Source of the DNA: Stappia sp. MMSF_3263
GTDB lineage: Bacteria; Pseudomonadota; Alphaproteobacteria; Rhizobiales; Stappiaceae
Length of the DNA stretch: 64,000 bases
Direction of reading: 5' to 3'
Assembly (NCBI RefSeq): GCF_030733745.1
Contig: NZ_JASHIK010000004.1
Location: forward strand, 186,001-250,000
Under the pieces are notes generated by a model. The model saw only the letters and a list, made by a program, of their open reading frames with translations, ran no database searches and had not been told where the DNA came from. Below are positions 1 to 64,000 of the stretch, piece after piece; the first letter of the stretch is position 1, and each line of letters starts with the position of its first letter. Both the position numbers and the translations under genes were made by a program.

Positions 1-2
1 TC

Positions 3-1226
<1,224 letters not shown>

Positions 1227-1250
1227 CGAGACAGGGATCAGAGGCACGAC

Positions 1251-1658
1251 ATGGCAGGAGCATTCCAGTTCGAGCTCGTCTCTCCGGAGCGACTTCTTCT
1301 GTCCGAAGAGGCGACGATGGTCGTGGTGCCGGGGGCAGAGGGCGAATTCGGCATCATGGCCGGCCATGCTCCGATGATGTCCACCCTGCGACCGGGCGTC
1401 CTCAGGGTGTCCGGTGCAGCCGGCGACGATCAGGCCTATTATGTGCGTGGCGGGTTCGCCGAAGCCGGTCCCAAGGGACTGACGGTTCTTGCCGAGCACG
1501 CAATCGCGCTCAATGACCTCAACGCCGATGATCTGGCGCGCCAGATCAAGGAGGCCGAAGAGGACGTGACGGATGCCGACGATGATGCCACGCGCGAGAA
1601 GGCGGCGGTGCATCTCGCCCAGCTCCGCGATGTTCAGGCGGCGCTCGCTGCGGCCTGA
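1251..1658 (+). CDS. atpC: ATP synthase F1 subunit epsilon
   Basis: Small subunit of the F1 central stalk that couples rotation to catalysis and can inhibit ATP hydrolysis. The 135-residue product begins MAGAFQFELVSPERLLLSEEA, the usual N-terminal beta-sandwich opening. It contains the epsilon signature GAEGEFGIMAGHAPMMSTLRPG and ends in a short helical C-terminal domain. Length matches alphaproteobacterial AtpC. It is the last gene of the atp operon: a strong hairpin terminator follows within 40 bases. Confidence 0.96.
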   Translation: MAGAFQFELVSPERLLLSEEATMVVVPGAEGEFGIMAGHAPMMSTLRPGVLRVSGAAGDDQAYYVRGGFAEAGPKGLTVLAEHAIALNDLNADDLARQIKEAEEDVTDADDDATREKAAVHLAQLRDVQAALAAA

Positions 1659-1694
1659 CCCTTGCGAGGGCCAATCTTCGGCTTGCGGATATCA

Positions 1695-1722
1695 GGGGCG
1701 CCCTACCGGGCGCCCCTTTTTT
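1695..1722 (+). terminator. Rho-independent terminator of the atp operon
   Basis: A perfect 9-bp inverted repeat (GGGGCGCCC, loop TACC, GGGCGCCCC) is followed by six T residues, starting 37 bases after the atpC stop. It closes the atp operon and separates it from the alkB-like gene. Confidence 0.9.
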
Positions 1723-1819
1723 GTCCAGACCTGGCCAAACGGAAGCCACGCGGTCCCGATTGAAAGCGGATGCGAAAACGGGTGGACATCGCTCGCATGC
1801 ATCCCGCATCGTTCAGTCA

Positions 1820-2482
1820 ATGAGCAACGCCGCATCATCCGCATTCGCCTCCTCCACTGGTCGCCCCGCGGCGCCGGAGGGATTTCGCGTGCTTCCCGGC
1901 CGGCTCGACCGTGCGGCGCAGGAAAGCCTCCTGGGGGAAGTTCGCGCGGTCGTCGCGGAGGCTCCGCTGTTCACACCGGAAATGCCGCGCAGCGGTAAAC
2001 CGTTCTCCGTCCGGATGACGAATTGCGGACCGTTGGGTTGGGTGTCGGACCGTGGCGGCTACCGCTATCAGGCGACACACCCGGTGAAGGGCACACCCTG
2101 GCCGGCCATGCCGCAAAGCCTGCTGGCACTGTGGCGCGAGCTTGCGCCCGATGCGCCGGATCCCGAGGCCTGCCTCGTGAACTTCTATGCGCCGGGCGCA
2201 CGGCTTGGCCTGCACCAGGACCGGGACGAGGAAACGTTCGACGCGCCGGTCGTCTCGGTCTCGCTCGGAGCGACCGGCCTGTTCCGTATCGGGGGGCTGG
2301 CGCGACGAGATCCCACTCGCTCGTTGCGTCTTGCATCGGGCGATGTTGTCATGCTCGCCGGCACGGCCCGGCTGGCCTATCACGGCATCGACCGGATCCT
2401 GCCGGGGACTTCGACGCTGCTGCGCGATGACGGCCGTATCAACCTGACGCTGCGCCGGGTGACCTCGCTTTCCGCGTCCTGA
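1820..2482 (+). CDS. alkB: AlkB-like Fe(II)/2-oxoglutarate dioxygenase
   Basis: Predicted oxidative demethylase that repairs N-alkylated bases in DNA or RNA using Fe(II), O2 and 2-oxoglutarate. The 220-residue protein has the iron-binding HxD pair in LHQDRDEE, a second histidine in AYHGIDR, and the 2-oxoglutarate-binding arginine region RINLTLRR near the C terminus. The motif LVNFYAPGARLGLHQD is characteristic of AlkB. The frame is open from 1721, but that point overlaps the atp terminator tail; ATG 1820 starts just before the conserved part and is preferred, although its ribosome binding site is weak. No ada or other repair gene is adjacent. It could be an AlkB paralogue with RNA or protein substrates. 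Confidence 0.88.
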   Translation: MSNAASSAFASSTGRPAAPEGFRVLPGRLDRAAQESLLGEVRAVVAEAPLFTPEMPRSGKPFSVRMTNCGPLGWVSDRGGYRYQATHPVKGTPWPAMPQSLLALWRELAPDAPDPEACLVNFYAPGARLGLHQDRDEETFDAPVVSVSLGATGLFRIGGLARRDPTRSLRLASGDVVMLAGTARLAYHGIDRILPGTSTLLRDDGRINLTLRRVTSLSAS

Positions 2483-2525
2483 TCCCCGCCTCTCGGCGGC
2501 AGTGCGGTACGCGACCCGCGTTCCT

Positions 2526-4085
2526 TCATCGCTGATCAGGAGAGCCGCCCAGCACCCTTGCGCAGACGAGAACGAGTATCGCGGCACCGACGGCCGCTCC
2601 CGCGGCGGAGACGCTCATTCCGCAGGTGAACGCGGTTCTTGCCTCATCAACGAGGTCCGTCGACATCGCCGGTGTCGCCGCTGTTGCCGCCCACAGGCTC
2701 TCCGTCAAGGCGGCTGAGAGGTCCCGCGGAAAGGTGTCCGGCATGCGTGCGAGGATCTCGTGGCGGTAGACCGCGGTCGTCAAGCTGCCGAAGAGCGCCA
2801 CGCCGACAGCAAGGCCAAGCTCCTGCACGGTTTCGGTCATGGCCGAGGCCGATCCGGCCTTCTCCCGCGGCGCGGCGCTGACCACCAGATCGGTGCCGAG
2901 CGCGGCGATCGTGCCCAGTCCGAGATAGATCAGGGCGTAGCCGCTCAGGACCAGCGCAAGACCCGGGACCCAGGCGACGAAGGCGACCAGCAGGTACCCG
3001 ACCGCCGAGGATGCCAGCGCTCCGGCCATTACATAGCCGGGGCGTATATGACGCGCCAACAGAGGCGCACCAACGCCGGCCGCGATCATCAACAGGGCAG
3101 GCGGTCCCATCCAAAGTCCGGCCGTGACCGGGGCAAGGCCCAGGACCAGTTGCAGATACTGTGTGACCAGCAGCATCGCCCCACCAACGCCAACCAGCCC
3201 AAACAGCAGGACGGCCAGCGCGGCGGTGAAGCTTCTATTGCCGAACAGGCGGATGTCGAGCAGGGGGTCGGTCAGGTTGCGCTGACGCTTGGCGAAGATC
3301 AGGCCAAACCCGAGCCCGGCCGCCAGGATCAAAAGAGAAAACGACGACAAGCCCGTTTCGGCGCTTTTCTTGACGAAGAACACAATCGGAAGAATCGCGG
3401 CCAGGGACAGTGCCACGCTGGTCGGATCGAGCCGCCCGCGCGTCGGTGCCCGGTACTCGGGCAACAGAAAAGGCGCGGCCATCAGCACGATCGCGACGAT
3501 CGGCACGGCGACGAGAAACGCCGCCCCCCACCAGAACTGTTGCAGAAGTGCGCCGCCGACGAGCGGGCCAACGGCCATGCCTAGGCCGAACATTGTGGCC
3601 CATATCCCGAATGCCAGGCCCCGCTGCCCTGCATCGCGAAACATGTTGCTGATCAGCGCGAGCGTCGATGGCATCAGGGTCGCGCCGGCCACGCCGAGCG
3701 CTGCACGGGCGGCAATCAGGATGTTGGCTGACGGCGAGAATGCGGCCAGAACGGAGGCAAGGCCAAAGGCGAGGGCTCCGATCATCAGCAGCCGTCGCCG
3801 CCCGATCCGGTCGCCCAACGAGCCCATTGTGATCAGCAGCCCCGCGATCATGAAGCCGTAGGCGTCCATGATCCACAGGGCCTGGGTGGTGCTGGGCTGG
3901 AGATCCTCGGCCAGCGCCGGCAGGGCGAGATAGAGCAACGTGACATCCAGCCCGAGCAGCGCGGTCGGCAGAGCGAGCACCGCAAGGCCGCCCCATTCCC
4001 TGGCCCCGGCCCGCCTGGGGATGCGGTGGTTCGTGACGGGCTGATTTGACGTTCGAGGGCGATCCTGATCGGTGTCGGTTGACAT
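2526..4085 (-). CDS. MFS drug efflux transporter, DHA2 / 14-helix type
   Basis: Predicted inner-membrane, proton-driven exporter of the SmvA/QacA-like major facilitator group. The 519-residue protein is almost entirely hydrophobic segments, with room for 14 transmembrane helices. It contains LGDRIGRRRLLMIG between helices 2 and 3 (motif A) and the first-helix segment LDVTLLYLALPALAEDL typical of DHA2 pumps. ATG 4085 has an excellent upstream AAGGAGG; an in-frame start 51 bases earlier lacks this. It is divergent from an XRE-type regulator gene 87 bases away, the usual layout for a locally controlled efflux pump. The substrate is unknown; quaternary ammonium compounds or dyes are family precedents only. 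Confidence 0.88.
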   Translation of the reverse strand: MSTDTDQDRPRTSNQPVTNHRIPRRAGAREWGGLAVLALPTALLGLDVTLLYLALPALAEDLQPSTTQALWIMDAYGFMIAGLLITMGSLGDRIGRRRLLMIGALAFGLASVLAAFSPSANILIAARAALGVAGATLMPSTLALISNMFRDAGQRGLAFGIWATMFGLGMAVGPLVGGALLQQFWWGAAFLVAVPIVAIVLMAAPFLLPEYRAPTRGRLDPTSVALSLAAILPIVFFVKKSAETGLSSFSLLILAAGLGFGLIFAKRQRNLTDPLLDIRLFGNRSFTAALAVLLFGLVGVGGAMLLVTQYLQLVLGLAPVTAGLWMGPPALLMIAAGVGAPLLARHIRPGYVMAGALASSAVGYLLVAFVAWVPGLALVLSGYALIYLGLGTIAALGTDLVVSAAPREKAGSASAMTETVQELGLAVGVALFGSLTTAVYRHEILARMPDTFPRDLSAALTESLWAATAATPAMSTDLVDEARTAFTCGMSVSAAGAAVGAAILVLVCARVLGGSPDQR

Positions 4086-4172
4086 GCTGCCTCCTTGTGT
4101 TGGCAGCACATATGCCCCAATTTGATAGAGGTACAATTTTGCAGTTTATTCTATTACTAAAGGTAACACGAC
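4086..4172. promoter_or_regulatory. Divergent promoter/operator region between MFS pump and regulator
   Basis: This 87-bp spacer is markedly AT-rich against a GC-rich background. It contains two direct copies of CAATTT (4118-4123 and 4134-4139), 16 bases apart, and the inverted pair TTG at 4122-4124 and CAA at 4134-4136. A loose plus-strand promoter can be drawn (TTGATA 4122-4127 with a T/A-rich -10 near 4145-4152). The divergent regulator is the likely ligand of this region; that is inference. Confidence 0.45.
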
Positions 4173-5030
4173 ATGCCGCCTCGATCCCTTGAACGCAGTC
4201 GCACGGATCTTGCCGACTTCCTGCGCCAGCGCCGGGAACGGCTGCTACCCGCCGATCTCGGCCTGCCGCCGGGAAAACGCAGGCGAACGCCGGGCCTGCG
4301 CCGCGAGGAGGTTGCCGTCCTGGCTGGCGTCGGTCTCACCTGGTACACATGGCTTGAGCAGGGGCGGGACATCGGCGTATCCGAGGATTTTCTCCTGAGA
4401 CTGGCCAAGGTTCTGAAACTGGACGATGCCGACTGTGGTCATCTGTTCATGCTGGCGCATGGCCGCCCGCCGCGTGCCGAAGCCTATCGCTGGCCGGGGA
4501 TTCGTCCGCGTGTGCAGCAATTGATGGACGAGATGGCGGATCGGCCGTCCTGTGTTCTCAATCTGCGCTGGGACATCATCGCCTGGAATGACGAGGCTGA
4601 CCGGCTGTTCGGCCTTGCTCGCCGGGACCCGGCGGGCCGCAACATGCTTCGAATGACGTTTGCGGATCCGGAGTTTCGCCGCCGTCTTCCCTCATGGCAC
4701 GACGAAGCGCCGGGTCTTGTCGAAGCCCTGCGGCGCGACTTTGCCCTGGTGGCCGAAGACGCCGGCATGCGCGAATTCGTGGATGACCTTGCCCGGGTCT
4801 CCCCCGACTTTCGGAAATGGTGGGGCAAGGCGCAGGATTGCCCGGCCTGCCGCGGGCCTGCGACCATCCTCGACAATGGCCGCGAACGACGGTTCGACCA
4901 GGAAGTGCTGATCGTCGACGAGTACCGGCATCTGCGCATGGTCGTTTATTTCGAAACGGATGGGACCGAAAATCTAACGGCAGGCCGGGGCGGTCCACCG
5001 GAACGCCCGCGTTCCGGGTTTTCGGGGTAG
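4173..5030 (+). CDS. XRE-family regulator with MmyB-type C-terminal domain
   Basis: Cytoplasmic DNA-binding regulator of 285 residues. The N terminus (about residues 10-90) is a Cro/C1-type helix-turn-helix opening with the family hallmark LADFLRQRRERLLPADLGLP, then RRTPGLRREEVAVLAGVGLTWYTWLEQGR. The rest (about 100-265) matches the MmyB-like ligand-binding domain, with the pattern NLRWDIIAWNDEADRLFG and WHDEAPGLVEALR. Members of this family often repress a divergent dehydrogenase or transporter in response to small lipophilic ligands. Here the divergent neighbour is an MFS pump, so local control of efflux is the simplest reading. Confidence 0.88.
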   Translation: MPPRSLERSRTDLADFLRQRRERLLPADLGLPPGKRRRTPGLRREEVAVLAGVGLTWYTWLEQGRDIGVSEDFLLRLAKVLKLDDADCGHLFMLAHGRPPRAEAYRWPGIRPRVQQLMDEMADRPSCVLNLRWDIIAWNDEADRLFGLARRDPAGRNMLRMTFADPEFRRRLPSWHDEAPGLVEALRRDFALVAEDAGMREFVDDLARVSPDFRKWWGKAQDCPACRGPATILDNGRERRFDQEVLIVDEYRHLRMVVYFETDGTENLTAGRGGPPERPRSGFSG

Positions 5031-5079
5031 GGCCGATCCGGGACCCTTCAGTTTGGCGGGCCGCAGACTCGCTCGCGTC

Positions 5080-6648
5080 CTATCCCAGGACCGCGATGGC
5101 CAACAGCGCCGCTATCACCCACAGGGCCAGTCTGCCCGAACGCGTGTATCGCGCCTCCGCCCGCCCGATTGCCTCGGCAGTGGCCGCGTCAAAGCGCAGG
5201 CCCTTTTCGGTCATGGCCTCGAGCTCGGCGGAAAGGCGGGTGGCCCGGTCGGCAAGCAGCGGCAGGTCGGCTGCCAGCCGTCCGAGGGCGGCAAGGCCTG
5301 TTGCGGCATCCTGCAGGCGGCCGGCGGGACCCAGGTTCCGCTCGATCCAGCCGCGCACGACCGGCTCGGCCGTATGCCACATGTCGAGATGCGGGTTGAG
5401 CGTGCGCGCCACGCCCTCGACCACGACCATGGTCTTTTGCAGCATGATCAGCTGCGTCTGCGTCCGCATGTTGAAGAGTTCCGTGACCTCCAGCAGCTGC
5501 GTCAGAAGGCGTGCCATGGAGATTTCCGAGGCGTCGTGGCCGTGGATCGGCTCGCCGATGGCACGGATCGCCTGCGCGAACACATCCACGTCCTGATCGG
5601 CGGGAACGTAGCCGGCCTCGAAGTGAACCTCGGCCACGCGCCGGTAGTCGCGTGTGATGAAGCCGAACAGAATCTCCGCCAGGAAGCGGCGCTCGGCCCG
5701 GCCAAGACGTCCGGTGATGCCGAAATCGACGGCAACCAGCGTGCCGTCCGGCTCCAGGAACAGGTTTCCCTGGTGCATGTCTGCGTGGAAGAAGCCGTCC
5801 CTGACCGCGTGACGCAGGAAGGACTGGATGATGTTGGCGCCGATCGCCGGCAGGTCGTGGCCATCGGCCGCAATCCCGGCCACGTCGGAGAGCTTGCGGC
5901 CAGAAATCCATTCCATCGTCAGCACGGCCTTGGCGGTGCGGGGCCAATCGACAGCCGGCACACGGAAGCCCGGATCGTCCTGGGTGTTCTCGCCCATTTC
6001 CGAAAGCGCTGCGGCCTCGAGACGGAAGTCCATCTCCAGTTCGACGGAACGCGCCAGTGTGTCGACAACGGCGACCGGCCGAAGGCGACGGGAGGGCGGA
6101 TGCAGCCGCTCGATCAGCCGTGCGATCAGGTAGTAGCTCTTGAGATCCCGCCGGAACCGTTCGGCGACACCCGGGCGCAGCACCTTGACCGCGACCTTGC
6201 GCCGGGTTCCGTCCGCGGCCTCGATTTCGGCCGGGTGAACCTGTGCGATTGACGCCGCGGCGACCGGCGGCTCGAAGCTTGCATAGATTTCCTCGACCGG
6301 GCGACCGAGCTGCTCGCGCACCACACGGCGGGCCTCGTCCATGCCGAAGGGAGGGATCTGGTCCTGCAGAGCCGTCAGGTCCGATGCGATGTCGCGGCCG
6401 ACAACATCCGGGCGGGTGGCAAGGAACTGTCCGAGTTTCACGTAGGACGGGCCAAGCCGGACCAGGGCATCGGACAGCCGCTTGTCCGCGGCCTTGTGGC
6501 GGACGGAGCGGCGCTCCAGCACGCGCACGATCCGCAGGGCGATTCTCTGCGCCGGCGGGAGGTCGGGCAGATCGACAATGCCGAAGACGCCTTCGCGGGC
6601 CATGACGAAACCGGCGCGGGCAAGGCGGATAAGGGATCCGACGGGCAT
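5080..6648 (-). CDS. ubiB: Ubiquinone biosynthesis regulatory kinase-like protein UbiB
   Basis: Atypical ADCK/UbiB-family ATPase needed for ubiquinone synthesis at the inner membrane; older annotations call it 2-polyprenylphenol 6-hydroxylase. The 522-residue protein has the defining KxGQ motif (YVKLGQFLATRPD), the alanine-rich AAASIAQVH nucleotide loop, the catalytic-like segment HADMHQGNLF and the DFG-like VDFGITGRL. The C terminus ends in a hydrophobic membrane segment (LALWVIAALLAIAVLG). The start at 6648 lies 7 bases after the ubiE stop, so ubiE-ubiB form an operon. It converges on the XRE regulator with a 49-base gap. Confidence 0.95.
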   Translation of the reverse strand: MPVGSLIRLARAGFVMAREGVFGIVDLPDLPPAQRIALRIVRVLERRSVRHKAADKRLSDALVRLGPSYVKLGQFLATRPDVVGRDIASDLTALQDQIPPFGMDEARRVVREQLGRPVEEIYASFEPPVAAASIAQVHPAEIEAADGTRRKVAVKVLRPGVAERFRRDLKSYYLIARLIERLHPPSRRLRPVAVVDTLARSVELEMDFRLEAAALSEMGENTQDDPGFRVPAVDWPRTAKAVLTMEWISGRKLSDVAGIAADGHDLPAIGANIIQSFLRHAVRDGFFHADMHQGNLFLEPDGTLVAVDFGITGRLGRAERRFLAEILFGFITRDYRRVAEVHFEAGYVPADQDVDVFAQAIRAIGEPIHGHDASEISMARLLTQLLEVTELFNMRTQTQLIMLQKTMVVVEGVARTLNPHLDMWHTAEPVVRGWIERNLGPAGRLQDAATGLAALGRLAADLPLLADRATRLSAELEAMTEKGLRFDAATAEAIGRAEARYTRSGRLALWVIAALLAIAVLG

Positions 6649-6655
6649 CGGCGCC

Positions 6656-7453
6656 TCAGATCGCCCAGCCGGAATGCAGGCAGGCGATGCCGCCGGAATA
6701 GTTCCGGTGGTCGACGCGCGAGAAACCGGCTTCGCGTATCATGTCGGCAAAACGCTCCTGATTGGGAAACTTGCGGATCGACTCCACCAGATAGCGATAG
6801 GGTTCTCCATCGCCGGTGACGAGCCGGCCCATGGCGGGAATGGCGTTGAAGGAGAAGGCGTCATAGATCCGGTCCAGGCCGGCGACGTCGACCTGGCTGA
6901 ACTCCAGGCACAGGAAGCGACCGCCGCGCTTGAGCACGCGACGCGCCTCGGTCAGCGCCTTGTCGATGCGGGGCACGTTGCGGATGCCGAAGGCGATCGT
7001 GTAGGCATCGAAGGACCGGTCGGGAAACGGAAGGTCCTCGGCATTGCCCTCCACGAAGCGCAAGCGATCCGAAAGCCCCGCCTTTTCGGCGCGCGTCTGC
7101 CCCACCTGAAGCATCGAACCGTTGATGTCGCAAACGACGGCGTTCGTCTGTGCCCCGCCGCGCGTGACGATGCGGGTCGCGACATCGCCGGTGCCGCCGG
7201 CGACGTCCAGCACGCGAAAGGCGCGCGTGTTCGAGCGTGGCGGCGCAAGGCTGGAGACCATCGCGTCCTTCCACAGGCGGTGCAGCCCGCCCGACATGAG
7301 GTCGTTCATCAGGTCGTAGCGGTTGGCGACCTGGTGAAACACGTCATTCACGAGGGGTTGTTTTTCACCGTTCTCGACCGTGCGGAAGCCGAAGCTTGTC
7401 GCCATTTCCGGGCCGTGGGTACGCGCCCGGTCGCTGTCCATGCGTCCCGACAT
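6656..7453 (-). CDS. ubiE: Demethylmenaquinone/2-methoxy-6-polyprenyl-1,4-benzoquinol methyltransferase
   Basis: S-adenosylmethionine-dependent C-methyltransferase of ubiquinone (and menaquinone) synthesis. The 265-residue protein has the UbiE opening [30 protein letters not shown], methyltransferase motif [11 protein letters not shown], and the post-motif segment FAFGIRNV-like [16 protein letters not shown]. The C terminus [14 protein letters not shown] is the family ending. A GGAG sequence precedes the start at 7453. It is the first gene of the ubiE-ubiB operon and is divergent from mutM, the conserved alphaproteobacterial arrangement. Confidence 0.96.
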
Positions 7454-7682
7454 CTGCCTCTCCGTGCGGTTCGTTTTCGCTTGCTGAGGCTTGGCTTACA
7501 GCATTTCCGGAGAGAGGTCACGGGCGCGGATCGGCGCAGGTCCGGTTCGTGTGGTCGCAGGTTCGAAAAGGTCGCCGACCACGATCACTTCCCTCCGAAT
7601 TGCCGGATGGCGGCAGCATGTCGATTGACGCCGCCTGCCGTTGCCTGCAAGCAGGGTCCGGACAGGTCAACTGGAGCCAGAG

Positions 7683-8600
7683 ATGCCGGAACTTCCCGAG
7701 GTAGAAACCGTTCGGCGCGGCCTTGCGCCGGTCATGGAGGGAGCGGTCATCCGCGACGTCATGCTGCGGCGTGCGGATCTCCGCTTTCCGTTCCCGGAGG
7801 ATTTCAGCTCGCGGATTGCCGGCCGCAGGGTTGTCGCGATGGGGCGGCGGGCAAAATACCTGCTTGCCGATCTCGAGGGCGGCATGGTCGTCGTGATGCA
7901 TCTGGGCATGTCCGGCGCCTTTCGCATCGAGCGGGTCGTGGAGGGTGGAGACAAGCCGTCCCCAGCGACGATTGCAGGCGAGATGTTCCGCTATCCGCGG
8001 TCCGAAAACCGCACGCATGACCATGTCGTGTTCAGCCTCGACGAGGCCGTGGGCACCAACATGCGGATTGTCTATAACGACCCGCGCCGCTTCGGCTTCA
8101 TGACGCTTGTCCCGCGTGATGCGCTCGACCAGCATCCCTATTTTGTCAATCTGGGACTGGAACCGACGGGCAATGCGCTTGATGCGGCGCATCTCGCCTC
8201 GGTGCTTCAGGGCAAGATTGCCCCCCTGAAGGCTGCGCTTCTCGATCAGCGCAATATTGCCGGTCTCGGCAACATCTATGTCTGTGAGGCCTTGCACCGG
8301 GCCGGTTTGTCGCCGCGTCGCGCGTCCGGCACGCTGGTGACCGGGCAGGGGCGTCCCGGCGCGGGTGCGGTCCGGCTGGCCACGTCGATCAGGGAGGTGA
8401 TCGATGCGGCCATTGCCGCCGGCGGCTCGACCCTGCGGGACCATCGTCAGGCGGACGGGGAACTCGGCTATTTCCAGCACTCCTTCCTTGTCTACGGGCG
8501 CGAGGGCGAGGCCTGCCCGCGATCGGGCTGCCGGGGAACGGTCGCGCGTATCACCCAGTCGGGACGTTCGACCTTCTTCTGCCCGCAGTGCCAGCGCTAG
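7683..8600 (+). CDS. mutM: Formamidopyrimidine-DNA glycosylase (8-oxoguanine glycosylase/AP lyase)
   Basis: Base-excision repair enzyme that removes 8-oxoguanine and formamidopyrimidines and cleaves the abasic site. The start is fixed at ATG 7683 because the mature enzyme needs proline as its N-terminal nucleophile: translation gives [14 protein letters not shown]. In-frame codons upstream (from 7641) are therefore not used. The C terminus carries the zinc finger, with cysteines in CPRSGC and CPQCQR. Length is 305 residues, slightly above the usual 270-290. It is divergent from ubiE and upstream of a crotonase and rpsT. Confidence 0.97.
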
Positions 8601-8736
8601 ACTACGCCGCGGCATGCCGGCCGAGGACCGGTGCGCTGCGGGGTTTGCCCGGTTGCGGCCGATGGCCGCTTCGGCTACCCCTTGAGCCGCGAAGACGGCG
8701 CCGCCCTCCGGCGCTGCTCCATCTCCGGGAGGTCCC

Positions 8737-9510
8737 ATGGGATACGAGAATATTCGGGTCGAGAAGCGCGGGCGCGTAGCGCTTGTCACGCTCAACCGGC
8801 CGAAGGCGTTGAACGCCCTGAATTCCGAGCTGATTGCCGAGCTCAATGCCGCCCTGGCGCTGTTTGAAAGCGACGACAAGGTGGGCTGCGTGGTGCTTAC
8901 CGGATCGGAAAAGGCCTTCGCTGCAGGCGCCGACATCAAGGAGATGAGTTCTCTTTCCTTCGTCGAGGCCTACAAGACCGATTTCATCACCTCCTGGGAT
9001 CAGGTCTCCCGTTTCCGCAAGCCGATCATCGCCGCGGTCGCCGGCTATGCGCTTGGCGGCGGGTGCGAACTGGCGATGATGTGCGACTTCATTCTCGCTG
9101 CCGACAATGCCAAGTTCGGTCAGCCCGAGATCACCCTTGGGGTGATGCCCGGCGCCGGGGGCACCCAGCGACTGACCCGTTTCGTGGGCAAGTCCAAGGC
9201 CATGGAAATGTGCCTGACGGGCCGCATGATGGATGCCGAAGAGGCGGAGCGTTCCGGGCTTGCCAGTCGGGTGGTGCCGCTCTCCGATCTTGTCGACGAG
9301 GCCTTGAAGGTCGCGGAGAAGATTGCCGACTTCTCCCTGCCCATCGCCATGATGACCAAGGAAAGCGTCAATCGCGCCTACGAGACGACGCTCGCCGAAG
9401 GCGTGCGCTTCGAGCGTCGGCTGTTCCACTCCATGTTTGCGACTGACGACCAGACCGAAGGCATGGCCGCTTTCGTCGAGAAGCGTGCGCCGCAGTTCAG
9501 GAACAGCTAG
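8737..9510 (+). CDS. Enoyl-CoA hydratase / crotonase family protein
   Basis: Cytoplasmic crotonase-fold enzyme of 257 residues, predicted to hydrate trans-2-enoyl-CoA in fatty acid or amino acid breakdown. The two oxyanion-hole segments are present ([12 protein letters not shown] and [15 protein letters not shown]). The two catalytic acids typical of true hydratases are plausible: E in [19 protein letters not shown], with the second glutamate about 20 residues earlier in the GGGCELAMM segment. GGGAGGT precedes the ATG at 8737. Its place between mutM and rpsT is conserved in rhizobial genomes. The exact substrate cannot be read from the sequence. Confidence 0.93.
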
Positions 9511-9647
9511 CGCCGTTTCCGGATCGGGGGGCACTTGGATGCCCGTTGCAGCCGGTGCGTGGGGTCTATGATCCGTCGCACCATGCCGCCCCCGTGCGGC
9601 TGGGAGCCATTCCGAGCCACTTTGCCTCGAAGATTGCGAGTTTCGCG

Positions 9648-9676
9648 TTGACGGGGCGCGGCCGGCAGCCTATAAC
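9648..9676 (+). promoter_or_regulatory. Sigma-70-type promoter of rpsT
   Basis: TTGACG (9648-9653) is separated by exactly 17 bases from TATAAC (9671-9676). The predicted transcript starts near 9683, leaving a leader of roughly 105 bases before rpsT. No other promoter-like pair was found in the 277-base gap after the crotonase gene. Confidence 0.75.
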
Positions 9677-9787
9677 CCAGCCGACCGGTGGCGGCTCGTT
9701 CCGCCGCCGCTTTCGTTTGACCGGGGTGACATCTGGCGCCTCGATCGCGACGAGCCAGAATGATCACGTAACGCATCAGGACAAAAT

Positions 9788-10054
9788 ATGGCCAACACCC
9801 CTTCGGCCAAGAAGGCGGCGCGCAAGATTGAGCGCCGCACGGCCATCAACAAGGCCCGCCGCAGCCGAGTGCGGTCGCACCTGCGCAAGGTCGAGGAAGC
9901 GATTGCTTCCGGCGATCAGGCGGCGGCGAACCAGGCGCTCCAGGCGGCCCAGCCCGAACTCATGCGGGCGGTAACCAAGGGCGTTGTTCATCGCAATACG
10001 GCGTCGCGGAAGATTTCTCGCCTGAGCGCGCGGATCAAGTCGCTCGGCGCGTAG
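9788..10054 (+). CDS. rpsT: 30S ribosomal protein S20
   Basis: Primary-binding small-subunit protein, 88 residues, strongly basic and helical. It opens [21 protein letters not shown] and includes the S20 core [21 protein letters not shown]. It has its own promoter upstream and a hairpin terminator 28 bases downstream, so it is a single-gene transcript. It lies directly before the dnaA leader, as in many Alphaproteobacteria. Confidence 0.98.
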
Positions 10055-10082
10055 GTTTTCTACCCCGTCTGAACATTTGAAA

Positions 10083-10105
10083 CCCGGCCTTTTGGTCGGG
10101 TTTTT
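10083..10105 (+). terminator. Rho-independent terminator of rpsT
   Basis: Stem CCCGGCC / GGTCGGG around a TTTT loop (10083-10100, one G-T pair), followed by a T run from 10101. It ends the rpsT transcript before the dnaA leader. Confidence 0.85.
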
Positions 10106-11191
10106 CTTTTGCCGGCACACATCCGTCAGATTGCCAACCGCCTAACCAACCCGCGCGATTCGAGTGTTGCGAAGGATAAAAGGCTTGGCAGAGATATTTC
10201 TGTTTTTACAATGACTTAAAGTGATGTTGTTGAGCGTTCTTCGGATCGCGGTCGCTTTGCAGGCTGTCAAGATTGAAGCTGATAATTTTTTTTTAGTGCA
10301 CAGCAAATTGGGTTTCCGACTGCTCGCCAGGGCAAAAACACGTTGAGTCAAAACGCGTTCTTTTTTGCTTTCCCGGCGTCACCTTCGGTTGGCCGGTGCC
10401 GGCCCGCCCGGTGCGTTGTCGAATTGGCTCGAGACGCTGTTGCGGGCCTGATGGGCGCTGTGTATGGTTTGTCTATCGGGCACTCGCCCGGTCAAATCTT
10501 ACAAGAAACGCGACGGGGGCCTCTCGGAGAGCAATGATATATTTGCGTCTGAAATATACATTGAGCGAATGGCATTGTCTCTCCTTGCGAATGTTCGAAG
10601 ATGCTCGCTCTGGTGTGGCGTCTAGTCTGTAGTAAACCAACTGTCGCGTTAGAAAATCCCGAAATCGCAATGTTCTGGCTTGCTGATACTTTCGGCAGGG
10701 CGCTTTGTTTTTGTTCGCCGCCAGACGTCTGCGTGGGAATTGATGCCGAAAGGGACTTGCGGAGACAACCGGAAGTCATGTGTGGCGGAACCTGACGACA
10801 GGACGTCGCACCGCAGCAAAGACTGGAAAGAGGGGCTTGACGATGAGTGCTCAATCGACTTTCTGTGCCGCTCCGATGGAGCGGCCCTGCAGGGGGCCGG
10901 TAACCTGATTTCTGCGTGTCGCCGGCGAGCGTTCCCGACCGGTGGTTTCCTTGGATCACGCGTAACATCCGCGCCTGCCAGATAAGAGGGGCGCCCGTGC
11001 CGGAACCGGCGTGCGGCGCAGCTTGGACAGCTTGGCGCGAAACATGGCACCGGGGCGAGCATCGCTTTCTCCGGCAGGGATACGTCGCGCTTGCGACAAC
11101 CGAAAACAAGCCGATTGCGGCGAAAACAGACAAAGATCAACGGGCTCTGCGGCGGCGGAGCATCCCGTTGGCGATATTTGGAGGCGTTACC
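10106..11191. other. Long non-coding region upstream of dnaA
   Basis: About 1.1 kb with no credible gene. The first 600 bases are clearly more AT-rich than the flanks, including an A/T stretch at about 10281-10294. The short open frames on both strands show no recognisable protein or sensible start site. I looked for DnaA boxes (TTATNCACA and complement) and found only poor matches such as TGTGTATGG near 10460, so I do not call an origin. It may hold the dnaA promoter and a long leader or an uncharacterised small RNA. Confidence 0.6.
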
Positions 11192-12667
11192 ATGAACTTG
11201 CAGGAACTGCCGGCATCCGAAGCCGCAGGGATCGATCATTGGACACGCGTGAAGAAGCGCCTGCGCGCGGAGCTGGGCGAGGACGTCTTCTCAAGCTGGT
11301 TCGCACGGGTGGATCTTGAGGATCATTCGGACGGCACGGTTCGCCTGTCGGTCCCCACGCGCTTTCTCAAGCAGTGGATTCAGTCGCACTATCGCGAGCG
11401 CCTCATGGGGCTTTGGAAGCACGAGTGCGAGGATGTCCATCGCATCGAGCTGACCGTGCGCGGCGCGGTCCGGGCCCGTCCGGCGGCAGTCGCAGCAGCG
11501 CGCGCGCTTCCCTCCTCTCCGCGTTCCGCCCAGCCGGTCAAGGTGGTCGACAACACGTTCGGCGGCGGCAACGGAGGGGCGGCAAGCGTGGGCTCGGCGT
11601 CACCGGCCGCATCGCGTGGGGGCACCGACAGCCTCGAGGGCGCCGCGCTCGACCCGAAATACACGTTCGATTCCTTCGTCGAGGGCGAGTCCAACGCGCT
11701 CGCACTGGCCGCCGCCCGGCAGGTCGCGACGGCGGCCTCCGTCACTTTCAACCCGCTCTACATCCACGCCTCCGTCGGGCTTGGAAAGACCCATCTGATG
11801 CAGGCGGTGGCCTCGGCCGCGCGGGCGAGCGGCAAGCGGGTCCTGTACCTGACGGCCGAGCATTTCATGTATCGTTTCGTGGCGGCGCTGAAGGCGCAGT
11901 CGGCGCTTGCCTTCAAGGACACGCTCCGGACCATCGACCTGCTGTTGATCGACGACATGCAGTTCCTTCACGGCAAGCAGGTCCAGCAGGAATTCTGCCA
12001 CACGCTCAATGCGCTGATCGACGGCGCACGGCAGGTGGTGGTTGCCGCCGACCGGCCGCCGGCGGATCTGGAGACGCTCGACGACCGCATGCGCTCGCGC
12101 CTTGCCGGCGGGCTTGTCGTTGCCATTTCCGAGCCGGACTTCGGCCTGCGTCGGGCAATCCTGAGCGGCCGGATCGAAACCGTGCGCCGGGCGCATCCGA
12201 GTTTCTCGATCCCCGAGGGCGTGCTGGACTATGTTGCGCGGCATGTCGGCAATTCCGGTCGCGACCTGGAAGGGGCGCTCAACCGGTTGATCGCCCACAA
12301 CCAGCTGACCAACCATCCGGTGACGCAGGAAATGGCCGAAGCCACCCTGCGGGACCTGGTTCGCAACACCGAGCCGCGGCGGGTCAAGATCGAAGAGATC
12401 CAGCGCATCGTCTCCAAGCACTACAATGTCTCCAAGGCGGATCTGCTGTCCGCCCGGCGCACGCGCACGATCGTGCGTCCGCGCCAGATTGCTATGTATC
12501 TGGCCAAGATGATGACGCCACGCTCGCTGCCGGAGATCGGCCGCCGGTTTGGCAATCGCGACCACACCACGGTTCTTCATGCGGTGCGCAAGATCGAGGA
12601 TCTGGCCCGCTCTGACACGGCTCTTGCCCAGGAGCTGGACCTGCTGAGGCGGATGCTTGACGCCTGA
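11192..12667 (+). CDS. dnaA: Chromosomal replication initiator protein DnaA
   Basis: AAA+ initiator that binds DnaA boxes and opens the origin. ATG 11192 is chosen because GGAG sits 8 bases upstream and the product (491 residues) then starts at domain I ([21 protein letters not shown]). An open frame extends to 10916 but has no domain sequence. A low-complexity linker (about 95-150) precedes the AAA+ domain, whose Walker A is VGLGKTHLM (about residue 195) and Walker [10 protein letters not shown]. Domain IV has the DNA-binding signature [11 protein letters not shown] and [12 protein letters not shown]. dnaN follows after 229 bases containing a strong hairpin. Confidence 0.97.
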
Positions 12668-12696
12668 CGAGGCCCGGTTTCGGTGACGTCCGGTTT

Positions 12697-12728
12697 GCAG
12701 TGGCGCGAGCACGTGTTCGCGCCACTGC
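12697..12728. repeat. Perfect 12-bp inverted repeat between dnaA and dnaN
   Basis: GCAGTGGCGCGA (12697-12708) and TCGCGCCACTGC (12717-12728) flank an 8-base loop that includes CACGTG. It begins 30 bases after the dnaA stop and has no T run. It could stop or slow transcription, act as an mRNA processing site, or be a protein-binding palindrome. Confidence 0.75.
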
Positions 12729-12896
12729 CTTGCCGGCTTGTCCCCCGCCCGCCGGCGTCGCTTGCACGGATTGCTACCGACCTCCAGAGGCTTGCATTTC
12801 GCAGCGCAACGGGGCAGTGTCGACGCCCATTTGACCGTTGCGGCTTCCGCGCGGACGACCTCTCGACACCCACGCTTTTCGACAACGGACGACGCA

Positions 12897-14015
12897 ATGA
12901 AAGTGACACTCGAGCGGACTGATCTTCTGAAGTCCCTGACCCATGTTCATCGTGTCGTCGAACGCCGCAACACCATTCCGATCCTGTCGAATGTGCTGCT
13001 GCGGTGTGAGGACGGCCAACTGCTCCTCAAGGCAACGGATCTCGATCTGGAAATCTCGGAGCGCATCACGGCGCTGGTCGAGCAGCCGGGCGCGACGACG
13101 GTGCCTGCGCATATGATCTACGACATCGTGCGCAAGCTGCCGGAGGGTGCCCAGGTGGCGCTTGAGACCTCCCCGGACAACGCGACGCTGGAAATTCGGG
13201 CGGGCCGCTCGCGCTTTGCCCTGCAGATGCTGCCGGAAGCCGACTTTCCGGATATCACTGCAGGCGAATTCACTCACTCCTTCACGCTCGCTTCCCGCGA
13301 TCTGCGCACGATCATCGATGCGACCCAGTTCGCCATCTCCACCGAGGAGACGCGCTACTACCTGAACGGCATCTATGTGCACGCGGTGGCGGCCGAGGCC
13401 GGCGAGCGGCTGCGCGGTGTCGCGACCGACGGGCATCGCCTGGCGCGGGCGGAGATCCCGGCGCCTGCCGGTGCGACCGGCATGCCGGGCATCATCGTGC
13501 CGCGCAAGACGGTAGGCGAGATCCAGAAGCTTCTGGAGGCGCCGGATGCTGAGGCGCTGATCGAGATTTCCGAGACCAAGATCCGCATCACCACCGGGGA
13601 TGTCGTGCTGACGTCGAAGCTGATCGACGGCACCTTCCCCGACTACGGCCGGGTCATCCCGCAGAACAACGACAAGGAAATGCTTGTCGAGCGGGACGAG
13701 TTCAAGGCCGCGGTCGATCGTGTCTCGACGATCTCCTCGGAGCGCGGCCGGGCGGTGAAACTTGCCATCTCGGAAGGACGGATGATCCTCACGGTCGTCA
13801 ATCCGGACAGCGGCTCGGCCACCGAGGAACTGGCCATCGACTATGACAGCGATCCGCTCGAGATCGGGTTCAATTCGCGTTACCTGCTTGAGATCGCCGG
13901 ACAGCTTCGCGGTGATACTGCCTCCTTCCGTTTTGCCGATGCCGGCGCGCCGACGCTGATCCAGGACAAGGGCGTGGAAGACGCGCTCTATGTCCTGATG
14001 CCGATGCGCGTCTAG
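12897..14015 (+). CDS. dnaN: DNA polymerase III subunit beta (sliding clamp)
   Basis: Ring-shaped processivity clamp of the replicative polymerase and docking site for other DNA enzymes. ATG 12897 gives 372 residues starting MKVTLERTDLLKSLTHVHRVVERRNTIPILSN, the standard DnaN opening. The conserved segments RGVATDGHRLARAE and the C-terminal ending DALYVLMPMRV are present. The frame is open further upstream to 12738 but without conserved sequence. It lies between dnaA and recF in the classic order. Confidence 0.97.
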   Translation: MKVTLERTDLLKSLTHVHRVVERRNTIPILSNVLLRCEDGQLLLKATDLDLEISERITALVEQPGATTVPAHMIYDIVRKLPEGAQVALETSPDNATLEIRAGRSRFALQMLPEADFPDITAGEFTHSFTLASRDLRTIIDATQFAISTEETRYYLNGIYVHAVAAEAGERLRGVATDGHRLARAEIPAPAGATGMPGIIVPRKTVGEIQKLLEAPDAEALIEISETKIRITTGDVVLTSKLIDGTFPDYGRVIPQNNDKEMLVERDEFKAAVDRVSTISSERGRAVKLAISEGRMILTVVNPDSGSATEELAIDYDSDPLEIGFNSRYLLEIAGQLRGDTASFRFADAGAPTLIQDKGVEDALYVLMPMRV

Positions 14016-14103
14016 GCGTCAAACGCCTTCCGGGACCGCCTTGCAGGCGGTCTCGCCCCACGGATACCCGCGGCAGGGACACACGGTTCAAGGTGGATGC
14101 GGA

Positions 14104-15243
14104 ATGGGCGAACCGATCCAGGTTGCTCTCCGCAGCCTCAGCCTGACAGATTTCCGAAACTACACGCAGGTGTCCGTCTCGCTCGGCGCGCGCCTTGTCG
14201 CGCTGGTCGGCGACAACGGGGCCGGCAAGACGAACCTGCTGGAGGCGGTTTCCCAGCTGACGGCTGGGCGCGGCCTGCGTCGGGCGCAACTCGATGACAT
14301 TCGCCGCAAGGATGCGGATACCGGTTGGTCCGTCGCGGCACGGCTGGACGGGCCGTTCGGGGAGACGCGGATCGGTGTGGGGCATGCGCCGGGGGCGCCT
14401 GGCCGCCGGATCCGGATCGACGGCGCCGATGCCAGGTCGTCCGAGCAATTGCTGGAACACATGCGGGTCCTGTGGCTGTTGCCGGCCATGGACGGGCTGT
14501 TCACCGGCCCTGCCGGCGATCGCAGGCGGTTTCTGGACCGATTGGTGCTTGCCGTCGACCCGGGCCACGGACGCCGTGTCGCGGATCTGGAAAAGACGCT
14601 GCGGGCGCGCAACCGGGTGCTCGACGAGGGTGGTACGCCGGCATTTCTGGATGCGGTCGAGGCGCAGCTCGCCCCGCTGGCGGTTGCGGTGAGTTGCGCG
14701 CGCAAGGAGACGGTTGCCCTCCTGCAGGCGAGAATCCGGGCGCAGGACGATCTCGGCCTGCCGTTTCCCCGTGCCGGTATCGCCCTTGTCGGTGACTTCG
14801 AGGCAGAGGCCGACGGGCAATCTGCCTCGGAGCTGGAAGACTGGTACCGCGACCTGCTGGTTGCGATGCGCGGCCGGGACCGGGCGGCAGGGCGCACGCT
14901 GTCCGGCCCGCATCGCAGCGATCTGGAGGTGCGGCATCTTGCCAAGGACATGCCAGCCGCCCTGGCGTCGACGGGGGAGCAGAAGGCGCTTCTGATCGGC
15001 CTCGTCCTGGCCCATGCGGAGGTTACGGCGGTGACCGCCGGAATGACACCGGTCCTGCTTCTCGACGAGGTGGCGGCCCATCTAGATCCCGGCCGTCGCA
15101 AGGCCTTGTTCGCCAGGCTTGCCGATCTCGGACTGCAGGTCCTGATGACGGGAACGGACGCCCGGCTTTTCGCGGATCTTCCGCCGGAAAGCCTCATCCT
15201 GAAGGTCGCAAGTTCGGGTATAAGTCCCTATATAGAGGGGTGA
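14104..15243 (+). CDS. recF: DNA replication and repair protein RecF
   Basis: SMC-like ATPase that helps load RecA at single-strand gaps and stalled forks. ATG 14104 gives 379 residues. Walker A is GDNGAGKTNLLEA (about residue 36), the ABC signature LSGPHRSDLEVRH is in the C-terminal third, and Walker B is PVLLLDEVAAHLD. The N-terminal SLSLTDFRNYTQVSVSL is typical. It follows dnaN by 88 bases in the conserved dnaA-dnaN-recF order. Confidence 0.95.
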   Translation: MGEPIQVALRSLSLTDFRNYTQVSVSLGARLVALVGDNGAGKTNLLEAVSQLTAGRGLRRAQLDDIRRKDADTGWSVAARLDGPFGETRIGVGHAPGAPGRRIRIDGADARSSEQLLEHMRVLWLLPAMDGLFTGPAGDRRRFLDRLVLAVDPGHGRRVADLEKTLRARNRVLDEGGTPAFLDAVEAQLAPLAVAVSCARKETVALLQARIRAQDDLGLPFPRAGIALVGDFEAEADGQSASELEDWYRDLLVAMRGRDRAAGRTLSGPHRSDLEVRHLAKDMPAALASTGEQKALLIGLVLAHAEVTAVTAGMTPVLLLDEVAAHLDPGRRKALFARLADLGLQVLMTGTDARLFADLPPESLILKVASSGISPYIEG

Positions 15244-15284
15244 GCTGAAAGCTCCCCACCGTTCAGTTCGGGAAACGTCTCTCA

Positions 15285-15902
15285 ATGGAAGTCTCCGCGC
15301 TTGTCGTGTTCGCCGCTGCCTTGTTCGTGGCGGCGGCAATTCCCGGTCCGGGCATCGCCGCGATTGTTGCCCGTGTGCTGGCGCGCGGTCGTGAAGGCGC
15401 CGCCGCCTTCTGCTTCGGCATCGCGCTCGGCGACGTCATCTGGCTCGGGTTCGCGGTTGCCGGCCTTGCCGTTCTGGCAAAGACGTTTGGCGCCGTATTC
15501 CTCATGATCAAGTATCTGGGTGCGGCCTATCTCGCCTACCTTGCCTGGAAGATGTGGACCGCTCCCGCCGATGCAGGGATGGCGAAGGTTCGCGTGTCGC
15601 GGCAGGAGAGCCCTTTCCGTCTCGCGCTCACCGGACTGGCGCTGACGCTCGGCAATCCCAAGACGATGGTCTTCTACCTGGCGCTCCTGCCAAACATCAT
15701 CGCCCTCGAAACGGTCACGGTGCTCGGCTATCTTGAGCTTTCGCTCGTGACCCTGGTGGTGCTGGCGGTGGTGCTCGGCGGCTACTGTCTGCTCGCCGAG
15801 CGTGCGCGGGTGATGATCACCAGCCCGGGTTCGGTGCGGCTTCTCAACAGGGTTGCAGGCTCGGTGATGGCCGGTGCCGCTGTCGCGGTGGCGACGCGGT
15901 AG
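15285..15902 (+). CDS. LysE/RhtB family amino acid exporter
   Basis: Inner-membrane exporter of 205 residues with about six hydrophobic segments. The N-terminal PGPGIAAIVARVLARGREGA is the LysE/RhtB signature, and LGNPKTMVFYLALLP is the second conserved motif. Exported substrates in the family are basic, neutral or homoserine-type amino acids; which applies here is not evident. It sits between recF and gyrB, 41 bases after recF and 215 bases before gyrB, interrupting an otherwise standard replication cluster. Confidence 0.9.
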   Translation: MEVSALVVFAAALFVAAAIPGPGIAAIVARVLARGREGAAAFCFGIALGDVIWLGFAVAGLAVLAKTFGAVFLMIKYLGAAYLAYLAWKMWTAPADAGMAKVRVSRQESPFRLALTGLALTLGNPKTMVFYLALLPNIIALETVTVLGYLELSLVTLVVLAVVLGGYCLLAERARVMITSPGSVRLLNRVAGSVMAGAAVAVATR

Positions 15903-16052
15903 TCGTCGCATCGTAGTCGGGGCGTGGTGGCTCGTTGATATTGCAAGGAAAACTTGCGGCCTTCGGCGGCATGACAAGAACGACGCAACGCGGCGGGTCC
16001 GATCCGGTTTTTTGCCCCGGTTTGGCTTGAGGAAACGGCGCCCGCGGCTTGG

Positions 16053-16080
16053 TTGAACCCATGCTTCAACCCCGTATAAC
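16053..16080 (+). promoter_or_regulatory. Sigma-70-type promoter of gyrB
   Basis: TTGAAC (16053-16058), 16-base spacer, TATAAC (16075-16080). The predicted start lies about 30 bases upstream of the gyrB ATG at 16118, giving a short leader. Confidence 0.65.
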
Positions 16081-16087
16081 TGTCTGA

Positions 16088-18571
<2,484 letters not shown>

Positions 18572-18617
18572 TCGACGAACCCGGTCGCGGAAATCGCCGC
18601 GAACGGGGATTCTTTCT

Positions 18618-18646
18618 TTGACAAAGCCGGCCGCCCCCCCTATAGG
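18618..18646 (+). promoter_or_regulatory. Sigma-70-type promoter of the isolated rpsL
   Basis: A consensus TTGACA (18618-18623), 17-base spacer and TATAGG (18641-18646) lie just downstream of gyrB. The predicted start is about 35 bases before the rpsL ATG. This gives rpsL an independent strong promoter instead of read-through from an rpoC or str operon. Confidence 0.75.
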
Positions 18647-18688
18647 AAGCGGCCAAGACATTCCTCAAAAACAAGCTGCAAACCACCT

Positions 18689-19060
18689 ATGCCGACAATC
18701 AACCAGTTGGTTCGTCAGAACCGCAAGCCGACCGTCAAGAAGTCCAAGACCCCTGCGCTGGGCGGAAACCCGCAGAAGCGCGCCGTCTGCACGCGTGTCT
18801 ATACGACGACGCCGCGTAAGCCGAACTCGGCGCTTCGTAAGGTTGCCCGCGTGCGCATGACGAACGGCAATGAAGTCACGGCCTATATCCCGGGCGAAGG
18901 CCACAACCTGCAGGAGCACTCGGTCGTGCTCGTGCGTGGTGGCGGCCCGAACGATCTTCCCGGTGTGCGCTACCGCGTGATCCGCGGTGTGCTTGACACC
19001 CAGGGCGTCAAGGATCGTAAGAAGCGTCGTTCGCTCTACGGTTCGAAGCGTCCCAAGTAA
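18689..19060 (+). CDS. rpsL: Ribosomal protein S12, divergent and outside the str operon
   Basis: Small-subunit protein at the decoding centre, 123 residues, full length by comparison with the family. The core [18 protein letters not shown] and [19 protein letters not shown] make the assignment certain. Differences from the near-universal sequence stand out. Position 43 is Arg instead of Lys. The loop normally read RGGRVKDLPG is [10 protein letters not shown], so residues 86-88 are Gly-Pro-Asn instead of Arg-Val-Lys. Asp89, the methylthiolation site, is kept. Lys43 and Lys88 are classic streptomycin-resistance positions. The gene has its own promoter and terminator, no rpsG/fusA downstream and only a weak ribosome binding site, so it may be a second, specialised copy. 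Confidence 0.95.
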
Positions 19061-19111
19061 GATCTCGAGACGCCGGCCGCGACAAGCGCAGCCAGTGGAC
19101 GGATTTCCGAG

Positions 19112-19139
19112 ACCTCCCGAAGCCTTTTCGGGAGGTTTT
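19112..19139 (+). terminator. Rho-independent terminator of rpsL
   Basis: Perfect 10-bp stem ACCTCCCGAA / TTCGGGAGGT around a five-base loop, followed by TTTTC. It closes rpsL 51 bases after the stop codon and faces the convergent photolyase gene. Confidence 0.85.
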
Positions 19140-19173
19140 CGCGTTTGCGGCACCGTGATCCTGTAGCTGCCGC

Positions 19174-20715
19174 CTACAGGCAGCCCTTCTCAAGCCGGAC
19201 GAGAACGTCCTTCGCGTTGTCGAGACAGGCGGAGCGGGTCTGTTCCGGCATCCTCTCCCAGCTTCGATAGGCCTGGGTCAGGCGGGGATTGCGATGGAGC
19301 TTTTCCCTGTTACGCGCGAGAAAGTCCCAGTAGAGCGAATTGAACGGGCACGCGTCCGGTCCGGTCCGCTTCCTGACGTCATAGCGGCAATTGCCGCAAT
19401 AGTCCGACATCTTGTTGATGTAGTTGCCGCTTGCAGCATAGGGCTTTGACCCCAGAAGCCCGCCATCTGCGAACTGGCTCATGCCGAGCGTGTTGGGCAG
19501 TTCCACCCATTCGAACGCATCGGCATAGACCGCAAGGTACCATTCATGCACCTGGCGCGGTTCGATCCCCGCCAGAAGTGCGAAGTTCCCCGTCACCATC
19601 AGCCGCTGGATGTGATGCGCATAAGCCGTCTCGCGGGTCTGGGTCACCACCTCCCGGACACAGGCCATTTGGGTGTCGGCATTCCAGTAGAACGCGGGAA
19701 GTGGCCGCCTTGCGTTGAGGAAATTGTTTTCCTCGTAGCCCGGCATCTTCAGCCAGTAGATGCCGCGCACGTACTCGCGCCAGCCGATGATCTGGCGAAT
19801 GAAGCCCTCGGCGGAGTTGAGCGGCACCGTGCCCTCGCGCCACGCCGTCTCCGCTCGCCGGCACATGTCGAGCGGATCGAGCAGGCCGGCATTCAGGTAG
19901 GCGGAAAGCGCGGAGTGATACAGGAACCGTTCCCCACTCAGCATGGCGTCCTGATACGCCCCGAAACGGGGCAGGGCGCGTTCGATAAAAAGGTCGAGGG
20001 CTCGCTCCGCGTCCTGCCGCGTCACGGCAAGGTCGAACGGCTCGATCCGGCCAAATCGCTCAGGGAAAAGGCGCGCGACCATGCTGATGACGTCCTGCGT
20101 CGTCGCATCCGGTTCGACCTGCAAGGGGCGCGGCATGAACAGGTCACGATCAGCCGGCTTGCGGTTCTCCGCGTCGAGGTTCCAGCGGCCTCCGGCCGGT
20201 TCCCCCGCTTCCATCAGAAGCCCGGTCTTTCTGCGCATTTCGCGGTAGAAATACTCCATCCGGAACTGACGGCGCTCTCCGGCCCATTCCGAGAACTCGG
20301 CGCGGGAGCAGAGAAACCGGTTGTCGTCGACGATATCCACGCGGATGGGGAAACCGGTCTGCCAATGGCGCGCCATCTCCTGAACCCGCCACTCGCCCGG
20401 TTCGGTCAGGGCGACACGCGAGGCGTCGTGACGGGCCAGGGCGCGGCCGAGTTCTCCGGTGAAGGAACCGGTATTGTCCGGGTCGTCAAGCCGGACGTAA
20501 TCGACGTCCCAGCCGGCCTGCCGCAATGCCTCGGCATGATGACGCATGGCGGAGAAGAGGAACGCGAGCTTTTTTCTGTGATGGGCGGCATGGTTGGCTT
20601 CTTCTGCCACCTCGACCATCAGCACCCGGTCGCGCCGGCAGTCGGCATGCGCCAGAACCGACAGGTTCACACTGAGCTGATCGGCAAAAACGGGGACAAT
20701 CGTGGTTTCCGGCAT
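19174..20715 (-). CDS. phrB: Iron-sulfur bacterial cryptochrome/photolyase (PhrB-like)
   Basis: Flavoprotein of the FeS-BCP group, whose Agrobacterium member PhrB repairs (6-4) photoproducts in light. The 513-residue product starts at ATG 20715 (MPETTIVPVFADQLS), matching the length of characterised members; upstream codons to 20850 lack conserved sequence. The C-terminal catalytic domain has NFALLAGIEPRQVHEWY and LPNTLGMSQFADGGLLGSKPY. The three clustered cysteines DYCGNCRYDVRK...DACPF, plus an earlier Cys in MACVREVV, fit the four [4Fe-4S] ligands. Histidine in YAHHIQRLMVTGNF fits the repair-site His. It lies downstream of a GcrA-like mini-gene but behind that gene's terminator. Confidence 0.92.
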   Translation of the reverse strand: MPETTIVPVFADQLSVNLSVLAHADCRRDRVLMVEVAEEANHAAHHRKKLAFLFSAMRHHAEALRQAGWDVDYVRLDDPDNTGSFTGELGRALARHDASRVALTEPGEWRVQEMARHWQTGFPIRVDIVDDNRFLCSRAEFSEWAGERRQFRMEYFYREMRRKTGLLMEAGEPAGGRWNLDAENRKPADRDLFMPRPLQVEPDATTQDVISMVARLFPERFGRIEPFDLAVTRQDAERALDLFIERALPRFGAYQDAMLSGERFLYHSALSAYLNAGLLDPLDMCRRAETAWREGTVPLNSAEGFIRQIIGWREYVRGIYWLKMPGYEENNFLNARRPLPAFYWNADTQMACVREVVTQTRETAYAHHIQRLMVTGNFALLAGIEPRQVHEWYLAVYADAFEWVELPNTLGMSQFADGGLLGSKPYAASGNYINKMSDYCGNCRYDVRKRTGPDACPFNSLYWDFLARNREKLHRNPRLTQAYRSWERMPEQTRSACLDNAKDVLVRLEKGCL

Positions 20716-20805
20716 TGGCACCTGGTATCGAGCGGAGATCAGGTCGCACCCCGGTCGCGGGACGCCTGACATGCGATACGTGGGCGGCAAGTCGCCGGAT
20801 CCAAC

Positions 20806-20838
20806 AAAAAGGGCTGCCGGCGGTGTCGCGGGCAGCCC
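20806..20838 (-). terminator. Rho-independent terminator of the GcrA-like gene
   Basis: Read on the minus strand, GGGCTGCC and GGCAGCCC form an 8-bp stem (20811-20818 and 20831-20838), followed by five T residues (20806-20810). It starts 28 bases after the stop of the small gene and separates it from phrB. Confidence 0.8.
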
Positions 20839-20865
20839 TGGAAGCATCATGCGCCGAATACGGTA

Positions 20866-21081
20866 TCAGGCGGCGATGCGCTTTTGCTGGGCGCGGAAGG
20901 CGATCGGGGCATTCTCCCGGTTCCGGCGGCGCTCTTCCGGGGAGATGTAGACAAGGGCGTGGTGCTCGTCGCAATAGGATGTTCCGGCATCAACCCGGTT
21001 GCGGCACGGAAAGGTGTAGTTGCCGCCCGTGCCCTCGGCCCACTTGCACTGGCCGGAGCGTGGCAGACGAAGATCGATCAT
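20866..21081 (-). CDS. GcrA-like zinc-binding mini-protein
   Basis: Small 71-residue protein. Residues 12-50 (CKWAEGTGGNYTFPC...YCDEHHALVY) match the cysteine/histidine module at the C terminus of GcrA, the alphaproteobacterial cell-cycle regulator that binds sigma-70 and methylated promoters. The pattern is CxWxxG, FxC, YCxxH, then a V/A-Y pair. The N-terminal DNA-binding part of GcrA (about 45 residues with a helix-turn-helix) is absent. A good minus-strand promoter and a terminator flank it, so it is a single-gene transcript. It could be a free sigma-70-binding module or an unrelated zinc protein using the same fold. Confidence 0.7.
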   Translation of the reverse strand: MIDLRLPRSGQCKWAEGTGGNYTFPCRNRVDAGTSYCDEHHALVYISPEERRRNRENAPIAFRAQQKRIAA

Positions 21082-21235
21082 TGGTTCAGTCCTTTGGTTG
21101 AGGCGTTTGCCGACCGTGGCAAGGCCCCCGGGGTCTTCGCCGGAGCACCTGCAACCTGGACGGCGGTCGCGCGAACGCGTTCGCCAAAAAAGCCGGGCAA
21201 TCCCTGCAAGGCCCCGGCATTGAATTCAGCCCCGT

Positions 21236-21264
21236 AATATACTTGTCACAATCGCGGAGTCCAA
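21236..21264 (-). promoter_or_regulatory. Sigma-70-type promoter of the GcrA-like gene
   Basis: On the minus strand TTGGAC (21259-21264), 17-base spacer, TATATT (21236-21241). The predicted transcript starts near 21229, giving a leader of about 150 bases before the ATG at 21081. The leader holds no recognised structure. Confidence 0.6.
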
Positions 21265-21346
21265 GCGCGGTACGGGCATGGGAGCTATGCCGATACTGCA
21301 GTGCAGCAATCGCGCGGCAACTCCGGCGGCGGGAGAACGCCAGGCG

Positions 21347-21895
21347 TCAGCGTTCCTTCTCCTCGCGCAAATTGGTCACTACGCGCCTGTTCTGGGCCTT
21401 GCATTCCTCCTGGGCGCAGTCGCGCACCTTGCGCTCGGTTCCGTAACCCTTGGCCCAGAGCCTGCCGGGGGGCACGCCCTTGGAAACCAGGTACGCCATT
21501 GTCGCATTGGCGCGCCGGGTGGACAGGTCGCGATTAGCCGCCGCGCTGCCGGGGTCGTCGGCGAACCCCTGGATCTTCGCATACCAGCTGGAGTTGCGAA
21601 TGAGCCATTCGGCCTGTTTGTCGAGGGTCATCCGGGCCGTTTCGTCGATCTCGGCCGAACCGGCGGCGAAATAGGTCCGGCGCCCGACATTGAGCATGAA
21701 TGCCTCTTCGCTGCCGGGCTCCATGTTGGCGAAGCCGACGGCGGGCGCATTGGTCACGTTGGGGGTTGCGATGTTCTCCGCGGTATTGCATGCGCCGAGA
21801 ACGCCCGCGCCCAGTGTCAGGAACGCGACCGCGGCATTGCGCCGAAGGATGTGGCGGAGGGGTCTTCCCCCGATGGAAGCCGAAACGCTGGTCAC
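21347..21895 (-). CDS. OmpA-domain outer-membrane lipoprotein
   Basis: Predicted peptidoglycan-associated lipoprotein of 182 residues. It starts at GTG 21895 and has an arginine-containing N region, a hydrophobic stretch and a lipobox ending LGAC (Cys36). The C-terminal half is an OmpA-like peptidoglycan-binding domain: YFAAGSAEIDETARMTLDKQAEWL, IQGFADDPGSAAANRDLSTRRANATMAYLVSKGV, and the ending NRRVVTNL. It resembles Pal but no Tol genes are near. It lies 9 bases downstream of the L,D-transpeptidase gene, so the two are probably co-transcribed and both act on the cell wall. Confidence 0.85.
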   Translation of the reverse strand: MTSVSASIGGRPLRHILRRNAAVAFLTLGAGVLGACNTAENIATPNVTNAPAVGFANMEPGSEEAFMLNVGRRTYFAAGSAEIDETARMTLDKQAEWLIRNSSWYAKIQGFADDPGSAAANRDLSTRRANATMAYLVSKGVPPGRLWAKGYGTERKVRDCAQEECKAQNRRVVTNLREEKER

Positions 21896-21904
21896 CTTGT
21901 CCCC

Positions 21905-22552
21905 TTACCCCTGCTGGCCCGCGCCAAGATGCTCCAGAACGGAAACGCGGGTTCCCACCGGGCAGCGCTGATAGAGATCGATCACGTCTTCCGGGAACAT
22001 CCGGATACAGCCGGAAGAAACGTCGTTGCCGATGCTCCACGGCTCGAGTGTTCCATGGAGGCGATACCCGGTATCCTGGCCGCTGTCGTAATGGAGATAG
22101 AGTGCGCGAGGCCCCAGCGGGTTGTTGGCCGCCCCTCCCTCGACCATTTTGGGCAGGTCGGGCTGGCGCTTGCGCATTTCGGGGGGAGGGACCCAGCGTG
22201 GCCACAGTGACTTGCGACGGATCTGCGCCCGCCCGTACCACTTGAACCCTTCTCGTCCGACGCCGACGCCATAGCGCAGCGCCGTGCTGTTTTCCCAGAC
22301 CCAGTAGAGAAAGTGATTGCGGGTGTCGATGACGACGGTGCCGGGCGATTCCGGTGAAAGATACTTGACCATCTGCCGTCGCCAATGCGGCTTGATCACC
22401 GAGAAATTCGTTCGCCGATAGGCAAAACCATTGTCGCTTGCCGTGCCCTGGAACCATTTTGACGATGCGATGGCTGGCAGCGGAAACGACGTGTTGGCCA
22501 CGATCGCTCCTGCGCCGACAAGCATGGCGCGCCGGGTAATATATGTCGTCAT
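21905..22552 (-). CDS. L,D-transpeptidase (YkuD domain), exported
   Basis: Periplasmic cysteine transpeptidase that forms 3-3 cross-links in peptidoglycan or attaches proteins to it. ATG 22552 has GAGGAGG upstream and gives a signal sequence with twin arginines (TRRAMLVGAGAIVANTSFPLPAIAS); an earlier in-frame start at 22591 is possible but has no good ribosome binding site. The catalytic YkuD motif is HGTLEPWSIGNDVSSGCIRM, with the nucleophilic Cys in SSGC. Mature length of about 190 residues fits single-domain alphaproteobacterial enzymes. It leads a two-gene unit with the OmpA-type lipoprotein. Confidence 0.92.
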   Translation of the reverse strand: MTTYITRRAMLVGAGAIVANTSFPLPAIASSKWFQGTASDNGFAYRRTNFSVIKPHWRRQMVKYLSPESPGTVVIDTRNHFLYWVWENSTALRYGVGVGREGFKWYGRAQIRRKSLWPRWVPPPEMRKRQPDLPKMVEGGAANNPLGPRALYLHYDSGQDTGYRLHGTLEPWSIGNDVSSGCIRMFPEDVIDLYQRCPVGTRVSVLEHLGAGQQG

Positions 22553-22594
22553 GCCGTCGCCTCCTCTGACGGTCATCCGCACATTTGCCATGCT

Positions 22595-22615
22595 GGTGAC
22601 ACGTCTCGTGTCACC
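22595..22615. repeat. 9-3-9 perfect inverted repeat upstream of the L,D-transpeptidase
   Basis: GGTGACACG (22595-22603), TCT, CGTGTCACC (22607-22615). It lies 42 bases upstream of the transpeptidase start and 135 bases downstream of the molybdenum-cofactor gene, with no T run on either side. It may be an operator or a leader hairpin. Confidence 0.7.
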
Positions 22616-22749
22616 GCCGGCGCATATGGCTCTGTGGAAAAGGCGGCTGCTCCTCCCGTAACGCGCTGCGTCCGCAATGTTCCTCCCAAGCCCTGCCTAT
22701 TACGGTTCATCAGGGCGGAAAGGTCAATCCTCCGCAGGATTGCGCAGTT

Positions 22750-24366
22750 TCACGATGTCGGGGCGGCAACGGCGCCGGCGGCGGCAAGCGCTTCCGGAGT
22801 GTCGAGGTCGAGACGTGCGGTCTCCCCGATTTCGACATGACGCGCCGACGCGCCATGCTCCCCGATCAGGTGTCGCGCCCCGGTATCGCCTTCCAGCCGG
22901 GCGAGAGCATCGAAGAAGCTTCGGTCCCAGACAACGGGATTTCCGCGTTTCCCGCCAACACTGGCAAGGGCGATCGTGATGCCTTGCTCGGGGCTGAAAG
23001 CCTTCAGGATCGCATCGATCGCTCCGGCGTCCACGCCCGGCATGTCCGCAAGAAGGATCATCGCCGCATCGACGCCGGGGTCGAGCGCGTTGACGCCGCA
23101 GCGAATGGAACTCGCCATTCCTTCCATGTAATCCGCATTGTGGGCGAAGCGCAGATCGAGCCCGGACAGCGCGCCCTCGATCTCGGCGCGCATGTGTCCG
23201 GTCACGACCGTCAACTGCGAGAGCCGGCTGGTCAGCGCCGCTTCCGCGGCAATGCGCACCAGCGGCTTTCCGTCCATGGTTGCAAGCAGCTTGTTGATGT
23301 CTCCAGCGCGCCGGGACTGGCCGGCGGCGAGCAGAATACCCTCGATCTTTCGGGGGCGGGCGGGTGTCGGCGATGTCTCGCGCGGCTGCGGCCGGGTGCC
23401 TATCTCCATCAGCAGACCTCCGACCCCCATGCCCGAAATGTCGGACGCGGTCACGGGGCAGTCCGCCATCAGCCGGTCCAGGACCCAGTCGAAACCGTTC
23501 TCCTTGGGACTGCGGGCGCATCCCGGAGCGCCGATGACCGGGATCCCGTCGACCTCACCGACCAGCAAGAGGTTGCCAGGGTCGACGGGCATGCCGAAGT
23601 GAATGATCCGCCCGCCGGCCTGCTCGATCGCGGAAGGGATCACGTCATTGCCGTCGACGATTGCGGAGGCACCGAAGACGAGCACCATTTCCGCGCCATC
23701 CGCGATGCTTGACCGAATTGCCCTGGCGGTTGGTGTTGCTTCGTGCGCGACCCGCAGCTCTCCGCGCAGGCACGATCCGGAGACCGACAGCCGGGCCTCG
23801 GTAATACGCCGCGTTTTGTCGAGAACCGATGCCTTGAGGTGCGGGAGCGTGGTCGCGACAAGTCCCACCGGCCTTGGCCTAAACGGCGCGACGCGCACGG
23901 CCCCCCGGGCAAGGCCCGCAGCCTTCTCGACGAGTTCGCGCGAAACGGCAAAGGGAATGATCTTTGCCGTGGCGACCATTCGGCCACGGCTAACCCGGGC
24001 GAACTCCGGCAGGGTGGCAAGCGTGATCGCTGGGTCGACGCGATTGACCGCGTCGATGGCCTGCCTGTCGACCACAAGCACCCCGTCGCTGGCCGCATGG
24101 ATATTGACCCGGCCGGTAAACGGCGGGTCAAGCGTCACACCGCCGCCATCGCCCGCGTGGGCCAGAATGCCGGCGGCCTCGTCCTCGTGGCAGTCGGTGG
24201 GCTCCAGGCGCGCGACGATGACCTCCTCGACACCGGCCGCGGCAAGCCGGGCAATATCCTCGCGGGTAAGGCTGTGGCCTTTCTTGAGGGCCCCATCGGC
24301 AAGCCGCACCGTATGCGCGATGAGTGTGCCTTCGGCGTCCCGCGTGGCGACCGGGCCGAACTTCAC
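22750..24366 (-). CDS. Molybdopterin-binding / molybdenum cofactor cytidylyltransferase fusion
   Basis: Two-domain protein of 538 residues. The N-terminal half (about 1-330) is MoaB/MoeA-like: VLVFGASAIVDGNDVIPSAIEQAGG and GAPGCARSPKENGFDWVLDR. The C-terminal half (about 345-535) is a MobA-like nucleotidyltransferase: GILLAAGQSRRAGDINKLLATMDGKPLV, then ILLADMPGVDAGAIDAIL and GNPVVWDRSFFDAL. Such proteins are thought to make the cytosine-dinucleotide form of the cofactor for xanthine-oxidase-type enzymes. It starts at GTG 24366, overlapping the preceding xdhC-type gene by four bases, and ends the molybdenum gene group. Confidence 0.88.
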   Translation of the reverse strand: MKFGPVATRDAEGTLIAHTVRLADGALKKGHSLTREDIARLAAAGVEEVIVARLEPTDCHEDEAAGILAHAGDGGGVTLDPPFTGRVNIHAASDGVLVVDRQAIDAVNRVDPAITLATLPEFARVSRGRMVATAKIIPFAVSRELVEKAAGLARGAVRVAPFRPRPVGLVATTLPHLKASVLDKTRRITEARLSVSGSCLRGELRVAHEATPTARAIRSSIADGAEMVLVFGASAIVDGNDVIPSAIEQAGGRIIHFGMPVDPGNLLLVGEVDGIPVIGAPGCARSPKENGFDWVLDRLMADCPVTASDISGMGVGGLLMEIGTRPQPRETSPTPARPRKIEGILLAAGQSRRAGDINKLLATMDGKPLVRIAAEAALTSRLSQLTVVTGHMRAEIEGALSGLDLRFAHNADYMEGMASSIRCGVNALDPGVDAAMILLADMPGVDAGAIDAILKAFSPEQGITIALASVGGKRGNPVVWDRSFFDALARLEGDTGARHLIGEHGASARHVEIGETARLDLDTPEALAAAGAVAAPTS

Positions 24367-25061
24367 GAGCGGTCTCCCGGCCCTTTTCGCAAGGCGGCGA
24401 TGATATTGGCAAGAACGGCGACGGCAATTTCCGCTGGCGAGGCTGCGCCGATATCCGCGCCGATCGGTGCGTCGACAGTTTCGAACGCGTCGGGGCTCAC
24501 GCCATTTGCAAGCAGGCGCTCCCTCCTTTTTCCGTGGGTTTTGCGGCTGCCGAGCGCACCGACATAGAAGCAGCCCGCTTCAAGCGCTGCGGCGATCGGA
24601 AGGTCGTCGATCTTCGGATCGTGGGTGAGCGCCGCAACGGCGGTGTAGGGATCGAGTGCAATGTCGGCAAGCACGTCCGCGGGCCAATCGGCAAGCAGCC
24701 GCGCACCAGGAAAACGCTCCGGCGTGGCAAAGGCCGTACGGGGGTCCACGATCGTCAAGTCGAAGCCGGCAAGCGTTGCCATGGGAAGCAGGGCCTGACT
24801 GATATGCACCGCGCCGACAAGAACGACCCTTGGGGGCGGCACGCTGACGGTCAGGAAGAATGTGCCGCCGCCCCGTGTCTCCACCAGGCCGGATTTTCCG
24901 GAGCGGAACCGGCTGGCCAGTTCGTCGGCAAGCGGGTCGTCCCCGGCAAGATCTTCAGGCGTGGCAAGGCGTTGCGCGCCAGTGTCCATGTCGGTGACGA
25001 GGATCGCGGCGCGGCGCCCGGAGCGGGCCGCGTTGAGCCTGGAAAGGAGGTCTAGGTCCAT
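24363..25061 (-). CDS. XdhC-family protein, Rossmann-type C-terminal module
   Basis: Probable accessory protein for inserting sulfurated molybdenum cofactor into a xanthine-dehydrogenase-type hydroxylase. The 232-residue product starts at ATG 25061. Its C-terminal half has the XdhC_C pattern: VVLVGAVHISQALLPMATLAGFDLTIVDPR, TAVAALTHDPKIDDLPIAAAL, YVGALGSRKTH and DAPIGADIGAASPAEIAVAVLANI. It overlaps the cofactor cytidylyltransferase start and follows the other xdhC-type gene by 68 bases. No molybdenum hydroxylase gene is in the window, so the client enzyme is elsewhere. Confidence 0.87.
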   Translation of the reverse strand: MDLDLLSRLNAARSGRRAAILVTDMDTGAQRLATPEDLAGDDPLADELASRFRSGKSGLVETRGGGTFFLTVSVPPPRVVLVGAVHISQALLPMATLAGFDLTIVDPRTAFATPERFPGARLLADWPADVLADIALDPYTAVAALTHDPKIDDLPIAAALEAGCFYVGALGSRKTHGKRRERLLANGVSPDAFETVDAPIGADIGAASPAEIAVAVLANIIAALRKGPGDRS

Positions 25062-25129
25062 CTGTCGGAAACCCTGCTTGCGCGAGCCGTGGCTCTTCGC
25101 TGCCGGAGGCGTGTTGGCGGAAGGATATC

Positions 25130-25471
25130 TCAGCCCGCAGTTACCGGCTCCACATAGATCCGGATGCGTCCGCCGCAGGACAGGCCGACCTGCCATGCGG
25201 TCTCGTCGGCGACGCCGAACTCAAGCACCGTCGGCCGCCCGGTCTCGATCACGTCCGCCGCTTCGGCCACAACGGCGCCCTCGACGCATCCCCCCGAGAC
25301 GGAGCCTTCGAAGTTTCCCTCCGAATCGATCACAAGGTGGGAGCCGACCGGGCGCGGAGCGGATCCCCACGTCTCGATTACGGTAGCCATCGCGACCCTG
25401 CGCCCGCCGGCCGCCCAGGTCTCTGCGAGCATCAGCGGGTCCGGTCCGACCGGTGTCACGTCTTCCTGCAT
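25130..25471 (-). CDS. XdhC/CoxI N-terminal domain protein
   Basis: A 113-residue protein consisting only of the XdhC/CoxI domain: VAMATVIETWGSAPRPVGSHLVI, GNFEGSVSGGCVEGAVV and FGVADETAWQVGLSCGGRIRIYVEP. ATG 25471 is preceded by CGGAGAG; upstream codons to 25708 carry no family sequence. In many bacteria this domain and the Rossmann module are one protein; here they are two adjacent genes, as in some cox/CODH gene sets. It is the first gene of the molybdenum-cofactor group. Its ribosome binding site lies inside a hairpin (25478-25494). Confidence 0.87.
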   Translation of the reverse strand: MQEDVTPVGPDPLMLAETWAAGGRRVAMATVIETWGSAPRPVGSHLVIDSEGNFEGSVSGGCVEGAVVAEAADVIETGRPTVLEFGVADETAWQVGLSCGGRIRIYVEPVTAG

Positions 25472-25477
25472 GTCGAG

Positions 25478-25494
25478 CTCTCCGTTTCGGAGAG
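25478..25494 (-). promoter_or_regulatory. Hairpin enclosing the ribosome binding site of the XdhC/CoxI gene
   Basis: A perfect 7-bp inverted repeat (CTCTCCG, TTT, CGGAGAG) ends 6 bases upstream of the ATG. On the transcript the GGAGAG ribosome binding site is one arm of the stem, so folding would limit translation initiation. Confidence 0.45.
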
Positions 25495-25586
25495 AATATA
25501 GGCAGCTGCCGCCCTCCTGCACAGGGCGCGGGCATGTGGCCTTTGGTCGGAAGCGGTTCCGGGGAAGGAAAGCAGCGTCACCAACG

Positions 25587-25615
25587 AAAAGGGCGCCCCG
25601 CTGGAACGGGACGCC
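25587..25615 (-). terminator. Rho-independent terminator of pckA
   Basis: On the minus strand a 9-bp stem GGCGTCCCG / CGGGGCGCC (one G-T pair) with a six-base loop is followed by CTTTT. It begins 38 bases after the pckA stop. Confidence 0.8.
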
Positions 25616-25652
25616 TTCGTATCCGGCTCCGGACCTCGCCGGCCGGAGTTGT

Positions 25653-27266
25653 CTACTCGGCCGCCGCCTGGAACGAGGGCGCTGCCGCCAGGACCGTGCC
25701 GTCGACATGGCTTTCGAACTTGGCGAAGTTGGTCACGAACATTTCCACCAGCTTGGCGGCCTGCGCGTCATAGGCATCCTTGTCTGCCCAGGTCGAGCGC
25801 GGATCGAGGATCGCCGGGTCGACGCCCGGAACCTCGACCGGCACGGCAAAGCCGAAATTGGCGTCCACGCGATATTCGACATCGCGCAAGGAGCCGTCCA
25901 GGGCGGCGGCGAGCAGGGTGCGGGTTGCCCGGATCGGCATGCGATAACCGGTTCCGTGCGCGCCGCTTGTCCACCCGGTGTTGACCAGCCAGCAGTCGAC
26001 ATTGTGGCTGGCGATCAGCGAGCGCAGCAGATTGCCGTACTCGGACGGGTGCCGCGGCATGAAAGGCGCGCCGAAACAGGTCGAGAAGGTCGCCTGCGGT
26101 TCGGTGACGCCCTTCTCCGTACCGGCGACCTTGGCGGTGTAACCGGACAGGAAATGGTACATCGCCTGCGCCGGCGTCAGCCGCGCGATGGGGGGCAGCA
26201 CGCCGAAGGCGTCGGCCGTCAGCATGATGATGTTCTTGGGATGCGGGGCGCGTCCGGTGTCGCTGGCGTTGGAGATGAAGCTGATCGGATAGGCGCAGCG
26301 CGTGTTTTCGGTCTTCGACCCGTCGTCGAAGTCGACGACGCGTGTGTTCTCGTCGAAAGCGACGTTCTCCAGCACGGTCCCGAAACGCTGGGTCGTGGCG
26401 TAGATCTCCGGCTCCGCCTCGGCCGACAACTTGATGGTCTTGGCATAACAACCGCCTTCGAAATTGAAGACGCCGTCACCACCCCAGCCATGTTCGTCAT
26501 CGCCGACCAGCGTCCGCCCCGGGTCCGCGGAAAGCGTGGTCTTGCCGGTTCCCGACAGCCCGAAGAACACCGCCGTATCGCCCTCGTCCCCGACATTGGC
26601 GGAACAATGCATCGGCATCACCCGCTTTTCCGGCAGAAGGAAATTGAGAAGCGAGAAAACGGATTTTTTCATCTCGCCGGCATAGGACGTACCGGCAATG
26701 AGCACGATCTTGTTGGTGAAGTCGCAGGCGATCACGGTTTCCGTCCTGCACCCGTGACGCTTCGGATCGGCCTTGAAGCTCGGCAGGTCGATGATCGTCA
26801 TTTCCGGAGCGAAATCGGCAAGCTCGGAGCGCTCCGGCCTGATCAGCAGGTTGCGAATGAAGAGTGAGTGCCATGCAAACTCGGTGAAGACGCGGACATT
26901 GATGCGGTGGCCGGGATCGGCACCACCGTAAAGGTCCTGCATGTAGAGGGGCATGCCCCTGGCGTGCGCGGCCATGTCCGCGTGAAGCAGGGCGAACTGC
27001 TCGGCGCTCATCGCGGCGGTGTTGTCCCACCAGACGGTGTCGCGGGTCGTGTCGTCGACGACGACGAACTTGTCCTTGGGGGAACGTCCCGTATGCACGC
27101 CGGTCTCGACGACAAGTGCGCCGCCGTCGGCAACGTTTGCCTCGCCGCGACGCAGGGAGTGCTCATAGAGCGCGGGTGCCGTGAGATTGCGGTAAAGCCC
27201 GCCAAGATCCGTCAAGCCGCACATGTCCGTGCTTTTCGAGGGAAGCCCTACGCCCTGGTCCGCCAT
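25653..27266 (-). CDS. pckA: Phosphoenolpyruvate carboxykinase (ATP)
   Basis: Converts oxaloacetate and ATP to phosphoenolpyruvate and CO2, the entry step to gluconeogenesis from TCA-cycle acids. The 537-residue protein has the substrate motif [10 protein letters not shown] (about 58-67), the kinase Walker [15 protein letters not shown] (236-249) and the downstream segment [18 protein letters not shown]. The ATG at 27266 gives the usual N terminus. A terminator follows. The 469-base upstream gap holds a perfect palindrome that could be its operator. Its closeness to chvI/chvG and hprK is conserved in rhizobia. Confidence 0.97.
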
Positions 27267-27735
27267 GTTTCCGAGATCCCTGTGCTGCTTTGTCGTTCGG
27301 CCGTTCTTGATCGCGTTCCCGCTGGCCGTTACGTCCGATGCCGAAGTCCTGTTTGCGCAAGATGATGCGCGTCGGTCTGCTTGGTGTCAGGCCATGTCGC
27401 GATGGCCCTGGAGACCTATCCTCGACGCGCCCGCCGGCCAGCAATCCGATCAGGGTTGCGCCGGTCCGGCCATCTTCGTTTTTCGCACGGCGAAACTAGT
27501 GGATGGACCGAAGATCAACAAGCGGAACAAATGCCGCAGGCAGGATGTTAAATCGATTTAATCCACGGTATTCGCGGTTATAATTATTTTTCGAGGTAAA
27601 TTAATTCCACAAGCTCTGGAATAATATATGGAATACTCGTTTCATTTGGTGGGGTAAGCGGAGTGTCCGTTCGAAAATCCACCTGTCTGCGGCACTAGAG
27701 GTCGATGACGTGCACCAGCCGACGCGGCCACGGTC
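27267..27735. other. Intergenic region between divergent pckA and MATE genes
   Basis: No gene is seen in these 469 bases. The part near 27540-27650 is AT-rich and contains a perfect 14-bp palindrome (27548-27561). Promoters for pckA (minus) and the MATE gene (plus) must lie here, but no convincing -35/-10 pair could be singled out. Confidence 0.5.
27548..27561. promoter_or_regulatory. Perfect palindrome TTAAATCGATTTAA, candidate operator
   Basis: A 14-bp perfect palindrome with a central CG, the form favoured by LacI/GalR-family regulators. It lies 282 bases upstream of pckA and about 175 bases upstream of the MATE gene. In Sinorhizobium a LacI-type protein, PckR, controls pckA; assigning this site to such a regulator is inference. 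Confidence 0.5.
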
Positions 27736-29169
27736 GTGCGTTCACGCCAACCTTTCCAGGAAGAGATAATCGTCTTGCAGCGCCATGAGCCGCAGTCCCT
27801 TCTACTTCATCTGCGCCGGACGATCGCGCTCGCCCTGCCGATCATCATCGCCCGGGCAGCCCTGGTCGTCATGTTCACTGTCGATACGGTCATGGTTGGA
27901 CGGGCAGGAGCTGCCGAGCTTGCCTATTTCGGCCTTGGTGTTGCGCCTCAACTGACCTTGATGCTGATCGCCGTTGGGGCATTGCAGGCAACGGCGGTCC
28001 TTGCCTCGCAGGCGCTGGGCGCGGGCGATGCCAGGCGTGCCGGAGCGATCCTGCGGGCGGCCCTTGCCCATGCCGTGGCCATGGGGTTTGCGGTGCTTGT
28101 GCTTTCGGCCTTCGCCGAGACCTTCTTCCTCGGCACGGGCCAGACGCGCGAACTGGCGGCGGGCGCGGCGCGGGTGTCGCTTGCCTTCGGCTACGGCATG
28201 CCCGGCATTCTCCTGTTCGTCGCCTGCAACCTGTTTCTGGAGGCGACCGGCCGCCCGAAAACGGGCATGGCCATCATGCTCGCCGCCAACCTTCTCAATA
28301 TCCCCCTCAACATGATCTTCGGCTTCGGCTGGGGAGGCCTTGTCGCACCGATGGGGGCGGAGGGAGTGATGCTGGCGAGCAGTCTTGCCCGCTCTTTCGC
28401 CGGCCTCACGGTGCTGGCAATCCTGGTCGATCAGGCGCGTCGCGACGATGCCTTCCAGATCCTGCCGAGCCGGAAGTTCGGGCCTGCATTCGCCGGAATG
28501 TGGTTCGATCCCGATGCACGCCTGCTCCGCCGTCTTGGTCTTCCCATGGGTCTTGCGCAGGGCGTGGAAAGTGCCGCTTTCGCCACGGTGGTGATGATGG
28601 CCGGACGGCTCGGGACAGCGGAACTTGCGGCCTATCAAACGACGATGACCCTGGTCACGCTGACATTCATGATGGCGATCGGCACGGCCGGTGCGACGGC
28701 GATCAGGGTTGGCCGCGCCTTTGGTGAGCGCGACGGCGCGAACATCGGGCGCGCCGGTTGGGCCGGCATCCTGGTCGGGGCCCTGTGGCCGGTTCCGGTC
28801 GCGCTCTTCTTCTTCAGCGCACCCGAGATGGCGGCTCTCGCCGTGACATCCGATCCTGCAACCGTCGCCGCCGCCGGCAGGGCGCTTTTCATAGCGGGCT
28901 TCATGCTCTCCGTCGACGCGGCGATGGCGGTCGCAATCGGTGCCTTGCGCGGGCTTGGCGACGTCTGGTGGCCGACGCTGCTGCAGATCGGTGCCTTCTG
29001 GCTCGTGGCGATCCCTTGCGCCTACGTGACGGCGATTGCCCTGAGGCTTGGTGCAAGCGGGCTGATCGGCGGACTGATTGCCGGGATCATCGTTTCCTTC
29101 ACCGGCCTGGCGCTCCGTTTCCGCTACCAGGTGGCGCGTCATGCCACCGGGCCCGCGTCGCTCGGGTGA
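27736..29169 (+). CDS. MATE family multidrug efflux transporter
   Basis: Inner-membrane exporter, up to 477 residues with about 12 hydrophobic segments in two repeated halves. It opens with LPIIIARAALVVMFTVDTVMVGRAGAAELAYFGLG and repeats the pattern in the second half (LGLPMGLAQGVESAAFATVVMMAGRLGTAELAAYQ), which is characteristic of MATE proteins. The start is uncertain: GTG 27736 opens the frame, but TTG 27775 has AGGAAGAG at a good distance and may be the real start. The substrate is unknown. It is divergent from pckA and upstream of chvI. Confidence 0.88.
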   Translation: MRSRQPFQEEIIVLQRHEPQSLLLHLRRTIALALPIIIARAALVVMFTVDTVMVGRAGAAELAYFGLGVAPQLTLMLIAVGALQATAVLASQALGAGDARRAGAILRAALAHAVAMGFAVLVLSAFAETFFLGTGQTRELAAGAARVSLAFGYGMPGILLFVACNLFLEATGRPKTGMAIMLAANLLNIPLNMIFGFGWGGLVAPMGAEGVMLASSLARSFAGLTVLAILVDQARRDDAFQILPSRKFGPAFAGMWFDPDARLLRRLGLPMGLAQGVESAAFATVVMMAGRLGTAELAAYQTTMTLVTLTFMMAIGTAGATAIRVGRAFGERDGANIGRAGWAGILVGALWPVPVALFFFSAPEMAALAVTSDPATVAAAGRALFIAGFMLSVDAAMAVAIGALRGLGDVWWPTLLQIGAFWLVAIPCAYVTAIALRLGASGLIGGLIAGIIVSFTGLALRFRYQVARHATGPASLG

Positions 29170-29282
29170 GGGGGCCGCGTGCCCGGTGTCCTTCCGTCTC
29201 GCCATAATTTATGCGCATTTGGACCGCCTAGGCTGGTAAACCAAGATGATGCAACAAGAAGAATGGGATCAGGGCTGCCATC

Positions 29283-29981
29283 ATGCCGACGATCGCGCTT
29301 GTAGACGATGACCGCAATATCCTGACCTCCGTGTCGATCGCGCTGGAAAGCGAGGGTTATCGTGTCCACACCTATACGGACGGATCCTCCGCACTTGACC
29401 GGCTGATCACGGATCCGCCGGATCTTGCCATCTTCGATATCAAGATGCCGCGCATGGACGGCATGGAACTCCTGCGCCGGTTGCGGCAGAAGTCGGACCT
29501 GCCGGTCATCTTCCTGACCTCGAAGGACGACGAGATCGATGAGCTCTTCGGGCTGAAGATGGGCGCCGACGATTTCATCCGCAAACCCTTCTCGCAGCGG
29601 CTTCTGGTCGAGCGCGTCAAGGCGGTCTTGCGCCGCGTCCAGCCACGCGATCCTACGGCAACCAAGTCGGAGAGCGACAAGCTTCTGGAACGGGGCGACC
29701 TTGTCATGGACCAGGAGCGGCACACGTCGACCTGGAAGGGGCAGCCGGTGACGCTGACCGTCACGGAGTTCCTCATCCTCTACGCGCTTGCGCACCGCCC
29801 TGGCGTGGTCAAGAGCCGCAATGCCCTGATGGATGCGGCCTATGACGATCAGGTCTATGTGGACGACCGGACCATCGATAGCCATATCAAGCGGCTGCGG
29901 AAGAAGTTCAAGCTGGTGGATGACAGTTTCGACATGATCGAGACGCTCTACGGCGTGGGATACCGCTTCCGGGAAGGGTAG
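29283..29981 (+). CDS. chvI: Two-component response regulator ChvI
   Basis: OmpR-family regulator that works with ChvG in acid, envelope and host-associated responses of Rhizobiales. The 232-residue protein has a receiver domain ([10 protein letters not shown], phosphoacceptor Asp52 in [11 protein letters not shown], Lys in VIFLTSKDD) and a winged-helix C-terminal domain ending [14 protein letters not shown]. It precedes chvG by 76 bases in the conserved pckA-chvI-chvG-hprK block. Confidence 0.94.
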
Positions 29982-30057
29982 GCAGGAAGACCTGCCTTTG
30001 GCATTTTGGGGCGGATTGACCGCACAGGGCGGGAGGAGACCGCACCGGGGAAGGTGA

Positions 30058-31899
30058 ATGGCACTAGAGGTGGAGACGGGCGCCCAGGCCGGCGAGACGC
30101 CGCGCCACGAGGCCGGGCCTGACGCGCAGCCTGCGGCCGAGCGCGTGTCCGGCCTGAGGTCGCTCGGCCAGCGCCGCTTGCGCCGGCGCCTGCGCTCGCG
30201 CATTGGCGGCGCCATCGGTCCCTATCTCACCTCCTCGCTGACGCGTCGCATTCTCGTTCTCAATCTTGCCGGCCTGTGTGCCCTTGTCGGCGGCATTCTC
30301 TATCTCAACCAGTTCCGCGCCGGTCTGATCGACGCGCGCACCCAGAGCCTCCTGACCCAGGGCGAGATCATCGCCGGGGCGATTGCCGCCTCCGCGACGG
30401 TGGAGACCGACGGGCTGATGGTCGATCCGGAGCAGTTGTTGCAACTGCAGGCCGGCGAGAGTATCTCGCCGACCGACGGATCGCGGCTCATCGACTTTCC
30501 CATCAATCCCGAGCGTGTCGCGCCGGTCCTGCGCCGGTTGATCTCTCCGACCCGCACGCGGGCCCGGATCTACGATCCCGAAGGCATTCTGATCCTGGAC
30601 TCGCGCCATCTTTATGCGCGCGGCCAGATCCTGCGCTTCGACCTGCCGCCGCCGACGACGGAGGAGCCGGGGCTCTGGGACAAGTTCTGGGCCGATGTCA
30701 AACTCTGGTTCCGGCGTGGTGACCTGCCGCTATACGAGGAGATCGGGGCCGGCAACGGCCGCGCCTATCCGGAGGTCGAGGCGGCGCTGGCGGGCTCCCC
30801 GGCAAGCGTCGTTCGGGTGTCGCCGCGCGGCGAGTTGATCGTCTCCGTCGCGGTTCCGGTGCAGCGGTTCCGGGCCGTGCTCGGTTCCTTGCTGCTGTCG
30901 ACGCAAGGCGGTGATATCGACGCGATCGTGCGGGCGGAGCGGGTCGGCATCGTCCGGGTGTTTCTGGTTGCGGCGACGGTGACCATGGTGCTCTCGATCC
31001 TGCTTGCCGGAACGATCGCCGGTCCTGTCCGCCGGCTTGCGGCGGCGGCCGAGCGGGTGCGCCGGGGCATCAAGTCCCGCGAGGAGATCCCGCAGTTCTC
31101 GGAGCGCCGCGACGAGATCGGCCATCTTGCGCGCGCGCTGCGCGACATGACCAACGCGCTCTACAATCGCATGGATGCGATCGAGACCTTTGCGGCCGAT
31201 GTCGCCCATGAGTTGAAAAATCCGCTGACATCGCTGCGCAGCGCCGTCGAGACCTTGCCTCTCGCCCGGCAACCGGAGGCCCGGGAGCGGCTGATGGAGG
31301 TCATCCAGCATGACGTGCGCCGCCTCGACCGCCTGATCACCGACATCTCCGACGCCTCGCGGCTGGATGCGGAACTGGCCCGTACCGACGCCGAGCCGGT
31401 CGATGTCTCCGCACTGCTTCTCGGGGTCGCCGATCTGGCAAACGAGCGCGCGAATGCGGACGATGCGCGGGTCGAGGTGTTGCTGCACCCCACGCGCCGC
31501 GACCATCCCTACCGTGTGCTGGGCCATGACAGCCGGCTCGGGCAGGTGATCAACAACCTGATCGACAACGCCCGATCGTTCTCCCCGCCCGGTGGCAAGG
31601 TTGTCATCCAGGCGAGCCGCACCGCCGACATGGTCGAGATCACCGTCGACGACGAAGGGCCGGGGGTGCGGCCCGAGCTGCAAGACCGCATCTTCGAGCG
31701 CTTCTATACCGACCGTCCCGAAGCCGAAGGGTTCGGCAACAATTCCGGTCTCGGCCTGTCCATCTCCAGGCAGATCGTCGAGGCACATCGCGGCACGATT
31801 TCGGTCGTCAATCGCGAGAAGAAGGTCACGGGCACGGGCGAGACCCGTGTCGAGGGTGCCCGCTTCGTCGTGCGGCTGCCGGCGGAGACGCGCGGATGA
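30058..31899 (+). CDS. chvG: Sensor histidine kinase ChvG
   Basis: Membrane sensor kinase, 613 residues, partner of ChvI. A charged N-terminal region precedes the first membrane segment (ILVLNLAGLCALVGGILYLN). A periplasmic domain of about 230 residues follows, which in relatives binds the ExoR repressor, then a second membrane segment (VFLVAATVTMVLSILLAGTIAG), a HAMP linker and the kinase core. The H-box is FAADVAHELKNPLTSLRS with His384; N, G1 and G2 boxes are NNLIDNARSFSPPGG, VDDEGPGVRP and NSGLGLSISRQIVEAHRG. The stop overlaps the hprK start by four bases. Confidence 0.94.
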   Translation: MALEVETGAQAGETPRHEAGPDAQPAAERVSGLRSLGQRRLRRRLRSRIGGAIGPYLTSSLTRRILVLNLAGLCALVGGILYLNQFRAGLIDARTQSLLTQGEIIAGAIAASATVETDGLMVDPEQLLQLQAGESISPTDGSRLIDFPINPERVAPVLRRLISPTRTRARIYDPEGILILDSRHLYARGQILRFDLPPPTTEEPGLWDKFWADVKLWFRRGDLPLYEEIGAGNGRAYPEVEAALAGSPASVVRVSPRGELIVSVAVPVQRFRAVLGSLLLSTQGGDIDAIVRAERVGIVRVFLVAATVTMVLSILLAGTIAGPVRRLAAAAERVRRGIKSREEIPQFSERRDEIGHLARALRDMTNALYNRMDAIETFAADVAHELKNPLTSLRSAVETLPLARQPEARERLMEVIQHDVRRLDRLITDISDASRLDAELARTDAEPVDVSALLLGVADLANERANADDARVEVLLHPTRRDHPYRVLGHDSRLGQVINNLIDNARSFSPPGGKVVIQASRTADMVEITVDDEGPGVRPELQDRIFERFYTDRPEAEGFGNNSGLGLSISRQIVEAHRGTISVVNREKKVTGTGETRVEGARFVVRLPAETRG

Positions 31900-32396
31900 C
31901 CGATGAGGCGGCGCATGCCTCATGCGTTCTTGCAGGCACCGCCGGCGTGCTGCTGCGCGGCGCGTCGGGGTCCGGCAAGTCGAGGCTTGGCTGGCGCATT
32001 GTCGAAGAGGCACAGGCGCGTGGCTGGCTTGGCCTGCATGTGGCGGATGACCGTGTTCACCTTCGGCCGCGAAACGGGCGACTGATCGCATCATGTCCGT
32101 CGCCGATTGCCGGGCTGTGGGAATTGCGCGGCGAGGGCATCGTGAAGGTGGCCTGGGAGACGCGCGCCGTCGTTCGCCTGGTGATCGATCTTCTGCCGGA
32201 CGTGGAGATCGATCGGCTGCCGGACGTGAATGAGCGAACAGTCCGCCTGCACGGGGTCGACCTTGCAAGGCTGGCACTGCCGTGTGGCGTTGACGGAGGC
32301 GGGGTCTTGCGGATTCTGCGCGCGCTCGAGGGGCTGCAGGATGCGGATTGCGGCGCGCCGGCCACGGCAAGTCTGGGGATGGAAGGCCACTTGTGA
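31896..32396 (+). CDS. hprK: HPr kinase/phosphorylase, short alphaproteobacterial type
   Basis: Kinase acting on a serine of HPr; the 166-residue form is the C-terminal catalytic domain alone, lacking the N-terminal domain of Firmicute enzymes. The P-loop is GASGSGKSR (residues 22-30) and the acidic pair is ADDRVHL (Asp51-52). Translation is coupled to chvG by an ATGA overlap, which links the sensor system to the phosphotransfer genes downstream. The EIIA and HPr genes follow after a 213-base gap. Confidence 0.92.
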   Translation: MTDEAAHASCVLAGTAGVLLRGASGSGKSRLGWRIVEEAQARGWLGLHVADDRVHLRPRNGRLIASCPSPIAGLWELRGEGIVKVAWETRAVVRLVIDLLPDVEIDRLPDVNERTVRLHGVDLARLALPCGVDGGGVLRILRALEGLQDADCGAPATASLGMEGHL

Positions 32397-32609
32397 CGAA
32401 AAACCCGGCACGCACCGCCGATTTTTCTTGCGCTGTGCCGCTGCCTTGCGGACATTGGGCGCCCGGCGGGGAAAACCTCCTGGGCAGGGTACATACCGCC
32501 GTGCGAGGGCCCGCGGATCGCTTGGATCTCGACAGGATGCCGCTCTGCCGGACGGCGGGTGCAGGTTTCCGGGCATGGCTCGAACGGACGGACAAATGAC
32601 GGACAGGGC

Positions 32610-33014
32610 ATGATAGGTCTCGTACTCGTCACGCACGGACGGTTGGCGGAAGAATTCAAATCGGCGCTGGAACATGTGGTGGGGCCGCAGGAGCGGATCG
32701 GCACGATCTGCATCGGTCCTGACGACGACATGGAACAACGCCGGCAGGACATCCTTGCTGCTGTCGAGGATGTCAACGACGGGTCGGGCGTCGTTCTGCT
32801 GACGGACATGTTCGGCGGAACGCCGTCGAACCTGGCGATTTCCGTTATGGACGGAACCAATATCGAAGTGATCGCCGGGGTAAACCTCCCCATGCTGATC
32901 AAGCTGGCGAGCGTGCGCGGTGAAAGCGTGATCGCCGAGGCCGTCGACGAGGCGCGCAAGGCTGGCCAGAAATACATCTCCGTTGCAAGCCAGGTGCTCT
33001 CCGGCCAAGGATGA
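32610..33014 (+). CDS. PTS EIIA component, mannose-type (EIIA-Man-like)
   Basis: Cytoplasmic phosphocarrier, 134 residues, of the fructose/mannose EIIA fold. The phosphorylatable histidine is His9 in GLVLVTHGRLAEEF, and the second family motif is VLLTDMFGGTPSNLA. No sugar permease (EIIB/C/D) is linked, so the protein is part of the regulatory, nitrogen-type phosphotransfer chain and not sugar uptake. ATG 32610 is chosen since upstream codons lack conserved residues. Its stop overlaps the HPr start by three bases. Confidence 0.93.
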   Translation: MIGLVLVTHGRLAEEFKSALEHVVGPQERIGTICIGPDDDMEQRRQDILAAVEDVNDGSGVVLLTDMFGGTPSNLAISVMDGTNIEVIAGVNLPMLIKLASVRGESVIAEAVDEARKAGQKYISVASQVLSGQG

Positions 33015-33307
33015 AGATGAGCCAGATCGACGTAACCGGCCTCACCCGTGACCTGCGCATTGTCAATCGCCGCGGCCTCCACGCCCGCGCTTCCGCCAAG
33101 CTCGTGAAGCTTGTCGAGACCTTCGATGCGGATGTGGTCGTGATGAAGGACGGGCAGTCGGTCGGGGGAACCTCGATCATGGGCCTGATGATGCTGGCTG
33201 CAAGCCCGGGCTGTTCGATCCGCGTCAGCACCTCCGGCGCTGAAGCGGAGGCGGCCCTCGCCGCGATCGCCGAACTGGTCGAAAACGGTTTCGGCGAAAC
33301 GGACTGA
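33011..33307 (+). CDS. ptsH: Phosphocarrier protein HPr (NPr type)
   Basis: Small phosphocarrier, 98 residues, that relays phosphate from enzyme I to EIIA proteins. The histidine is His24 in NRRGLHARASAKL. The HprK target serine is kept (Ser55 in GGTSIMGLMMLA), matching the presence of hprK two genes upstream. Translation starts inside the end of the EIIA gene. A second possible ATG lies six bases later. Confidence 0.94.
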   Translation: MKMSQIDVTGLTRDLRIVNRRGLHARASAKLVKLVETFDADVVVMKDGQSVGGTSIMGLMMLAASPGCSIRVSTSGAEAEAALAAIAELVENGFGETD

Positions 33308-33503
33308 TCTCGATTTCTTCTTCTCCTGCCGGGATTGCCCTCAAGGGTTTGCGCCAACCGGTCGGCCTGATAAAGTGCGCAGCGGGCACCGTCTCGAAGA
33401 TCAATTCGCGCCAACCGGCACCACGGTTGGCGCTGTCACCGGAACCAACAGCGCAGGAACACCGCTTCCAGCCTCCCGGTCCGGCCGGTCAGACAGGTCC
33501 CGC

Positions 33504-33893
33504 ATGACATTCCCGCATACCCCTTCGTTTCGCTTCGGCCGGCTTGCGCCGACGCTTCCGGTTCGCGACATGGCCGTCGCGCTGGCCTTCTACGAAGGCG
33601 CCCTCGGCTTTCGTCGGGTGTTCGAGAACGGCGAGCCCCTCGGCTTCGTCATCCTGCGTCGCGATGAGGCGGAACTGCACCTCTCCCTTCAGCGGAATCA
33701 CCGCCCGGTACCCTTCAACGTAATGCATATGATTGTCGGCGATGTCGATGCGATGCACGAGACCTGTAGGCGGTCGGGCATGCGCATCGTCAAGGGCTTG
33801 CGGGTTCATGAATACGGCCTGCGCGCCTTCGTCTTCGCCGACCCCGATGGCAACCGGATCGATGTGGCGGCCCCGATTTCCGATCGGACATAA
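33504..33893 (+). CDS. Glyoxalase/bleomycin-resistance (VOC) family protein
   Basis: A 129-residue vicinal-oxygen-chelate fold protein. Recognisable elements are LPVRDMAVALAFYEGALGFRRVFENGEPLGFVILRRD in the first repeat and MIVGDVDAMHETCRRSGMRIV...AFVFADPDGNRIDVAAP in the second. Members bind a metal and either isomerise or break small substrates, or sequester antibiotics; no specific activity can be given. ATG 33504 is selected because earlier in-frame codons are low-complexity. Its stop codon overlaps the candidate ahcY operator. Confidence 0.82.
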   Translation: MTFPHTPSFRFGRLAPTLPVRDMAVALAFYEGALGFRRVFENGEPLGFVILRRDEAELHLSLQRNHRPVPFNVMHMIVGDVDAMHETCRRSGMRIVKGLRVHEYGLRAFVFADPDGNRIDVAAPISDRT

Positions 33894-33905
33894 AGAAATC
33901 TTTAT
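33890..33905. promoter_or_regulatory. Inverted repeat ATAAAGA-AA-TCTTTAT, candidate ahcY operator
   Basis: A 7-2-7 inverted repeat placed 7 bases upstream of the ahcY -35 element and overlapping the VOC gene stop. ArsR-type repressors of the S-adenosylmethionine cycle are known to bind AT-rich palindromes before ahcY or metK in proteobacteria; this site has the right form and place, but the link is inference. Confidence 0.55.
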
Positions 33906-33912
33906 ATCCTTA

Positions 33913-33941
33913 TTGCTTTGTATCGCTGCTCGGCCTATAAC
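33913..33941 (+). promoter_or_regulatory. Sigma-70-type promoter of ahcY
   Basis: TTGCTT (33913-33918), 17-base spacer, TATAAC (33936-33941). It predicts a leader of about 155 bases before the ahcY ATG. I did not recognise a riboswitch in the leader. Confidence 0.6.
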
Positions 33942-34103
33942 CCGGACACGAATGCTGGCGCATCGCGCCGGACACGCGACATTGCCTGCGTCAAGGCCGT
34001 TCGGGCCTGGCGTCGAGCGCCGAGATGGCGGCGCGCTGCGACACTGCGGCGCGCGCCAGCAAGCCGATTAACGAATTCCAACCCAAGTGAGCGGAACATA
34101 CCG

Positions 34104-35501
34104 ATGAGCACGGCAACTGATTATTACGTCAAGGATATCTCTCTGGCCGACTACGGTCGCAAGGAGATCGATATCGCTGAAACCGAGATGCCGGGCCTGA
34201 TGGCCTGCCGCAAGGAATTCGGCGAAAAGAAGCCGCTCAAGGGCGCGCGCATCGCCGGCTCCCTGCACATGACCATCCAGACGGCCGTGCTCATCGAGAC
34301 GCTGGTCGCGCTCGGTGCCGACGTGCGCTGGGCATCCTGCAACATCTTCTCCACCCAGGACCATGCCGCTTCGGCGATTGCCGCGGCCGGCGTCCCGGTC
34401 TTCGCCGAGAAGGGCGAGACCCTGGAAGAGTACTGGGACTATTGCGACCGCATCTTCTTTTTCCCGGAAGGCACGGCCAACATGATCCTCGATGATGGCG
34501 GTGACGCCACCATGTACATCCTGCTCGGTGCCCGCGCCGAAGCAGGCGAGGACGTCCTGTCCAAGCCGGGTTCCGAGGAGGAGACCGTTCTCTTCGCCCA
34601 GATCCGCAAACGCATGGCTGCGAGCCCCGGCTGGTTCACCAAGCAGCGCGATGCGATCCGCGGCGTCTCAGAGGAGACGACGACGGGCGTCAACCGTCTC
34701 TATCAGCTCAAGGCCAAGGGGCTGCTTCCCTTCCCGGCGATCAACGTCAACGACAGCGTCACCAAGTCGAAGTTCGACAACAAGTACGGCTGCAAGGAAA
34801 GCCTGGTCGACGGCATCCGCCGTGGCACCGACGTGATGATGGCCGGCAAGACCGCCGTCGTTTGCGGCTATGGCGATGTGGGCAAGGGTTCTGCCGCTTC
34901 GCTGCGCGGCGCCGGCGCCCGCGTCAAGGTCACCGAGGTCGATCCGATCTGTGCGCTGCAGGCGGCGATGGACGGTTTCGAGGTCGTGACGCTGGAGAAG
35001 GCGGCGCCGACCGCCGACATCGTCATCACCACCACCGGCAACAAGGATGTGGTGACGCTCGACCACATGCGCTCGCTCAAGGACATGGCGATCGTCGGCA
35101 ATATCGGTCACTTCGACAATGAGATCCAGGTCGAGGCCCTGCGCAACTACAAGTGGACGAACATCAAGCCGCAGGTGGACATGATCGAGTTCCCGAACGG
35201 CAATCGCATGATCCTGCTGTCGGAAGGTCGCCTGCTCAATCTCGGCAATGCCACCGGCCATCCGAGCTTCGTGATGTCGGCCAGCTTCACCAATCAGGTG
35301 CTGGCCCAGATCGAGCTGTGGACGCGCCCGGACCACTACCAGAAGGACGTCTATGTCCTGCCGAAGCATCTGGATGAGCGCGTCGCCCGTCTGCATCTGG
35401 CCAAGCTGGGCGTCGAGCTGACCGAGCTGAGCTCCGAGCAGGCGGCCTATATCGGTGTCGAGACCACGGGCCCCTACAAGCCCGAGCACTACCGCTACTG
35501 A
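34104..35501 (+). CDS. ahcY: Adenosylhomocysteinase
   Basis: NAD-dependent enzyme that splits S-adenosylhomocysteine to adenosine and homocysteine, relieving product inhibition of methyltransferases. ATG 34104 gives 465 residues. Signatures are [21 protein letters not shown], the NAD-binding [22 protein letters not shown] and the C-terminal [10 protein letters not shown]. It has its own promoter, a palindrome just upstream, and a strong terminator, so it is a single-gene unit in the conserved HPr-ahcY-divL order. Confidence 0.97.
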
Positions 35502-35802
35502 TCCTGCCCGGACCATGCGCGCGGCACTGCCGCATGCATGGGTCCGAAGGCATGCCAAGACTGCCGAACGGGGGCTGTGGATGACACGGCCCCCGTTTAC
35601 TTTTCGGTAACGTACGCTTCTTCGCGATTCGCGTTTGGGTTATGGTCTTTGCGAATCACGCGGTTCGTGAGGCAGAACTGTGATGAGGGCCGTCGGGCCG
35701 GGGCGATGTTGCGTGCCCGTACCGGCTGCCCGGGGGCCGGGAGCGTCAGTTCGCGGCACCGGGTCCCGTGTCGGACCCCAAGCGGCGTAGAGGATCGAAC
35801 GG
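35502..35802. other. Gap between ahcY and divL
   Basis: These 301 bases hold the ahcY terminator (35567-35604) and presumably the divL promoter. Nothing else is seen; the open frames here lack credible starts or protein features. Confidence 0.5.
35567..35604 (+). terminator. Rho-independent terminator of ahcY
   Basis: A 9-bp perfect stem AACGGGGGC / GCCCCCGTT (35567-35575 and 35589-35597), whose loop can extend the pairing, is followed by TACTTTT. Confidence 0.8.
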
Positions 35803-38325
35803 ATGCCGGCGGACGGCCTGGAACATGCGTGCATGAATGCCGCATGGCGAGACAAGAGTCACAAGGCGCTGTTGCGCGTGTCGACCGCGCCGCTCGCCTG
35901 GCTGTCCCTCACGGGCGTCGCTCTGGCCCAGGAGGCCGGTGCCGTCGTCCCTGTGCTCTCCACAAATCCCTTCACGGCCGAGAAGGTCGTCTGGATGGCC
36001 GCGGTTGGCGGGGCCGTCACTTTCGCCGTCACGGCTGCGGTTACCCTCATCCGCAACATGCGGGCCAGCTCGGGAACGCTGACCAGCGCGCGGGAAAAGA
36101 ATGCCCGCCTGGCCGCAAGGCTCGACCGTCTGGAGAGTCTTGTCGCCTCCGACGACCAGCGCATCGTGGTCTGGCAGCCGGGGGAGGACGAGCCCTTCGT
36201 CGCCGGAATGCTTGAAGAGGCATCCGGTGTGCCACGCTCGCCTTCTCGCCTTCTCGCCTTCGGAACATGGCTCGAGGCCCGTTCCGCAACCACGCTTGAA
36301 CATGCCGTGGAGCGCCTGCGCGAACAGGGCGAGGCCTTTCAGGTTACCTTGCCCACTCTTTCGGGCGGGATGATCGAGATCCGCGGACGGGTTGCCGCGA
36401 GCGCACCCGTGCTGCGGCTGCGCGACCTGACCGGAGAGCAGAAGTCGCAGGCACTTCTCGCCGTTCGCACGGAAGCCTTGCTCAGCGAGTTGGAGACGAT
36501 GCGCGCCCTGCTCGACGGATTGCCGGCGCCCGCATGGTTGCGCGACGAGACGGGAGCCCTTGTCTGGGTCAATGCCGCCTATGCGCGCGCGGTGGAGAGC
36601 GAAAGCGGCGATGCGGCGATTGCCGCGAGGGCCGAGTTCCTCGATGCCAAGGGGCGCGGCCAGATGGAGCGGGGCCGCGACGAGGCGGGCCAGTCGCGGG
36701 CGCGCCTGCCGGCGGTGGCGGCCGGCGCGCGGCGCATCTTCGACGTGACACAGATTTCCGCCGACAGCGGGTCGGGAGGCATCGCCATCGATGTCAGCGA
36801 GCTGGAAAACGTTCGCCAGGAACTCGGTCGCACCATCGACTTCCATGCCCGTACGCTGGATCAGCTCGCCACGGCCGTTGCCATTTTCAGCGCGGACCGG
36901 CGCCTGCAGTTCTACAATGCCGCCTTCCGCGGCCTGTGGGATCTCGACACCGGGTTTCTGGAAGGCAACCCCACCGACGGAGCCCTTCTGGACGCCTTGC
37001 GCGCAGCGCGCAAGCTGCCCGAGCAGGCCGATTATCGCGGCTGGCGCAACAAGCTGCTGGAAACCTATACCTCGCTCGACGCGCGGGAGTTCTGGTGGCA
37101 CCTGCCCGACGGCCGCACCCTGCGCGTCATCGCCAACCCGCACCCGCAGGGCGGCGTCACCTATATCTACGAGAACGTCACCGAGCGGCTCGATCTCGAG
37201 AGCCGCTACAATTCGCTGATCCGCGTCCAGGGCGAAACGCTCGACAACCTGTCCGAGGCCGTGGCCGTGTTCGGCTCGGATGGCCGACTGCGCCTCTGGA
37301 ATCCGGCCTTTGAGATCATCTGGGATCTCACGGACGACCGTCTCGGCGACAGTCCGCATATCACCCGCATCGTCGACCGCGAGATGCTGGAGCCGGACGA
37401 GGCCGCCACGTGGCAGCAGCTTGTCACAGCCGTTACCAGCCTTGCCGACAACAGGGAGCCGGTGGCCGGGCGCATGGAGCGCGACAGTGGCGAGGCGATC
37501 GATTACGCGACGGTCCCCCTGCCGGACGGCGGCACCCTGGTGACCTTCGTCAATGTCACGGACTCGGTGAATGTCGAGCGTGCGCTGCTCGACAAGAATG
37601 AGGCGCTGGAGCAGGCCGACCAGTTGAAGAACGCCTTCATCCAGCACGTCTCCTACGAGTTGCGCTCGCCGCTCACCAACATCATCGGCTTCGCCCAGCT
37701 TCTGTCGGACCCCAAGTTCGGTCCGTTGACGGCAAAGCAGGGGGAGTATGTGGATTACATCCTGTCCTCCTCCTCCGCCCTGCTTGCCATCATCAACGAC
37801 ATTCTCGATCTCGCCACGATCGATGCCGGCATCATGGAACTCGACGTCTCTTCCGTCGATGTCGCCAAGACCGTGCAGGCAGCCGTCGAGGGGCTGAAGG
37901 ACCGCCTTTCGGATTCAGGGATCGCCTTGCAGCTGACGGTTGCCGACGATGTCGGCGTCATCCAGGCAGACGAGCGGCGGCTGCGTCAGGTCCTGTTCAA
38001 CCTCATTTCCAACGCCCTGCGCTTCTCCGATGTCGGCGGAGCGATAGATGTCGGCTGCCTGCGCACCGGTGAGGCCATCGAGTTTCACGTTCGCGACCAC
38101 GGCTGCGGCATACCGGAAGACATGCTGGACCAGGTCTTCGCGCGGTTCGTGGGTCGCGATTCCGGATCGCGCCGGCGCGGTGCCGGCCTCGGCCTTTCGA
38201 TCGTCAAGAGCTTCGTCGAGCTGCATGGCGGCACTGTCTCGATCGAGTCGGAAGAGGGGGTCGGCACGTATGTCGTCTGCCGATTTCCCTGCGCTCCCGA
38301 TGCCCTCAAACACGCCGCCGAATAG
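35803..38325 (+). CDS. divL: DivL-type tyrosine histidine-kinase-like cell-cycle protein
   Basis: Membrane-anchored pseudokinase of 840 residues that in Caulobacter and rhizobia steers the CckA-CtrA phosphorelay through DivK. Two hydrophobic segments lie near the N terminus (about 30-45 and 62-82), followed by several PAS-type repeats (NAAYARAVESES, FYNAAFRGLWDLD, LWNPAFEIIWDLT). The dimerisation helix reads FIQHVSYELRSPLTNI: Tyr618 stands where kinases have the phosphorylated histidine, the defining DivL trait. The ATPase lobe keeps NLISNALRFS, VRDHGCGIPED and GAGLGLSIVKSFVELHGG. The position between ahcY and tsaE is conserved in Rhizobiales. AGAGGA precedes the ATG. Confidence 0.88.
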   Translation: MPADGLEHACMNAAWRDKSHKALLRVSTAPLAWLSLTGVALAQEAGAVVPVLSTNPFTAEKVVWMAAVGGAVTFAVTAAVTLIRNMRASSGTLTSAREKNARLAARLDRLESLVASDDQRIVVWQPGEDEPFVAGMLEEASGVPRSPSRLLAFGTWLEARSATTLEHAVERLREQGEAFQVTLPTLSGGMIEIRGRVAASAPVLRLRDLTGEQKSQALLAVRTEALLSELETMRALLDGLPAPAWLRDETGALVWVNAAYARAVESESGDAAIAARAEFLDAKGRGQMERGRDEAGQSRARLPAVAAGARRIFDVTQISADSGSGGIAIDVSELENVRQELGRTIDFHARTLDQLATAVAIFSADRRLQFYNAAFRGLWDLDTGFLEGNPTDGALLDALRAARKLPEQADYRGWRNKLLETYTSLDAREFWWHLPDGRTLRVIANPHPQGGVTYIYENVTERLDLESRYNSLIRVQGETLDNLSEAVAVFGSDGRLRLWNPAFEIIWDLTDDRLGDSPHITRIVDREMLEPDEAATWQQLVTAVTSLADNREPVAGRMERDSGEAIDYATVPLPDGGTLVTFVNVTDSVNVERALLDKNEALEQADQLKNAFIQHVSYELRSPLTNIIGFAQLLSDPKFGPLTAKQGEYVDYILSSSSALLAIINDILDLATIDAGIMELDVSSVDVAKTVQAAVEGLKDRLSDSGIALQLTVADDVGVIQADERRLRQVLFNLISNALRFSDVGGAIDVGCLRTGEAIEFHVRDHGCGIPEDMLDQVFARFVGRDSGSRRRGAGLGLSIVKSFVELHGGTVSIESEEGVGTYVVCRFPCAPDALKHAAE

Positions 38326-38336
38326 CTGATCCCGCG

Positions 38337-39902
38337 ATGCGAGAGCAGGGCGGCCCGGCTGGGCCGGAACACGATCCCCAGGACCTGCCGATCATGATCG
38401 AGCTGGTGGACGAGGCGGCAACTCGGCGCCTCGCCGAGGATATCGCGATGTTGCTGGGGCCGGGGGACTGCCTCTGCCTTGTCGGCGGTCTGGGCGCAGG
38501 CAAGTCGACCTTCGCCCGCGCGCTCCTGCGTGCCCTGGCCGACGACGACACGCTCGAGGTGCCAAGCCCCACATTCACTCTTGTCCAGTCCTACGAGCTT
38601 GCCAGGTTTCCCGTCGCACATCTCGACCTCTACCGGCTCGAGGACGAAGAGGAATTCGACGAACTGGGTCTCGACGATGTGCTTCAAACGGGTGCCGCCC
38701 TGGTGGAATGGCCCGAGCGCGCAGCCTCGCGCCTGCCCGCAGCCCGTCTGGTCGTGAGGTTCGAGGAAGGGACAGCCGCAACCGCGCGCCGTGCCAGCCT
38801 GCGTGCCTCCGACCCTGTTTGGCGCGCGCGTGTGGAGCGGACGCTTGCCATTCGCGATCTGGTCGAGCGCGCCGGGTTCAGCCATGCGCGGCGGCGCTAT
38901 TTCCAGGGAGATGCCTCCCCGCGCCGCTACGAGACCGTTCGCTCGGGGCAGCGCCATGCGATCCTCATGAACGCCGCGCCGCTCCCCCCGCAACCGACCC
39001 TGCGAGATGGTCTCGGCTATCGCCAACTCGTGCATCTGGCCGACGGTGTCGATGCAGTGGTCGCCGTGGCAGAGGCGCTGCGCGCGCGAAATCTTGCGGC
39101 CCCCGCCACGCTCGCCCTCGACATAACGGCAGGTCTTGTTCTCCAGGAGGATCTTGGCCGCGGTGCAATCGTCGAGAACGGAAGTCCGGTTCCAGAGCGC
39201 TATCTGGCTGCCGCCGGCTTGCTTGCGCACTTACATCAGGCGCCGCCCGAGCCCGTTCTGGCGCTCCCGGGAAGCGCCACGCCCGGATACCTCCTGCCGG
39301 AATTCGACATTCGTGCCCTTATGGTTGAGGCTGAACTGTTTCTCGACTGGTATCTCGCCGGACCGGGGGGGCAGCTAGTACCGGGCTTGCGGCAGTCTTT
39401 CGCCCGGGCATGGCAGCCGCTTCTCGAGCAGGCGGCGTCGGGTCCGCGCAACTGGGTGCTTCGCGATTTTCACTCGCCCAACCTGATCTGGCGGAAGGGA
39501 GAGGAAGGGCTTGCCAGGCTCGGCGTCGTCGACACGCAGGACGCGATGATCGGTCCGGCCGCCTATGATGTCGCATCCCTTGCCATGGATGCGCGGGTCG
39601 ATATTCCGGTGGCATTGGAACGCGATATCGTTGCGCGCTATGTCGGCTTGCGTGGCAGGGCGGACGGCGCCTTCGACGAAGCTGGGTTCCGCCGGCAATA
39701 CGCGATCATGGCAGCCCAACGCGCCACCAAGATCCTGGGCGTGTTCACGCGTCTGGCCGTGCGCGACGCCAAGCCCGCATATCTTGTCCATGTTCCGCGC
39801 GTACGCGACTATCTTGCCCGAGCGCTGGCGCATCCCGATCTGCATGAACTGGCGGACTGGTTCTCGGCACAGGCGGGTATCGGGAGCGGTGAGGGGCGAT
39901 GA
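38337..39902 (+). CDS. tsaE: TsaE-AmgK fusion: tRNA t6A ATPase subunit joined to an amino-sugar kinase
   Basis: Two-domain protein of 521 residues. Residues about 20-165 are TsaE, the ATPase of the threonylcarbamoyl-adenosine (t6A37) tRNA modification complex: LVGGLGAGKSTFARALLRAL, SPTFTLVQSYE, HLDLYRLEDEEEFDELG and VEWPERA. Residues about 175-510 are an aminoglycoside-phosphotransferase fold matching AmgK, the anomeric N-acetylmuramate/N-acetylglucosamine kinase: WVLRDFHSPNLIW and GVVDTQDAMIGPAAYDVASL. The fusion occurs in Rhizobiales annotations. murU follows with a four-base overlap, so the kinase half and MurU complete the same cell-wall recycling route. Confidence 0.93.
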   Translation: MREQGGPAGPEHDPQDLPIMIELVDEAATRRLAEDIAMLLGPGDCLCLVGGLGAGKSTFARALLRALADDDTLEVPSPTFTLVQSYELARFPVAHLDLYRLEDEEEFDELGLDDVLQTGAALVEWPERAASRLPAARLVVRFEEGTAATARRASLRASDPVWRARVERTLAIRDLVERAGFSHARRRYFQGDASPRRYETVRSGQRHAILMNAAPLPPQPTLRDGLGYRQLVHLADGVDAVVAVAEALRARNLAAPATLALDITAGLVLQEDLGRGAIVENGSPVPERYLAAAGLLAHLHQAPPEPVLALPGSATPGYLLPEFDIRALMVEAELFLDWYLAGPGGQLVPGLRQSFARAWQPLLEQAASGPRNWVLRDFHSPNLIWRKGEEGLARLGVVDTQDAMIGPAAYDVASLAMDARVDIPVALERDIVARYVGLRGRADGAFDEAGFRRQYAIMAAQRATKILGVFTRLAVRDAKPAYLVHVPRVRDYLARALAHPDLHELADWFSAQAGIGSGEGR

Positions 39903-40708
39903 TGCAAGGCCCGCCGCCACGGAAAAAGGACAGGGACCGGACAATGAACGCCACGGGCAATGACGGGATCGGTTCGGGAGACGGGGCGCATCGCCCCCGT
40001 TGCGCCATGGTGCTCGCGGCGGGTTTGGGCAATCGCATGCGGCCGCTCACCGCGACGACGCCGAAACCGCTCATCCCCGTTGCCGGCCGGACCCTGATCG
40101 ACCGGGCCCATGACAAGCTGGTTCCCGCCGGGGTCGAGACGATCGTCGTCAACGTTCATTATCTCGCCGATATGGTCGATGCGCATGTGCGGGCTTGGCC
40201 GGCTCCGACGAAGGTGCTGGTGTCCGACGAGCGCGACGGGTTGCTCGAAACCGGTGGCGGGATTGTCCGGGCATTGCCGCTGATCGGCGAGGATCCCTTC
40301 TACCTGCTCAACTCGGACAGCACCTGGATCGAGGGGGTGACACCCAATCTCGAGCATCTTGCCCGAACCTGGGATCCTCGGCGCATGGACGCGCTCCTGC
40401 TGTTGTCGGAACTCGTCGGCGCGGTCGGCTACGACGGAAAAGGCGACTTCACGATGGACCCGGCTGGCCGGCTGGAGCGTCGCGGCGAGCGTGTGGTCGC
40501 ACCTTTCGCCTATGCCGGGGCAGCGATATTGCACCCGCGGCTTTTTGAAGGGGCGCCGGCGGGGGCCTTTTCCCTCAATCGTCTCTTCGATGTGGCGATC
40601 GGGCGGGGCACGCTCTACGGTGCGAAGATGGAAGGCGTGTGGCTGCATGTCGGCACGCCGCAGGCGATCAAGGCCGCCGAACAGGCGATTCGCGACAGCG
40701 CCGCCTGA
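39899..40708 (+). CDS. murU: N-acetylmuramate-1-phosphate uridylyltransferase MurU
   Basis: Nucleotidyltransferase making UDP-MurNAc from MurNAc-1-phosphate in peptidoglycan recycling, bypassing de novo MurA/MurB synthesis. The 269-residue protein has the pyrophosphorylase motif MVLAAGLGNRMRPLTATTPKPLIPVAGR, then VSDERDGLLETGGGIV and FYLLNSDSTWIEG. GAGGGGCG precedes the tandem ATGATG at 39899; a later ATG at 39944 is also possible since the first 35 residues are not conserved. It partners the AmgK half of the preceding gene. Generic annotations call it a mannose-1-phosphate guanylyltransferase. Confidence 0.9.
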   Translation: MMQGPPPRKKDRDRTMNATGNDGIGSGDGAHRPRCAMVLAAGLGNRMRPLTATTPKPLIPVAGRTLIDRAHDKLVPAGVETIVVNVHYLADMVDAHVRAWPAPTKVLVSDERDGLLETGGGIVRALPLIGEDPFYLLNSDSTWIEGVTPNLEHLARTWDPRRMDALLLLSELVGAVGYDGKGDFTMDPAGRLERRGERVVAPFAYAGAAILHPRLFEGAPAGAFSLNRLFDVAIGRGTLYGAKMEGVWLHVGTPQAIKAAEQAIRDSAA

Positions 40709-40734
40709 CGCACCGGACGCCAAAGGGGAGGCAG

Positions 40735-43700
40735 ATGACAACTCGGCGTCGCGACGGCGTGTACACGATCCCGCCGTCGGTTCCCTTCTTGCCTGCGCTT
40801 GTCGAGGCGCTGTTCGACGGGCGGCTGGTTGAAGGGTTCAACCCGGCTTCCGACCCTTTGGCCCTTGCGGACGTGACGCTCTATCTGCCGACCCGGCGTG
40901 CCGCCCGTGCCGTTGTGCCGTTGATCCGCGACCGTCTTGGCGGAACGGCGAGCCTGATGCCTTCGATCCGGCCTCTCGGCGACGTGGAGGAGGATCTGCA
41001 GCTTCTAACCGGCGGTCCGTTTCTGGAAGGACTGCCCTCGGCGATTTCCGGGATGGAGCGGCTATTTGCCATGACGCGTCTGGTCGGCGCCTGGGAAGGA
41101 GCGATGCGCCGGGAAGTGCTGAACCTTCCGGAGGGAGCGGTTTTGCGCGCCCCTGCGTCCGCGGCCGATGCGGCCTGGCTTGCCGGCGACCTTGTCGCGC
41201 TGATGGACGAGATGGAGACGGAGGAAGTCTCCTGGCAGGGGCTCGCCACCCTGGTTCCCGAAGACCATGCCCGCTACTGGCAGATCACCCTCGACTTTCT
41301 CAAGATCGCGATGGAGCACTGGCCGGCCTATCTCGGCGAACGTGGTGCGATGGATCCCAAGGCCCGGCGGTCGGAGTTGATCCGCCGCGAAGCCCGTCGG
41401 TTGCGCGATGCGCCGCCACGCGGTCCGGTGATCGCCGCAGGCGCGACGGGCTCGATTCCGGCCACGGCGGAACTGCTGGCCACGATCTCGCAACTGGAAA
41501 AAGGCGCGGTCGTGTTGCCGGGCTTCGAGCGGGAGATGGACGAACGGTCCTGGGCGGCGCTGGTCGGTGCCGAAGAAGGAAGGGGCGGCCCCAGCCACCC
41601 GCAATACGGCATGGCCAGGCTTGTGGGAACGCTTGGGCTCGAGCGGGGTGACGTTCTTCCCCTGGTGTCCTCCGACAAAGCCGAGGACGCGCTACGGGAC
41701 CGGCTTGTCGCCGAAGCGTTGCGCCCCGCCGAGACGACGGATGCGTGGCCTTCCGTGATGGGGGCGGTTTCCCGCGAGGCGGTCAAGGCGGCTTTCGCCG
41801 GTGTGGATCTGGTTGTTGCGCGCAACGAGGCCGATGAGGCGCTGGCGGTGGCGACCTTTCTGCGACAGGCCGTCGAGGAAGGGAAAACCGGTGCTCTGGT
41901 GACGCCTGATCGGACGCTTGCCCGGCGGGTGGCGGTCGAGCTCACCAGATGGGGGCTTCAGGCCGACGACAGCGCGGGGCGGCCGCTTGACCAGACGGCG
42001 CCAGGTGTTCTGGCGCGTCTGGCCTCCTCGCTGGCGCTCGACGGGCTGGAGCCGGTGGCTCTTCTAGCATTACTGAAGCACCCTTTGACGCGACTTGGTT
42101 TGCCGGCAAATAATATACGGGCCTCTGCACGTGCGCTGGAGCGGGCCGTGCTGCGTGGGCCGAGAAGCCGGGCCGGAACGGCGGGCCTGCGCGAGGCGGT
42201 CGCCGCGGTTCGGGATCTTGCACGCGGCGGCGAGCCGCGGCGCATGCCTCGATGGCAGGCTCTGCATGACGACGATTGGGACGATGTCGCCGATCTCGTC
42301 GACCGGCTGGCGGATGCGCTGGCTCCGCTGGAGCGTCACACCGGCATGCGTGACCCGGTAGACGTCTCCGTACTGGTCGCCGACCTTGAAGAGGTGCTTC
42401 GTCGGCTTGCCCGCGACGAGGAGGGCGACAGCAGCGAACTCTATGCCGGGGAAGCAGGAGAGGGGCTGGCCGCCGCGTTCAGCGAAATGCTGGCCGCAAA
42501 GCCGGCCGGCCTTCAGGTGCCTCCGGTGGACTGGCCTGCCGTCTTCGTTGCGCTTGTTTCGGGGATCAATATCCGGCGGCGCCTGCCTGGCGATCCGCGG
42601 ATCGCGATATTCGGTCCGATGGAAGCCCGCTTGCAGGCCTTCGACACGGTGATCCTAGGTGCACTCAACGAGGGCAGCTGGCCGCAGTCGACACGCAACG
42701 ATCCCTGGCTCAACCGGCCGATGAAAGGCGGGCTGGGGCTGGATCCGCCTGAACGGCGCATCGGTGCGGCGGCGCATGACTTCACCCAGGCTCTGGGCGC
42801 GCGCCACGTGGTGCTTTCGCGGGCCGAACGTTCGGGCGGCGCGCCAACGGTCGCCTCGCGCTGGCTGCTGCGCCTGACCACGCTGCTGGGACGCGACGTG
42901 TCCGCCGCGATGCGCGCGCGCGGCGCCGTATTGCTGTCGTTGGCCGGCCGGATCGACCAGGTTACCGGTGAACCGGAACCCGCGCCCCGGCCGCAGCCCT
43001 CGCCGCCGGTCGCCGCGCGGCCTCGCCGTATCTCGGTGACCGAGGTCGAGACGCTGATCCGCGACCCTTATGCAATCTACGCCCGCAAGGTGCTGGTGCT
43101 AGATCCGGTTGAGCCTGTCGGCGGCGATCCGGGGGCGGCGGAAAAGGGAACCCTGATCCACGATTGCCTTGCCGAGTTTCTCGCCGACTGGAACCGGCCT
43201 CTCGATGACACGGCGCTGGCGCGGCTTATCGAGATCGGCCGCGCGCGCTTTGCCTCGCTCGACGCCTTTCCGGCGGTACGCGCGGTGTGGTGGTTGCGGT
43301 TCGAGCGCATCGCCGAGGCCTTCATTCGCCACGAGCAGGGAGTGTCCGCGAACATTGCGGGGCGCCATCTGGAAATCGGCGGAGCGCTGGACCTTGATCT
43401 CTCGCCAGGGGGTGCCGTGACGCTTTCGGCGCGAGCCGACCGCATCGACGTCTTGAAGGACGGCACGCTCGCCGTCATCGACTACAAGACGGGCCAGGCC
43501 CCGAGCGACAAGGAGGTTGCCTCGCTTCTCGCGCCGCAGCTGCCGCTTGAAGCGGCCATGATCGCCGGCGGCGCGTTCACGGGCATCGACCGGCAGGCGC
43601 CGGTTTCGGACATTGCCTATCTCCGTCTTTCCGGCGGTCGACCGCCACTCGAATGGAAGCCGCGCGCGCCGAAGGAGCGGTCTGTAGAGGAACTTGCGAG

Positions 43701-43863
43701 CGAGGCGTTGGCGCGTACGCGAATTCTATTTGCCGGCTATGAAAATCCGGAAAAGGGATATCTATCGAGGGCGCGGGTGCGCAAAGAGTCCGAGCTTGGC
43801 GGCAGCTACGATCACCTCGCGCGGGTGCGGGAATGGTCGCTTGACGGGAGCGTCGAGGAATGA
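40735..43863 (+). CDS. addB: Double-strand break repair protein AddB, alphaproteobacterial type
   Basis: Nuclease/inactive-helicase subunit of AddAB, which resects double-strand ends and loads RecA. The start at ATG 40735 has AAAGGGGAGG upstream, giving 1042 residues. The N-terminal half is helicase-like without an intact Walker A (LYLPTRRAARAVVPLIRDRLGG). The middle has VILGALNEGSWPQSTRNDPWLNRPM. The C terminus holds the PD-(D/E)XK nuclease motif LAVIDYKTGQAPSDKE (about residue 915). The stop overlaps addA by four bases. Confidence 0.95.
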   Translation: MTTRRRDGVYTIPPSVPFLPALVEALFDGRLVEGFNPASDPLALADVTLYLPTRRAARAVVPLIRDRLGGTASLMPSIRPLGDVEEDLQLLTGGPFLEGLPSAISGMERLFAMTRLVGAWEGAMRREVLNLPEGAVLRAPASAADAAWLAGDLVALMDEMETEEVSWQGLATLVPEDHARYWQITLDFLKIAMEHWPAYLGERGAMDPKARRSELIRREARRLRDAPPRGPVIAAGATGSIPATAELLATISQLEKGAVVLPGFEREMDERSWAALVGAEEGRGGPSHPQYGMARLVGTLGLERGDVLPLVSSDKAEDALRDRLVAEALRPAETTDAWPSVMGAVSREAVKAAFAGVDLVVARNEADEALAVATFLRQAVEEGKTGALVTPDRTLARRVAVELTRWGLQADDSAGRPLDQTAPGVLARLASSLALDGLEPVALLALLKHPLTRLGLPANNIRASARALERAVLRGPRSRAGTAGLREAVAAVRDLARGGEPRRMPRWQALHDDDWDDVADLVDRLADALAPLERHTGMRDPVDVSVLVADLEEVLRRLARDEEGDSSELYAGEAGEGLAAAFSEMLAAKPAGLQVPPVDWPAVFVALVSGINIRRRLPGDPRIAIFGPMEARLQAFDTVILGALNEGSWPQSTRNDPWLNRPMKGGLGLDPPERRIGAAAHDFTQALGARHVVLSRAERSGGAPTVASRWLLRLTTLLGRDVSAAMRARGAVLLSLAGRIDQVTGEPEPAPRPQPSPPVAARPRRISVTEVETLIRDPYAIYARKVLVLDPVEPVGGDPGAAEKGTLIHDCLAEFLADWNRPLDDTALARLIEIGRARFASLDAFPAVRAVWWLRFERIAEAFIRHEQGVSANIAGRHLEIGGALDLDLSPGGAVTLSARADRIDVLKDGTLAVIDYKTGQAPSDKEVASLLAPQLPLEAAMIAGGAFTGIDRQAPVSDIAYLRLSGGRPPLEWKPRAPKERSVEELASEALARTRILFAGYENPEKGYLSRARVRKESELGGSYDHLARVREWSLDGSVEE

Positions 43864-46800
43864 GCGTCTTCGAAATCCCGCTCGCCACCAGGGAGCGTCA
43901 GGCGCTTGCAGCCGATCCCGCGCGTTCGGCCTGGGTCAGCGCCAATGCCGGTTCCGGCAAGACTTTCGTGCTGGCCAGGCGTGTCATTCGCCTGCTGCTC
44001 TCGGGAACCGCGCCGTCCCGCATCCTCTGCCTGACGTTCACAAAGGCTGCCGCTTCCGAAATGGCCAATCGCGTGTACGAGACGCTCGGTGCCTGGACGG
44101 GATTGGACGACGAGGCGTTGTGCGCCGAAATCGAGGATGTCGAGGGGCGCCGCCCGGACCCGGCGCGGTTGGCCCGGGCGCGCCACCTGTTCGCCACCGC
44201 GCTTGAAACCCCGGGCGGGTTGAAGATCCAGACGATTCACGCCTTCTGCGAGGCTCTGCTGCACCAGTTCCCGCTGGAGGCCAATGTCGCGGGCCACTTC
44301 CAGGTGCTCGACGATCGTCAGTCGGCGGAACTTCTGGCAAGCGCAAGGGCCCGGGTCCTTACTGCCGCGGAACGTGCGCTCGACAGCGGGCTTGGCCGGG
44401 CGCTTGTCTTTCTCGTCGCCGAGATGCCGGACAAGACTGTGGAGGCGGCGCTCTCGGAACTCGTGTCGCGCCGCGACGCGCTGCGGCGCTGGCTGCGCGA
44501 GGCGGGGTCCGTGGACGCAGCCCTTGCCGGCTTGCGCGACGAGTTCGGCCTTGGCGGGCACGAGACGCTCGAGAACCTCGACCGGCAGCTTCGCGATGGT
44601 GCGCTGATCGATGCAGGCGAGATGCTCGCCTTCGCCGAGGCGTTGGCGACGGGCGGGGCCAATGATCTCAAGCGGGCCGACCGTTTGCGGCAGGCCGCTG
44701 CGGCGGGAAGCTTCGAGCATTGGCAGGCCGCGTGGTTCGCGGTGTTTCTGACCCAGAAGCTGGAACCGGCCAAATCGCTCGCCGGGAAGGCCGTGGCCGA
44801 AGCGTTTCCCGCCCTCGTCGAACGGCTTTATGCCGAGCAGGAGCGGCTTGTCGCGCTGCTGGAGCGCCGCCGCGCCGCCTATGCGCTCGCGGGAACCGAG
44901 GCCGCCCTGCGGCTGGCGGATGCAATGCTCGATGCCTACGAAGCGGAAAAGACCCGCCGCGGCCTGATGGACTTCGAGGACCTGATCGTGCGCACGGCGA
45001 ATTTGCTGTCGCGGGCCGATGCGGCGCTCTGGGTCCAGTACAAGCTGGATCAGGGGCTGGACCATATCCTGGTCGACGAGGCGCAGGATACGAGCCCCCA
45101 TCAATGGCAGGTGGTGCGGGCGCTGGCCGAGGAGTTTTTCGCAGGTGCCTCCGCCAGCAGCAAAACGCGAACGCTGTTCGCGGTCGGGGACGAAAAGCAG
45201 TCGATCTATTCGTTTCAGGGCGCCGTGCCGGCCTATTTTGCCGAGATGCGCCAATATTTCGAAAACCGTGCGCGGGTCTCGCAAAAGGACTTCTCGCGAG
45301 TCGAACTGACACTGTCATTCCGTTCCCGGCCCGATGTCCTGTCCGCGGTTGACACGGTCTTCGCCGATCCGGATGTCCATCGGGGCCTGTCGCAGGAGCT
45401 TGTTGCGCCGGTGCATGAGGCGGTGCGGCGCAACGACCCCGGCATGGTGGAGATCTGGGCGCCGGAAGCGCCGGTGGCGAACGAGATGCCGGACGACTGG
45501 ACCGCGCCCGTCGACCACATTGCCGCCGACAGCCCGATGCCAAGGCTCGCGAAGCGTCTGGCCTCGACGATACGGGCGTGGTGGCAGCGCGGCGAGGCCA
45601 ACCCGGAAGACGTTCTGGTGCTGGTGCGCAAGCGCGGCCCGTTCGTCGATGCCCTGACCCGGGCCCTCAAGCAGGCGGGCGTGCCGGTTGCCGGCAGTGA
45701 CCGCCTTGTGCTCAACGAGCATATCGCCGTCGAGGACCTGATCGCGCTCGGCCGGTTCCTGCTCTTGCCGGAGGATGACCTGTCTCTGGCCTGCGTCCTC
45801 AAGAGCCCGCTGTTCGGCTTGGGTGAGGATGAGTTGTTTCATCTTGCCCGTCCGGACGGGCAGTCTCTGCGCTCGGGCACCTTGTGGCAGTCCCTGCGCC
45901 GGCTGGCCGGACATGAACCTGCCCTGGAGGCTGTGCGTGCCCGGATCGAGATGTGGCGGTCGCGTGCGGACTTCATGCCGCCTTTCGAATTCTTCTCGCG
46001 CCTTCTCGGGGCCGATGGCGGGCGGCGGGCGTTCCGTCGCCGGCTGGGTACGGAAGTCGATGACGTCCTGGACGAGTTCCTGGCGCTGACACTTGCCTTC
46101 GAGCAGACCGGCACGCCCGGCCTTGAAGGGTTCCTTGCTTGGTTTGCGGCAGCCCCGACGCAGGTAAAGCGGGAGTTGAACAACGCCCGCGGCGTCGTCC
46201 GGATCATGACCGTGCATGGCGCCAAGGGCCTGGAGGCTCCCCTTGTCATCCTGGTTGACGGGGGCAATGCACCCGTCAGCGCCCACCACGATCCGGTTTT
46301 CCTGGAGCGAGCTCTGTCGAAGGACGGCACGCGCCCCTCGGCACTCGTCTGGAACCCGGTGAAGATTGAACGGACCGGGTGGCACGACACGGCATTGGCC
46401 TCCCTGCGAACCTCCGCGGAGGAGGAGTACCGACGGCTTCTCTATGTTGCGATGACCCGTGCCCGGGATCGGCTGGTGGTCTGTGGATGGACGCCGGCGA
46501 GGGGCAGTCAGGACGACGGATGTTGGCAGGCGCTGATCACGCGCGGCCTCGACCCTGGTGCGCGCGATGGAGAAACAGCGACAGGAGAACCCTGCCGCAT
46601 CTGGCAGCGCAGCGGTGTGGAGACGCCGCCGCCGCTGCTGGGACAGGCAAGTGCCGGCGTGGAAGACCCGGATGCAGGGGAGGCGCCTGCCTGGCTCACG
46701 CAGCCCGTGCGTCCGCTGCCCCGGCCGCGCCGGTTGCGACCCTCCTCCGCCTTCGACGAGATGGAGGCGAAGGAAGGGCCCACGGAGGTTCCCGCCCTCG

Positions 46801-47357
46801 ATCGCCTGGCGGAGATCCGTGCAGCGCCGGATTTCGCGCTGGAACGCGGACGCCACCTGCACCGCCTGCTGCAGACGCTGCCTGATCTCGACCCGGCCGC
46901 CCGCCGGCAGGCTGCCGCACGCTATCTGGAGATGGCCCTCTCGCCGGAGTTCCGGAACCGGGCGGAGGCGATCGCCGACGAGGCCCTGTCCGTCCTCGAT
47001 GCCCCGCGTTTCGCGCGCATCTTTTCCGCGGATGCGCGCGCCGAAGTGCCCGTCGTCGGACGGGTTCGTGCTGCGGACGGCAGCGATATCGAGGTGTCGG
47101 GCCAGATCGACCGGCTCTGCGTCGATGCCCAAACCGTGCTGATCGTGGATTTCAAGACCGACCGCCGGGTTCCGGACAACACGGGCGCGATCGGGGAGGC
47201 GTATCTGGTGCAGCTTGCCGTCTACCGGGTGCTTTTGGGGCAGATCTTTCCCGGCCGCGAGATCCGGGCCGCATTGGTCTATACAGCCGGGCCCCGGTTG
47301 GTGGAGATCCCGGCGGGAGAACTCGATGCGGTGGCGACCGGTCTCGCGCCGGAGTGA
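43860..47357 (+). CDS. addA: Double-strand break repair helicase-nuclease AddA
   Basis: UvrD-family helicase and nuclease subunit of AddAB, 1165 residues. Helicase motif I is SANAGSGKTFVLARRVIRLLL, motif II DHILVDEAQDTSPHQWQ, motif III AVGDEKQSIYSFQGA, motif V/VI region VRIMTVHGAKGLEAPLVILV and RLLYVAMTRARDRLVVCG. The C-terminal nuclease domain carries VLIVDFKTDRRVP. Translation is coupled to addB through ATGA. trxA follows 90 bases downstream with its own promoter. Confidence 0.96.
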   Translation: MSVFEIPLATRERQALAADPARSAWVSANAGSGKTFVLARRVIRLLLSGTAPSRILCLTFTKAAASEMANRVYETLGAWTGLDDEALCAEIEDVEGRRPDPARLARARHLFATALETPGGLKIQTIHAFCEALLHQFPLEANVAGHFQVLDDRQSAELLASARARVLTAAERALDSGLGRALVFLVAEMPDKTVEAALSELVSRRDALRRWLREAGSVDAALAGLRDEFGLGGHETLENLDRQLRDGALIDAGEMLAFAEALATGGANDLKRADRLRQAAAAGSFEHWQAAWFAVFLTQKLEPAKSLAGKAVAEAFPALVERLYAEQERLVALLERRRAAYALAGTEAALRLADAMLDAYEAEKTRRGLMDFEDLIVRTANLLSRADAALWVQYKLDQGLDHILVDEAQDTSPHQWQVVRALAEEFFAGASASSKTRTLFAVGDEKQSIYSFQGAVPAYFAEMRQYFENRARVSQKDFSRVELTLSFRSRPDVLSAVDTVFADPDVHRGLSQELVAPVHEAVRRNDPGMVEIWAPEAPVANEMPDDWTAPVDHIAADSPMPRLAKRLASTIRAWWQRGEANPEDVLVLVRKRGPFVDALTRALKQAGVPVAGSDRLVLNEHIAVEDLIALGRFLLLPEDDLSLACVLKSPLFGLGEDELFHLARPDGQSLRSGTLWQSLRRLAGHEPALEAVRARIEMWRSRADFMPPFEFFSRLLGADGGRRAFRRRLGTEVDDVLDEFLALTLAFEQTGTPGLEGFLAWFAAAPTQVKRELNNARGVVRIMTVHGAKGLEAPLVILVDGGNAPVSAHHDPVFLERALSKDGTRPSALVWNPVKIERTGWHDTALASLRTSAEEEYRRLLYVAMTRARDRLVVCGWTPARGSQDDGCWQALITRGLDPGARDGETATGEPCRIWQRSGVETPPPLLGQASAGVEDPDAGEAPAWLTQPVRPLPRPRRLRPSSAFDEMEAKEGPTEVPALDRLAEIRAAPDFALERGRHLHRLLQTLPDLDPAARRQAAARYLEMALSPEFRNRAEAIADEALSVLDAPRFARIFSADARAEVPVVGRVRAADGSDIEVSGQIDRLCVDAQTVLIVDFKTDRRVPDNTGAIGEAYLVQLAVYRVLLGQIFPGREIRAALVYTAGPRLVEIPAGELDAVATGLAPE

Positions 47358-47369
47358 CGCAACGCTTGC

Positions 47370-47398
47370 TTGACGCGGACGGGCCGCCTTCCTACGTT
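47370..47398 (+). promoter_or_regulatory. Sigma-70-type promoter of trxA
   Basis: TTGACG (47370-47375), 17-base spacer, TACGTT (47393-47398), just after the addA stop. It allows trxA to be expressed independently of addBA. Confidence 0.55.
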
Positions 47399-47447
47399 CG
47401 GGTCAACGCAAGGATGCACCGCATCCTCGATCTGGAAAGGGCATGAA

Positions 47448-47768
47448 ATGGCCACCGCAGTCGTGACTGATGAAAGCTTCGAGAGCGACGTCCTCAAGGC
47501 GTCGGGCACCGTTGTCGTCGATTTCTGGGCCGAATGGTGCGGCCCGTGCAAGATGATCGCACCCGCTCTTGAGGAAATATCCGAAGAGATGGGCGATCAG
47601 GTGAAGATCACCAAGCTCAACATCGACGAGAACCAGAACGTTGCCATGAAATACGGTGTGCGGTCGATCCCGACCCTCATCATGTTCAAGGATGGCGAGC
47701 CGATTGCCACGCAGATCGGTGCCGCTCCCAAGAACAAGCTCGCGGACTGGATCAAGACCGCGTCCTGA
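47448..47768 (+). CDS. trxA: Thioredoxin 1
   Basis: Cytoplasmic disulfide reductase, 106 residues. The active site is [14 protein letters not shown] with Cys31 and Cys34, and the cis-proline loop is [17 protein letters not shown] 47448 follows GGAAAGG and gives the normal length; codons upstream to 47370 overlap the promoter. It follows addA as in most Rhizobiales, but the usual next genes (folC, accD) are absent. Confidence 0.97.
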
Positions 47769-47944
47769 GCCTGTTCGCACGGACGACAGTACGACATTGG
47801 CGAATCGCGTGAGTTGTGTGCTGCCCACTCCGGCTGTGTGCAATTCGCGCGATGCTTGCTTGAGTGTGGCAGGTCGTGCACAACAGCGCTCCGGTCCCGA
47901 CCGGGGACCGGATTGCGGGAAAGACTGAAAGCGCCGGAAAGACG

Positions 47945-48583
47945 ATGAACGAAACCAACAACGAACCCGACGTCAATCCCGAGACGGCTGCCCAGGAGAC
48001 TGGCGCGGCCGATGCGCCCGCGCATGAGCCGCGGGACGGGGATCCGACGGAAGCCCTGCTTGCCGAGAACGCGGATCTCAAGGATCGGGTGCTGCGCACC
48101 ATGGCGGAGATGGAAAACCTTCGACGCCGCACGGAAAAGGATGTTCGCGACGCCCGCCAGTACGCGGCATCGGGATTCGCGCGGGACATGCTGGCGGTCA
48201 GCGACAACCTGCGCCGAGCCCTTGAGGCCGTATCCGAGGAGACGCGGGTGGCCGCAGACGATGCCATGCGATCCCTGATCGAGGGCGTCGAGATGACCGA
48301 GCGGGAGATGCTCAACCAACTCGAGAAGAACGGCGTCAAGCGGATCGATCCGGCCGGAGAGAAGTTCGATCCGAACTTCCACCAGGCGATGTTCGAGGTC
48401 CCCAACACCGAGGTGCCGAACAACACGGTCGTGCAGGTCATGCAGGCCGGCTACGTGATCGGCGAAAGGGTTCTGCGACCGGCTCTCGTTGGTGTTTCAA
48501 AGGGCGGCCCCAAGGAACGCCGTGCGGAAGACGCGCCGGGTGCGGCGTCCGAACCCGGCTCGACCGTCGACCGGACCGCCTGA
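47945..48583 (+). CDS. grpE: Nucleotide exchange factor GrpE
   Basis: Co-chaperone that releases ADP from DnaK. The 212-residue product has an acidic, disordered N terminus, a long helix ([34 protein letters not shown]) and the beta-domain signature [61 protein letters not shown] precedes ATG 47945. In most relatives grpE follows hrcA near rph; here it stands after trxA with no hrcA, a local rearrangement. A 8-bp inverted repeat (47891-47911) lies 34 bases upstream of the start. I found no clear heat-shock promoter. Confidence 0.95.
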
Positions 48584-48613
48584 GGGCGGCGTCTGGCGGA
48601 AACCGAACGCAAG

Positions 48614-48637
48614 CGCCGGCCTCTGGCCGGCGTTTTT
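48614..48637 (+). terminator. Rho-independent terminator of grpE
   Basis: Perfect 8-bp stem CGCCGGCC / GGCCGGCG with a TCT loop and five T residues, 31 bases after the grpE stop. Confidence 0.9.
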
Positions 48638-48738
48638 GCTTGCAGGAAAGGCCCTGTGCATGCCTGCTTGTCATGCGCGAGGTCCGCAAGGCCTATGGAA
48701 CTCATCCGTCACACCGTCGCTTGGATTGGCATCCGGTC

Positions 48739-49362
48739 ATGATCATGATGCTCCAGATTCTGGATTTTCTCGGCGTGGCGGTTTTCGCGATCACCGGGGC
48801 GATCGTCGCCTCCCGGCTTCGTCTGGACTGCCTTGCCTTCGTGTTCTTCGCTGTTTTCACCGGCGTTGGCGGGGGAACGCTGCGTGACCTCCTGCTGGAT
48901 GCGCCGGTCTTCTGGGTCGAGAACCAGATCTATCTGGTTGTCTGCATCGCCATCGGAGGGGCGATGTGGTTCCTGACACCCTTCGTGGAAAAGCTGAGCA
49001 AGCCGCTGCGCTGGGCTGATGCGCTCGGTCTTGCCGCCTATTCCGTGATGGGGACAGCCAAGACGCTGAGCCTTGGCCACCCGTCGATTGTCGCGGTTCT
49101 CATGGGCGTCGCCACGGCGACCTTCGGCGGTATCATACGCGATACCATCGCCGGGCAGCCCTCGGCGCTGCTCAAGCCGGAGATCTACCTGACATCCGCC
49201 TTTGCCGGTGCTGGGGTCTATGTGGCTCTCTGGACGCTGGGAACGCCCGCATGGCCGGCGGCACTGGGCGGGGTCTGCGCGGCCCTGCTGCTGCGCGGGG
49301 GGGCGATCGTGCGGGGGTGGTGCCTGCCGCCCTATCGTCCGTCGGAGGACCCGGAAGGCTGA
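48739..49362 (+). CDS. Trimeric intracellular cation channel (TRIC / UPF0126) family protein
   Basis: Inner-membrane protein of about 207 residues with seven hydrophobic segments built from two similar halves. Each half has the glycine/arginine-aspartate motif: GVGGGTLRDLLLD in the first and ATFGGIIRDTIAG in the second, diagnostic of the TRIC/YicG family of potassium-permeable channels. The start is uncertain among ATGs at 48739, 48745 and 48748; the frame is open to 48640 without membrane segments. It is separated from grpE by a terminator. Confidence 0.88.
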   Translation: MIMMLQILDFLGVAVFAITGAIVASRLRLDCLAFVFFAVFTGVGGGTLRDLLLDAPVFWVENQIYLVVCIAIGGAMWFLTPFVEKLSKPLRWADALGLAAYSVMGTAKTLSLGHPSIVAVLMGVATATFGGIIRDTIAGQPSALLKPEIYLTSAFAGAGVYVALWTLGTPAWPAALGGVCAALLLRGGAIVRGWCLPPYRPSEDPEG

Positions 49363-49504
49363 TGCCGGTCGGTAGCCCGAACAGCGCTGTTCCGGGAGGT
49401 CGAGATACGGACGGCATTGGGGTCGGTCTTACGATCCTGCAACGTCCTGCCCGGCAGGGACTTGCAAATGCGTCCGTCTGCCTGGAACCCTGCAGGGCCT
49501 GTCG

Positions 49505-49858
49505 TCAGGCGGCGGACCGTGAACCGGGAGCGGCGAGCGCGGTGCCGGTCTTCCTGGGTTGCTGCTGCGACTTCAGCTTGTCGGCTTCCTGGTGCCAGCG
49601 ATTGGCTTCGCGACGCTTGACCCGCGCTTCCTTGCGCCACTTGCCCTGGGCTGCCCAGGACGCGACGCCTCCGACAAAGACGCCGAAGGCGACGGCGGCG
49701 AAAAGGAACCAGAACATCGGTGCCTGGAGGCTGACAGCCGGCTCCGCCGAGGAGAACGGATCGAGCGACAGACGCACGTCATGCCTGTTGGCCACCGCCA
49801 GTGCGATCAGAACCAGTGCGATCGGCAACAAGACAAGATTCTTCAGAAAGCGTGTCAA
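49505..49858 (-). CDS. lapA: LapA-domain (DUF1049) membrane protein
   Basis: Small inner-membrane protein of 117 residues with two hydrophobic helices (LVLLPIALVLIALAVAN and FWFLFAAVAFGVFVGGVASW) followed by a charged, probably coiled-coil cytoplasmic tail. The pattern LAVANRHDVRLSLDPF is typical of the LapA/DUF1049 family, linked to lipopolysaccharide assembly control in enterobacteria; its role in Alphaproteobacteria is less clear. It is the last gene of the sppA-ihfB-lapA group, 119 bases after ihfB. Confidence 0.82.
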   Translation of the reverse strand: MTRFLKNLVLLPIALVLIALAVANRHDVRLSLDPFSSAEPAVSLQAPMFWFLFAAVAFGVFVGGVASWAAQGKWRKEARVKRREANRWHQEADKLKSQQQPRKTGTALAAPGSRSAA

Positions 49859-49977
49859 AGGAAGTCTCCCGTCCAGGCATCAGGAAGCCGGCATCGCGTG
49901 CCACCTTTCCGCCGGTCAACCGGTGATGTTACAGCCTCGCCGCGCCGGCGCGACAGGTTCGCGCCGAGCTTCTTTTG

Positions 49978-50274
49978 TCAGTCCTCGGATCCGTCGCCGT
50001 CGTTGAGCCGCTCGCGCATCTCCTTCCCCGTCTTGAAGAAGGGCACGTATTTCTCGTCAACATCGACCTTCTGCCCCGTCCGGGGATTGCGCCCGGTTCG
50101 TGCAGGGCGGTTCTTGACCGAAAACGCGCCGAAGCCGCGCAACTCGACACGGTTGCCGCTTCTCAGGGCATCGGTGATCTCGTCGAGAATGGCATTGACG
50201 ATGTTTTCGACGTCACGCTGGTAGAGATGCGGATTTTGTTCGGCAATCCGCTGCACCAGTTCCGACTTGATCAT
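49978..50274 (-). CDS. ihfB: Integration host factor subunit beta
   Basis: DNA-bending nucleoid protein, 98 residues. It starts [26 protein letters not shown] and has the DNA-intercalating arm [30 protein letters not shown]. An in-frame codon at 50325 is not used, since the ATG at 50274 gives the exact family length. The start overlaps the sppA stop by four bases, showing translational coupling. Confidence 0.95.
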
Positions 50275-51275
50275 TCGTGTCTCCCTGTCCGGTCGAGACC
50301 TTCCGTCGCGTTTTGAGCGTGCCAAACGGATACGGCACCGTCAAGCGCAACCCCTTCGAGTACAAAGCTATTGGCGCCCTTGACGGTATCGATGATACCG
50401 TCGGCGAGGCCGCTGCCGACCCATCTGGCGATCCGCGCGGGGAAAGGCAGGCCGTCCAGTTCACCGTTGCTCGACCACGTGACGACCGGCAGGTCGGGGC
50501 TTATGTCCCTTTCCTTTTCGAGCCAGGCGATGCTTGCCTCCTCGCCGCCGAGCGCGTCCACAAGTCCCAGTCGCCGGGCCGCCTCACCTGAATAGATGCC
50601 GCCCTGGGCCACGCCGCGAACGGCCTGGTCGTCCATCTTGCGGCGTTCCGCCACAAGCGCGACGAACCATTCATAGCTGTCGTCGATCACCGCCTGCAGG
50701 TTGTCGCGCACCGCCTGGGGCGGCTCGGAATGGAAGTTCGGCTCGGCTTTCAGCGGGCCGGAGCGCACGACATCGACCTTCACGCCGATCGTGTCGAGAA
50801 GGCCGCCGATATTCCCGTACTGGATATAGACGCCAATCGAACCGGTGAGCGAGGTGTGGCGCGCGACGATATAGTCCGCGGCAATGGCCGTCATGTAGCC
50901 GGCCGAGGCGCCGAGCGTGCCGATCTGGGCAACCACGGGCTTCTTCTCGGCAAGTTCCCGCAAGGCTTGGTAGAGCGCCTCTCCACCGACCGTGGAGCCG
51001 CCAGGAGAATTGATGTCGACGATCACTGCCGCGACGCGGTCGTTCTTGGCCAACTGCCGGATCATCTTCAGCCTGGCGCGGTCGTCGATAATGACGCCGC
51101 TGACGCCAACCCGGGCGATGTGCATCGATCGTTTCGACAGGGGGCCAAAACCGCCAGCCCAGGCAATGCCGCCGACGATCGCGATCGCGGCCACAAGGAA
51201 GGCGGCGATGCGCCAGAACACAACCTTTCGGCGCAGTCGCCGTCGGTCAACTATCGCATCCGCATCGAAGGACAT
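50271..51275 (-). CDS. sppA: Signal peptide peptidase SppA, short type
   Basis: Membrane-anchored serine protease that degrades cleaved signal peptides. ATG 51275 gives 334 residues. An N-terminal hydrophobic helix ([23 protein letters not shown]) anchors it. The protease domain has [25 protein letters not shown], the catalytic serine in [20 protein letters not shown] and [32 protein letters not shown]. It is the first gene of sppA-ihfB-lapA. Confidence 0.93.
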
Positions 51276-51469
51276 GGACAAAGCCTTTCCGTCTCGTCGC
51301 TCGGGTGCCCTATCGCTACATTGGCGGGACGGGAATGAAAAGCCCGACTTTCCACCGAAATGCGTTTGGGTGAACGGCAGGCGCATTGCCTGCCGTAGCG
51401 GCATCTGTCACTTAACCCTCCGTCGGCCGCGGGGGCGGATGGAAATCGCAAGACGGAGGTGGCGCCAGG

Positions 51470-52279
51470 ATGTCGCAGATCACGCTTTCCACACTCGACG
51501 GGGCGAAGGCGGAGGGACGCCGCTTTGCCATGCTGACCGCCTATGATGCGTCGTTCGCTCAGGCTGCGGCCCGGTCGGGGATCGAGACGCTTCTGATAGG
51601 CGACAGCCTCGGCATGGTTGCGCAGGGGCACGGATCCACGCTTCCCGTGACGATGGCCGACATGGCCTACCATACGGCCTGCGTCGCGCGGGGCGTCGAA
51701 AGCTGTGAGCAACGCCCCCTTCTGGTCGCGGACCTCCCCTTTGCGGCCGCCAACACGTCTGTCGACGCGGCCGCGAATGCTGCGCGGTTGATGCAGGCCG
51801 GGGCGAATGCGATCAAGATCGAGGGCGGTGCATGGCTGGCGGAGACCGTGCGCCATCTGAGCGAGCGCGGCATACCGGTTTGCGCCCATCTCGGGCTGAC
51901 GCCCCAGAGCGCGGACATGCTCGGGGGGTACAGGCTCCAGGGGCGTGATGAGGCGGCGGCGGCGCGCATCCGCGCGGACGCAGCGCTGCTGGAGGAGGCC
52001 GGCGCCCGCCTTGTTCTGCTCGAATGCGTGCCGAGTGGCCTTGGCGAAGCGGTAACGCAGGCCGCCCGCGTGCCCGTGATCGGGATTGGTGCGGGTCCCG
52101 CAACCGATGCACAGGTCCTGGTCATGCATGACATGCTCGGTGTCACGAGCGGCCGGAAGGCGCGTTTCGTGAAGGACTATCTTGCCGGGCGCGGCGGTAT
52201 CTCGGATGCCTTCCGCGCCTTCGCCGAGGAGGTCCGCAGTGGGGCCTATCCGGCACCGGAGCATTGCTACGGAGCCTGA
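51470..52279 (+). CDS. panB: 3-methyl-2-oxobutanoate hydroxymethyltransferase
   Basis: First step of pantothenate synthesis: transfers a hydroxymethyl group from methylene-tetrahydrofolate to 2-oxoisovalerate. The 269-residue protein shows [69 protein letters not shown] and [21 protein letters not shown]. It lies on the plus strand between two minus-strand groups (rpsA and sppA) that are adjacent in most rhizobial genomes. panC is not alongside. Confidence 0.95.
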
Positions 52280-52372
52280 AGCTGGATCTTTCGCGCCCTG
52301 CACGCCGGGCCGGTCCCTTCAACGTCGGACCTTGTCGTGTCATGCTCGCTGGCGAATGAGGGAGATCGGGCG

Positions 52373-52759
52373 ATGAGCGTCAGGATCGTGCAACTGGGGA
52401 GCGGCCGGAAGGCCGGCGAGGGGCCGCGCATCGGCACGGTGCGTCGCCCGCCGCGCGGCGTTCGCAAGCAGGACCATGCCACAGGCGACTGGTACGACAG
52501 CTGGCTGCCGGAACTGTCCCCGAGCCCCGGCCTCGTGGCTTCCGCCAGGGCCGCCGGCACGGACGCCGACTGGCAGGCCTTCGTCAAGGCATTCCGCAGG
52601 GAAATGACGGCTGCGACCCCGGCGCGCCTGCTGGACATGCTGGCGCTTATGTCCCGCACGGCGAATTTTTCACTGGGCTGCTATTGCCAGGACGAGAACC
52701 GCTGTCATCGCTCGGTCCTGCGGGCGCTGCTTGCCGAGCGCGGGGCCGACATCGAATGA
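52373..52759 (+). CDS. DUF488 family protein
   Basis: A 128-residue protein of unknown function. The C-terminal motif GCYCQDENRCHRSVLRALL is the hallmark of DUF488, and IGTVRRPPRG near the N terminus is consistent. Start ATG 52373 is preceded by GGGAGA; codons upstream are not conserved. It follows panB by 93 bases on the same strand and converges on rpsA with a shared strong hairpin. Confidence 0.82.
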   Translation: MSVRIVQLGSGRKAGEGPRIGTVRRPPRGVRKQDHATGDWYDSWLPELSPSPGLVASARAAGTDADWQAFVKAFRREMTAATPARLLDMLALMSRTANFSLGCYCQDENRCHRSVLRALLAERGADIE

Positions 52760-52839
52760 CACCGGTTCCGGCTCGCGCTTGACCATGCCCGACACGGGGC
52801 GGGAAGAGCCGTCGCGGTGCCGCGACAACCCCTCAAACG

Positions 52840-52868
52840 AAAAGACCCCGGCCTTGCGGCCGGGGTCT
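52840..52868 (-). terminator. Terminator of rpsA, probably bidirectional
   Basis: Perfect 11-bp stem AGACCCCGGCC / GGCCGGGGTCT (52843-52853 and 52858-52868). On the minus strand it is followed by a short T run; on the plus strand by TCGTTTT, so it may also stop the panB/DUF488 transcript. Confidence 0.88.
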
Positions 52869-52895
52869 CGTTTTCAGCACAGGCAAATGGCCTGA

Positions 52896-54605
52896 TCAGT
52901 CGTCGGTCTCGCGGGCCTTGAGGGCCGCACCGAGAATGTCGCCGAGCGACGCGCCGGAGTCCGACGAGCCGTACTGCGCGACAGCTTCCTTCTCCTCGGC
53001 GATTTCCAGCGCCTTGATGGAGACCGAAACGCGACGGGTCTTCTTGTCGAACTGGGTGACGCGGGCATCGAACTTCTCGCCGACCGAGAAGCGCTCGGGG
53101 CGCTGTTCGGCGCGATCGCGCGACAGGTCGGCGCGGCGGACGAAGGTGGTGATGTCGGAATCGACGATCTTTGCCTCCAGGCCGCCCTCCTTCACCTCGG
53201 TCACTTCGCAGGTGATGATGACACCCTTGCGCAGTTCGCCGGCGGCTGCAGTGTCGAACGGATCGCCGCCGAGCTGCTTGATGCCGAGCGAAATCCGCTC
53301 CTTGTCCATGTCGACGTCGAGCACTATGGCGCGAACCATGTCGCCCTTCTTGTACTCTTCGATGACCTGCTCGCCCGGACGGTTCCAGTCGAGGTCGGAC
53401 AGGTGGACCATGCCGTCGACATCGCCGTCGAGACCGATGAACAGGCCGAACTCGGTCTTGTTCTTGACCTCGCCCTCGACCTCGGTGTTGACCGGGAACT
53501 TGTCGGCGAAGGCCTCCCACGGGTTCTGAAGCGTCTGCTTCAGGCCGAGCGAGATGCGGCGCTTGACCGGATCGACTTCCAGGATCATCACCTCAACCTC
53601 CTGCGAGGTGGAGACGATCTTGCCCGGATGGACGTTCTTCTTGGTCCAGGACATCTCGGAAACGTGGATCAGGCCTTCGATGCCCGGCTCCAGTTCCACG
53701 AACGCACCGTAGTCGGTGATGTTGGTCACGCGGCCGGTGAACTTGGCATCGACCGGGTACTTGGCCTCGATGCCGTCCCACGGATCGGCTTCGAGCTGCT
53801 TCATGCCCAGCGAGATGCGGTGCGTGTCCTGGTTGACCCGGATGATCTGCACCTTGACGGTCTGGCCGATCGACAGGACCTCGCTCGGATGGTTGATCCG
53901 GCGCCAGGCGATGTCGGTGACGTGCAGGAGGCCGTCGATGCCGCCGAGGTCGACGAACGCACCGTAGTCGGTGATGTTCTTGACCACGCCTTCCATGACC
54001 TGGCCTTCCTCGAGGCTCTGGACCAGCTCCGAACGCTGTTCGGCGCGGGTTTCTTCCAGAACGACACGGCGCGACACGACGATGTTGCCGCGGCGCTTGT
54101 CCATCTTCAGGATCTGGAACGGCTGCGGGGTGTGCATCAGGGGAGCGACATCGCGCACCGGACGGATGTCGACCTGGCTGCGCGGCAGGAACGCCACGGC
54201 GCCGTCGAGATCGACGGTGAAGCCGCCCTTGACCTGGTTGAAGATCTGGCCGGTGACCTTCTCGTTCGCCTCGAAGGCGACTTCCAGACGGATCCAGCTT
54301 TCTTCGCGGCGCGCCTTGTCGCGCGACAGCACGGCCTCGCCGAGCGCGTTCTCGACGCGCTCCAGATAGACCTCGACCTTGTCGCCGACGGACACGCCGG
54401 CATCGTCGCCGTCGCGGCCCTTGACGCCGAATTCCTTGAGCGCGACGCGGCCTTCGACCTTGAGGCCGACGTCGATCACCGCGAGATCCTTCTCGATGGC
54501 GATGACGGTGCCGGTGATCACGGAGCCTTCATAGTGCTCCTGCTCCTCGAAGCTCTGCTCGAGAAGGGCGGCGAACTCGTCGCGTGTGGGATTCAAACTG
54601 TTCAT
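52896..54605 (-). CDS. rpsA: 30S ribosomal protein S1
   Basis: RNA-binding protein that brings mRNA to the ribosome, 569 residues with six S1 repeats. Diagnostic repeats are VVKNITDYGAFVDLGGIDGLLHVTDIAW, RVTNITDYGAFVELEPGIEGLIHVSEMSW and VKNKTEFGLFIGLDGDVDGMVHLSDLDW. ATG 54605 has AGGAG at the right distance and gives the usual opening MNSLNPTRDEFAALLEQSF; the open frame extends to 54797 without S1 sequence. It follows cmk in the conserved aroA-cmk-rpsA order, with a 303-base leader region. Confidence 0.97.
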   Translation of the reverse strand: MNSLNPTRDEFAALLEQSFEEQEHYEGSVITGTVIAIEKDLAVIDVGLKVEGRVALKEFGVKGRDGDDAGVSVGDKVEVYLERVENALGEAVLSRDKARREESWIRLEVAFEANEKVTGQIFNQVKGGFTVDLDGAVAFLPRSQVDIRPVRDVAPLMHTPQPFQILKMDKRRGNIVVSRRVVLEETRAEQRSELVQSLEEGQVMEGVVKNITDYGAFVDLGGIDGLLHVTDIAWRRINHPSEVLSIGQTVKVQIIRVNQDTHRISLGMKQLEADPWDGIEAKYPVDAKFTGRVTNITDYGAFVELEPGIEGLIHVSEMSWTKKNVHPGKIVSTSQEVEVMILEVDPVKRRISLGLKQTLQNPWEAFADKFPVNTEVEGEVKNKTEFGLFIGLDGDVDGMVHLSDLDWNRPGEQVIEEYKKGDMVRAIVLDVDMDKERISLGIKQLGGDPFDTAAAGELRKGVIITCEVTEVKEGGLEAKIVDSDITTFVRRADLSRDRAEQRPERFSVGEKFDARVTQFDKKTRRVSVSIKALEIAEEKEAVAQYGSSDSGASLGDILGAALKARETDD

Positions 54606-54908
54606 CGAAACTCCTGGCAGCCAAACATGGCTCATCGCCGGCGGGTTTGTGTTGCTCCTGGCGATTTCCCCTTCCGGCACCGTCGCTCTGGACGATGCAT
54701 CCGCATGGCTCCCCGTGTCCGCATCTTGCGGTAAGTCGAGGCATCCGGCGGGCCGGCGAGGCGAACGGTGAAACCGCACTCTCGAAATAGTTGCCAAGGT
54801 CGTCGGGCGTCCGGTTGCGGACCGGGTCGCGCCTGCGATCGTCCCGGCCGCCGCCTGGAAGCGGGAAGCCGTTATCGGGCCACGGAAAAAACGCCGAAAT
54901 CGTGTCCG
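54606..54908. other. Gap between cmk and rpsA
   Basis: About 300 bases on the minus-strand side upstream of rpsA. It presumably contains the rpsA promoter and leader. I could not single out a convincing promoter, structure or gene. Confidence 0.4.
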
Positions 54909-56932
<2,024 letters not shown>

Positions 56933-57054
56933 TCATGCTGGAACCGATACGTCACCGTGGCGGTTTCCTGGCTGGACGCCGCTGTCGGGCCGGCTCCCGC
57001 TGAGCTTTTGGGAAAAGATAACAAAGCGTTTGACGAAGCAGGCCGGATTAGGCT

Positions 57055-57081
57055 TTGACATGACGTCGGGCAGCCTATATG
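57055..57081 (+). promoter_or_regulatory. Possible promoter of the FYDLN-acid gene
   Basis: TTGACA (57055-57060) with TATATG (57076-57081), 15-base spacer, slightly short. It lies 38 bases before the GTG start. Confidence 0.4.
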
Positions 57082-57119
57082 CGAACGCCCGATTATCGAA
57101 AAAGACAAGGGTTGGAACC

Positions 57120-57515
57120 GTGGCGAAACCCGAACTTGGCACCAAGCGGCTGTGCGGCGGCTGCGGCGCGAAATACTATGACCTCAATCGCGATCCGATC
57201 ACCTGCCCGAAATGCGGCACCGTGTTCGTCCTGTCTCAGGCGATGCGTGTGAAGGCGGCGGCAAAGGCGGCTGCGGTCGAGGAAGACGAGGACGACGAGG
57301 TCGAGGTCGAGGACGAAGGCGCCGAGCTGGTCAGCCTCGAGGAAGCCGACGCCGAAGCCGAAGGCGATGCGGCCGTTTCGGTTGATGCCGACGACGACGA
57401 GGAACTCGACGACGACGATTCGGCCGATGACGTCTTCATTGACGATGAGGACGAGGAAGACGACGACGTTCCCGGCATCGTGGTCGAGCGCGACGACGAG
57501 GACACGGATCGCTGA
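57120..57515 (+). CDS. TIGR02300-type FYDLN-acid zinc-ribbon protein
   Basis: Alphaproteobacterial protein of unknown function, 131 residues. The N-terminal 45 residues form a zinc ribbon (KRLCGGCGAKYYDLNRDPITCPKCGTVF) with two CxxC pairs and the name-giving YDLN motif. The remainder is extremely acidic, with runs of Asp and Glu. The start is GTG 57120, giving AKPELGTKRL as in relatives. The frame is open far upstream but without conserved sequence. A role linked to RNA polymerase or ribosomes has been guessed for such acid-tailed ribbons but is not established. Confidence 0.88.
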   Translation: MAKPELGTKRLCGGCGAKYYDLNRDPITCPKCGTVFVLSQAMRVKAAAKAAAVEEDEDDEVEVEDEGAELVSLEEADAEAEGDAAVSVDADDDEELDDDDSADDVFIDDEDEEDDDVPGIVVERDDEDTDR

Positions 57516-57605
57516 CGTGCCGCCGCCGCAGGTCGCTGCGTCGGCGATTGTCCACAGTCTTCGCCGCCTTCGGCGAGAGATGTTTGAACGGGCGGATTAT
57601 TCCGC

Positions 57606-57633
57606 TTGACTTGAAGGGCGGAAGACGTATTTT
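57606..57633 (+). promoter_or_regulatory. Promoter of tRNA-Ala
   Basis: TTGACT (57606-57611), 16-base spacer, TATTTT (57628-57633). An inverted repeat GGGCGGAA / TTCCGCCC (57616-57623 and 57632-57639) overlaps the spacer and -10, which could be an operator or chance. Confidence 0.5.
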
Positions 57634-57741
57634 CCGCCCGCATCGGCACGGCAGTCCCAAACGCCGCGCCGCGATTTTCTGAAAGCATGACAGCCTCTTC
57701 GAAGGAGTGCTTGAAGGGCTTTCGGAGAAGACCTGGAAGAC

Positions 57742-57817
<76 letters not shown>

Positions 57818-58179
57818 GTCTTCCCCTTACGTGTTTCGATCTCCACATGAATTGAGTGCTTTTGTGGTTCCGGGGGCTCGCCTGGCGGAACCGGCGCCGG
57901 CGCCTGCATGGCTTCGCGATAGTGGCGGTTCGACACGTTTCCGCGAGCAGTGCCTGCGGTCTGTCCACCGAGACGACCTTTCAGGCAGCATGGTCTTTGC
58001 CCCTGCAATTGGCGCAGACGCGTCTGACAGGCTGTACCAAGTGACGAGATGCGCGCTGCGCTTCATCCCGTGGCTGCCGGCGAAGACTTGTCGAGGTGCA
58101 TGTTCCCTCGGGGTGCTTTCGCCTTTGACGCACCAGAGCGGCACGCTTTAGTTGTTTTCGCATCGGCGGAGGCAACTCA
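57818..58179. other. Gap between tRNA-Ala and the radical SAM gene
   Basis: No gene is supported in these 362 bases. The last 60 bases hold the radical SAM promoter (58125-58153). A short GC palindrome (GGCGCCGGCGCC near 57897) is seen. I found no repeated copy of the tRNA 3' end here or up to 59690. Confidence 0.5.
58125..58153 (+). promoter_or_regulatory. Promoter of the radical SAM/peptide locus
   Basis: TTGACG (58125-58130), 17-base spacer, TTAGTT (58148-58153), predicting a start about 20 bases before the ATG. It indicates the locus is transcribed independently of the tRNA. Confidence 0.5.
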
Positions 58180-59325
58180 ATGTATCCAGGGCACGCGACC
58201 GACTATCTCCATATCCTGGTGGTGAAGGTCATCCGGTCATGCAACCTCCGCTGCAGATACTGCTACTATATCAATGATGATACGCGCGATTACGGGTCGT
58301 CCATGAGCGTCGAGACGGTCACGGCCCTGTACGAGCGCTACCGCGACTACCTCTCCGGGCTCGGCCGGGAAGGAGCGATCGTCTGGCATGGGGGAGAGCC
58401 GCTCATGCTTGGCCATGCGCGCTTCGCCAGGTTCATGGATCTGCAAGAAGAAACCGGCTTGGCACCGTTCATTCACAACAGGCTGCAAACCAACGCCTTG
58501 CTGATCGACGACGCATGGATCGACTTCCTGCACCGCTATGACATCGGCATCGGGGTGAGCATCGATACCGACCAGGCCTCCCACGATGCCAACAGGGTGA
58601 CGCCGAAAGGCGAGGGAACGTATGTCCAGACGGTGGCGGCGCTGAACCGGCTCCGCGAGGCTGGAATCGGTACAGGCGTCTTGAGTGTCGCTGCCGGATC
58701 GGTCGATGGACGGCACGCGATTTCGTCGCTGCGCTCGCTCGGTGTCTCCAGTGCCGACATTCTTTTGCCAATGACAAACAATGCAAGGCAGAAGAACGCC
58801 GACACGGCGGTAGATCTCGACGCCTTGCCCGATTTCCTGGTCGATGCCTTTCGCGAGTGGGTGAAGGGCGACGACCCGTCAATGCGCATTCGGCTTTTTT
58901 CTTCCATGATCCTGCAGGCTTTCGGTCGTCGCACGACGTTCCTTGGTACCGGTGGGGCGGACATGAGTTCCCTGGCGGTTGTCGAAACGGACGGCTCCCT
59001 TTGCATGGACACCGAATACAGCCAGCTGGAGCGCTTCCGGATTGCTGGTGGCTACAGCACCGGTCTCAATGTGAAGGATGACGATTTCACGTTTGCCCGC
59101 GCCGAGACGCTGATCAAGGCCTTCGTTTCGCAGGTCGGCGGAGACCGGCTGCCGACGGCCTGCAAGAGCTGCGAGGTCGCCGCCGTGTGCGGCGGCGGGC
59201 ATCCCGGCTCGCGATACGACGACGCGGACGACTCCCACGATCATCCAAGTGCCCATTGCATGGCGCTGTACAGGCTTGGCCAGGAAACCCTGTCCTATTT
59301 GAAGAACCCGCACCCGTATCTTTGA
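58180..59325 (+). CDS. Radical SAM/SPASM peptide maturase, cyclophane-type RiPP candidate
   Basis: A 381-residue radical S-adenosylmethionine enzyme. The [4Fe-4S]-SAM motif CNLRCRYC (Cys21, 25, 28) opens the barrel, followed by WHGGEPLM, the glycine-rich SAM contact. The C terminus is a SPASM-type region for auxiliary clusters: Cys275 in SLCMDTEY, then Cys328 and Cys331 (CKSC), Cys337 in VCGGGHPGSRY and Cys360. That CxxC...CGGGxPxxRY...C layout resembles FxsB/GrrM/XyeB maturases, which join side chains within ribosomal peptides. GGAGGCAAC precedes the ATG. A 65-residue peptide gene starts 14 bases after the stop and is the presumed substrate. No transporter or protease is adjacent. Confidence 0.87.
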   Translation: MYPGHATDYLHILVVKVIRSCNLRCRYCYYINDDTRDYGSSMSVETVTALYERYRDYLSGLGREGAIVWHGGEPLMLGHARFARFMDLQEETGLAPFIHNRLQTNALLIDDAWIDFLHRYDIGIGVSIDTDQASHDANRVTPKGEGTYVQTVAALNRLREAGIGTGVLSVAAGSVDGRHAISSLRSLGVSSADILLPMTNNARQKNADTAVDLDALPDFLVDAFREWVKGDDPSMRIRLFSSMILQAFGRRTTFLGTGGADMSSLAVVETDGSLCMDTEYSQLERFRIAGGYSTGLNVKDDDFTFARAETLIKAFVSQVGGDRLPTACKSCEVAAVCGGGHPGSRYDDADDSHDHPSAHCMALYRLGQETLSYLKNPHPYL

Positions 59326-59339
59326 GAGAGGAATTTGCG

Positions 59340-59537
59340 ATGAGCGAAAATTCGGGAAAGACGGTCAAGGTCAAATTCGAAGTCGAAATCCAGGGTGTGA
59401 ACGAAGAGCTTCACGGCCGCCTCATGGCGGTCCACGAGGCCGGCGACCTGACGAACATGGTCAAAAGCATTCTCAACGAGGCCGATAACGATTCCTATAC
59501 AAAGGTCATCTGGGGACAGTGGCAGCAGTTCGGCTAG
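59340..59537 (+). CDS. Candidate RiPP precursor peptide with W-G-Q-W-Q-Q-F-G tail
   Basis: A 65-residue peptide, start ATG 59340 with AGAGAGGAA upstream, only 14 bases after the radical SAM stop. Residues 1-50 are charged and could form a strand then helices (KVKFEVEIQGV, LMAVHEAGDLTNMVKSIL), consistent with a recognition leader. The last residues, 53-65, switch to YTKVIWGQWQQFG. The aromatic-X-Gln triplets W58-G-Q60 and W61-Q-Q63, plus F64, match the aromatic-X-X substrate layout of three-residue cyclophane enzymes. There is no GG cleavage motif or signal peptide. I do not recognise a named precursor family; its role as maturase substrate is inference from adjacency and composition. Confidence 0.75.
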   Translation: MSENSGKTVKVKFEVEIQGVNEELHGRLMAVHEAGDLTNMVKSILNEADNDSYTKVIWGQWQQFG

Positions 59538-59620
59538 GATCGATCGCTGCTCACGGGGACAACGCCTTGCTGCCTGTCGTCGCAGCGGAATGAGCGAACA
59601 CCGAACTGTCCGGAATCGGC

Positions 59621-59651
59621 AAAAAAGCGGCCCGCGGGAAAACCGCGAGCC
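59621..59651 (-). terminator. Rho-independent terminator of the chemoreceptor gene
   Basis: On the minus strand GGCTCGCGG / CCGCGGGCC (9 bp, one G-T pair) with a five-base loop is followed, after GC, by six T residues (59621-59626). It ends the transcript 36 bases after the stop and faces the convergent peptide gene. Confidence 0.85.
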
Positions 59652-59687
59652 GTTCCGGTAAACTACGGACGTGTTCCGTGAGACCGC

Positions 59688-61373
59688 TCAGGCGGCGCGG
59701 ATTGTCGACAGGAACTCGTTCATCGCCGACTGCATGCGGTTCGAGCGGTCGTGCAGGTCGCGGATAGATTCCCGCATCTCCGCGCTCAGGTCACCGGTCT
59801 GGTTCGCCTGATTGGACACCTCGACGATCGAACTGCTGACGCTCAGCGTGCCGCGTGCCGCCTCTGCCACGTTGCGGGCGATCTCGTTGGTTGCCGCGTT
59901 CTGCTCTTCCGTCGCCGCCGCCATGGCGGAGGTCCGCTGGTGGATGGTTTTCACCATTTCGGCGACGGAGGCCGTTGCCACGATGGAATCGTCGGCAGCC
60001 TGACGCATCTCCGAGATCTGCGTGTCGATCTCCTCGGTCGCCTTGGCCGTCTGTTCTGCCAGCGCCTTGACCTCGGAGGCGACGACCGCGAAGCCGCGTC
60101 CGGCATCTCCGGCGCGGGCCGCCTCGATCGTGGCATTGAGCGCGAGCAGGTTGGTCTGCTCGGCGATGTCGGTGATCAGCCGGGTCACGTCGCCGATCTT
60201 GGCCACCACCTGCTGCAGCTTGCCGACCGCGTTGTTGGAGCGCTCGACCTCGCTGGAGGCTTCCGTCACCACCTTCGAGGAAGCGTGCACCTGCTCGTTG
60301 ATCTCGGCGATGGAGGCGGAGAGTTCCTCCGTCGCGCTCGCCACCGTGTTGACGTTCTCTGTTGCCTGCTGCGAGGCGGAGGAAACCGACAGGGCCTGGT
60401 CCGTCGTCCCGTGGGCGATGTCGGCAAGCGACCCGGCGGACCCGTTGAGCGCCTCCAGCCCGCTGATCATCTCGCGGGTGATGGTCAGGACGGTTTCCTC
60501 GAAGCTGCTGGCCACCGCTTCCATTTCGGTGCGGCGCCGCTCGGCCGCGTCGAGCCGCTGGCGTTCGGTGTCTGCTTCCAGTTCGCGGGTGCGGATCAGG
60601 TTGGCACGGAAGACGCCGAGCGCCTCGCCCATCTGGCCGATCTCGTCGGAGCGCCTGCCGAAGTCGACTTCCTCGTCGGTGTCGCCGTCGGCGAGCTTGC
60701 GAACCACGTTGGCGAGCTGGCCGAGGGGGCGCGACACCATCGCGAAATTCAGGTATCCGAGCAGCCCGGCAAAGAGCGTGATCAGCAGGCCGCTGCCGAG
60801 CGCCACCATCTGCGCGGAGGCAAGTTCGGCTCTCTGGGTGCCGAGCAGGGCGCTCTCGCGCTCCTGGAGCGATTTCTGCAGCTCCGCAACACCATCGAAG
60901 GTCGAGGCGAGAAGGTTCGCGCCCGTCGCGGTCAGCTCCATCGCCCGCGCCAGGTCGACCGTCTCGGGAACCCGCATCAACCGGATCTGCTCATTGGCGA
61001 AACTGTCGGCCCAGGACTTCCAGGCAGTGCGGACGATCTCGGCCTGTCCGACCAGGCTTTGGTCCAGGCCGGAAAGCCGCGACCCCAGCCCGTCGATGCG
61101 GGTCGTGATCTCGACCGACTGGTCCTCGACCTTGCCCACCCAGTCGCGATTGCCGGTCAGCAGGAAGTTCTTGACCCACAGCGCCTGCTGAAGCACGGCC
61201 CGCTGCAACAGGTCGGCCTCGCGCGAGATCGAGGTGACGGTTTCCGCCTGCTGTACCGCCTCGGCGGCGGTGATGGTTTTCGTGTAGGTGATGGCGCCGC
61301 CGATGGCGCCGATCAGCGCCAGACAGGAGAAGGCGATGGCGCCCTTGGTCGAGACCGATAAATTGGCGAACAT
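59688..61373 (-). CDS. Methyl-accepting chemotaxis protein
   Basis: Membrane chemoreceptor of 561 residues. A transmembrane helix ([20 protein letters not shown]) leads to a helical periplasmic domain of about 150 residues, a second helix ([20 protein letters not shown]), a HAMP domain ([26 protein letters not shown]) and the long signalling hairpin. The kinase-contact tip is [44 protein letters not shown]. It has no C-terminal CheR-binding pentapeptide; it ends FLSTIRAA. It lies 15 bases downstream of a gene for a secreted protein, which is likely its partner. Confidence 0.94.
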
Positions 61374-61388
61374 GACTTTGTCCCTGAT

Positions 61389-61997
61389 TTAGCTGGCGGG
61401 CGAATTGCGGCGCTGCAACTCGGTGAGGTTGACCTCGACTGTCGCGGCGCCGATCGGCTGGGCGGTTTCGGGATCGGCCAGGGTGAGGTTGAGCTGGGCG
61501 CGCCAGATCTTGCGCTCCTCGTCCCATTCGGCTTCGTCGATGAAGACCGCGTTGGCTCCGGCCGGGAAGGTCTTCTGGAACTTGGCCTCGTCGCCTTGCC
61601 AGTAGTCGCCGGTGATCGCGCTCTGGCCGACATTCAGCCCGTTCCCGTCCATCACGAAGATCTCGGTGTAAAGGCCGAGCGTCTGGGCCTGGATTCGCAA
61701 CAGGTAGATCGACAGGGGCGCCGACAGCGTCGCGGCGATCAGCGGCTTGTCGTCGCTCTTTCGCTCCGCCACCCACTGCTGGTCGAGTGCATCGATCGCC
61801 GCCTGGCCGAGATCGCCGCGCAGGCTGTTCTGCGCCTTGATCGACAGCGGGACGATCGGGTTGGCCAGCCACTCGCGTGTCTGGGCGATGAAGGTATCGT
61901 CGATCAGGGCGGTGACATCGGGTGCCGACGGTTCCGCCGCCGCCGGCCCGGTCAGGGCGAGGATCGACAGAATGAGAGTACCGGCGATGCGTCGCAT
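61389..61997 (-). CDS. Secreted protein with a Cache-like segment, paired with the chemoreceptor
   Basis: A 202-residue protein with a clear Sec signal peptide (MRRIAGTLILSILALTGPAAAEP). The mature part is helical at first and then contains YTEIFVMDGNGLNVGQSAITGDYWQGDEAKFQKTF, a pattern like the PAS-fold Cache/PDC modules usually found inside receptors and kinases. It ends IGAATVEVNLTELQRR. No membrane segment follows, so it should be free in the periplasm. It is the first gene of a two-gene unit with the chemoreceptor, whose own periplasmic domain is a helical bundle. A soluble ligand-binding partner for the receptor is the natural inference; no family name is certain. Confidence 0.75.
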   Translation of the reverse strand: MRRIAGTLILSILALTGPAAAEPSAPDVTALIDDTFIAQTREWLANPIVPLSIKAQNSLRGDLGQAAIDALDQQWVAERKSDDKPLIAATLSAPLSIYLLRIQAQTLGLYTEIFVMDGNGLNVGQSAITGDYWQGDEAKFQKTFPAGANAVFIDEAEWDEERKIWRAQLNLTLADPETAQPIGAATVEVNLTELQRRNSPAS

Positions 61998-62197
61998 GTC
62001 TGGCTCCTGTCTAAAAAATGGTCACTCCACATTTCGCCCGCGGGGGTTAACGCCATCTTTAAAAGGCGAGGAGAAAAATTCAAATGAATGAAATCAATTA
62101 GTTATTCGAATATATTGCAGGAATTACGCATTATCCCGGAAGGGTCGATTCGTATTTTCTGCAAGCTTCCTTTTGATGTGCAATTTTTCGGGCAACT

Positions 62198-62214
62198 TCT
62201 GACGCTGCGTCAGA
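62198..62214. repeat. 8-1-8 perfect inverted repeat TCTGACGC-T-GCGTCAGA
   Basis: A 17-base perfect inverted repeat placed 51 bases upstream of the hsp20 heat-shock-type promoter and about 200 bases upstream of the receptor pair. Candidate operator; the binding protein is unknown. Confidence 0.6.
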
Positions 62215-62265
62215 CAGGCTTGCCGTCGCCGGCGGTATGGGCGGCGCGTCCTGCCCGGTGCGTTT

Positions 62266-62295
62266 CTTGAATCTGACGCCGCATGCCGCCATATA
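62266..62295 (+). promoter_or_regulatory. RpoH (sigma-32)-type promoter of hsp20
   Basis: CTTGAA (62266-62271), 17-base spacer, CCATATA (62289-62295). This fits the alphaproteobacterial heat-shock consensus (CTTG... then a C-rich -10) better than a sigma-70 site, and the gene behind it encodes a small heat-shock protein. Confidence 0.6.
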
Positions 62296-62433
62296 GAAGA
62301 CAACGGGGCACGTTGTCCCTGCCGGATGCCTGTCGGGTCCGGCGATTTGAACGTCCCGGTCGCGTTCGGGTTCACAGCGGCGCGGACGGGTCGTTTGTAA
62401 AATGGGCCGCTTTTGAAAAAGGGCTTGATGCAT

Positions 62434-62862
62434 ATGACGCGCATGTCAGCGTTTTCCTCTCCGTTGCTCCTCGGCTTTGAGGATCTCGAGCGGATGCTCG
62501 ACCGGGTAAGCAAGGGCGCCAACGACGGCTATCCGCCGTACAATATCGAGCGCCTTCCCAAGACCGAGACGCATGGGGAGATCATCCGCATCACGCTTGC
62601 GGTTGCCGGGTTTACCCGCGATCAGCTCGATGTCAGCGTCGAGGAGAGCCAATTGGTGATCCGCGGCCGGCAGGAGGACGACAAGTCCCGTCACTTCCTG
62701 CATCGGGGCATCGCGGCGCGGCAGTTTCAAAGGGCCTTCGTTCTGGCGGAAGGGATCGAGATCCTTGGCGCCGAACTGAAGGACGGCCTGCTTTCAATCG
62801 ACCTTGTCCGTCCACAACCCGAGCGCATCGTACGCCGGATCGAGATCGACGCGCGGGACTGA
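62434..62862 (+). CDS. Small heat-shock protein, Hsp20/alpha-crystallin family
   Basis: ATP-independent holdase chaperone, about 142 residues. The alpha-crystallin domain spans about 35-135 (PPYNIERLPKTETHGEIIRITLAVAGFTRDQLDVSVEESQLVIRG, HRGIAARQFQRAFVLAEGIEI). The N terminus MTRMSAFSSPLLLGFEDLERMLDR is typical of the rhizobial group beside DUF1150 and ptsN. ATG 62434 is preferred; ATG 62428 and TTG 62413 are in frame just upstream. A heat-shock-type promoter lies about 140 bases upstream. The DUF1150 gene follows in the same direction. Confidence 0.92.
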   Translation: MTRMSAFSSPLLLGFEDLERMLDRVSKGANDGYPPYNIERLPKTETHGEIIRITLAVAGFTRDQLDVSVEESQLVIRGRQEDDKSRHFLHRGIAARQFQRAFVLAEGIEILGAELKDGLLSIDLVRPQPERIVRRIEIDARD

Positions 62863-62935
62863 TCCCGCATGTCGGTTGTCCGGTCATCCGGAAAGGGCGA
62901 TGCGGCAGGTCCGCTCGCCGGAAAGGAGTAGTGCC

Positions 62936-63193
62936 ATGACGCGTGACGAAGAACATCTCGAAATGCAGCCGGGCGAGTTCAAGGCTCTTGGCGCCGGGCA
63001 GATCGCCTATGTGAAGCGCATGACTTCGGACGATGTCTCGACGCTTTTTCCGCAAGCCCCGCATATGGAGCCTGGCCTGAGCCTATGGGTGCTGCTCAAT
63101 GCGGACGGGACGCCGATCATGCTGACGGACAGCCGCGAGGCGGCGCTCGCCAACGCGGCGGAGCATGAGCTTTACACGGTCGGCCTGCACTGA
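62936..63193 (+). CDS. DUF1150 family protein
   Basis: Conserved alphaproteobacterial protein of 85 residues with no known activity. Family features are GEFKALGAGQIAYVKRMTSDDV and LWVLLNADGTPIMLTDSREAALANAAEHELYTVGLH. A near-perfect GAAAGGAG lies before ATG 62936, which rules out the longer open frame from 62804. It is regularly found next to hsp20 in this order and may share its heat-shock transcript. A terminator follows. Confidence 0.9.
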   Translation: MTRDEEHLEMQPGEFKALGAGQIAYVKRMTSDDVSTLFPQAPHMEPGLSLWVLLNADGTPIMLTDSREAALANAAEHELYTVGLH

Positions 63194-63229
63194 CGTCGGG
63201 CGGCCCCGCCGGCTTCGACGTAAACCAGG

Positions 63230-63265
63230 ACGCCCCGGTTCATTCACATGGACCGGGGCGTTTTT
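63230..63265 (+). terminator. Rho-independent terminator of hsp20-DUF1150
   Basis: Perfect 10-bp stem ACGCCCCGGT / ACCGGGGCGT with a 12-base loop and a T run ending at 63265. Confidence 0.88.
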
Positions 63266-63314
63266 CGTGGGACATGGGCCGCGGCCGGACAGCCGCGGAC
63301 CGCGCCGGGAAGCC

Positions 63315-63779
63315 TCAGGCCGCGTTGGAGGCGGCCGGTTGCGTCAGGATGGTGTAGAGCGCATCGGCGTCGCTGCTCGCCCGGAGCTTGGCGACGGTGC
63401 CGGGATCGCGCATCCGGCGGGCGATGCGGGCCAGTGCCTTCAGGTGATCCGCTCCGGCCCCTTCGGGCGCAAGCAGGACGAAGACGAGATCGACCGGCTG
63501 GTCATCGAGCGCATCGAAGTCGATTGGCCGCTCCAGCCGGGCGAAAAGGCCGACGAGCTTGTCGAGGCGGACAAGCTTGCCATGCGGAATTGCGATGCCG
63601 TTGCCGACACCTGTCGATCCGAGGCGTTCACGCTGCAGCAGCGTGTCGAACACGTCGCGTTCCGGCAGGCCCGTGACAGCGGCGGCCTTGGCGGCCAGTT
63701 CCTGAAGCGCTTGCTTCTTGCTGTTCGCTTTCAGGCTCGGAACGATCGCTTTCGACGTGAGGAGATCGTTGAGATCCAT
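63315..63779 (-). CDS. ptsN: Nitrogen-type PTS regulatory EIIA protein PtsN
   Basis: EIIA-Ntr, the end acceptor of the regulatory phosphotransfer chain that controls potassium transport, carbon/nitrogen balance and related processes. The 154-residue protein carries the phosphorylated histidine in GIAIPHGKLVRL (His66) and the segment VDLVFVLLAPEGAGADHLKALARIAR. It follows the hpf gene on the minus strand, the conserved hpf-ptsN pair. HPr and the mannose-type EIIA of the same chain lie at 32.6-33.3 kb. Confidence 0.96.
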   Translation of the reverse strand: MDLNDLLTSKAIVPSLKANSKKQALQELAAKAAAVTGLPERDVFDTLLQRERLGSTGVGNGIAIPHGKLVRLDKLVGLFARLERPIDFDALDDQPVDLVFVLLAPEGAGADHLKALARIARRMRDPGTVAKLRASSDADALYTILTQPAASNAA

Positions 63780-63867
63780 AAGGCGACTCGTCGTTGGGGC
63801 AATGAGAGGCGATCGGCAAATCGCCGCGCCCCCGATCGGGGGCGCGGCGCTGCCGGCTGATGCCTGA

Positions 63868-64000
63868 CTACCTGGTTGCGTTTTCCGGGTCGATCCACCC
63901 GTAATTTCCGTCCGGACGGCGATAGACGACGTTCACCGCCCCGCTTCCGGCATTGCGGAACACCACGACGGGCGCTTCCGCGAGATCGAGCTGCATGACC
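63868..64000 (-). CDS. hpf: Ribosome hibernation promoting factor, long form (C-terminal part only)
   Basis: The minus-strand frame from the right window edge to TAG 63868-63870 encodes the last 43 or so residues: VMQLDLAEAPVVVFRNAGSGAVNVVYRRPDGNYGWIDP. This is the C-terminal dimerisation domain of long HPF, which forms inactive 100S ribosomes. The N-terminal S30AE domain lies beyond the window. It precedes ptsN by 88 bases. Confidence 0.92.
   Translation of the reverse strand, partial: VMQLDLAEAPVVVFRNAGSGAVNVVYRRPDGNYGWIDPENATR

Follow-up and report, generated by a model that had tools for sequence, protein, structure and literature searches.

In Stappia sp. MMSF_3263, a gene for a radical SAM/SPASM peptide maturase is followed by a gene for a short peptide, and the pair is, on balance, best explained as a minimal triceptide-type RiPP unit in which two adjacent Trp-x-Gln rings, W58-Q60 and W61-Q63, would be formed in the peptide. 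The class feature of triceptides is a C-C cross-link from residue i to residue i+2 (reviewed in PMC11002830). The features of such systems that are present here include the CxxxCxxC core of the enzyme, its SPASM cysteines and an adjacent precursor with aromatic-x-x triplets (WGQ-WQQ, in all three genomes that carry the pair). The kind of pathway is already known, but neither the branch to which the maturase belongs nor the family of the peptide has a name.

The two genes lie on the forward strand of the stretch of DNA that was analysed (the window), which comprises 64,000 nucleotides of contig NZ_JASHIK010000004.1. The maturase gene (58180..59325) encodes a protein of 381 amino acids and was assigned from NCBIfam, PDB and Foldseek matches and from alignment. 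A spacer of 14 bases separates it from the precursor gene (59340..59537), whose assignment draws on its retention in three genomes, on dN/dS and on a low-confidence AlphaFold2 model. The product of the precursor gene is 65 amino acids long and reads MSENSGKTVKVKFEVEIQGVNEELHGRLMAVHEAGDLTNMVKSILNEADNDSYTKVI followed by WGQWQQFG. The coordinates, gene lengths, spacer and C-terminal WGQWQQFG of the initial annotation proved exact to the base on rechecking. The enzyme gene is preceded by the ribosome-binding site GGAGG (58168..58172, forward strand). A purine-rich stretch, GAGAGAGG, lies ahead of the peptide start, and the purine-rich GAGAGAGGA (59324..59332, forward strand) probably serves the precursor gene as its ribosome-binding site. 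A possible promoter, TTTGAC-17-TTTAGT (58124..58152, forward strand), was read from three aligned upstream stretches, the matching place in the other two genomes being TTTGAA ... TACAAT. This candidate is absent from the output of a consensus scan, and BLAST homology between the genomes starts only at 58166, which is 3' of it. Upstream of the pair is tRNA-Ala(GGC) (57742..57817, forward strand; ARAGORN), which belongs to the context rather than to the pathway. Just upstream of the tRNA (56712-57515) is a gene whose translation reads as a zinc-ribbon-like protein ending in a strongly acidic tail of Asp and Glu, and downstream of the pair is a gene on the opposite strand that reads as a methyl-accepting chemotaxis protein. 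No exporter or protease was recognised beside the pair among its neighbours in the window, in agreement with what had been stated before.

The pair is also found in two other Stappia genomes (G004 and G010), so that 3 of the 14 Stappia genomes have it. The MMSF_3263 enzyme is 86% and 83% identical to its counterparts, and the peptide is 77% and 74% identical. Among the three genomes the enzyme has a dN/dS of 0.075-0.132 and the peptide one of 0.11-0.19 (dS 0.66-1.25), as calculated with two estimators, one of which failed for some pairs. Both genes are under purifying selection and, judged from sequence comparison, the pair is not a chance open reading frame. Of 87 family genomes searched with a profile of the peptide, three gave strong matches (E 1e-45 to 6e-44), namely the three with a close enzyme. 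The one weak extra match (G044, E 0.0014) is inside a 509-residue open frame and spans model positions 4-46, with the core outside. The initial annotation had proposed a check of peptide homologues; all three pairs keep the W-x-Q-W-x-Q core, and the peptide travels with the enzyme.

Searches with the enzyme covered 101 relatives, 61 of them among the 87 family genomes. Some match at E ≤ 0.001 was present in 50 of the 101, identity was at least 83% in three genomes, and the next enzyme by E-value is 32% identical. The precursor profile matched only its own genome among 385 class genomes, and the precursor had no match in plasmids. Enzyme matches occurred in 41 plasmid records, all below 60% identity and at most 33% among the matches listed, and in 14 phage records at up to about 29% identity; a viral enzyme scan gave one partial match (37%, residues 15-76). 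A DNA pattern for WGQWQQ had 94 matches in viral contigs, which were treated as chance; the open reading frame ends within 5 residues past the motif in 7 of them, and their leaders look unrelated by eye. The enzyme profile was run on overlapping sets of 385 class, 398 phylum and 397 order genomes, with matches reported only to E 1e-20 (class) or 1e-30 (phylum and order), and the scan of genome contigs used exact 8-residue patterns, which reach close relatives only. The pair has so far been found only in one genus, Stappia, and pairs at intermediate distance beyond these searches may exist.

The enzyme has the CxxxCxxC motif at Cys21, Cys25 and Cys28 in all three genomes, and it matches the Pfam Radical_SAM family (PF04055) with 61.8 bits (cut-off 29.5). 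The SPASM auxiliary-cluster cysteines, Cys328, Cys331, Cys337 and Cys360 (Cys-x2-Cys-x5-Cys...Cys), align with those of relatives, and both sets of cysteines are where the initial annotation had placed them. A PADLOC match to viperin was put down to the shared radical SAM core. The best NCBIfam models are, in order, YhhB, FxsB, sulfatase maturase, DynA, DarW, AmcB and XyeB, five of these top seven being cyclophane or dynobactin maturases. The enzyme scores below the cut-off in all of the best 25 of 75 matched families, with 190.3 bits for YhhB (NF041707; cut-off 445), 179.1 for FxsB (TIGR04269; cut-off 370), 115.4 for XyeB (TIGR04496; cut-off 450) and 98.2 for GrrM (TIGR04261; cut-off 310). 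The FxsB, XyeB and GrrM cyclophane maturases belong to the same enzyme group as the Stappia enzyme, which matches their models over nearly the full length, all three cut-offs lying above its scores. GrrM/OscB systems have a glycine-rich repeat precursor for which the Stappia peptide offers no counterpart, no such repeat being visible in its 65 residues. The loci of the best maturase model (YhhB/YhhA, NF041707/NF041705) are likewise short and have a precursor with C-terminal aromatic-x-x triplets; the peptide gene is downstream in Stappia, whereas it is upstream in five of six YhhA-type loci and downstream in one (L033).

Of the solved structures, ChlB is nearest to the enzyme by sequence (E 3.2e-32, PDB search). 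The AlphaFold2 model of the enzyme has a pLDDT of 80.4 and a pTM of 0.84 from 17 alignment rows, with pLDDT below 50 at residues 1-6, 30-36, 200-204 and 256-260. When this model was compared with known folds by Foldseek, ChlB again came first (E 2.2e-25, TM 0.81), with anSMEcpe next. A title among the references of PMC12636437 calls ChlB a 'radical SAM multiple cyclophane synthase'. Like the Stappia enzyme, ChlB (PDB 9gm3, 9gmc) has a radical SAM core and one SPASM cysteine set at matching places, the two being 26% identical over the fold match, and according to the entry titles its structure was solved with the leader of its precursor. ChlB is described as a radical SAM domain fused to a HEXXH domain (PMC12636437); the latter is absent from the Stappia enzyme, and the SLDG, LLPD and DLDVLK stretches that are kept in ChlB are changed in it. 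The earlier reading of the enzyme as a cyclophane maturase is supported in that most of its best matches, whether by structure, by fold or by family, are enzymes that form cyclophanes.

The predicted core of the precursor, W58-G-Q-W61-Q-Q-F-G (59511..59534, forward strand), consists of two adjacent Trp-x-Gln triplets, the putative sites of cross-linking, at the extreme C-terminus. IWGQWQQ is invariant in all three genomes, while some Gly and Gln codons of the core change silently between them. This conservation is thin evidence, as three natural variants are known. The leader is conserved as well (KTVKVKFEVEI...), with predicted helices at residues 22-34 and 37-47, and the AlphaFold2 model of the peptide alone (pLDDT 65.7) weakly suggests a strand-helix-helix-strand arrangement. 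No NCBIfam precursor model, including those for YhhA and XyeA, matched the window peptide, which bears out the remark that it belongs to no named precursor family; the G004 peptide had one stray match (12.7 bits, cut-off 310). Alignment of the leader to those of YhhA and GGF-repeat precursors with hhalign gave probabilities of 0.2 and 0.1 per cent, a Pfam Sod_Cu match fell below the cut-off, and a PDB sequence search with the precursor returned nothing under E 0.8. Literature searches found the core string in no paper and no paper with two of the terms XyeB, GrrM, FxsB and three-residue cyclophane, and the word Stappia was absent among the matches listed.

One point against the triceptide reading is the ring partner. 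Arg, Asn, Asp, Ser and Ala are the partners named in the available text of the triceptide review (PMC11002830), from which Gln is missing, and a Lys partner appears in PMC9055067. Also against this reading are the 21-33% identity of the enzyme to other enzymes, the private stem of 2.24 on which it stands in a tree, its departures from near-invariant residues of relatives and the leader comparison, in which homology to YhhA or the GGF-repeat precursors was not detected. Aromatic-x-polar triplets do adjoin relatives, however, including the WVN of WVNSFAKW in a peptide that resembles XyeA (19.5 bits, cut-off 33), the HRHNR in which YhhA-type peptides end, and Y-x-Q in a second Stappia precursor. 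This last belongs to a system in G006 and G010 with a XyeB-like enzyme (L004; 234 bits, cut-off 450), and its peptide (L004:2748-2975, reverse strand; L060), which no NCBIfam precursor model fits, has Y-G-Q, Y-T-Q, [FY]-H-D-Q and Y-N-Q and keeps an aromatic residue where Phe and Tyr swap. Aromatic-x-Gln triplets recur, to judge from their sequences, in two unrelated precursors of one genus, and this recurrence is the best support for the suggestion that Gln can be a ring partner. Some relatives of the same order have precursors with GGFRRGGF repeats. The maturases of L034 and L037 adjoin open reading frames with repeats of the GGNFVSAP kind, the L034 repeat being broken by unread positions. 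Plasmids of Calothrix, Gloeobacter and Polymorphobacter carry maturases about 31-33% identical to the Stappia enzyme with unnamed small open reading frames adjoining, the Gloeobacter maturase being followed by ABC transporter genes.

By analogy with ChlB, no separate RRE domain would be needed for the maturase to recognise its peptide by the N-terminal part. The CxxxCxxC cluster would cleave SAM to give a 5'-deoxyadenosyl radical, which is predicted to abstract a hydrogen from the beta carbon of both Gln60 and Gln63. The resulting Gln carbon radical would add to the indole of Trp58 or Trp61, respectively, and the extra electron would exit through the SPASM cluster. Each event would yield one three-residue ring with a loss of 2 Da, so that two rings would correspond to a loss of 4 Da. 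Residue 64 and Gly65 would remain as a short tail, and removal of the leader and export would presumably be carried out by host functions encoded outside the locus.

Alternatively, the enzyme could make a different ring, either a single cross-link or one of other spacing such as W58-W61 or Trp to i+3, in which case the mass would fall by 2 Da or the ring would be of unexpected size. Dynobactin contains a Trp-Asn link from i to i+3 (PMC11002830), the DynA model ranks fourth among the NCBIfam matches with 133 bits, and the loop with the family's acid differs from that of relatives. W-x-Q occurs twice in exact register, however, residue 64 is variable, which disfavours a W61-to-64 link, and the DynA score is below its cut-off of 450. 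A different ring is unlikely, though it deserves to be taken seriously.

Departures of the enzyme from its relatives bear on a further alternative, which is that WGQWQQ undergoes another modification, such as epimerisation, dehydrogenation, or a C-O or C-N link to Gln. The three Stappia enzymes were compared with 20 relatives; of the 10 of these that were scanned, four score above a cyclophane cut-off (GrrM, YhhB twice and XyeB). In 13 alignment columns the trio has something other than the residue found in 75% or more of the relatives. These include Thr130 (Gly in 20 of 20), Met198 (Asp in 16), Thr278, which adjoins Asp277 (Asp in 18), Ser344 (His in 15, Asn in 4), His355 (Asn in 18) and His359 (Tyr in 17). 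The trio also shares an extra cysteine, Cys275, near the position of the family's acid. Two alignments place the loop at about residues 275-286 differently, so that any assignment of the residue that replaces the acid is tentative. The trio keeps the conserved residue in 29 of the 33 columns at which 90% or more of the relatives agree. Departures at near-invariant positions suggest that the enzyme may do other chemistry, and the replaced acid and glycine positions, the extra cysteine and the precedent of rotapeptides, in which Thr and Gln are joined by a C-O link (PMC9055067), all favour another modification. Against it stand ChlB, the closest structure and a cyclophane synthase, and the nearest HMMs, which mostly represent such enzymes as well; it is rather improbable. 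Within the triceptide reading, a more far-reaching proposal is put forward tentatively: the pair could represent a Stappia-specific triceptide class with Gln as partner, a deeply diverged maturase (the acid of the family's catalytic loop shifted or replaced at D277/T278, with Cys275 extra and the SxDG and LPD motifs changed) and two adjacent W-x-Q rings, aromatic-x-Gln having also arisen in the second, unrelated precursor.

The initial annotation had likened the core to that of darobactin, whose minimum is darA plus darE (PMC9055067). The two systems do share a minimum unit of precursor and maturase and a Trp-rich core, and a daropeptide-type bicycle (one ether and one C-C link) on W-x-x-W-x-x-F could be imagined from the two Trp and the Phe near the C-terminus of a peptide from such a small locus. 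The darobactin core is WNWxKxF, however, whereas that of the Stappia peptides is WGQWQQ[FL]G, with neither W-x-W nor W-x-W-x-[KR], and the DarE model scores 92.2 bits against a cut-off of 650. The analogy was dropped, and the bicycle is very unlikely. The weight that had been placed on Phe64 was misplaced; a darobactin-like role for it is unlikely because residue 64 is Phe in MMSF_3263 and Leu in the other two genomes. The claim of a new two-gene RiPP type was right about the two-gene unit, homology being confined to the pair, and overstated its newness, given the darA/darE precedent (PMC9055067).

It is likewise very unlikely that the enzyme is an anaerobic sulfatase maturase-like protein and that the small open reading frame encodes an unrelated protein. 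The corresponding model (TIGR03942) is third-best with 169 bits, and anSMEcpe follows ChlB in the fold comparison. That score is well below the cut-off of 349.45, however, and the second-cluster (Aux-I) cysteines of four sulfatase-maturase rows are absent at the aligned places of the Stappia enzyme. In addition, no sulfatase was recognised among the neighbours inspected, and the small open reading frame travels with the enzyme. In a tree of 28 enzymes, which left out DarE, DynA and ChlB, the four sulfatase maturases are grouped by themselves (100/99). The Stappia trio, which shares 21-33% identity with the other 25 enzymes in the alignment, falls with FxsB, YhhB and HEXXH-linked enzymes into a group of 17 rows at a weak fork (88/79) that is drawn open, so that its placement is unsure. 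The true GrrM row joined the sulfatase maturases (90/85), possibly as a long-branch artefact, and chemistries are therefore not cleanly separated; the tree is support for the triceptide reading, not proof.

Between MMSF_3263 and the other two genomes, BLAST homology covers window positions 58166-59537 only and the flanks differ, so that the conserved unit is two genes. The pair is at one site in MMSF_3263 (G000) and at another that G004 and G010 share, with a gene for an outer-membrane beta-barrel protein on one side and a glutathione S-transferase gene about 0.6 kb past the peptide. The G004 neighbours with Pfam matches are the outer-membrane beta-barrel protein, a short-chain dehydrogenase, the glutathione S-transferase and a DUF1176 protein. 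In the roughly 0.6 kb after the G004 peptide (L059:10346-10955), neither of two frames tried gave a Pfam match; this stretch is common to G004, G010 and G011, and its reading appears to switch frame. The same site is found without the pair in G006, where the flank matches are 21 bases apart, and in MMSF_3263 itself, where they are 191 bases apart. In G011 (C2:444500-447000), the shared upstream stretch is followed by a decayed start of the enzyme gene and then by the far flank. The first 70 bases of this relic are in one match with the flank and a further piece is 68.5% identical (E 5e-4), while the rest of the enzyme gene and the peptide were untraceable by BLAST. Because of the empty sites and the relic, the pair is dispensable, and at least one loss appears to have occurred. 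Decay in G011 does not make the pair itself a degenerate, non-functional leftover, which is scarcely credible for three intact copies with dN/dS of 0.075-0.19. The presence of the pair in 3 of 14 Stappia genomes, alongside the decayed remnant in another, fits a peptide for competition or signalling that its host can do without.

The MMSF_3263 pair sits in a variable interval that extends from tRNA-Ala(GGC), its left edge in the genus comparison, to the chemotaxis gene. Both flanks are on one contig within 50 kb in 7 of the 14 genus genomes, the other seven being not comparable. The interval holds this pair in MMSF_3263, about 0.65 kb in G001, 13-30 kb in G002, G005, G008 and G012, and about 45 kb in G003 (C35:283300-330000), where a serine-recombinase-like gene adjoins tRNA-Ala. 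From a reading of translations, the G003 interval also holds restriction-modification-like and helicase-like genes. A reading of the MMSF_3263 interval as a mobile cassette was rejected and no island is claimed, since the interval shows no integrase and a search for a direct repeat of the tRNA end found none. A 22-nt inverted repeat around the pair (77%) was judged chance-like.

The pair is a self-contained two-gene test case for Gln as a cyclophane partner, and it tests whether a maturase without several near-invariant residues keeps its ring-forming chemistry. If the triceptide reading is true, two adjacent rings within eight C-terminal residues would suit enzyme engineering, with Phe and Leu as natural tail variants and no third conserved gene. 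The rules for genome mining would then widen beyond the Asn, Asp, Arg, Ser and Ala partners named in the available text of PMC11002830, or the Lys partner of PMC9055067.
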